Part shown: positions 1-32,152 of the stretch, piece by piece
Layout of the letters: each line of letters opens with the position of its first letter
Numbering within the stretch: the first letter of the stretch is position 1
Assembly (NCBI GenBank): GCA_007125985.1
Contig: SLCE01000033.1
Coordinates: 1-32,152 of the forward strand
Origin: Ectothiorhodospiraceae bacterium
GTDB taxonomy: Bacteria; Pseudomonadota; Gammaproteobacteria; Nitrococcales; Aquisalimonadaceae
DNA length: 32,152 nt
Reading direction: 5' to 3'
Notes under the pieces: model-generated
Told to the model about the DNA's origin: nothing
Seen by the model: the letters and a program-made list of their open reading frames with translations, nothing else
Databases searched by the model: none
Made by a program: the position numbers and the translations under genes

Positions 1-1503
1 GGCCAGGGGCTGCCGGAATCGCTGGGGCTGTCCATCAGCGAGATGATCGGACAGGCCAACTGGTCCTGGAGTATGTACCAGGGCCTGTCGCAGGGAGCGA
101 AGCGCACCATTGATGCGCATGGCACCGAAGAGCAAAAGGCCGTCTATCTGCCAAAGCTGGTTTCCGGTGAATGGACGGGCACCATGTGCCTGACCGAACC
201 CCATTGCGGTTCCGATCTGGGGCTGCTGCGCACCAAGGCCGAACCTCAGGCGGACGGAAGCTACAAGCTCACCGGCACCAAGATCTTCATCTCCTCCGGG
301 GAGCATGATCTGGCCGAGAACATTGTCCACATCGTGCTGGCGCGCCTGCCCGATGCCCCGGCGGGCACCAAGGGTATCTCGCTGTTCATCGTACCCAAGT
401 TCCTGCCCAATGCCGACGGCGAGGTGGGTGAGCGCAACAGCCTGGTCTGCGGCGCGCTGGAACACAAGATGGGCATCCACGGCAATGCCACCTGCGTGAT
501 GAACTTCGACGGCGCCACCGCCTTCCTGATCGGGCCGCCCAACAAGGGCCTGAACTGCATGTTCACCTTCATGAACCTGGCCCGCATCGGCACCGCCATG
601 CAGGGCCTGGCCCATGCGGAGCTGGCCTTCCAGGGCGCACTACCCTACGCCCGGGAGCGACTGCAGATGCGGTCGCTGTCAGGGAAGAAGGCGCCGGACA
701 AGCCCGCCGACCCGATCATTGTCCATCCGGATGTGCGCCGCATGCTGTTGACCATGAAGGCATTCGCCGAGGGCGGCCGGGCGCTGATGTACTTCTGCAG
801 CCAGCAAGGGGATATTGCCAGCCGCTCACCGGACGAAGGCGCCCGCAAGCAGGCCGACGCCCTGCTCTCGCTGCTGACCCCGATCGCCAAGGGTTTCCTG
901 ACCGAAACCGGCGTCGAGGCCGCCTATCACGGCATGCAGGTTTACGGCGGGCATGGCTACATCGCCGAATGGGGCATGGAGCAGAACCTGCGGGACGCGC
1001 GCATCTCCACCCTGTACGAAGGCACCACGGGCATCCAGGCACTGGACCTGATCGGGCGCAAGGTGCTGGGCACCCAGGGCGAGACGCTCAAGGCGTTCAC
1101 CCGCATCGTACACCGGTTCTGCAAGGCCAATGCCGACAACGCGGACATCGCCGAGATGGTGCAGGAACTCGCCCAGATGAACACGGAATGGGGCGAGGTG
1201 ACGATGAAACTGGGCATGGCCGGTATGCAGAACCCGGAAGATGTGGGTGCGGCGGCCGTGGATTACCTCATGTACGCGGGTTACGTCACCCTGGCCTACT
1301 TCTGGGCGGACATGGCGCGGGTCGCAACGGAAAAGCTTGCCCAGGGTACCGATGAGGAAGCGTTCTACAAGGGCAAGCTGCACACGGCACGCTTTTACTA
1401 CAAGCGGATTCTGCCCCGCACCCGCAGTCATCTGGCTGCCATGGAAGCCGGCCGGGACAGCCTCATGAATATCGCGGAGTCGGAGTTCCTGGCTGTCGAC
1501 TGA
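1..1503 (+). CDS. Acyl-CoA dehydrogenase, large C-terminal-domain type (5' truncated by window edge)
   Basis: The reading frame is open from base 1, so the start lies upstream; about 500 residues are visible and family members are near 600, so roughly the first 95 are missing. It carries the flavin-enzyme signature TEPHCGSD (about visible residue 64) and the YEGTTGIQ segment (about 339-346), whose Glu is the usual catalytic base. The last ~130 residues match the extra C-terminal domain of the long acyl-CoA dehydrogenases, a group often annotated by similarity to DmdC (3-methylmercaptopropionyl-CoA dehydrogenase). The reaction is FAD-dependent alpha,beta-dehydrogenation of an acyl-CoA in the cytoplasm. 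Two acyl-CoA ligase genes follow on the same strand, which supports a beta-oxidation role. The exact substrate cannot be read from the sequence. Confidence 0.93.
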   Translation, partial: GQGLPESLGLSISEMIGQANWSWSMYQGLSQGAKRTIDAHGTEEQKAVYLPKLVSGEWTGTMCLTEPHCGSDLGLLRTKAEPQADGSYKLTGTKIFISSGEHDLAENIVHIVLARLPDAPAGTKGISLFIVPKFLPNADGEVGERNSLVCGALEHKMGIHGNATCVMNFDGATAFLIGPPNKGLNCMFTFMNLARIGTAMQGLAHAELAFQGALPYARERLQMRSLSGKKAPDKPADPIIVHPDVRRMLLTMKAFAEGGRALMYFCSQQGDIASRSPDEGARKQADALLSLLTPIAKGFLTETGVEAAYHGMQVYGGHGYIAEWGMEQNLRDARISTLYEGTTGIQALDLIGRKVLGTQGETLKAFTRIVHRFCKANADNADIAEMVQELAQMNTEWGEVTMKLGMAGMQNPEDVGAAAVDYLMYAGYVTLAYFWADMARVATEKLAQGTDEEAFYKGKLHTARFYYKRILPRTRSHLAAMEAGRDSLMNIAESEFLAVD

Positions 1504-1516
1504 CACGGCCCCAGAT

Positions 1517-1539
1517 GATACAAAAACAAAATTTGTATC
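1517..1539. promoter_or_regulatory. Operator-like palindrome upstream of first fadD
   Basis: A perfect 8-bp inverted repeat, GATACAAA-N7-TTTGTATC, sits in an AT-rich pocket between the dehydrogenase stop and the first acyl-CoA ligase. Its size and symmetry suit a dimeric repressor site. It does not match any fatty-acid regulator consensus I can place with confidence. Confidence 0.4.
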
Positions 1540-1540
1540 G

Positions 1541-1578
1541 AGGCAGGCGATCACCCCGGCACCGGTGATCGCCTGCCT
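1541..1578. terminator. 15-bp perfect hairpin just upstream of the fadD RBS
   Basis: Arms 1541-1555 and 1564-1578 pair perfectly around an 8-nt loop. There is no U-tract. The hairpin ends about 10 nt before the Shine-Dalgarno at 1588-1594, so it could end the upstream transcript, stabilise the fadD 5' end or affect translation. Confidence 0.5.
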
Positions 1579-1601
1579 GCATGAACCGGAGGAGCAAGTG
1601 T

Positions 1602-3356
1602 ATGAGCAACGAGACCACGCAGCAGGCGGACGTGGCTGCTAACGGATTCGCACCCTACGACGCCCGCCCCTGGTTGAAACACCTTCCCGAAGGCAGTGAA
1701 GCCGATCTCTCCGAACTCGGCTATGCCAGTTTCGCGGACATCATACGCAAGGCCAGCCGGGAGAACGGGGCCAAACCGGCTTTCACCACCTGCCTGCCCA
1801 CAGGCACCACCGGAACGCTGAGTTTCGCCGAGGTGGACAAGCTCTCTGACCAGTTCGCCGCTTATCTGCGCTTCGAACTGAGACTGGAGAAAGGCGACCG
1901 CGTCGCGATCCAGAGCCCCAACTGCCTCACCTATCCGATCTTTCTGTTCGGCGCGGCCAAGGCCGGCTGCATCATCGTCAACATCAACCCGCTGTACACG
2001 GTCCCGGAGATCGACCATGCGCTGACGGATTCCGGCGCCAAGCTGCTGGTGATGATCGACATGTTCGCGGACAAGCTGCCCGGCGTGGTGCCGAACAGCA
2101 ATGTGCAGCAAGTTCTGGTGCACAGTGTGGCGGATTTCTTCCCGCCGCTGCGCAAAACCTTGATCAAGACCGTCCAGAAGCTGAAAAAGATGGTGCCGAA
2201 GGCCACGGTTAATCACATGCCGTTTACCAAGGCACTGCAACAGGGCGACAAACACCTGTCGGCCGGCGCAGATGTGAAAACGCTGGAGCCGGAGCTGGAC
2301 GATCTGCTGGCGCTCCAATACACCGGCGGCACCACCGGGCGTTCCAAGGGCGCCATGCTCACCCACCGCAACCTGGTGGCGAATGTCGCCCAGTCCTACA
2401 ACAACCTGCAGAAATATCTTCCCGAGAACCGTACGGCCATGACCGCCCTGCCCATGTACCACATCTTCGCCATGGGGGTGAGCGGCATTTTCTATAGCGT
2501 GGGTGGCCACAATGTGCTGATACCTTCACCGCGCCCACCGGTGAATCTGAAACCCGCCTTCGAGAAGTACGACATCACCTTCTTCTCCGGCGTGAACACG
2601 CTGTTCGCGGGCCTGCTCAATGAGGAATGGTTCCGTAACAGCCCCCCGAGAAATCTCGGCATCACCATCGGCGGCGGTACCGCCGTGCAGGTTCCGGTGG
2701 CCGAGCGCTGGGAAAAGGTGGTGGGGCATCCGATTCTGCAGGCTTACGGCCTTACCGAGACCAGCCCCGGTGTCACCACCAACCCGCTGGAAAGCAATCG
2801 CCTGGGTAGCATCGGCGTGCCTTACGCCAGCACCTGGATCCGCATCGTGGACGATGAGGGCAACCCCGTGCCTGTGGGAGAACCTGGCGAATTGATCGTC
2901 AAGGGGCCGCAGGTGATGAAGGGCTACTGGAACCGCCCGGAAGCCACCGCCGAGGCACTGAAGGACGGCTGGTTCTACACCGGCGACGTGGCGCGGATGG
3001 ACGAGGACGGCTACTTCCACATCGTGGATCGCAAGAAGGACATGGTGAACGTGTCCGGCTTCAACGTGTACCCCAACGAAGTGGAGGAGGCCATCGCCAA
3101 GCATCCGGGCGTCGCCTCAGCCGGTGTGGTCGGGGTTGCGGACGAGCAAACCGGAGAGGCTGTGCGTGCCTATGTGGTACGCACGGATGCCTCTCTTACG
3201 GAAGAACAGATCCGGGAACACTGCAAGCAGTACCTGACCAACTACAAGGTGCCCAGGCAGATCGTGTTTCGGGATGAACTACCCATGACACCCGTGGGCA
3301 AAGTACTACGCAAGGATCTGCGCGCCGAAGCAGAGAAGGAAAACGGCAGCGCCTGA
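1602..3356 (+). CDS. fadD: Long-chain-fatty-acid--CoA ligase (first of two)
   Basis: An AMP-binding acyl-CoA synthetase of 584 residues that activates a fatty acid with ATP to acyl-AMP and then acyl-CoA, at or near the inner membrane. Visible motifs are the P-loop-like YTGGTTGRSKG (residues 240-250), YGLTET (about 383), YTGD, and DRKKDMVNVSGFNVYP with the hinge and fatty-acyl signature. The C-terminal PVGKVLRKDLR holds the catalytic Lys region. An ATG at 1581 is also in frame, but GGAGGAG at 1588-1594 lies seven bases before the ATG at 1602, so 1602 is chosen. A paralog follows at 3850, as in Pseudomonas fadD1/fadD2. The chain-length preference is not visible. Confidence 0.93.
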   Translation: MSNETTQQADVAANGFAPYDARPWLKHLPEGSEADLSELGYASFADIIRKASRENGAKPAFTTCLPTGTTGTLSFAEVDKLSDQFAAYLRFELRLEKGDRVAIQSPNCLTYPIFLFGAAKAGCIIVNINPLYTVPEIDHALTDSGAKLLVMIDMFADKLPGVVPNSNVQQVLVHSVADFFPPLRKTLIKTVQKLKKMVPKATVNHMPFTKALQQGDKHLSAGADVKTLEPELDDLLALQYTGGTTGRSKGAMLTHRNLVANVAQSYNNLQKYLPENRTAMTALPMYHIFAMGVSGIFYSVGGHNVLIPSPRPPVNLKPAFEKYDITFFSGVNTLFAGLLNEEWFRNSPPRNLGITIGGGTAVQVPVAERWEKVVGHPILQAYGLTETSPGVTTNPLESNRLGSIGVPYASTWIRIVDDEGNPVPVGEPGELIVKGPQVMKGYWNRPEATAEALKDGWFYTGDVARMDEDGYFHIVDRKKDMVNVSGFNVYPNEVEEAIAKHPGVASAGVVGVADEQTGEAVRAYVVRTDASLTEEQIREHCKQYLTNYKVPRQIVFRDELPMTPVGKVLRKDLRAEAEKENGSA

Positions 3357-3376
3357 GCGCCTGCCACATGCATCAT

Positions 3377-3396
3377 GGCCCTGCCTCGCCAGGGCC
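3377..3396 (+). terminator. Short hairpin after first fadD
   Basis: GGCCCTG pairs with CAGGGCC across a 6-nt loop 20 bases after the stop codon, followed only by CTTAC. It may be a weak terminator or a 3'-end stabiliser, allowing read-through into the 95-residue gene. Confidence 0.4.
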
Positions 3397-3423
3397 CTTA
3401 CATTCAGTCAGGAGACTTTAGGC

Positions 3424-3711
3424 ATGAGTATCGTCGGAAGCTGGAAACTCACCATGCAGACGCCATTTGGCGTGCAAACCCCGACCCTGGTGATCAACGA
3501 GGACAACAGCGGCCAGCTGGAAGGCAGCAACGGTGCCGCACCGCTGGAGGAACTCGCGGTGGACGGCAGCACCGCCAGCTTCAGCGCTGACATCCCCACG
3601 CCCATGGGCAAGTTCAAGGTTTCCTTCAAGGCCGAAGCCGACGGTGATGCCCTCACCGGGAGTTTCAAGACCATGATGGGCTCCACGGACTTCACCGGGG
3701 TGCGCATTTGA
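3424..3711 (+). CDS. Small beta-rich protein of unknown function (95 aa)
   Basis: A 95-residue protein starting MSIVGSWKL with a clear Shine-Dalgarno AGGAGA eight bases upstream. The pattern GxW followed by alternating hydrophobic and polar strands, with repeated glycine turns (GQLEGS, DALTGSF), suggests a small lipocalin or fatty-acid-binding-like beta barrel or half barrel. No signal peptide is seen, so it is probably cytoplasmic. It lies between two acyl-CoA ligase genes, which would suit a lipid-handling accessory role, but that is inference from position only. I do not recognise a named family. Confidence 0.72.
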   Translation: MSIVGSWKLTMQTPFGVQTPTLVINEDNSGQLEGSNGAAPLEELAVDGSTASFSADIPTPMGKFKVSFKAEADGDALTGSFKTMMGSTDFTGVRI

Positions 3712-3738
3712 CGAAGAAAACAGGGTAAGCTGCCGTTG

Positions 3739-3768
3739 AGGAAGTGCTTCCTTCAGGAAGCACTTCCT
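3739..3768. terminator. Perfect 13-bp hairpin before second fadD, containing MITE-end-like sequence
   Basis: Arms 3739-3751 and 3756-3768 pair perfectly around TTCA. It follows the 95-residue gene by 27 bases and probably acts as a terminator or processing hairpin. The internal AGTGCTTCCTT is the same 11-mer found at the right end of the 17501-17771 repeat element, so it may derive from two abutting element ends. Confidence 0.6.
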
Positions 3769-3849
3769 TGAGCGAGGCCTATACGGCCCCGGCCCGGCAA
3801 TAACGAAAAATGACGCGCAGCCATCGGCATGCGCGGGCTTGGAGGATGC

Positions 3850-5589
3850 ATGAACTCTGCGCATGCCGTTTATGCGGAACGCCCCTGGGTACAGCAGTAC
3901 CACGGCCAACAGCAGCAAACACCGCGCTCAGCGGATTTCGATAATCTGCCCGCCCTGCTTGTAGACAGCGCCCGGCGATTTACGGATCAGAAGGCGTTTA
4001 CCACCTGCACCGCCAACGGCATGAACGGCCGCATGACGTTTTCGCAGGTGGATGAGGCGTCGGACGCCTTCGCCGTCTATCTCCGGGAAGAGCTGAAGGT
4101 CGCACCGGGCACCCGCGTCGCCGTGCAAATGCCCAACTGCCTGAGCTACCCCATTGCCGCCTTCGGTGTGCTCAAGGCGGGCTGCGTACTGGTCAACGTC
4201 AACCCGCTGTACACGGCACCGGAGATGGAAAAGCAGTTCATCGACAGTGGCGCCGAAGTGCTCGTGATCATCGACATGTTCACGGACAAGCTCAAGGACA
4301 TGCTGCCGCGCACATCGGTGCGTCACGTGATCACCACCACCATCAGCCTGCTGTTCCCGGCCGTGGTGCGCCCTATCGTGTACTACATACAGAAATACTG
4401 GAGCCGGATGATTCCGGAATGCCCGGTGGACGCCACCTTCATGCTGGACGCACTGGAAACCGGGCGTCGCCTGCAGCAGGCCGTCGGTATCGATCCGCAG
4501 GACTACTGGAAGGACCTGGATCGCTCCACGCTGGCTCTGTTGCAGTACACCGGCGGCACCACCGGCGTTGCCAAGGGCGCCATGCTCACCCATGGCAATC
4601 TGCTAACCAATATCGGCCAGATCGACAGCATGGGGCGTTCCCATATCGAGGACGGTGCCGAATGCGTGCTTACCGCCCTGCCCGTCTACCACGTGTTCGC
4701 CTTCTCCGTGAACCTGTTGTCGTTCTACATGAGCGGCGCGCACAACGTCCTGGTGCCAAGCCCGCGCCCGATCCAGAACCTGCAACGGGCCATCCAGAAT
4801 TACCCCATCACCTGGATCACCGGCGTCAACACGCTGTTCAATGCCCTGCTCAACGAGGAATGGTTCACGGTTTATCCACCCAAGCACCTGAAAGCATCCA
4901 TTGCCGGTGGCACAGCGCTCCACCGCTCGGTGGCCGAACGCTGGCGCAAGGTAACAGGCACCCCTCTGGTTGAAGGCTACGGGCTGACCGAGAGTTCCCC
5001 TGTGGTCACGTTCAACCCGCTGGAAGGCGAGCCGCGCTCGGGGAGTATCGGCATCCCCGTTCCGGACACTGACATCATGCTGGTGGGCAGCGAAGGCGAA
5101 CCAGTGGAACCCGGTGAAGCCGGGGAACTCATCGTGCGCGGCCCTCAGGTGATGGCCGGCTACTGGCAGAAACCGGAGGAAACAGGAAAAACCATCCGGG
5201 ATGGCTGGCTTTACACCGGTGACGTGGCCGTGATGGACGCCGACGGCTATCTCAGCATCGTCGATCGCAAGAAGGACATGATTCTGGTCAGCGGATTCAA
5301 CGTCTACCCCAATGAAATCGAGGACTGCATCAGCAAGCTGGATGCGGTGCACGAAGTGGCGGTGATCGGCGTACCGGACAATGACACCGGCGAGGCCGTG
5401 CGCGCCTTCGTGGTCAAACGCGGGGAAATCTCCACCGATGAGATCCGCAAGCACTGCCAGCAGGCCCTGGCCAGGTACAAGGTGCCCAAGCAGATCGAGT
5501 TCCGGGATGAATTGCCCACCACCCCCATCGGGAAGGTGCTGCGCAAGGACCTGCGTGCTGAATATCTGAAACGCAACGAACAGCAATAG
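3850..5589 (+). CDS. fadD: Long-chain-fatty-acid--CoA ligase (second paralog)
   Basis: A 579-residue AMP-binding synthetase clearly paralogous to the 1602-3356 product. It has YTGGTTGVAKG (residues 233-243), GGTALHRSVAERW, YGLTESSP, YTGDVAVMDADGYLS, DRKKDMILVSGFNVYP and the C-terminal PIGKVLRKDLR. It forms acyl-CoA from fatty acid, ATP and CoA. An in-frame ATG at 3829 exists, but GGAGG at 3841-3845 fits the ATG at 3850 (short spacing of four), giving MNSAHAVYAERPW. A GTG-started BASS transporter begins 24 bases after the stop, so the two are probably cotranscribed. The two ligases may differ in chain length or growth condition; the sequence does not say. Confidence 0.92.
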   Translation: MNSAHAVYAERPWVQQYHGQQQQTPRSADFDNLPALLVDSARRFTDQKAFTTCTANGMNGRMTFSQVDEASDAFAVYLREELKVAPGTRVAVQMPNCLSYPIAAFGVLKAGCVLVNVNPLYTAPEMEKQFIDSGAEVLVIIDMFTDKLKDMLPRTSVRHVITTTISLLFPAVVRPIVYYIQKYWSRMIPECPVDATFMLDALETGRRLQQAVGIDPQDYWKDLDRSTLALLQYTGGTTGVAKGAMLTHGNLLTNIGQIDSMGRSHIEDGAECVLTALPVYHVFAFSVNLLSFYMSGAHNVLVPSPRPIQNLQRAIQNYPITWITGVNTLFNALLNEEWFTVYPPKHLKASIAGGTALHRSVAERWRKVTGTPLVEGYGLTESSPVVTFNPLEGEPRSGSIGIPVPDTDIMLVGSEGEPVEPGEAGELIVRGPQVMAGYWQKPEETGKTIRDGWLYTGDVAVMDADGYLSIVDRKKDMILVSGFNVYPNEIEDCISKLDAVHEVAVIGVPDNDTGEAVRAFVVKRGEISTDEIRKHCQQALARYKVPKQIEFRDELPTTPIGKVLRKDLRAEYLKRNEQQ

Positions 5590-5613
5590 AAAAACAACCA
5601 AGGAGGAGTCGCC

Positions 5614-6510
5614 GTGCTCAGTCCTGCCCAGGAAGCACTGCTGGCCATCATGATGGTGATCATCATGTTCGGCATGGGGTCATCTCTGACGTTCAAGGAT
5701 TTCCGCATCGCCATGCGGCATCCGCAGGCGGTCATGATTGGGTTTGCCTCGCAGTATCTTTTCATGCCCCTGATTGCCTTCACTTTGGCCAAGGTCTTGG
5801 GGCTCAACACGGTGCAAACCGTGGGCCTCGTGCTCATGGGCTGCGTGCCCGGAGGTACAACCTCCAATATTTTTGCCTACTTCTCGCGGAGCCTGCTCAG
5901 CCTGAGCATCATGATGACCGTGTGCTCCACCCTGGCTGCCGTCCTCATGGTGCCGGTGATACTCGACTTTTACACCGGTGATGTGGACGCCCAGTTCCGG
6001 GTGCCGCCGGAGAATGTCGCCTCCCTGCTGTTCGTGCTCCTGATCCCGACACTGATCGGCATGTGGTTGCGAAGATTCAATGCGAACGCCGGCGCGGTGA
6101 GCGAACTGCTGGGCGGCGTGCTGGGACTGCTGGTCATTGTCTACCTGCTGGTCACCTGGCTCCCCGGGGGCGCACCACTACTGCGGGAAACCGGCTGGGA
6201 GACCTATGCGGCCGTGATCGGCCTGGGACTGTGCGGCTTCGTCATCGGCTACTGGTTTGCCCGTGCCACCGGCCTCAACCGGGTGAAGGCACGGACCGTA
6301 TCCCTGGAAACGGGCATCCAGAACGGGCCACTGGCAGTCCTCATCGTCGTGATTACCTTCAGCGGGGACTTGCAGATCGAAATGATGGCCATTCCGGTGC
6401 TGTACTCGGTGTTCATTGTGATCACATCCAGCTTCGTGACGTTGTACTACAGAAAACGAAACGTACGGGATGAGTTGCTCCGGGATCAGGCCAAGGTGGA
6501 GCCAGCCTGA
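5614..6510 (+). CDS. Bile acid:sodium symporter (BASS/SBF) family transporter
   Basis: A 298-residue, very hydrophobic inner-membrane protein with about nine predicted helices. The conserved GCVPGGTTSNIFAYFSRS segment (about residues 76-93) and the SLETGIQNGPLA segment (about 230-241) are the two crossover regions that bind Na+ and substrate in this family. The start is GTG at 5614, five bases after a near-perfect AGGAGGAG Shine-Dalgarno (5601-5608). Family members move bile acids, steroid sulfates or small organic acids with Na+. Placement directly after two acyl-CoA ligases suggests import of a carboxylic acid that the ligases then activate. The substrate is unproven. Confidence 0.88.
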   Translation: MLSPAQEALLAIMMVIIMFGMGSSLTFKDFRIAMRHPQAVMIGFASQYLFMPLIAFTLAKVLGLNTVQTVGLVLMGCVPGGTTSNIFAYFSRSLLSLSIMMTVCSTLAAVLMVPVILDFYTGDVDAQFRVPPENVASLLFVLLIPTLIGMWLRRFNANAGAVSELLGGVLGLLVIVYLLVTWLPGGAPLLRETGWETYAAVIGLGLCGFVIGYWFARATGLNRVKARTVSLETGIQNGPLAVLIVVITFSGDLQIEMMAIPVLYSVFIVITSSFVTLYYRKRNVRDELLRDQAKVEPA

Positions 6511-6924
6511 AACATCCTGCACGGTTGAAGCCGCTGCAAATGCAGCGGTTTACTGTAACTGCCCAGCGTCACGGCAAATTCCATACAACAGCGCATGGAT
6601 GGTTTGCCGGCTAACTATTTTTCCTTTCCCTGCGGTCACGAATGCGTGCTAAATAAAGGTGACTGCAGGGGTTCCTTCCAGGGTCATGTTTGGTGTTATA
6701 GTCAGCCATGATTCACTCTGCGAACGACTGTTTCATTTTTTGCAGTCCCGCTGAGTGATGTGTCGACCCCACCAAAAAACCCGCCCCCGCGGTCGGGTGG
6801 GCAGATGACAGGAAGAAGCGTCACCCGTTGGATTTGGGCCGGTATGCGGCCCGTTTAAGTAGAAAAACGTGCAGAACGCACACCCTTGACCAAGCGGAAC
6901 AACCGCGAGCTGGAGGAGAGATTT
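6511..6924 (+). other. 414-bp intergenic region with presumed promoter of the ABC importer
   Basis: No convincing gene is present. It contains the hairpin at 6529-6550, an AT-richer stretch around 6610-6660, a TATAGT at 6697-6702 with no good -35 partner, and a GC-rich leader hairpin (CCCGCCC with GGGTGGG, 6780-6801) about 120 bases before the binding-protein start. The length and leader structure suggest that the importer has its own regulated promoter. Confidence 0.5.
6529..6550 (+). terminator. Hairpin after the BASS transporter gene
   Basis: CCGCTGCA and TGCAGCGG, extended by AG/TT, form an inverted repeat 18 bases after the stop, followed by a weak T stretch. It is a plausible terminator for the upstream operon. 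Confidence 0.5.
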
Positions 6925-8202
6925 ATGTCTCAGTTACAGAAGAAGGCCGGATTGCTGACGAAGGCAGTAGCTGGCGTCGCCCTAGGGCTTTCCGCCCTGA
7001 CCACCGCCCAGGCAGAGGATCCAATCCGCATTGCCTATATCGAACCCCTGTCCGGCCCGTTTGCCAACGTGGGTGAAATGGGCCTGTTCCATTTCCGCTA
7101 TACGGCGGACCGGATTAACGAGGAACACGGCGGCATCATGGGACGGCCTATTGAAATCGTGCCCATGGACAACCGCCAGAGCCCGTCCGAATCAGCGCAG
7201 CTCGTGCAACGCGCCATCGACCAGGGTATCCAGTTTGTCAGTCAGGGCAACGGCTCTAATGTTGCGGGCGCCATCGTGGAAACGGTGGACCGCCATAATC
7301 GCCGAAACCCCGATCGCCGTGCACTCTATCTCAACTACGCGGCAATCGACCCCGCACTGACCAATGATCGGTGCAGCTTCTGGCACTTCCGCTTCGACGC
7401 TGAGAGCCGTATCAAGATGGCTGCGCTGAGTGACTTCATGATGGGCGAGGAAGACGTCAAGAAAGTCTACCTCCTCAATCAGGACTACTCGCACGGGCAC
7501 GTGGTGGCGGCAGAAGCGAAGCGGATGCTTGCCGAGAAGCGTCCGGACGTCGAGATTGTCGGCGAAGTCCTGCACCCGATCGGGCAGGTCCGTGACTTCT
7601 CGCCCTATATCTCCCGCATCCGTCAGTCCGGCGCCGATTCGGTCATTACCGGCAACTGGGGCAACGACCTGACGCTGCTGATCCGGGAAGCAAACTCGGC
7701 GGGCCTGGACGTGAATTTCTACACGTACTACGGCGGCGGCCTGGGCGTACCGGCAGCGGTTGGTGACCGTGGTATCGGCACCCTGTTCCAGATCACGGAA
7801 TGGCATTCCAACCTGCCTGTTGAACAAGGCTGGGCCGACAACGAGGAATGGCTCGTTGGCTACAAGGAGCGTCACCCGGAGACCGACTGGTACTACCAGC
7901 GTGTGTACAACATGTTCATGATGCTGAAGGCGGCGATCGAGGCGGACCAGAGCACCGACCCGCTGGACGTGGCCATGAATCTGCGCGGTATGGAATGGGA
8001 ATCCCCTACCGGCACCGTGTACATTCGTGAAGACGACCACCAGGTTCACCAGGACATGTACATCTCCGTCATGGCCGAACAGGACGGTGACCAGGTGAAA
8101 CACGATACGGAAAACTCCGGCGTTGGTTTCCGTACGGTTGCCAAGGTGGACTGGCAGGACACAGTCCTTCCAACCTCCTGCAATATGCGTATGCCGCGTT
8201 AA
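6925..8202 (+). CDS. ABC transporter periplasmic substrate-binding protein, LivK/HAAT-like
   Basis: A 425-residue type-1 periplasmic binding protein. A Sec signal peptide (KK near the N-terminus, hydrophobic core, TTAQA) probably ends at residue 30. The mature protein opens with PIRIAYIEPLSGPFANVGEMG, the usual start of the Leu/Ile/Val-binding fold. GGAGGAGAG at 6912-6920 precedes the ATG at 6925. Permease and ATPase genes follow, making a complete hydrophobic amino acid/amide-type importer. At 425 residues it is longer than classical LivK (~370), a trait of homologs that bind other ligands such as aromatic acids, amides or urea. Next to acyl-CoA genes the ligand may be a carboxylic acid, which is inference. 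Confidence 0.88.
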   Translation: MSQLQKKAGLLTKAVAGVALGLSALTTAQAEDPIRIAYIEPLSGPFANVGEMGLFHFRYTADRINEEHGGIMGRPIEIVPMDNRQSPSESAQLVQRAIDQGIQFVSQGNGSNVAGAIVETVDRHNRRNPDRRALYLNYAAIDPALTNDRCSFWHFRFDAESRIKMAALSDFMMGEEDVKKVYLLNQDYSHGHVVAAEAKRMLAEKRPDVEIVGEVLHPIGQVRDFSPYISRIRQSGADSVITGNWGNDLTLLIREANSAGLDVNFYTYYGGGLGVPAAVGDRGIGTLFQITEWHSNLPVEQGWADNEEWLVGYKERHPETDWYYQRVYNMFMMLKAAIEADQSTDPLDVAMNLRGMEWESPTGTVYIREDDHQVHQDMYISVMAEQDGDQVKHDTENSGVGFRTVAKVDWQDTVLPTSCNMRMPR

Positions 8203-8227
8203 GACGGGCTGACGCAAAACCAAGTCT

Positions 8228-8251
8228 GGGTGCCCCGCTCCAGGGGCGCCC
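8228..8251 (+). terminator. Intercistronic hairpin between binding protein and permease
   Basis: GGGTGCCCC (8228-8236) pairs with GGGGCGCCC (8243-8251), with one G-U pair and a 6-nt loop, and then GTTCTG. Such hairpins commonly give partial termination or 3' protection, so that the binding protein is made in excess over the membrane parts. Confidence 0.6.
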
Positions 8252-8288
8252 GTTCTGACCGCACATTTCCTGTGAGGCTGGAGCTTCC

Positions 8289-9239
8289 ATGCTCGAGACG
8301 ATAACTTATTCCCTGCTAAACGGGCTGCTGTACGGCATGTTGCTCTTCATGCTGTCCAGCGGTCTGACGCTCATTTTCGGCATGATGGGCGTCCTGAACT
8401 TTGCCCACGCCAGCTTTTACATGCTGGGCGCCTATTTTGCGTACACCCTGGGCATGTACACCGGCTTCTGGGTGGCCCTGTTTCTGGCCCCGATTCTGGT
8501 GGGCGCACTTGGCGCCATGACCGAACGCTGGGGCCTGCGCCATGTGCATCAGCACGGGCACGTCCCGGAACTCCTGTTCACCTTCGGCCTCGCCTACGTG
8601 ATCGAGGAACTGGTGCGCCTGTTTTACGGCACGCTGCCCATGAACTACCGCATGCCAGAGGGGCTCGACTTCACCCTGTTCACGGTATTCGGCACCAGTT
8701 ATCCGGCGTTCCGCGCCTTCATACTGGTCGTGGCGGTGGTGATGTTTGTCGGCCTGTACCTGCTGCTGAAGAAGACCCGCGCGGGACTGATTATCCAGGG
8801 TTCACTGTCGCGACCGGACATTGTTGCCGCGCTGGGCCATAACGTACCGCAGGTTTTCATGTGGGTCTTCGCTTTCGGTACCGCGCTGGCTGCACTGGGC
8901 GGCGTGGTGGGCGGCATCCACTTTGTCACGGAACCCGGCATGGCCTTCATGATGGGCCCCATCGTGTTCGTCGTGGTGGTGCTCGGGGGGCTGGGCTCCA
9001 TCCCGGGTGCACTGATCGCGTCCATGATCATCGGCATTCTGCAGACCTTCACGCTGTCGGTGGACTTCTCCATCGCCCATGTCGGCGCCTGGTTTGGCTA
9101 CGCAGTACCGCCGGATCACCTCTTCGCCACCCTGTGGTACCTGGACAGCACGCGGATCGCGCCTGTGCTGCCGTTCCTGATCCTGGTACTGACGCTGATC
9201 TTCCGCCCACGTGGAATTATGGGGAAACGTGAAGCATGA
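8289..9239 (+). CDS. livH: Branched-chain amino acid-type ABC transporter permease LivH
   Basis: A 316-residue inner-membrane permease. It opens with LLNGLLYGMLLFMLSSGLTLIFGMMGVLNFAHASFYMLGAY, the diagnostic LivH start, with about eight helices. The ABC-contact loop is GLIIQGSLSRPDIVAALGHN and the late GGLGSIPGAL segment is conserved. GGAG at 8280-8283 sits five bases before the ATG. The stop overlaps the next start by four bases (ATGA at 9236), so translation is coupled with the LivM-type subunit. Confidence 0.92.
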   Translation: MLETITYSLLNGLLYGMLLFMLSSGLTLIFGMMGVLNFAHASFYMLGAYFAYTLGMYTGFWVALFLAPILVGALGAMTERWGLRHVHQHGHVPELLFTFGLAYVIEELVRLFYGTLPMNYRMPEGLDFTLFTVFGTSYPAFRAFILVVAVVMFVGLYLLLKKTRAGLIIQGSLSRPDIVAALGHNVPQVFMWVFAFGTALAALGGVVGGIHFVTEPGMAFMMGPIVFVVVVLGGLGSIPGALIASMIIGILQTFTLSVDFSIAHVGAWFGYAVPPDHLFATLWYLDSTRIAPVLPFLILVLTLIFRPRGIMGKREA

Positions 9240-10537
9240 GCACTGTTCAACAAGAGACTCTGGCCGGCAGTAAAAGCGCCGGCAACATCTGGGTGAAACG
9301 CGCCTGGCCATGGCTCGCGTGTCTGGTCATCGCCCTGCTGGCACCCACGGTGCTCAGCTCAGGGCACGATATCCACATGCTGAGTTCCATGGCCATCATG
9401 ATGGTGTTCGCCCTGGCGTATAACATGTTGCTGGGCAACACGGGGCTGTTGTCGTTCGGCCACGCGGTGTACTTCGGCTTCGGTGCGTATATCGCAATGC
9501 ACGCACTGCGCTGGAGCAATAACGCGGTGCTGGACGGCACCGGTTACGGTGTGCCCATCGAACTGATCCCATTGGTGGGCGGCCTTGCCGGGCTGTTCTT
9601 CGGCATAATTTTCGGATCCTTCTCCACGAAGAAGGCGGGTGTGGTGTTTGCCATGATCTCCCTGGGGGTCGTGGGGCTTGTGGAAGCCAGTTCCCTGGCA
9701 TTCACCGGCTTCTTCGGCGGCGAAGCAGGGTTGTTTGGCGATCGTGAGGACGTGAACTCCCTGCTGGGTATCGAGTACGGCCGCAGCCTGACCGTCTACT
9801 ACCTGATGGTGTTCTGGCTGTTCGTCTGCGCCCTGCTGATGTTCTTGCTCAGGAAAACGCCGCTCGGCTGGATGGCCAACGCGGTCCGGGACAACCCGGA
9901 GCGCGCCCAGTTCGTTGGCTACAACACCACCACGGTGCGCTTCATGCAGTTCTCGCTGTCGGCCTTCTTTGCCGGCGTCGCGGGCGGCATGTTCGTGCTG
10001 GTGGAGGAAATCGTGACGGATGAGGCCATCGGCTTCCTGCTGTCCGGTGAAGTGCTGTTGGCAGCGTATATCGGGGGCATCGGCTTCTTCTTCGGCCCCA
10101 TTGTTGGTGCAGCGCTGGTGGTCTATCTGGAAAGCAACCTCAGCTCGATCAGCGACGCCTGGCTGCTTTACTTCGGCATACTCTTCATCACCGTTGTGAT
10201 GTTCGCTCCCATGGGCATCGTGGGCATCATTTATCAACAGTGGTTCAACTTCCGTTCCGGTGGTTGGAAGGGCACCATTCCTGCCCGTCTGTACTGCACG
10301 GTGACCGCACTGATCGGCCTGCTGGGCTTCATCTGCATCGTGGAGATGGCCTACCACTACCTGCGGTCCTGGAATCCAAGCGCGCCCATGACCTTGTTCG
10401 TAACCACGGTGGATACCACCACAGCGCTACCATGGCTGGTCTCTGTGGCCATCCTGCTGGTGGGCTTGGGTCTGATGCTGTTTCATGCCCGCCCCATGCT
10501 GCGTCGGGCCGTTGAAGCCGCTGGAGGTAACAAATGA
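9236..10537 (+). CDS. livM: Branched-chain amino acid-type ABC transporter permease LivM with C-terminal extension
   Basis: A 433-residue permease partner of the preceding LivH-type protein. It shows the family start AYNMLLGNTGLLSFGHAVYFG and the ATPase-contact loop NAVRDNPERAQFVGYN. After the usual end of the fold (about residue 335) it continues for nearly 100 residues with two further hydrophobic segments (VTALIGLLGFICIVEMAYHY and ALPWLVSVAILLVGLGLML). Family members are usually about 320-360 residues. The function of the extra helices is unknown. The start overlaps livH by four bases and the stop overlaps livG by four. Confidence 0.9.
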   Translation: MSTVQQETLAGSKSAGNIWVKRAWPWLACLVIALLAPTVLSSGHDIHMLSSMAIMMVFALAYNMLLGNTGLLSFGHAVYFGFGAYIAMHALRWSNNAVLDGTGYGVPIELIPLVGGLAGLFFGIIFGSFSTKKAGVVFAMISLGVVGLVEASSLAFTGFFGGEAGLFGDREDVNSLLGIEYGRSLTVYYLMVFWLFVCALLMFLLRKTPLGWMANAVRDNPERAQFVGYNTTTVRFMQFSLSAFFAGVAGGMFVLVEEIVTDEAIGFLLSGEVLLAAYIGGIGFFFGPIVGAALVVYLESNLSSISDAWLLYFGILFITVVMFAPMGIVGIIYQQWFNFRSGGWKGTIPARLYCTVTALIGLLGFICIVEMAYHYLRSWNPSAPMTLFVTTVDTTTALPWLVSVAILLVGLGLMLFHARPMLRRAVEAAGGNK

Positions 10538-11289
10538 GTCAAGGTAATGCACTCACACTGAGCGGCCTGAAGAAAAACTTCGGCCGGGCGGAAATCATTC
10601 GTGGTGTCGATCTCGACGTCCGTGATGGCGAACGTCACGTGATTATCGGGCCCAACGGGGCCGGCAAATCCACGCTGTTCAACCTGATCAGCGGGCGTAT
10701 GGAAGTGAGCGCCGGGGAGATCAAACTGTTCGGCAAGCCCATTCACAACACGCCGCCGCACAAGGTGAATCGCATGGGGCTAAGCCGCAGCTTCCAGGTC
10801 ACGAACCTGTTCCAGAACATGACGACCATGCAGAACCTGCGTTGCGCCCTGCTCTGGGGCATGGGTCACAAGTACGCCTTCTGGAAGCTGGTCAACAAGC
10901 AGCAGGAAGTCACAGAACGGGCCGAGCAATTGATGGAGCAGCTCAACCTGACCCATCGCCGCGATGTTCCGGCAGGCCTGTTGACCTATGCCGAGCAGCG
11001 TGCCCTGGAAATCGGCACCACCATCGGTTCCGGCGCCCGAGTGCTGCTGTTGGACGAACCCACAGCAGGGATGAGCCGCAGTGAATCGGACGAGGTCGTG
11101 GAATTGATCCGTCAGGTCACGAAGGACTGCACTTTGGTCATGGTGGAGCATGATCTCGGCGTGGTGTTCAACCTGGCCGATCGAATTTCCGTGCTGGTTT
11201 ACGGAGAGATCATCGCCACGGATGCACCGGAGAATATTCGCTCCAACAAGGCTGTGCAGGAAGCCTATCTCGGTACGGAGGTTCACTGA
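10534..11289 (+). CDS. livG: ABC transporter ATP-binding protein LivG
   Basis: A 251-residue ATPase. Walker A is GPNGAGKST (residues 39-47). The family insert TPPHKVNRMGLSRSFQVTNLF with the Q-loop glutamine follows. The signature region reads LTYAEQRALEIG in place of the usual LSYGDQR, and Walker B is VLLLDEPTAGM, with VEHD as the switch histidine region. It powers the LivH/LivM-type channel together with the next gene product. The stop and the next start share one base (TGATG). Confidence 0.92.
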   Translation: MSQGNALTLSGLKKNFGRAEIIRGVDLDVRDGERHVIIGPNGAGKSTLFNLISGRMEVSAGEIKLFGKPIHNTPPHKVNRMGLSRSFQVTNLFQNMTTMQNLRCALLWGMGHKYAFWKLVNKQQEVTERAEQLMEQLNLTHRRDVPAGLLTYAEQRALEIGTTIGSGARVLLLDEPTAGMSRSESDEVVELIRQVTKDCTLVMVEHDLGVVFNLADRISVLVYGEIIATDAPENIRSNKAVQEAYLGTEVH

Positions 11290-11984
11290 TGCTGTCCACG
11301 CATGATCTACACGCTTACTACGGCAAGTCGCATGTGCTGAGAGGCGTTTCCATGAACGTGCAGCCCGGCGAGATCGTCAGTCTGCTGGGTCGTAACGGCG
11401 TGGGCCGCTCCACGCTGTGCAAGGCCGTCATGGGCCTGGTGGCGCCGGTGGGTGAGGTTCGTTTCAAGGATCAGGTCATCAGCGGTCTGGATCCACACCA
11501 GATCGCCCACCGCGGGCTGGGCTATGTGCCCGAGGACCGCGCCATCTTCCCCGGGCTAACGGTGGCCGAGAACCTGGAACTCGGCAAGAAAAAACGTGGC
11601 CAAACCGGGCGTTGGGGCTACGACGAGATTTTCGAGCGTTTTCCCCGGCTCAAGGAGCGGATGGAGTTTCCGGGTGAGGTCATCTCCGGCGGCGAACAGC
11701 AGATGCTTTCCATGGCCCGATCCCTGATGGGTGATCCCGAGTGCATCATCGTGGATGAACCCACGGAAGGGCTTGCACCGAAGATCGTCGAGGAAATCGC
11801 CCACTTGCTCACGGATATCGCAGCGGCCGGAGTCAGTGTGCTGCTGGTGGAGCAGAAGCTCAGCATCGCGCTGAAGATTTCCAATCGGGTATACCTTATG
11901 GGTGAAGGTCGAATGGTGTTCGAGGGCACGCCGCAAGAACTCCACGACGATCCGGAAATCCGCAAGGAGTGGCTGGAGGTCTGA
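11289..11984 (+). CDS. livF: ABC transporter ATP-binding protein LivF with Arg in Walker A
   Basis: A 231-residue ATPase of LivF type. The signature is ISGGEQQML (about 136-144), Walker B is CIIVDEPTEGLAP, and the switch region is LLVEQKL. The Walker A motif reads GRNGVGRST (residues 34-42), so the normally invariant Lys is Arg40; the codon is CGC. A GRNGVGRST form does, to my recollection, occur in other proteobacterial LivF proteins, so this may be a lineage trait with altered ATP handling rather than damage. It is the last gene of the importer operon and is followed by a strong terminator. Confidence 0.92.
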   Translation: MLSTHDLHAYYGKSHVLRGVSMNVQPGEIVSLLGRNGVGRSTLCKAVMGLVAPVGEVRFKDQVISGLDPHQIAHRGLGYVPEDRAIFPGLTVAENLELGKKKRGQTGRWGYDEIFERFPRLKERMEFPGEVISGGEQQMLSMARSLMGDPECIIVDEPTEGLAPKIVEEIAHLLTDIAAAGVSVLLVEQKLSIALKISNRVYLMGEGRMVFEGTPQELHDDPEIRKEWLEV

Positions 11985-12010
11985 GTCTGCCCTGCAGCAC
12001 TCAGCAGACA

Positions 12011-12041
12011 GGCCGGAAGGGTTACTCTTCCGGCCTTTTTT
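12011..12041 (+). terminator. Intrinsic terminator of the ABC importer operon
   Basis: GGCCGGAAG (12011-12019) pairs perfectly with CTTCCGGCC (12027-12035) across a 7-nt loop and is followed by six T residues. This is a textbook intrinsic terminator, 26 bases after the livF stop. Confidence 0.93.
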
Positions 12042-12062
12042 GTGTTGAAAGGAGACATCATC

Positions 12063-12941
12063 ATGCAAGGGGCACTATCCGCACCTCAATTCACGGAAAT
12101 CAGACGCGGCCGATTCGCCTGGCGCGAAGCCGGCGACCCTAGTGGGAAGCCGGTGGTATTGCTGCATGGCTGGCCTGAAAGTTCCTACTGCTGGGAACCG
12201 GTAGCCCATCATCTGGACCGCGGGCTACGCTTGATTGCTCCAGACCTCCGAGGCCTGGGTGACAGCACGCGCGAGGGGGAGCAAAGCGCGTTCCGGAAGC
12301 AGGAACTCGCTCAGGACATGCTGGAGTTGCTGGATGCGCTGGGTATTCAGCAGTTCGCCCTCGGAGGGCACGACTGGGGCGGCGTGGTCGCACAGGAAAT
12401 GGCCCTGGCCGCACCGGAACGGGTGGCGCGGTTGATCATCATGAACATCGTGGTGATCAACAATTTCCGCGGCAACCAGGAAGCCACGGCCTTGATCCGC
12501 AAGGCTGGCAGCCGCTTTGAGTGGTATCAGCGTTTTCAGCGCGAGCGCCACCTGGCCGAAGCCATGATTCCGGGTAACGAAGAAGTATGGCTCAGGCATT
12601 TCCTGCGCCTGTGGAACCGCGAGCCCTTCCCCGCCGATGCCATCGCGGAATACGTCCGTTACTACAGCATACCGGGCACACCGGCCTGCGGCGCCAGCTA
12701 CTACCGCACCCTGCCGGATGATCGGGAACACTGGGTCAGCGTCAAGGATCACGTATGGCCCATGCCCGGCCTGTATCTCTACGGAAACAAGGATCCGGTT
12801 ATCGTCCCGCAATACCTGAACCATCTGGAAGACTGCTTCAAATCAGTGCAGGTGGAGCAGGTGGAGGCGGGTCATTTCGTGCAAGAAGAACAGCCGGAAT
12901 GGGTGGCGAAACACCTGAACGCCTTCCTCAAACAGGCATGA
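12063..12941 (+). CDS. Alpha/beta hydrolase, epoxide hydrolase-like
   Basis: A 292-residue alpha/beta hydrolase. The oxyanion motif HGWPES (35-40) and nucleophile elbow GGHDWGG (101-107) place Asp104 as nucleophile, as in epoxide hydrolases and haloalkane dehalogenases rather than serine esterases. Asp244 (GNKDPV) and His271 (AGHF) complete a plausible triad. No signal peptide is seen, so it is cytoplasmic. AGGAG at 12050-12054 fits the ATG at 12063; a GTG at 12042 is in frame but less likely. The gene begins only 21 bases after the importer terminator, so it depends on read-through or on a promoter overlapping that terminator. Confidence 0.88.
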   Translation: MQGALSAPQFTEIRRGRFAWREAGDPSGKPVVLLHGWPESSYCWEPVAHHLDRGLRLIAPDLRGLGDSTREGEQSAFRKQELAQDMLELLDALGIQQFALGGHDWGGVVAQEMALAAPERVARLIIMNIVVINNFRGNQEATALIRKAGSRFEWYQRFQRERHLAEAMIPGNEEVWLRHFLRLWNREPFPADAIAEYVRYYSIPGTPACGASYYRTLPDDREHWVSVKDHVWPMPGLYLYGNKDPVIVPQYLNHLEDCFKSVQVEQVEAGHFVQEEQPEWVAKHLNAFLKQA

Positions 12942-12943
12942 CG

Positions 12944-12983
12944 TTAAGGACGCACTCTGGGGATGGATCAGTGCTTCCCTAAG
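12944..12983. repeat. Collapsed or relic MITE-end pair
   Basis: TTAAGGACGCACT and AGTGCTTCCCTAAG face each other across about 13 bases, starting two bases after the hydrolase stop. The right part shares GATCAGTGCTTCC then TAAG with the right end of the 17501-17771 element, with one mismatch. It looks like a deletion derivative of that repeat family. Confidence 0.55.
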
Positions 12984-12987
12984 ATCC

Positions 12988-13026
12988 GGGGTATGGGATC
13001 AGGTTGATGCCCTGCTCCCATACCCC
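12988..13026. terminator. Bidirectional terminator-like hairpin between convergent genes
   Basis: GGGGTATGGGA (12988-12998) pairs perfectly with TCCCATACCCC (13016-13026). It lies between the plus-strand hydrolase and the minus-strand SDR gene and could stop both transcripts, although no T-tract is present. Confidence 0.6.
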
Positions 13027-13030
13027 CTGC

Positions 13031-13058
13031 TCGGACGGCTCGCGGATGAACCGTCCGA
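13031..13058 (-). terminator. Hairpin after the SDR gene
   Basis: TCGGACGG and CCGTCCGA pair across a 12-nt loop, four bases beyond the SDR stop on the minus strand. It probably works with the adjacent hairpin at 12988-13026. Confidence 0.5.
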
Positions 13059-13062
13059 ACGG

Positions 13063-13836
13063 TCACAGCGAATGAACAAGGTGACCACCATCCACCGGCA
13101 GAGCCACGCCATTCACGAAGGACCCCGCCTCGGAGGCCAGCATCAGCAACGGACCGGACAATTCCGGCAACTGCCCCAGCCGCTTGCTGGGAATGCTTTT
13201 CGCAATATAGGCCTGCCCTTTTTCACTGGCGAAATAATCCCGGTTCATCTCCGTCTCGAAGTAGCCCGGGCATAGCGCATTGACCCGGATTTGATAACGC
13301 ATCAGTTCCAGCGCCATGGATTTCGTCAGCTGAACCACTCCGGCCTTGGAAGTGGCATACAGGCTCTGACCCACCTGTACCCCAAGGCCGAGCATGGAGG
13401 CCACATTCACGATGTTACCGGGCACCTGGGCCTTGACCATCCGCGCAGCGCCTTCGTGCGCCACGCGCCAGGCCGCCTTGAGATTGGTATCGATGACAAA
13501 ATCCCAGCTTTCCTCATCTGTTTTCAGGAACAAGCGGGCATCCGCAACGCCCGCGTTATTGATCAGCACATCGACCGTGCCGAAGGCCTTCTCCGCTTCA
13601 TCAAATCCGCGGGTCACGCTGGCCGCATCAGTCACATCCATGGTCACGGCCACCGCCTGACCGCCGGATGCTTCGATACCATCCACCAGCTCACGCAGGC
13701 GCTCGGTGCGACGTGCCGCCACAACCACGCGGGCACCCGCGTCGGCAAGCACCTGCGCAAAGTGGGTTCCCAGACCGCTGGACGCGCCGGTGACCAATGC
13801 CACGCGGCCGCTCATGTTGAACAGTTTTTGGTCCAT
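13063..13836 (-). CDS. SDR family NAD(P)-dependent oxidoreductase
   Basis: A 257-residue classical short-chain dehydrogenase. It has the cofactor motif TGASSGLG (16-23), NNAG (93-96), catalytic Ser147, and YATSK with Tyr160 and Lys164, plus the usual PGYFETEM after the active site. ATG at 13836 is preferred because GAGG lies five bases upstream; a GTG at 13842 is in frame. It is the last gene of a minus-strand set and starts 11 bases after the phosphotransferase stop. In that company it resembles LvaD of the levulinate pathway or another hydroxyacyl-CoA dehydrogenase. The exact substrate is inferred only. Confidence 0.9.
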   Translation of the reverse strand: MDQKLFNMSGRVALVTGASSGLGTHFAQVLADAGARVVVAARRTERLRELVDGIEASGGQAVAVTMDVTDAASVTRGFDEAEKAFGTVDVLINNAGVADARLFLKTDEESWDFVIDTNLKAAWRVAHEGAARMVKAQVPGNIVNVASMLGLGVQVGQSLYATSKAGVVQLTKSMALELMRYQIRVNALCPGYFETEMNRDYFASEKGQAYIAKSIPSKRLGQLPELSGPLLMLASEAGSFVNGVALPVDGGHLVHSL

Positions 13837-13847
13837 GACCACCTCGT

Positions 13848-14870
13848 TCAGATCAGTTTCACGGCGGCTTCGCTCAGGGGCCGCGCCATATGACCGTATT
13901 CAAACGCCTGGTCGCTGGACGCATTGCCGTCCAGCGCGCGCTTCAGGATGCCCTGCAGAATCGCCGCCAGCCGGAAGTAGCTGAACACCACGTAGACATT
14001 CCAGTTCGGAATGCTGTCGATTCCCATGCGACGGCAGTATTCCGCCACGTACTCTTCCTCGGTGGGAATCCCCAAGGACTTCCGGTCCACATCCCCCAAC
14101 CCTGGTATGGCGGCATCCTGCGGCAGGCGCAGTTGCATGCACTGGTATGCGATATCCGCCCAGGGATGACCCAGCGTGGAAAGCTCCCAGTCCAGCACCG
14201 CCAGCACGCGGGGTTCCTGCGGATGGAAAATCAGGTTGTCGATACGGTAGTCACCATGGATCAGCGATACGCGACCGTCATCCTCAGGAATATTCTTCTC
14301 CAGCCAGGCAATCAACGTGTCCATGGCCGGGTTCTTTTCGGTTTCCGAGGCGTAATACTGCTTGCTCCAGCGGCTGAGCTGGCGTGCGAAGTAATTCCCG
14401 GGACGCCCAAAGTCGCTCAGACCGCTGGCCTCCAGATCCACGCTGTGAATGGCGGCAAGCACCCGGGCCATCTCCTGGTACATGGCGCCGCGCTCCTCCG
14501 CCGTGGCCTCCGGTAGCGCACCGTTCCAATTGATGCGGCCTTCGACGAAGTCCATGACGTAGAACATGGAGCCGATGATGTCCTCATCCTCACACAGCAC
14601 ATGCATCCGCGGCACCGGCACATCGGTATCCCGCAGTGCGTGCATGACCCGGTATTCCCGATCCACTGCATGAGCGGATTTCAGCAGTTTGCCCGGCGGT
14701 TTGCGCCGCAGCACGTACTGCCGCCCGTCTTCCGCCGTGATCTGGAACGTGGGGTTGGACTGCCCGCCTGCAAACTTACGGCATTCGGCAATGCGGCCGA
14801 AGCCACCAATGTGCTCCACCAGATACGGCTCAAGGCGCGCCGTATCCAGTTGATCCACTGCCTGACTCAT
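13848..14870 (-). CDS. Phosphotransferase family protein (APH/ACAD10-11 kinase-like)
   Basis: A 340-residue kinase-like protein with the aminoglycoside-phosphotransferase fold. It shows FAGGQSNPTFQI (34-45, nucleotide loop), VLRRKPPG with the ATP-binding Lys, the catalytic HGDYRIDN (205-212, the H-x-D-x4-N Brenner motif), and the metal-binding VLDWELSTLGHP (225-236). Such proteins are fused to the dehydrogenase in human ACAD10/11 and split in bacteria (LvaA), where they phosphorylate 4-hydroxyacyl-CoA. Here the dehydrogenase gene is 34 bases upstream on the same strand, which supports that role. AAGGAG lies 10 bases before the ATG at 14870; an in-frame start at 14900 is less likely. Confidence 0.9.
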   Translation of the reverse strand: MSQAVDQLDTARLEPYLVEHIGGFGRIAECRKFAGGQSNPTFQITAEDGRQYVLRRKPPGKLLKSAHAVDREYRVMHALRDTDVPVPRMHVLCEDEDIIGSMFYVMDFVEGRINWNGALPEATAEERGAMYQEMARVLAAIHSVDLEASGLSDFGRPGNYFARQLSRWSKQYYASETEKNPAMDTLIAWLEKNIPEDDGRVSLIHGDYRIDNLIFHPQEPRVLAVLDWELSTLGHPWADIAYQCMQLRLPQDAAIPGLGDVDRKSLGIPTEEEYVAEYCRRMGIDSIPNWNVYVVFSYFRLAAILQGILKRALDGNASSDQAFEYGHMARPLSEAAVKLI

Positions 14871-14904
14871 AAGCGTTGATCTCCTTGTTGGCCAGGGCAC
14901 CCTA

Positions 14905-16110
14905 TCACAGGGCGTATTCGCGGATGACCTGTTTGCCCAGCGCCATCATGTGCACCTGATCCGGGCCATCGGCCATGCGGCACCAGCGGGCGTAGTTGTA
15001 CGCCTCGGCCATGAAGTAATCCGCGGTTAGGCCACCGGCCCCGTGCATCTGAATCGCCATGTCCAGCACTTCCTGGGAAAGCTGGGGAACCATGATTTTC
15101 GCCATGGCAATGAGATCACGTGCCTCTTTGGTGCCGACCTGGTCCATTTTGTACGCCGCCTTCAAGGTGACCAGCCTGGCCATTTCAACCTTGGAGGCCA
15201 TCTGTGCGATGGATTCCCGCACGGAACCCTGCTGGCTGAGCTTGCCACCGAATACATGGCGCTGCTCCACCCGCTGGCAGGCCATCTCCAGGCCGCGTTG
15301 GGCGGCACCAATCAGACGCATGCAGTGGTGGATCCGGCCCGGCCCCAACCGACCCTGGGCAACCTCGAAGCCGCGCCCCTCTCCCAGCAGCAGGTTTTCC
15401 TTTGGCACACGTACATTCTCGAACACCACTTCCGCATGACCACCCGGCTCCTCGAAGTAGCCGAACGTGCTGAGCGGACGCACCACCTTCAGTCCAGGCG
15501 TGTCCCGCGGCACGAGAATCTGGGTCTGTTGCAGGTGGCGGTTGGGGTTATCCGGATCGGACTTGCCCATGACGATGAAGATCTCGCAGCGCTCATGCAT
15601 GGCATTGGTGATGAACCACTTGCGACCATTGATCACGTAGTCATCGCCGTCACGCTCGATACGGGTTTCCACGTTCGTGGCGTCGCTGGACGCCACAGCC
15701 GGCTCGGTCATGGCAAAGGCGGAACGGATCTTCCCTTCCAGCAACGGGTTCAACCAGCGCTCTTTCTGCTCGTCCGTGCCGTACTTGACGAACACTTCCA
15801 TGTTGCCCGTGTCAGGCGCATTGCAGTTGAAGACCTCAGCGGCCCAGAACACACGGCCCATGATTTCCGCCAATGGTGCGTATTCCAGATTGGTCAACCC
15901 GGGGCCATATTCGGGATCCGGCATAAACAGATTCCACAAGCCTTCCGCTCGCGCCTTCTGTTTCAACTCCTCCAGCACGGGCGGTGATTTCCAGCGCTCG
16001 GCCTGCACCTGTTCATTGAAGACATGCTCGTTGGGATAAACGTGTTCTTCCATGAACGCGGTTAGGCGCTGCTGCAGTTCCTGCACGCGCTGCGAGTGCT
16101 GAAAATCCAT
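14905..16110 (-). CDS. Acyl-CoA dehydrogenase, ACAD10/11 type
   Basis: A 401-residue flavoprotein dehydrogenase. It has [14 protein letters not shown] (133-146), [10 protein letters not shown] (161-170), the [21 protein letters not shown] stretch typical of this subfamily, and a C-terminal [16 protein letters not shown] in place of the YEGT of ordinary members. ACAD10/11 relatives act with a kinase on 4-hydroxyacyl-CoAs: phosphorylation then elimination gives an enoyl-CoA. GGAGGAG stands just before the ATG at 16110. It is the first of three genes running dehydrogenase, kinase and SDR. It differs clearly from the long dehydrogenase at the left edge. Confidence 0.92.
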
Positions 16111-16176
16111 CGGTTCTCCTCCGGGTTATGCTGAATCATGCAACAGCTTGCCGCAGATGCGGCCGGCTGTCGCGGT

Positions 16177-16206
16177 CTAGGGAAACACTGAAACTAATCA
16201 ATCAGT
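16177..16206. repeat. MITE-end-like relic at the 3' end of the serine hydrolase gene
   Basis: CTAG followed by GGAAACACTGA resembles the TTAA-GGAAGCACTGAT end of the element at 17501, and an inverted TCAGTGA follows at 16201. The serine hydrolase stop (16194-16196) lies inside it, so an insertion may have set that gene's present 3' end. Confidence 0.4.
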
Positions 16207-17480
16207 GACTGATAACTCAGGGCACGTAGCTCCCGTCGCAACGGATAGGTGCTGGACGGCATGAGCTGGGTCATGAGAATAACGATCATCTCCTCGCTGG
16301 GATCAACCCAGAAGGCGGTACTTGCCGCGCCACCCCAGGCATACTCGCCGGCGGACCCGATGAGCTGGGCACGAACGGGATCCAGGGTCACGGAGAAGCC
16401 CAGCCCGAACCCGACACCTTCGAAGGTGGCTTCACTGAAACGCGGTTGCCCCATGGACGCCATATCCCCGCCCAGGTGGTTGCGCGTCATGAACTGGACG
16501 GTGCGTGGCCCCAACAGGCGCTGACCTTCCAGTTCTCCGCCGCTGAGCAGCATACGGCAGAAGCTCAGGTAATCGCCCACGGTCCCCACCAGCCCGCCGC
16601 CGCCCGAGCAGGCGTCCGCAGGACGCAGGAATGGGCTGTCTTCAGGGCTTTCCAAGCGCCGCAGGCCACCGGGACGGGATGGCGGCAAGGCGTCCGCCGG
16701 ACGCACCGCATTCACGCCGGACAGCCCCGGCCCATCCAGCGGACCATACATGGCTGCAAACCGCTCACGCGCATGCTGCGGCACCGTGAAGCTGGTGTCT
16801 CGCATGCCCAGTGGTTGCAGGATGCGTCGCTGGAAGAATGCCTCCAGGTGCTCTCCAGAGAGAACTTCCACCAGATGCCCGAGCACATCCGTGGCCACAC
16901 TGTAATTCCATTCACTGCCCGGGTGGGCAATGAGCGGGAGCCTTCCCAGCCGCGCCACGATATCCGCCAGCGGTTCCTGGCGACGGCCGAAATCCACCTG
17001 GTGCTCCCGGTAGAGCGCATCCACCGGATTGGCATGCATGAAACCATAGGTGAGCCCGCTGGTATGTGTCAGCAACTGCCGGATGGTGATCAGCGAGCGG
17101 GCCGGTACCAGGCGTGGCCGGTCCACATCGGTGCCCTCCATCACCTGCATGTCACGGAACGCCGGAATGTACAGCGCCACGGGATCATCCAGTTGGAAGC
17201 GCCCCTCCTCATAAAGCATCATCAAGGCGACGCTGGTAACAGGTTTGGTCATCGAATAGATGCGGAAGACCGTATCCTGATCCACCGGCAGGCCCCGCTC
17301 CCTATCCCGGTAACCACGGGTTTCCAGAAACGCCACACCACTGCGCCGGTAAATGAGCGTGCTCAAGCCGGGCAGGCGCTCCTGTTCGACCTGCCGATCC
17401 ATCCACGCGTTGACACGCTCCAGCCGCCGGGAACACAGCCCGACGGATTCCGGCGCTATCTGTTCCAGCACGCTGTTCAC
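16194..17480 (-). CDS. Serine hydrolase, class C beta-lactamase/EstB-like
   Basis: A 428-residue protein of the beta-lactamase-like serine hydrolase family (esterases, penicillin-binding-protein relatives). The active-site SxxK motif is SMTK (Ser76 to Lys79), preceded by VFRIY, and WNYSVATDVLG supplies the second-motif Tyr. The C-terminal EYAWGGAASTAFWVDP corresponds to the third motif, where H/K-x-G is replaced by WGG. No signal peptide is evident, pointing to an intracellular esterase. The start is GTG at 17480 with AGGA/GAGG close upstream. The repeat element begins 20 bases further upstream, so any original promoter has been displaced. The dehydrogenase operon starts 83 bases after its stop. 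Confidence 0.88.
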   Translation of the reverse strand: MNSVLEQIAPESVGLCSRRLERVNAWMDRQVEQERLPGLSTLIYRRSGVAFLETRGYRDRERGLPVDQDTVFRIYSMTKPVTSVALMMLYEEGRFQLDDPVALYIPAFRDMQVMEGTDVDRPRLVPARSLITIRQLLTHTSGLTYGFMHANPVDALYREHQVDFGRRQEPLADIVARLGRLPLIAHPGSEWNYSVATDVLGHLVEVLSGEHLEAFFQRRILQPLGMRDTSFTVPQHARERFAAMYGPLDGPGLSGVNAVRPADALPPSRPGGLRRLESPEDSPFLRPADACSGGGGLVGTVGDYLSFCRMLLSGGELEGQRLLGPRTVQFMTRNHLGGDMASMGQPRFSEATFEGVGFGLGFSVTLDPVRAQLIGSAGEYAWGGAASTAFWVDPSEEMIVILMTQLMPSSTYPLRRELRALSYQSLID

Positions 17481-17500
17481 CTCTTCCTGCGTAAAGGGGG

Positions 17501-17771
17501 TTAAGGAAGCACTGATCGATTCCCATGGCGCTCTGGCTTAGCAGCGTGTTCGGGGGCAAGGCGCGGCTCGCAGGCAATGGCTAGCCCTTGGCAAGAGCCG
17601 CAACACAGAACCCGGACACGCTGCTAAGCCCCGTAGGGCGGGCCATTCGCGCACGCTGAGCAGCGTTGGCGCTCTTGCCAAGCACGACTGCCATTGCCTG
17701 CGAGCGCCGCCTGGTCAGCGCACGCGAATGGCTCCGCAGAGTACCATGGGAATCGATCAGTGCTTCCTTAA
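17501..17771. mobile_element. 271-bp MITE-like element with nested inverted repeats, no transposase
   Basis: The outermost 28 bases (17501-17528 and 17744-17771) are perfect inverted repeats. Each end reads TTAA then GGAAGCACTGAT inward, so TTAA may be a 4-bp target duplication around 24-bp terminal repeats; YTAR-type targets are described for IS5-group elements. Inside are two further hairpins: 17535-17554 with 17611-17630 (19 of 20 match) and 17642-17659 with 17715-17732 (16 of 18). CTCGCAGGCAATGGC and CTTGGCAAGAGC each occur once per half in opposite orientation. No coding capacity for a transposase is present, so it would move only with a transposase supplied in trans. Confidence 0.8.
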
Positions 17772-17784
17772 GAGACTAGGCGTT

Positions 17785-17812
17785 TTGGTACCGTTTCCAC
17801 AAGCTTTATACA
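17785..17812 (+). promoter_or_regulatory. Possible sigma-70 promoter for the site-2 protease gene
   Basis: TTGGTA (17785-17790) and TATACA (17807-17812) are separated by 16 bases, each matching four of six consensus positions. It lies just downstream of the repeat element and about 140 bases before the start codon. Confidence 0.3.
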
Positions 17813-17951
17813 TCAAGTGATCGTGAACATGGTGTCCGGGACTGCCCCACGCCATTGCCCCGACCGGCCGGCTATGCTCCCATCAGAACAGGGGCCCGGA
17901 TCGGGCTGTGATTGCGTTGGACGGGCTACGGCCCGGGCTACAGGAATGGCT

Positions 17952-19073
17952 ATGTTCAAGACTGTGCTTCTGCTCGGCCACGTGCGCGGCATTCGTATCG
18001 AACTGCATGTAAGCTGGTTAATCATTTTCACCCTTTTCCTGGTGGGGATGAGCGCTGGCCTTCAACAGCAATACCCCGATTGGCCGCTCTCCACCGCCGT
18101 GCTCGCGGCCCTGGCCACCGCATTGACGTTTTTCGCCTCCATTGTCGCCCATGAGTTGGGGCATAGCCTGGTAGCCATACGCCGTGGAATCCCCGTGCGG
18201 GCCATCACACTGTTCATCTTCGGTGGCGTGGCGCAAATGAGCCGCGACAGCGACCGCCCGGATGACGAATTCTGGATTGCCATCGCCGGCCCGCTGGTGA
18301 GCTTCTCCCTGGCAGCGGGCTTTGGCGTGCTATCCCTGCTGACAGCAGGTTGGCATGAGGCCCTGCACGTAGCCCTCACATGGTTGGCTTTCATCAATCT
18401 GGTGGTTGCCGTGTTCAATCTGATTCCCGGTTTTCCGCTGGATGGGGGGCGCGTGTTCCGGGCGCTGGTCTGGAAGGCAACCGGTGATGCCCGTAAAGGC
18501 ATGGACGCAGCGGTCATGGGCGGTCGGGTGGTAGCCTACGCCCTGTTCGCGGTTGCGTTGCTGAACATCCTGGTGCTTGGAAACTGGGTTGGCGGACTCT
18601 GGATCACGCTGATCGCCTGGTTTCTGCTCAACATGGCCGAAGGCCAGGGCCGCGCCTTCGACATGCGCGAGCGCCTGGGGTCGGTCCGGGCCCGGGATCT
18701 GGCCAGCGGCGATATCCCCCGGGTTACGGCGGAACAGACACTGAGCCGCTGGGTGTCCGAACAGGTGTTGCCCAGCGGGGAACGGGCCTGTCTGGTTGGT
18801 GAACCACGTCGCCCGTTGGGGCTGGTCAGTCTGAGCGATGCGCGGGCCGTTCCGCAGGACCAATGGGAAATCACCCCGGTGTCACAGGTGATGACGCCGT
18901 TGGAGGCACTGGTCACCGTTAAACCGGACACGCCAGCACATGAGGTGCTGCACTTGATGACGGAGCGCAATCTGAATCAGGTACCGGTCATGGACGATGG
19001 GCGGGTATCCGGCTGGATCGACCGGCACCGACTCATGCGCACGCTGGAGCTTCACATGGAGGTCGGTCGCTGA
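17952..19073 (+). CDS. Site-2 protease family (M50) membrane metalloprotease with C-terminal CBS domains
   Basis: A 373-residue membrane protease. HELGH (67-71) in the second hydrophobic segment supplies two zinc-binding His and the catalytic Glu, and FNLIPGFPLDGGRV (about 157-170) gives the third ligand Asp. Six or so helices are followed by a cytoplasmic region with two CBS-like repeats, the second reading VSQVMTPLEALVTVKPDT with MTERNLNQVPVMDDGRVSGWIDR. CBS domains usually sense adenine nucleotides. AGGAA lies five to six bases before the ATG at 17952; longer in-frame starts upstream would add non-conserved residues. The substrate is unknown. Confidence 0.9.
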   Translation: MFKTVLLLGHVRGIRIELHVSWLIIFTLFLVGMSAGLQQQYPDWPLSTAVLAALATALTFFASIVAHELGHSLVAIRRGIPVRAITLFIFGGVAQMSRDSDRPDDEFWIAIAGPLVSFSLAAGFGVLSLLTAGWHEALHVALTWLAFINLVVAVFNLIPGFPLDGGRVFRALVWKATGDARKGMDAAVMGGRVVAYALFAVALLNILVLGNWVGGLWITLIAWFLLNMAEGQGRAFDMRERLGSVRARDLASGDIPRVTAEQTLSRWVSEQVLPSGERACLVGEPRRPLGLVSLSDARAVPQDQWEITPVSQVMTPLEALVTVKPDTPAHEVLHLMTERNLNQVPVMDDGRVSGWIDRHRLMRTLELHMEVGR

Positions 19074-19085
19074 ACGAGGCCAAGC

Positions 19086-19340
19086 TCACTCGCTACCAGT
19101 GCGCTTCTCCGGGGTTACCACCCGGAACCGGTCATGCGCGCCTTCCACGTCCAGCAAGTACAGGGCGCCACGCTCCCGGCCCATAAGGCACTGAACCCGG
19201 CTCCCCATGGGGACCACCAGGCGCATGGTCGTTCCGAGTTCCGTTCGCAGCACCAGTTCCACCGGCTTGCCCCGGTCGTTGACGAACTCGAGGTGCTCTT
19301 CCGGATTCAGGTGTCGAATGCTTGCGTTTCTGGTGATCAT
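19086..19340 (-). CDS. Small hypothetical protein (84 aa)
   Basis: An 84-residue protein, MITRNASIRHLNPEEHLEFV and onward, with GAGG shortly before the ATG. It contains a charged, strand-rich middle (VELVLRTELGTTMRLVVP) and MGRERGALYLLDVEG. An overlapping open frame on the other strand (19134-19547) has a less protein-like composition, so the minus-strand reading is preferred. It converges on the protease gene with a 12-base gap and is divergent from the stress-protein gene. No family is recognised. Confidence 0.55.
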   Translation of the reverse strand: MITRNASIRHLNPEEHLEFVNDRGKPVELVLRTELGTTMRLVVPMGSRVQCLMGRERGALYLLDVEGAHDRFRVVTPEKRTGSE

Positions 19341-19534
19341 CGTCTGCCTCTGCCGACTGGTCAGCTCTATCTGCAGCATAGTCCAGCATGGCCCGGCACA
19401 CAGCATGCGCGGGTCGTGATCCGCGCGACTGCCGGCATGCGGCCGGAACTGCTACCATCTAGTCGGAGGAAACGCGCCGACCCGGCGCCACGACAACGAC
19501 AAGCCAGCATGAAGTGGCAAGGAGATGAAACGCC

Positions 19535-20002
19535 ATGGTTTCCGTGAATACCCTGATCGTCGCCTGTGACGGCTCATCCCACTCGGCCCGCGGTGCGGAA
19601 TACGCCGCCTACTTCGCAAAAGTCACCGGCGCCCGAATCCATCTGGTGCATGCGTTCCCGAGCACGCCCTTGGAACTGATCGGCCTGCCCGGCGGTTCGC
19701 CGCATATGGTCGGCGTGGAGCGCTTCGACGAGAAGACGTTCCGCAGCCTCTGGGATCAGGCAGCCAAGGAAGCATTCAAGGTCGGCAAAGCGGCGCTGGG
19801 TGAGGCCGCGGAATCGGCAGAGACAGTCAAGCTCAGCGGAGACCCCGCTGAAGTGATCCTCGAATACGCGAGCAAGCAGGATAACCCGATGATCATTATC
19901 GGTCCGCGGGGGATGGGCCGCGTGCGGGAAGCGCTGCTGGGAAGCGTCTCCCAGCGCGTACTACACGGCGCTCACTGCCCAGTGGTACTGGTCCGCAAGT
20001 AG
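19535..20002 (+). CDS. Universal stress protein (UspA family)
   Basis: A 155-residue Usp domain. It opens with NTLIVACDGSSHSARGAEYA, and the ATP-binding signature G-x2-G-x9-G-S is present as GPRGMGRVREALLGSVS (about 124-140), followed by HCPVVLVRK. It is therefore of the nucleotide-binding type, cytoplasmic, and usually dimeric. AAGGAG precedes the ATG by about nine bases. It is a single gene with its own upstream region and ends at a hairpin shared with the convergent soxYZ gene. The role is general stress physiology. Confidence 0.92.
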   Translation: MVSVNTLIVACDGSSHSARGAEYAAYFAKVTGARIHLVHAFPSTPLELIGLPGGSPHMVGVERFDEKTFRSLWDQAAKEAFKVGKAALGEAAESAETVKLSGDPAEVILEYASKQDNPMIIIGPRGMGRVREALLGSVSQRVLHGAHCPVVLVRK

Positions 20003-20021
20003 TCTCACAGCCGCGGAGATA

Positions 20022-20049
20022 GACCCCGCCCGGTTCCTCAGGCGGGGTC
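20022..20049. terminator. Shared hairpin between uspA-like and soxYZ genes
   Basis: GACCCCGCC (20022-20030) pairs perfectly with GGCGGGGTC (20041-20049). The soxYZ stop codon (20038-20040 on the minus strand) lies in the loop and the last codons form one arm, so the same structure can end both convergent transcripts. Confidence 0.65.
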
Positions 20050-20862
20050 CAGCGTCTCGGTCACCTCAACGGTTTCCCCGGTATCCTCCGTCCACGAGAA
20101 ACGCAATTCGCCGGCACGCGGCTTCACATGGAATCGCAGATAGGGATTGGCTGACACGGCCTGATACAGCTCTGCCTCAAACACAGGGTCACCATCGAGT
20201 TCGACCTGGAAGCGCTCCACAATGCGCTTGGGTATGAGTTCACCGTCTTCACCCTCACGCAATCCGGTTTCCATGGGATGGTTGATCAGCGTGAGGATCT
20301 CGGCAGGATTTCCAGCCTGTGGGTTCGGAGGCACCCGGACGCGCGGGTTATCCAGACCCATGGCGCTACTATCGCCATTGCGGCTGAGACATCCGCTGAC
20401 GGTCACGCGTACATCCCGCGTCGCCACCTTCATCTCGCCCCGGCTGGTGCGGGCTACTGCGATCACGGTCTGTGATTCATTCAGACGCACGCGCGTCGCC
20501 ACAACCGCCTTGCCGGCTGCAGGCGTAAGCCGGAAAGCAGCGATTTCCGGGTTCGGGTTTCCGGCGCCGAACACATGGATGGACTCCACGTAATCGTCAT
20601 CCGACATCGGGCTGTCCACTGACACGGACAGGGAGACGGACGAGCCGTCCTCGGACACCAGGGGCAGATCAAGATCGATACCGGTGGTGCTCGGCTCTGA
20701 CCCATCCAGCAGTTCCCGGACGACGTCCAGCCGCTCCCACGGCTGCCGCGCCAATAGCAATGACGGCGCAGAAAGCAAGAGGCCTCCCACCCCCAGCACG
20801 CCCGCACCGGAACGCAGGAAGCTGCGGCGATCACCACGGAAAACGGGTTTGGTCAATCTCAT
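20038..20862 (-). CDS. SoxYZ fusion, sulfur carrier protein
   Basis: A 274-residue exported protein. The Tat signal has RRSFLR (12-17) and a hydrophobic stretch to about residue 38. Residues ~42-160 form a SoxY-like domain ending TRDVRVTVSGCLSRNG, with its only Cys, Cys158, at the position of the sulfur-carrying Cys of SoxY. Residues ~172-272 form a SoxZ-like domain, with LINHPMETGLR and ANPYLRFHVKPRAGELRFSW. In SoxYZ the Cys carries the sulfur chain being oxidised in the periplasm. Classical SoxY ends in GGCGG; here the Cys is in an internal linker. ATG at 20862 gives a compact Tat peptide. No other sox genes are in the window; fcc genes are upstream. Confidence 0.88.
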   Translation of the reverse strand: MRLTKPVFRGDRRSFLRSGAGVLGVGGLLLSAPSLLLARQPWERLDVVRELLDGSEPSTTGIDLDLPLVSEDGSSVSLSVSVDSPMSDDDYVESIHVFGAGNPNPEIAAFRLTPAAGKAVVATRVRLNESQTVIAVARTSRGEMKVATRDVRVTVSGCLSRNGDSSAMGLDNPRVRVPPNPQAGNPAEILTLINHPMETGLREGEDGELIPKRIVERFQVELDGDPVFEAELYQAVSANPYLRFHVKPRAGELRFSWTEDTGETVEVTETLDPA

Positions 20863-20916
20863 CACTCCCACCAAATGCGTTATAATTCCGATAGACAGGC
20901 GGGGACCGCAATGGTT

Positions 20917-21966
20917 TCACAGACGGGGTAAGCGCAAGGGTCCACGCAAACCGAGGACGGCCCCGAGCAGAATACCGCCAATCGCCAGGAAAGAGCCCAG
21001 CCCCAGCGTGGACATCCCCGTCAAGCCCTGCCCCACCGAGCAGCCCAACGCCAGCCCGCCACCAACGCCCATCAGCAGCCCACCCGCCATCGAGCGCAAC
21101 ATGCGCTGCGGCGAGTCAAAACCCTGCAGGTGGAAACTGCGGCTCAGCAGCGCCGCCACCAGCGAACCAGCCAAAACGCCCGCGACCACGGTCACGCCGA
21201 AATCCAATGCCGTTCCAGTGGACAGCATCACGTACTGAACGCTGTCACCAATCGGCGCGACGAAGGTCAGGGAAACGAGCCGAACCGGATCAAAATCGTC
21301 CGCCCCAAGGTAACCGGTGATGAACCAGCCGACCGGCACCAGACCACCGATCAACACACCTCCGAGCCAGTCCCTTGGGGAATGCCGGAAGCGGGCGTTT
21401 CCAAGGGAGAATGCCAGGAGTGGCAGGGCCACCAGCGACACGGCGATCCATCGGCCCGGCACCGCACCGACATACTGTCCCAGCCAGCCGGACAGACTCA
21501 GCGGGGCGACAGGGGGCGCCACGGAACTCAGCGCCGCCAGCCACAGTCGCAGCGGCGCCAGCAGACCGGACAAGACCATGTAGGCGCCGATCGCCAGGCA
21601 GATCAGCACCACAAACGCACGTAGATTCCCGCTGGCCAACAACACCAGCGAGCGTGCACCACAGCCGTTTGCCGCCACCATGCCGTAGCCGAACAGCAAG
21701 CCCCCCAAGGGCAACAGGAGCCAGGAGAAACTCGGCTGCAGGTACAGGGAACGCCCAAGGCTCACATAGCCCAGGGCTTCCAGCGTTTGCGTTCCGACCA
21801 GGGCTACCGCCGACGCCAGTGCGAAAGCGCGCACACGCCTTCCATCCTGATCCAGAAGCCAGTCACGCAAGCCCCCCGTCAGGCAGAAGCCCGTCCGTTG
21901 ACCGACGACGCCGAACACGAGGCCGACTCCCAGGGCAAACCACAGCACCAGGGTGATGTGGCTCAT
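20917..21966 (-). CDS. YeeE/YedE family membrane protein (sulfur compound transport)
   Basis: A 349-residue inner-membrane protein with about nine or ten helices in two similar halves. The family cysteines are present: Cys28 in QRTGFCLTGG, Cys102 in ANGCGARSL and Cys309 in LGCSVGQGLTG. YeeE/YedE proteins carry thiosulfate or related sulfur species through a cysteine relay. The gene lies between fccB and soxYZ on the same strand, which suggests import or retrieval of sulfur produced in the periplasm; the direction is inferred. No strong Shine-Dalgarno precedes the ATG at 21966, so translation may depend on the upstream gene 46 bases away. Confidence 0.9.
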   Translation of the reverse strand: MSHITLVLWFALGVGLVFGVVGQRTGFCLTGGLRDWLLDQDGRRVRAFALASAVALVGTQTLEALGYVSLGRSLYLQPSFSWLLLPLGGLLFGYGMVAANGCGARSLVLLASGNLRAFVVLICLAIGAYMVLSGLLAPLRLWLAALSSVAPPVAPLSLSGWLGQYVGAVPGRWIAVSLVALPLLAFSLGNARFRHSPRDWLGGVLIGGLVPVGWFITGYLGADDFDPVRLVSLTFVAPIGDSVQYVMLSTGTALDFGVTVVAGVLAGSLVAALLSRSFHLQGFDSPQRMLRSMAGGLLMGVGGGLALGCSVGQGLTGMSTLGLGSFLAIGGILLGAVLGLRGPLRLPRL

Positions 21967-22012
21967 TGCGTCATCGCCCGCGCAGCCTTATCCGAACGAA
22001 GTCGTTTCATGC

Positions 22013-23320
22013 TCAGGCGGGCCGCGTCCCCCAGGTGTCCTGGCAGATCGCGTTGTACCAGCCCACGGCGTGCTCCGCTTCCCGGCGCCGGAAATCCGGA
22101 TCCGCATCCCGTGGACTGATACCGCCGGAACCCTCCACCTCGGCAATGGCGCCGTCCTGAACGGAATAGACGCCCGCCACGGAAATCCCGTACCCGGGTG
22201 CGATGATGCTATAGCAGGTGTTGGCCCAGGAGGCCGGCGGCATTTCCCGCTCCGCCAGGGACGACACAATGGCCATGGCGGCCACCTTCGCCTGGGCGTT
22301 GGCGACAAACCCCGATTTCGGCATCGGCGCTGCTACCGTGGCGTCCCCCACCACGTAGATGTCCGATACCTGCGTGGACTCAAACGTCGCCGGCTTGATC
22401 GGCACCCAGCCGGATTCATCGGTCACGCCTGCGCGATCGGCGATCCAGCCCGCCTTTTGTGGTGGCACCACGTTCAGCACACCCGCCTGATGGCGTTCAC
22501 CGAACTCAGTCTCCACTTCCAGGCGGTCGGCATCGACACGCACCACACGGCCGTCATCTGACAGGCTGACCCATTCGATCATATCGCCATAGACTTCCGC
22601 CCAGCCGTCCATGAACAGCCCTTGCTTGGAAAAGCCGTCCTTGGAATCCAGCAGCAGCACCTTGGAGCGCGGCTTGTGCGTCTTCAGGTAGTGGGCCACC
22701 ATGCTCACGCGCTCATAGGGCCCTGGCGGGCAGCGAAACGGGTTGGCGGGCGCCGACAGGATAAACACCCCACCATCGTCCATGGCCTCCAACTGCCGCT
22801 TGAGAAGCAGGGTCTGTTCACCGGCCTTCCAAGCGTGTGGTGCTTTCTCCGCCGCATCTTCGCCGTAACCTTCCAGCGCGTCCCAGCGGATCTCGATACC
22901 CGGGGACAGCACCAGCCGGTCATAACGCAGCGTGGACCCGTCACCCAACGTCACTGTGTGGGCCGCCGCATCGATATCCTGGGCAGTGGTGTGAAGCACG
23001 TTCACGCCATACCGGTCTTTCAGTTCCCGGTAATCATGCCCCACCGATTCGAATTCGCGCAGTCCCCCGAGGTAGAGATTGGTGAACGGGCAGGTATAAA
23101 ACCGTTCCACAGGCTCCACCAGGGTCACCTGGAGCGCGGGGTTGTACCGCTTCAGGTACTTGGCCGCCGTGGCCCCGCCAAACCCCCCGCCCACGACCAC
23201 GACGTGGCCCGGGCCACCGTTGGACCAGGCGGGAACACCCCAGCTTCCCAGCGCGGCCACGGCGCCCGTCGCACCCAACAGCTTCAACGTCTCCCGTCGA
23301 TTGGTGATGAAATGCTTCAT
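22013..23320 (-). CDS. fccB: Flavocytochrome c sulfide dehydrogenase, flavoprotein subunit
   Basis: A 435-residue Tat-exported flavoprotein (NRRETLKLLG near the start). The FAD-binding GGGFGG is at about 44-49. YTCPFTN has Cys77, matching the Cys that binds FAD covalently through its 8-alpha-methyl group. Cys197 (FRCPPGPYER) and Cys369 (ANTCYS) match the redox-active disulfide of the Allochromatium enzyme; the intervals of 120 and 292 residues are close to the known 119 and 295. VGDATV is the second FAD motif. It oxidises sulfide in the periplasm and passes electrons to the cytochrome encoded nine bases upstream. All catalytic residues are present. Confidence 0.95.
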   Translation of the reverse strand: MKHFITNRRETLKLLGATGAVAALGSWGVPAWSNGGPGHVVVVGGGFGGATAAKYLKRYNPALQVTLVEPVERFYTCPFTNLYLGGLREFESVGHDYRELKDRYGVNVLHTTAQDIDAAAHTVTLGDGSTLRYDRLVLSPGIEIRWDALEGYGEDAAEKAPHAWKAGEQTLLLKRQLEAMDDGGVFILSAPANPFRCPPGPYERVSMVAHYLKTHKPRSKVLLLDSKDGFSKQGLFMDGWAEVYGDMIEWVSLSDDGRVVRVDADRLEVETEFGERHQAGVLNVVPPQKAGWIADRAGVTDESGWVPIKPATFESTQVSDIYVVGDATVAAPMPKSGFVANAQAKVAAMAIVSSLAEREMPPASWANTCYSIIAPGYGISVAGVYSVQDGAIAEVEGSGGISPRDADPDFRRREAEHAVGWYNAICQDTWGTRPA

Positions 23321-23329
23321 GCCTGCCCC

Positions 23330-23668
23330 CTAGTCCCTGATGGACGCGAAATAGTTGGCCAACGCCTCGAGCTCGGCCTCGGTATATCCTTTGGCGATGC
23401 GATTCATCACCGTTGTGTTCGGCGTTTCATCGCGCTTGAAGGCGATCAGTTGGGCAAGCAGAACCCCCGCAGGCTGACCCGCAATGGAAGGGATGGAATC
23501 CTCCCCGTAGCGCCCGTCGGTTCCATGGCAGTTGAAGCAACTGCCTGCAAGCATGGATGCATGGTTATAACTGATCTCCTCCGCCTGGGCGGAAGATAAC
23601 ACCGTACCGGCAAGCATTAACGCACCCACTACCAGGGCGCGCGCGTTATTCTGCACGCTCTTGATCAT
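23330..23668 (-). CDS. fccA: Monoheme c-type cytochrome, FccA-like subunit
   Basis: A 112-residue cytochrome with a Sec signal (cleavage after SSAQA, about residue 29) and a single heme motif CFNCH (Cys44, Cys47, His48). Met88 in TVMNRIAKGY is the likely sixth ligand. It resembles one half of the diheme FccA of Allochromatium; monoheme partners are known in other sulfide dehydrogenases. The gene precedes fccB by nine bases and should be the electron acceptor of the flavoprotein. GGAG lies about eight bases before the ATG at 23668. It appears to head the four-gene sulfur cluster. Confidence 0.92.
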   Translation of the reverse strand: MIKSVQNNARALVVGALMLAGTVLSSAQAEEISYNHASMLAGSCFNCHGTDGRYGEDSIPSIAGQPAGVLLAQLIAFKRDETPNTTVMNRIAKGYTEAELEALANYFASIRD

Positions 23669-23753
23669 TGTTCCCGCTCCGCCATCTCGTTAAACGCCCG
23701 GCATACGGCCTTGAGGCCGATCATCACCATAACTTAACGATAGTCCACGACGC

Positions 23754-23771
23754 CCAACCAATAACGGTTGG
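23754..23771 (-). terminator. Small hairpin between EamA gene and fccA
   Basis: CCAACC and GGTTGG pair across six bases just after the EamA stop on the minus strand. It may separate that transcript from the fcc cluster; the fccA promoter should lie in the remaining ~85 bases but no clear -35/-10 pair was seen. Confidence 0.4.
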
Positions 23772-23779
23772 TTTTAACC

Positions 23780-24715
23780 TTATGCCTGCCGCGCCACAGC
23801 ACGATCCGCCAGCGTCACGTTGAGCAGCCCGAGCAGAATCAATCCAAGCCCCACCGTATTGGTCAGCGTCAGCGGCTCCGACAGCGCCACGGCCGAAGCC
23901 AGCAGACCGAACACGGGAACCCCCAGGGAAGCCACCGAGGTGGTGGATGCGGGCAGCGCCCGGGTGATGGAGATCATCGCCCAGAAACACAGGGCCGTGG
24001 CCAGTGGCCCGTTATAGAACAGCACCCAACCGAGTTCGAAGCCCCATGACCAGCGCCCGGTCCCTTCCATGACGACCGCCACCGGTACAAGCACAAGGCT
24101 TGCCACCAGGAATTGCCAGGGGGCCAGGGAAAGCGGTGAACCCTGCATCCGCGACCCGCGGACCTGAATAATGAGTACGGCCCAGCAGAACGCGGCGATT
24201 AACAGCAGACCATTCCCGATCACCACGTCGGGATCAGACCAATCGAAGCCGAAGGGGTTGAACATGACCATGACCCCCAGCAGGCCCAGCAGAAACCCCG
24301 CCAGTTTCTGGGCGCTGACACGTTCGCCCAGCAGCATCACCGCCAGCGGCACCACCCACAGAGAGGTCGTATAAGCGAGAATGGCGGAACGCCCGGCGGG
24401 AACGAACTGCAACGCCACAGTGACCAGCCCCAGAAACGCGGCCATCTGCATGAGCCCGACGGAGATCACAACAGGCCAATCACCCCGCCGCGGAACCTCC
24501 AGCCTACCCAGGAAACCGGCCACCAAGGCCATGGTCAATGCCCCGAGCAACATGCGCGTGGCGGCGAACCACAAGGGGCTGATGTAGTCCAGGCCGTACT
24601 TCATCACTGGCCAGTTGGCCCCCCAAATGACGATCACCACCACCAACAGCCCCCAGGCAAGCGGACGGCTAATAATGGCACTCGAGGAAACAACGGAACT
24701 CAAATCTGACCTCAC
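23780..24715 (-). CDS. EamA/DMT family transporter
   Basis: A 311-residue inner-membrane protein with ten hydrophobic helices in two EamA repeats. The first begins VVIVIWGANWPVMKYGLDYISP and the second at about residue 165 (GNGLLLIAAFCWAVLIIQ), the standard drug/metabolite transporter layout. GTG at 24715 is the longest supported start; TTG at 24703 has the better Shine-Dalgarno (AGGTGAGG five to six bases upstream) and could be the true one. The substrate is unknown; relatives export amino acids and metabolites. It is divergent from the ANTAR-type regulator. Confidence 0.88.
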   Translation of the reverse strand: MRSDLSSVVSSSAIISRPLAWGLLVVVIVIWGANWPVMKYGLDYISPLWFAATRMLLGALTMALVAGFLGRLEVPRRGDWPVVISVGLMQMAAFLGLVTVALQFVPAGRSAILAYTTSLWVVPLAVMLLGERVSAQKLAGFLLGLLGVMVMFNPFGFDWSDPDVVIGNGLLLIAAFCWAVLIIQVRGSRMQGSPLSLAPWQFLVASLVLVPVAVVMEGTGRWSWGFELGWVLFYNGPLATALCFWAMISITRALPASTTSVASLGVPVFGLLASAVALSEPLTLTNTVGLGLILLGLLNVTLADRAVARQA

Positions 24716-24970
24716 CTGTTATTTAGCGAAGGGCGCACCAGCACGGTGCGATGATCGCATGAATGCACCGCCAACGTGCGCAAAATGCGCTGTATTACCG
24801 CTTCAACCCAAGCCTATTCCCAACCGCCACATCTCAGGAGTCACGTCATGTCTCCGGGCTGAAACGGACTGGCAGCAACCGGGTCGGGCGCCACTTCGGT
24901 GCGTTCCACTGAGCAGCGGCACCAATCTTGCACATCGAGTCCTGGACCTAACTGCAACCGGGGACACGCC

Positions 24971-25378
24971 ATGTCAACACGCGTGATGCTGGTGGATGAC
25001 AGTACCGATCGGGCCCGTTGGCTGGAGGATGCTCTCGACCAGTCGGGTTATACCGTGGTCGCCACGGTGCAGGGCATGGATGATCTGTATCAACTCATGG
25101 AAGACACCTCCCCGGATGTCGTGATTGTGGAGGCCGGATCAGCGAAACGCGATACGTTGGAACATCTGGGCTCAGCAGGACACTCCTACCCCAAACCCAT
25201 CGTCATGCTTGGTGAGCACCAAAACCCGGACATGCTGCAAACGGCTGCAAAGGCGGGTATCAGCGCCTACGTGGTGCAGGGCCTGTCACCGGACGGGGTC
25301 CGCTCCATCGTCCAGGTGGCCATTGCCCAGTTCGATCAATACCACGCACTACAGCGCAAACTGGCCCGGGCAGAGTAA
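24971..25378 (+). CDS. NasT-like response regulator, receiver part only (ends at in-frame TAA)
   Basis: A 135-residue product covering the receiver and coiled linker of a NasT/AmiR-type regulator. VMLVDDSTDRARWLEDALDQ opens the receiver with the acidic pair Asp9/Asp10. The position that normally carries the phospho-accepting Asp (here VIVEAG) is Glu54. The linker runs HALQRKLARAE and then stops at TAA 25376-25378. The same frame continues directly into a complete ANTAR domain (25379-25540), so the intact gene would encode 189 residues, the usual NasT size. In the family the receiver controls an RNA-binding ANTAR domain that prevents termination in nitrate- and nitrite-assimilation leaders. 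GGGGA lies about eight bases before the ATG. Confidence 0.75.
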   Translation: MSTRVMLVDDSTDRARWLEDALDQSGYTVVATVQGMDDLYQLMEDTSPDVVIVEAGSAKRDTLEHLGSAGHSYPKPIVMLGEHQNPDMLQTAAKAGISAYVVQGLSPDGVRSIVQVAIAQFDQYHALQRKLARAE

Positions 25379-25540
25379 CGTCTGCAGGAACAAAAGCTGG
25401 TAGAGCGCGCCAAGTGCCTGCTCATGGAGCGCCATGGGCTGCCGGAACAGCAGGCCCATGACATGCTGCGGAAAACCGCCATGGACCACAGTAAACGGTT
25501 AGTGGACGTCGCACGCCGCCTGCTGCAGAAATTCAGCTGA
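25379..25540 (+). pseudogene. ANTAR RNA-binding domain cut off from its receiver by a single stop codon
   Basis: Read in the frame of the receiver, the 53 codons after the TAA encode RLQEQKLVERAKCLLMERHG and onward to ARRLLQKFS, ending at TGA 25538-25540. ERAKCLLMERHGL and AHDMLRKTAMDHSKRLVDVA carry the hallmark pattern of ANTAR domains, including the Ala-Lys pair, MxR-like MER and the regularly spaced hydrophobics. No frameshift is needed. The domain is undamaged apart from the stop, so the mutation is recent, is read through, or is a sequence error. An internal ATG at 25423 would remove the first helix residues. A CAA-to-TAA change would explain the stop. Confidence 0.8.
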
Positions 25541-25637
25541 TTGCCCAGAGCGGCTCAGGCGCCGCACCAATTCCGTGCACCCCGCACGCTGACCAGTTCA
25601 CCGAAAACGCAGACAAAACCCTAAGCCACTGGTTTTT

Positions 25638-25652
25638 ATTGTTTTTAACAAT
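25638..25652. promoter_or_regulatory. Palindrome next to the sigma-54 promoter
   Basis: ATTGTT-TTT-AACAAT is a perfect 6-bp inverted repeat ending two bases before the -24 element. It could be an operator or simply AT-rich promoter DNA; its position would block or touch RNA polymerase holoenzyme. Confidence 0.35.
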
Positions 25653-25653
25653 C

Positions 25654-25669
25654 TGGCACAAAAGGTGCT
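25654..25669 (+). promoter_or_regulatory. Sigma-54 (RpoN) promoter of the cyn operon
   Basis: TGGCAC at 25654-25659 and TGCT at 25666-25669 place the invariant GG and GC exactly 12 bases apart, as the -24/-12 consensus TGGCAC-N5-TTGCW requires (one mismatch, G for the first T of TTGC). The predicted start of transcription is near 25680, giving a leader of about 154 nt. It implies nitrogen control through an NtrC-type activator. Confidence 0.75.
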
Positions 25670-25686
25670 TTAGTCCACTCAGGCTA

Positions 25687-25734
25687 GCTGCCGTGTATCG
25701 CAGATGCGATGCCCAAAGACGGGAGTACGGCAGC
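25687..25734 (+). ncRNA. Structured leader RNA, possible ANTAR target
   Basis: GCTGCCGT (25687-25694) pairs with ACGGCAGC (25727-25734) and encloses two small hairpins. The first is ATCGC-AGAT-GCGAT (25697-25710). The second is CCC-AAAGAC-GGG (25712-25723), whose six-base loop has A at position 1 and G at position 4, as ANTAR targets do. The first loop does not fit that rule, so the assignment is tentative. It sits in the untranslated leader just before a terminator. Confidence 0.45.
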
Positions 25735-25756
25735 CAGGCATCACTGAAACAGGCAA

Positions 25757-25795
25757 GGGCGTCTCGTCGACCACGGTCGACCAGACGCCCTTTTT
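25757..25795 (+). terminator. Attenuator-type intrinsic terminator in the cynA leader
   Basis: GGGCGTCT and AGACGCCC form the outer stem, with GTCGAC/GTCGAC pairing inside, followed by TTTTTCGTTT. It is a very strong intrinsic terminator located between the sigma-54 promoter and the cynA start (25834), so it must be overcome for expression. This is the arrangement of NasR/NasT-controlled leaders. Confidence 0.85.
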
Positions 25796-25833
25796 CGTTT
25801 CCAGCAGGGCATGAAACGCCAGAGGGCAAAACC

Positions 25834-27234
25834 ATGAGCAACAAATCATTGAGTGATCCGTTCAAGGCCGAATCCGACCTGAGTCATGGGGCAGGCTGCG
25901 GCTGCAGCAGCTGCCATCCTGCAGCTGCCGGGGCTCCTGCCCAGCCGGCCAGCGCCACGACCAGTCAATCCATGGACCAGGAAGCCATGATTGATCGCGC
26001 CATTGAGAGCGCGGTGGTCCGCGCGGTGTTCGGCCATCACGATGCCTCCCGGCGGAAGTTCATCAAGATGATGGGCACGGGCACCTTCGCCGCCGCCCTG
26101 GCAAGTGTCTTTCCGCTGGATGCGGCCAAGGCCCTGCTCAAGGACAACCTCGGCAAGCCCGAGAAAACCGACCTAAAAATCGGCTTCGTGCCGATCACCT
26201 GCGCCACACCGATCATCATGGCCCACCCCATGGGTTTCTACGAGCGGCATGGCCTGAATGTTGAGGTGCTGCGTACGGCAGGCTGGGCGGTGGCGCGCGA
26301 TATGTCGATCAACCGTGAATACGATGCATCGCACATGCTCACCCCCATGCCGCTGGCCATGACCCTGGGCACCGGTTCCAGTTCCATGCCCTTCATCATG
26401 CCTGCGGTGGAAAACATCAACGGTCAGGCCATCACCCTGCACAACAAGCACAAGGACAAACGCGACCCGAAAGACTGGAAGGGCTTCCGCTTTGCCGTTC
26501 CGTTCGAATTCTCCATGCACAACTTCCTGTTGCGCTACTACGTGGCTGAGCACGGCCTGGACCCGGATCGCGATATTCAGATCCGTGTGCTGCCGCCACC
26601 CGAGATGGTTGCCAATCTACGCGCAGGCAACGTTGACGGCTACCTGGCCCCGGATCCGTTCAACCAGCGTGCGGTCTGGGACGGTGTCGGCTTCATTCAT
26701 CTGCTGACCAAGGAACTGTGGGACGGACACCCCTGCTGTGCCTTCGGTACCAGCCGGGCTTTCGCCGAAGAGCACCCCAATACCTTCGGTGCCCTGTTCA
26801 AGGCCATCGTCGAGGCCACGCATTATTCCTCCGAGCACGGCAACCGCATGGAGATTGCCGAAGCCATTTCCACCCGGAATTACTTGAACCAGCCGGTGGA
26901 GGTCGTGCAGCAGGTACTCACCGGACGCTACGCCGATGGCTTGGGCAATGTGAAGGATGAGCCGGACCGCATCGACTTCGACCCCTTCCCCTGGCACTCA
27001 ATGGGTGTCTGGATCCTCACCCAGATGCGCCGATGGGGCTATATCGACGACAGCGTCGATTACAAGAGCGTGGCCGAGGAGGTTTATCTGGCCACCGAGT
27101 GCGGTCGCCTGATGGAAGAGTTGGGCTACGAGGCTCCAGAGGTTACCTACAAGAGTCACATGATCATGGGCAAGGAATTCGATCCGCACGAGCCGGAGGC
27201 CTATGTGGACAGCTTCGAGATCCGGAGGTCCTAA
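25834..27234 (+). CDS. cynA: Cyanate/nitrate-type ABC transporter substrate-binding protein, Tat-exported
   Basis: A 466-residue protein of the NrtA/CmpA/CynA family. The twin-arginine motif SRRKFIK (72-78) is followed by a hydrophobic segment. The mature region shows KIGFVPITCATPIIMAHPMGFYERHGL and the FAVPFEFSMHNFLLRYY and AGNVDGYLAPDPFNQRAV segments typical of this fold. About 70 residues precede the Tat motif and include a CGCSSCHP cluster (22-29). With cynS last in the operon, cyanate is the likeliest ligand; nitrate is possible. GAGGG lies seven bases before the ATG at 25834, and an in-frame stretch upstream is ruled out because it would cross the leader terminator. Confidence 0.88.
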   Translation: MSNKSLSDPFKAESDLSHGAGCGCSSCHPAAAGAPAQPASATTSQSMDQEAMIDRAIESAVVRAVFGHHDASRRKFIKMMGTGTFAAALASVFPLDAAKALLKDNLGKPEKTDLKIGFVPITCATPIIMAHPMGFYERHGLNVEVLRTAGWAVARDMSINREYDASHMLTPMPLAMTLGTGSSSMPFIMPAVENINGQAITLHNKHKDKRDPKDWKGFRFAVPFEFSMHNFLLRYYVAEHGLDPDRDIQIRVLPPPEMVANLRAGNVDGYLAPDPFNQRAVWDGVGFIHLLTKELWDGHPCCAFGTSRAFAEEHPNTFGALFKAIVEATHYSSEHGNRMEIAEAISTRNYLNQPVEVVQQVLTGRYADGLGNVKDEPDRIDFDPFPWHSMGVWILTQMRRWGYIDDSVDYKSVAEEVYLATECGRLMEELGYEAPEVTYKSHMIMGKEFDPHEPEAYVDSFEIRRS

Positions 27235-27237
27235 GCC

Positions 27238-28083
27238 ATGTGGAACTCAATCAACCTGAGAGCGGCCCTCCTCAGCCTGACAATTCTGATCGTGGCCCTT
27301 GCCGCCTGGGAGTGGTCAGTGAGCGGCGGTCTGGTTCCTTCGGAACAGGAGGAATTGAGCGAGTACGAGCGGCTGATGGGCGGCGCCAGCAGCACCGCCG
27401 GCTCCGGCGTGCCCGCGCCCTCGGCGGTGATTAACCGTGCCATCGAGGAGTTGTCCGACCCCTTCTATGACCGGGGCAGCAACGACAAGGGCATCGGCAT
27501 CCAGCTCGCGCACTCCATCGGCCGGGTGGCAATCGGCTACGGTCTGGCCGTTCTGGTAGCCGTACCGCTGGGCTTCGTGATCGGCATGTCACCGCTGATG
27601 CAGAAGGCGCTCAACCCCTATATCCAGATCCTGCGGCCCATTTCGCCGTTGGCCTGGATGCCTCTGGCACTGTTCATCATCCGTGATGCCGGACAGTCGG
27701 CGGTGTTCGTGATCTTCATCTGTTCCGTCTGGCCGGTTCTGGTCAATACCAGTTTCGGGGTGGCGGGAGTGAAGAAAGACCTGCTGAACGTGGCACGCAC
27801 CTTGGAACTGTCACGTCTGCGCACGGCGTTCACGGTCATTCTGCCAGCCGCGGCACCGACCATCCTCACCGGCATGCGCATCGCCATCGGCATTTCCTGG
27901 CTGGTGATCGTGGCCGCGGAAATGCTCGTGGGCGGCACCGGTATCGGCTACTTCGTCTGGAACGAATGGAACAACCTGGATCTGACCAGCGTGATTTTCT
28001 CGATCCTGATGATCGGGCTGGTGGGCATGGTGCTCGACACCATCCTGGCCACGGCAACCCGCATGGTCCAGTACGCCGACTAA
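27238..28083 (+). CDS. cynB: Cyanate/nitrate-type ABC transporter permease
   Basis: A 281-residue inner-membrane permease of the NrtB/SsuC type, with one N-terminal helix, a periplasmic stretch of about 60 residues and five further helices. The EAA-like ATPase contact loop is LLNVARTLELSRLRTAFTVILPAAAPTILTG, and LRPISPLAWMPLALFI is the conserved core segment. It starts three bases after the cynA stop with GGAGG inside the end of cynA. It should form the channel of the cyanate importer. Confidence 0.9.
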   Translation: MWNSINLRAALLSLTILIVALAAWEWSVSGGLVPSEQEELSEYERLMGGASSTAGSGVPAPSAVINRAIEELSDPFYDRGSNDKGIGIQLAHSIGRVAIGYGLAVLVAVPLGFVIGMSPLMQKALNPYIQILRPISPLAWMPLALFIIRDAGQSAVFVIFICSVWPVLVNTSFGVAGVKKDLLNVARTLELSRLRTAFTVILPAAAPTILTGMRIAIGISWLVIVAAEMLVGGTGIGYFVWNEWNNLDLTSVIFSILMIGLVGMVLDTILATATRMVQYAD

Positions 28084-28132
28084 CCCTTGCGCCGGTCCCG
28101 GCTGGGGGCCGGCCCTCCGACAGGAGCTGAAC

Positions 28133-29032
28133 ATGAACAAGGCATTCCTTGAAATCGAGAATCTGAAGAAGGTGTTCCCCGGGCCGCGCGGCGGCGAACC
28201 GCTGACCGTATTCGAGAACGTCACCGTGGGCATTCAGCGGGGCGAGTTCGTATGCGTGATCGGCCACTCCGGCTGCGGCAAATCCACCATCCTCAATGTC
28301 ATCGCCGGCCTCGACGATGCCACCGAAGGCTACGTGTTCATGGACGGCAAGGAGGTCAAGGGCACCAGTCTGGATCGCGGCGTGATCTTCCAGAATCACA
28401 GCCTGCTGCCCTGGAAGTCCGCGCTGTCCAACGTGATGTTCGCGGTCAAATCACGCTGGCCGGGCTGGTCCCGGGAACAAGTCCGTGCCCATGCCATGAA
28501 GTACATCGAGATGGTCGGGCTCAAGGGCACGGAGGACCGCAAGCCCAGCCAGCTCTCCGGCGGCATGCGCCAGCGGGTGGGTATCGCCCGGGCCTTTGCC
28601 ATCGAACCGAAGATGCTGCTCATGGACGAGCCCTTCGGCGCCTTGGATGCGCTTACCCGCGGCACCATCCAGGACGAGTTGCTGAACATCTGGAGCCAGG
28701 CCGGCCAGACCGTGTTCATGATCACTCATGACGTGGACGAGGCCATTCTACTGTCCGACCGCATCCTGCTCATGACCAATGGGCCCAATGCCAGCGTCGC
28801 TGAGGCGGTGGAAGTGGATATTCCCCGTCCCCGCAATCGGGAAACCCTGTTCAAGCACGAGCGCTTCTACCAGATCCGTAACCACTTGGTGGACTTCCTT
28901 GTACGCCGCTCCAAGGAGTTGTCGGGCAACGGTGGCGGAGCAACCCGCACCGTACGCCTGGCAGCGGTGAATGAGGATCAGGACGACAGCTCGGACGAAC
29001 ACCCCCGCCGAGCGGCAGCCGGCGGTCATTGA
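28133..29032 (+). CDS. cynD: Cyanate/nitrate-type ABC transporter ATP-binding protein
   Basis: A 299-residue ATPase. Walker A is GHSGCGKST (44-52), the Q-loop is VIFQNHSLLPW, the signature is LSGGMRQR (141-148), and Walker B is MLLMDEPFGALDALTR. It matches the NrtD/SsuB group. A short C-terminal tail, EDQDDSSDEH, is acidic and not part of the fold. It lacks the NrtA-like regulatory domain found on NrtC, consistent with a CynD-type subunit. AGGAG precedes the ATG, and the gap from the permease gene is 49 bases. Confidence 0.92.
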   Translation: MNKAFLEIENLKKVFPGPRGGEPLTVFENVTVGIQRGEFVCVIGHSGCGKSTILNVIAGLDDATEGYVFMDGKEVKGTSLDRGVIFQNHSLLPWKSALSNVMFAVKSRWPGWSREQVRAHAMKYIEMVGLKGTEDRKPSQLSGGMRQRVGIARAFAIEPKMLLMDEPFGALDALTRGTIQDELLNIWSQAGQTVFMITHDVDEAILLSDRILLMTNGPNASVAEAVEVDIPRPRNRETLFKHERFYQIRNHLVDFLVRRSKELSGNGGGATRTVRLAAVNEDQDDSSDEHPRRAAAGGH

Positions 29033-29065
29033 ATTCATCCATTCATCAACAGTGAGGTCATCATC

Positions 29066-29509
29066 ATGGACAAGAACGCAATGCGCGAAGCGATCGTCGC
29101 CGCCAAGGCGGAAAAAGGCATGAGCTGGGAAGAGCTCGGCGCCGCCGTCGGTATGAATCCCGTGTTCGTCTGCTCGGCCGCCCTGGGCGAGAACAGCATG
29201 CTGCAGCCCGAGGCGGATAAGCTCTGCGAGGCGCTGGGGCTGCCTTCTGACGTCTCCAAGGGCCTGCAGGCCTACCCCATCAAGGCGCAGCGTGCGGCAA
29301 CCATGGCCGCAGATCCGTTGGTCTACCGGCTCAACGAGGTGATCCTGGTGTACGGGGAAACCCTGAAGGAAGTGATCCAGGAAAAGATGGGCGATGGCAT
29401 TGTCAGCGCCATCGACTTCACCATGGATGTGGACAAGGTTCCCGACCCTAAGGGTGATCGGGTGAAGATCACGCTGAACGGCAAATTCCTGCCCTACAAG
29501 CGCTGGTAA
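29066..29509 (+). CDS. cynS: Cyanase (cyanate hydratase)
   Basis: A 147-residue cyanase, close to the usual 156. It converts cyanate and bicarbonate to ammonia and two CO2 (via carbamate) in the cytoplasm as a decamer. The catalytic triad is visible: Arg88 and Glu91 in YRLNEVILVYG and Ser114 in GDGIVSAIDF, matching Arg96, Glu99 and Ser122 of the E. coli enzyme. The N-terminal helical domain and C-terminal KITLNGKFLPYKRW are also conserved. It begins 33 bases after the transporter ATPase gene, so uptake and breakdown are coexpressed for nitrogen supply or cyanate detoxification. Confidence 0.96.
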   Translation: MDKNAMREAIVAAKAEKGMSWEELGAAVGMNPVFVCSAALGENSMLQPEADKLCEALGLPSDVSKGLQAYPIKAQRAATMAADPLVYRLNEVILVYGETLKEVIQEKMGDGIVSAIDFTMDVDKVPDPKGDRVKITLNGKFLPYKRW

Positions 29510-29520
29510 TCCTGGCGACC

Positions 29521-29558
29521 GCTGCAAAGACCCGGCTCTACGGCGGGGTCTTTGCAGC
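29521..29558. terminator. Bidirectional hairpin between cynS and moeA
   Basis: Thirteen-base perfect arms, GCTGCAAAGACCC (29521-29533) and GGGTCTTTGCAGC (29546-29558), enclose 12 bases. It lies 11 bases after cynS and 11 bases beyond the convergent moeA stop, so it can end both transcripts. No long T-tract follows. Confidence 0.75.
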
Positions 29559-29569
29559 CTTCAAAAGCG

Positions 29570-30796
29570 TCAGGCCAGGAGCTCGGAGTACGGCAGATAC
29601 ATCAGCTGATCCCCTTTCACCACCTGACGGCCGGGGGGCACCTCCACCAACCCATGCGCCCAGCTGGTGGAATACATGACACCGGACCCCTGATGGCCGT
29701 AGACCTCGGCCCAGAGCTCACCACCCTGCTTTACAATCCGCGCCCGCAGGTAGCGGGAGCGACCATCAGTCTTCAGATCAAAAGCGGCGTTCACCGGCAC
29801 CCGCAGCGTGGAGACATCCGCCTCGCCCTGCATGCGCCGGACCAGTGGCCGGCCGAACAGGCAAAAAGTGACGAACACAGAGACAGGGTTTCCCGGCAGG
29901 CCGAGAAACGGGGTTTCACCAACCTTGCCCAGCGCTACCGGCTTTCCGGGCTTGATGGCGATACGCCACAGATCCAGCACTCCCAGGGCCGCCACGGCCG
30001 CCTTGACATGATCTTCATCCCCTACCGACACACCGCCGCTGGTGATAATCAGATCGGAGCGGTTCGCCGCGTCGCTCAGCGCCTGTTCGGTGGCGGGTCG
30101 TGTGTCCGCCACCACCGATTTCAGGCTGACCTCACAGCCCAGGCGCTGCAGCAGCCCCAGCAGCACGAAACTGTTGGAATCGTAAATCTGGCCGGGTCCC
30201 AGCGGTTCTCCCGGGGCCACCAGCTCGTCACCGGTGGCAAGCACGGCCACCCGTAAACGGGGCCTCACGACAAGTTCACCGTGGCCGGCAGTCGCCGCCA
30301 GCCCCAGCTCCTGCGGCCGCAGTCGTTGACCGGCGTGCAGCACGCGTTGCCCATGGGTCATGTCCTCGCCGGCAGGACGGATGTTGCTGCCCTTCCGGAT
30401 GGAATCCGGCAGCCGCACCCCCTCGCCCACGGGTTCACAGACTTCCTGCATCACCACAGTATCGGCGCCAGCCGGTATCGGCGCACCGGTAAAAATCCGA
30501 ACCGCCTGGCCGGACGGCAGGGCCGGAGCGGCGGCACCGGCAGGGACGACGCCGGCAACCGGCAAGGTGATTCCTGGCGAGAAATCCCGGTGGCGTAGCG
30601 CATAGCCGTCCATGGCGGAATTCGCGGCGGGGGGCACATCAACGCGCGCCGCCACGTCCTCGGCCAGAACCCGGCCAAGCGCCTGCTCCAGCGACACCGA
30701 TTCCGTCGCGTCACTCTGACGGACCGACGCCAGAATGCGCTCCAGGGCCTGCTGCACCCCCAGCGGGCGGACCTCCGGCCCGCAGCAGTCATTCAT
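29570..30796 (-). CDS. moeA: Molybdopterin molybdotransferase MoeA
   Basis: A 408-residue cytoplasmic enzyme that inserts molybdate into adenylylated molybdopterin. It shows PPAANSAMDGYALR, RIFTGAPIPAGADTVVMQE, GSNIRPAGED, the VAVLATGDELV start of the MPT-binding domain, TSGGVSVGDEDHVK, and GLPGNPVSVFVTF, all diagnostic of MoeA. The N-terminus MNDCCGPE is unusual for its Cys pair. The gene start overlaps the upstream gene's stop by four bases. With the parvulin gene it suggests service to a molybdoenzyme such as nitrate reductase encoded beyond the window. Confidence 0.93.
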   Translation of the reverse strand: MNDCCGPEVRPLGVQQALERILASVRQSDATESVSLEQALGRVLAEDVAARVDVPPAANSAMDGYALRHRDFSPGITLPVAGVVPAGAAAPALPSGQAVRIFTGAPIPAGADTVVMQEVCEPVGEGVRLPDSIRKGSNIRPAGEDMTHGQRVLHAGQRLRPQELGLAATAGHGELVVRPRLRVAVLATGDELVAPGEPLGPGQIYDSNSFVLLGLLQRLGCEVSLKSVVADTRPATEQALSDAANRSDLIITSGGVSVGDEDHVKAAVAALGVLDLWRIAIKPGKPVALGKVGETPFLGLPGNPVSVFVTFCLFGRPLVRRMQGEADVSTLRVPVNAAFDLKTDGRSRYLRARIVKQGGELWAEVYGHQGSGVMYSTSWAHGLVEVPPGRQVVKGDQLMYLPYSELLA

Positions 30797-31230
30797 TGCG
30801 GGCGCTCCTCAATCTGCAGTACCACCGGGCTACCGGAACGATCAAACACGGCGTAGCGGGACAGATCCCGACCGCGCATCACCGCCTCGGCCATCTCCTG
30901 CAGGTACGGCGCCGCCTCCTCGCTCGTGGCGAGGCGCCCGCCTTTGCCGCTGAGGCTGGACACAAGGAGGAGATCCCACGGGTGGCCCAGACTATCCGCC
31001 TCTTCCGCCAACACATCCAACCGCACCTGATCGGTGAGTTCGATGTCCGTGGCCATGACCGGCGACAGCGCGCCGTGGCCGTGAATCACGTCCTTCTCCG
31101 GCTCCTGGGCATCACCCTCAGGCTCCGCGCGCAACAGCACCAACAGGAGGCGCTGGGGTGTACCCTGGGCCAGGCCGGTGCGCACCAGGTCGTCGAAACT
31201 CCGAATATTTGCCGAGTCGCTGCTTGACAT
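30793..31230 (-). CDS. Conserved small protein of unknown function in nar-like context (145 aa)
   Basis: A 145-residue acidic, soluble-looking protein. SFDDLVRTGLAQGTPQRLLLVLLRAE opens a mixed alpha/beta pattern, and WDLLLVSSLSGKGGRLATSEEA and LQEMAEAVMRGRDLSRYAVFDRSG follow. Proteins with this pattern occur beside nitrate-reductase genes and are sometimes misleadingly annotated as ribonucleotide reductase subunit alpha; that is from memory and no function follows from it. It overlaps moeA by four bases and starts 12 bases after the parvulin stop, so the three genes are one operon. Confidence 0.8.
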   Translation of the reverse strand: MSSSDSANIRSFDDLVRTGLAQGTPQRLLLVLLRAEPEGDAQEPEKDVIHGHGALSPVMATDIELTDQVRLDVLAEEADSLGHPWDLLLVSSLSGKGGRLATSEEAAPYLQEMAEAVMRGRDLSRYAVFDRSGSPVVLQIEERPQ

Positions 31231-31242
31231 TGTGTCCTCAAA

Positions 31243-32016
31243 TCACTGAATAAGCATGGATTCTGCGGCTTCGAGATCAATGCCTTTGATCTCCGCCTCT
31301 GCGGCCAGTAAGCGGATGTACTGGCTCAGCGCCCGACGTCGCGACCGCTCCTCAAGATACTCCGCGATCCGCGGATGCACCGCGTCGAAGGGTAGCAGGC
31401 TGCCCTCCACACGCTGCAGCACTTCCACCACATGGAAGCCGTAACGTGTCTTTACCGGCAGTTCCGACAGCCCGACCGGGAGCCGCATGACGGCGTCCTC
31501 GAATTCCGGCACAGTCTCCCCCTTGCTGACCTGGCCCAACAGGCCGCCGTCCTTGGCCGACGGACAGCGAGAGTATTCGCGAGCCAGACGCGGGAAAGCC
31601 CCGGGATCCGTCTGCAGCTGTGCGATCAGTTCCTCTGCAGTGGCGCGGGCCGCGTCCCGCTCCTCCAGGATATCCGGCGGCGCCGCCAGCAGAATATGCC
31701 GCACTTCCGACAGATCCGGCGTCCGGAACTGATCCGGATTCTGCAGGTACCAGCGCCGACAGGTCTCCACGTCGGCTTCAGGGACATCCACTTCCCGCTC
31801 GATCAGTGTCTCCAGGGCCGCATCCAATGCCGCATCGTCTCCGGAGGTGTCGACTCCGAGCTGTTCGGCACGCTGGCGCAACAACTCGCGAACTGTCAGC
31901 GCCACGGCGGCGCGTCGCAGGGCGAACCGGGGGTCAGCGCCCGGTTCCTGGTGGTACGCTGATTCGACGTTGATGTCGCTGCTATCGATGGTCACGCCGT
32001 TGACGTGGATGCTCAT
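31243..32016 (-). CDS. Parvulin-type peptidylprolyl isomerase (PpiC/NifM-like)
   Basis: A 257-residue protein. Residues ~1-120 are a helical chaperone-like region with FALRRAAVALTVRELLRQRA. Residues ~122-215 form a rotamase domain with VRHILLAAPPD, FPRLAREYSRCPSAKDGGLLG and TRYGFHVVEVLQ. It lacks a signal peptide, so it acts in the cytoplasm. Relatives are encoded directly after narGHJI and may assist nitrate reductase maturation; NifM plays such a part for nitrogenase. ATG at 32016 has AGAGG seven bases upstream. The frame stays open to the window edge, but the upstream residues do not look like part of this protein. Confidence 0.88.
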   Translation of the reverse strand: MSIHVNGVTIDSSDINVESAYHQEPGADPRFALRRAAVALTVRELLRQRAEQLGVDTSGDDAALDAALETLIEREVDVPEADVETCRRWYLQNPDQFRTPDLSEVRHILLAAPPDILEERDAARATAEELIAQLQTDPGAFPRLAREYSRCPSAKDGGLLGQVSKGETVPEFEDAVMRLPVGLSELPVKTRYGFHVVEVLQRVEGSLLPFDAVHPRIAEYLEERSRRRALSQYIRLLAAEAEIKGIDLEAAESMLIQ

Positions 32017-32152
32017 GGTGAACCTCTCGTTGAACGTGTTTCGTTCTTCAGGCGGCCGGGTGTCGTCGATATCCGAGCCCGAACCTCTCGCAGGTGGGGC
32101 GACAGGCAGCAAAGCGTTGTGGAGCCCCGCTGGCCAGCCCAGCCGGCCCACA

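Follow-up and report, generated by a model that had tools for sequence, protein, structure and literature searches.

A private in-frame stop codon between the receiver and ANTAR parts of a nasT-like gene upstream of an nrtABC-cynS operon

A nasT-like gene in the window (the whole 32,152-nucleotide stretch of DNA analysed here, in which this gene and the leader and operon behind it lie on the forward strand) is interrupted by a single in-frame TAA between its receiver and its ANTAR domain. The stop is absent from the relatives compared and the lesion is young, and both the target leader and the operon behind it are intact. The gene is probably a loss-of-function allele of an ordinary NasT-type antiterminator -- a young, private nonsense codon that would remove antitermination of a nitrate/cyanate transporter-cyanase operon -- and the main rival to such a recent nonsense mutation is a sequence error.

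The interrupted reading frame

The nasT-like frame starts at the ATG at position 24971 and runs for 189 codons in total: 135 residues, the TAA at 25376-25378, 53 further residues and a TGA at 25538-25540. The earlier note had described an in-frame stop here, arising without a frameshift, and translation bears out both its position and its description, as the two parts and the final TGA lie in one frame with no indel. Read through, the frame aligns gap-free over all 189 codons with its orthologue in genome G002 (79-80% identity), which excludes chance. The part before the stop (24971-25378, 135 aa, closed by the premature TAA) matches the Response_reg profile PF00072 with an E value of 5.5e-10, and the part after it (25379-25540) matches ANTAR, PF03861, with an E value of 1.2e-19 and 70.3 bits against a curated cut-off of 27.3. 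Intact orthologues have ANTAR scores of 56-75 bits, and the nearest relative 69.2, so that the score in the window is not reduced; the view that both halves are well preserved stands. In the intact orthologues receiver and ANTAR domain are found in a single polypeptide; here they are coded in one frame but parted by the TAA.

Among solved structures the best match along the full length is 1s8n (E 1.5e-21), and by architecture the orthologues are of the NasT/Rv1626 type. The label "NasT-like" used in the earlier note is borne out in this sense, but not in that of a NasS-NasT pair. A search of the draft genome, which may lack some genes, with PF13379 for a NasS sensor partner gave strong matches only to transporter-type binding proteins. 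Given also the cyanase gene at the end of the operon, cyanate is a possible signal, as is nitrite/nitrate. At residue 54, the phospho-acceptor position, Glu is found in the window and in the cyanase-linked clade, and Asp is kept in the relatives G016, G034 and G020; the replacement suggests a phosphorylation-independent pseudo-receiver.

About 222 kb of the assembly was scanned as a sample for coding frames broken by one stop. The nasT-like gene is the clearest candidate in it; in most of the others the next start codon comes only a few codons past the stop, as it also does at neighbouring genes. One candidate split gene checked by eye, L057:15792, was rejected, as the gene that comes next, for a ParA-like protein, has a start of its own, and the cytochrome c gene at 23333-23761 was rejected as a second disruption because the stop lies upstream of its real start.

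Relatives and the age of the stop

The same-genus orthologues, in G002 (record JAFIFU010000064, an Ectothiorhodospiraceae MAG; 80% identical) and G001 (69%), have no internal stop, and the matches from the family and the order are likewise all intact. A sample of 369 genomes from across the class gave 88 listed matches, of which the window's own alone has a stop; the other 87, from 84 genomes, are without it, and none of these class-wide matches has receiver and ANTAR as separate genes. The alignment column that holds the stop is a variable one in the receiver-ANTAR linker, occupied in relatives by Glu, Thr, Ala, Arg, Gln or Ser. The stop is kept in 0 other sequences, which is not the pattern of a stop-codon read-through gene; at the sequence level the gene instead fits a pseudogene by nonsense mutation, with a private disabling change and orthologues that are otherwise intact. 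One scan of genome contigs for same-population copies returned the G002 record only, and the plasmid collection searched gave no match.

Between the window and G002, the codons after the stop have a pN of 0.093, a pS of 0.69 and a dN/dS of about 0.05, where dS is near saturation (about 1.3-1.9), and the receiver part has a dN/dS of 0.09; the post-stop half is thus no worse. It carries 36 differences from G002, 25 of them at third codon positions. Of the amino-acid changes, three can be placed on the window lineage, two on that of G002 and three on neither. By a rough estimate, some 75-85 nonsynonymous changes would be expected on the window branch since the split in an unconstrained stretch of 113 sites; the number observed is about 6 or fewer, so that the stop can span no more than about the final tenth of the branch. 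By these measures the post-stop half has been under full constraint until recently, and the stop codon is either of very recent origin or a consensus error. Its confinement to the recent end of the branch means that it is young, or an error, or that the tail is still translated.

The leader and the transporter-cyanase operon

An attenuator leader downstream of the regulator had been proposed in the earlier note, and folding, which yields a terminator and hairpins, indicates that it is real. A sigma54-like promoter, TGGCAC-N6-TGCT (GG-N10-GC), lies at 25654-25669, and its GG-N10-GC is kept in 6 of 7 leaders in an alignment read by eye. An outer stem (GCTGCCGT/ACGGCAGC), folded at 25687-25734, encloses two hairpins. 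The ANTAR-type hairpins are P1 at 25712-25723, CCC[AAAGAC]GGG, and P2 at 25752-25763, GGC[AAGGGC]GTC, each with a hexaloop having A at position 1 and G at position 4. The intrinsic terminator at 25757-25795 is made up of a stem (25757-25764/25783-25790) and an inner stem, followed by TTTTT; the region 25752-25802 folds with -28.9 kcal/mol (z -6.0). P2 overlaps the 5' arm of this terminator, so that the two are mutually exclusive. The published ANTAR target likewise consists of two A1/G4 hexaloops, the second overlapping the terminator base (PMC3369931), and such a pair, with the second exclusive with a terminator, is found in the window and in five of the six orthologous leaders, the exception being that of G001, where the second loop begins with G, not A. 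Across the whole genome the leader motif is found at a single place, upstream of nrtA; a reversed control pattern also gave 1 match, and the significance of the motif therefore rests on its conserved position in relatives and not on its rarity. An Rfam scan of the window gave no match. GCACC-N5-GGTGC-like palindromes, resembling NtrC sites by eye, lie upstream of nasT (24735-24800) and of the sigma54-like promoter (25560-25600).

Behind the leader lie genes for an nrtA/cynA-type substrate-binding protein (25837-27234; NMT1_2 profile match, with a Tat-like signal), an nrtB-type permease (27238-28083; TIGR01183, above cut-off) and an nrtC/D-type ATPase (28133-29032; TIGR01184, above cut-off), followed by cynS, for cyanase (cyanate lyase), at 29066-29509. 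No decay is seen in leader or operon. G002, G001, G011, G003 and G022 share the order nasT - leader - nrtABC - cynS, as does G013 as far as its contig reaches. The stretch 25541-25836, with the leaders of L037-L042, carries a conserved sigma54-like promoter and an ANTAR dual-hairpin attenuator before nrtABC-cynS. The conserved nasT-leader-nrtABC-cynS block, under apparent sigma54-like and ANTAR control and with no NasS found, is the more useful by-product of the analysis.

Several known systems resemble parts of this arrangement. As in NasS-NasT of Paracoccus denitrificans, a receiver-ANTAR protein is encoded beside nitrate-type uptake genes that follow an attenuator leader (PMC3795266), though here no NasS is found, the phospho-acceptor position holds Glu, a cyanase gene ends the operon and the ANTAR domain is cut off by the stop. 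The two A1/G4 hexaloop hairpins, the second of which overlaps the terminator at its 5' base, are as in the EutV, NasR and AmiR targets (PMC3369931), except that here the hairpins are about 28 nt apart in a larger, outer-stem leader and the regulator is truncated. The Rv1626-type putative antiterminator (PDB 1s8n) shares the receiver plus ANTAR over its whole length, but is intact and differs in receiver details. In cynABDS of Pseudomonas pseudoalcaligenes, ABC transporter genes are likewise followed by cynS, with a sigma54-type promoter upstream, but regulation there is by CynF, a sigma54-dependent activator, rather than by an ANTAR protein (PMC6627978).

Explanations for the stop

On the favored reading, a one-protein NasT-type antiterminator (pseudo-receiver, coiled linker, ANTAR) would have gained a private nonsense codon in its linker very recently. 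Its product would be the receiver fragment only, leaving the two nrtABC-cynS leader hairpins unbound; by default the terminator would then fold, and expression of the transporter-cyanase operon would drop to a basal level. We infer here that the cell really carries this codon, that translation ends at it efficiently and that expression of the operon falls. If real, the allele would amount to a dedicated antiterminator knocked out in nature while its leader and operon stay intact, and could help to show whether the operon falls silent or is rewired in its absence; if not, the case illustrates that reads should come first wherever a draft assembly shows a private stop. A private nonsense codon, by recent mutation or by sequence error, is an ordinary event.

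Of the four readings offered in the earlier note, recent loss and sequence error both survive, the stop being private and young, and the other two lose ground. It is possible, rather than probable, that a wrong consensus base or a minority-strain allele has entered the assembly (a draft of 248 contigs, and the one genome for the species), the real gene being an intact, ordinary NasT-type antiterminator. A consensus error would give an identical sequence picture, with a stop private to the assembly and reachable by one base change from many sense codons; it also predicts the intactness seen around the stop and in leader and operon, with which recent loss is compatible too, but the 222 kb sample is not rich in similar single-stop breaks. 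Programmed or tolerated read-through of the UAA, in which some full-length antiterminator is made in a dose set by termination, is unlikely. The post-stop half is under purifying selection, and a comparative study has inferred in-frame stops with dN/dS below 1, TAA included, to be widespread in bacteria (PMC7918605), but the same study finds that such stops persist only briefly, the selection signal here is mostly older than the stop, and no relative has a stop at this site. The CGT CTG CAG directly after it is the same in the nearest relative, which marks these bases as inherited coding sequence and not a read-through signal, and no added element is seen. The TAA also ends neighboring genes: 18 other genes at 13-32 kb are open, with 0 in-frame stops, and 4 of the 18, including nrtA, terminate with TAA, for which reason its reassignment was rejected as well. 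That read-through in the linker, between the pseudo-receiver and the RNA-binding ANTAR domain, controls the dose of antitermination at the nitrate/cyanate operon through translation is very unlikely, and finds no positive support in these comparisons. Most improbable of all is a receiver protein accompanied by a re-initiated ANTAR peptide, an arrangement that would make the antiterminator constitutive or controlled in trans. Past the stop, the first in-frame ATG, GTG or TTG comes at 25424, inside ANTAR helix 1, with only CTG codons before it, which makes a separately started ANTAR protein unlikely, and the halves are separate genes in no relative.

Should the truncated regulator indeed be inactive, its back-up by a paralogue looks unlikely. 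The genome has only one other ANTAR gene (C24), an intact 42% paralogue whose cluster contains transporter (ABC), nitrile hydratase and formamidase genes (L036:4190-4660 and 11015-11593), and the loops in the leader of this paralogue seem to differ, possibly reflecting a different ANTAR specificity. That cluster has a sigma54-like site and a terminator leader, in which the loops, read by eye, seem to be of G1/G4 form (GATGAT, GAAGGC).
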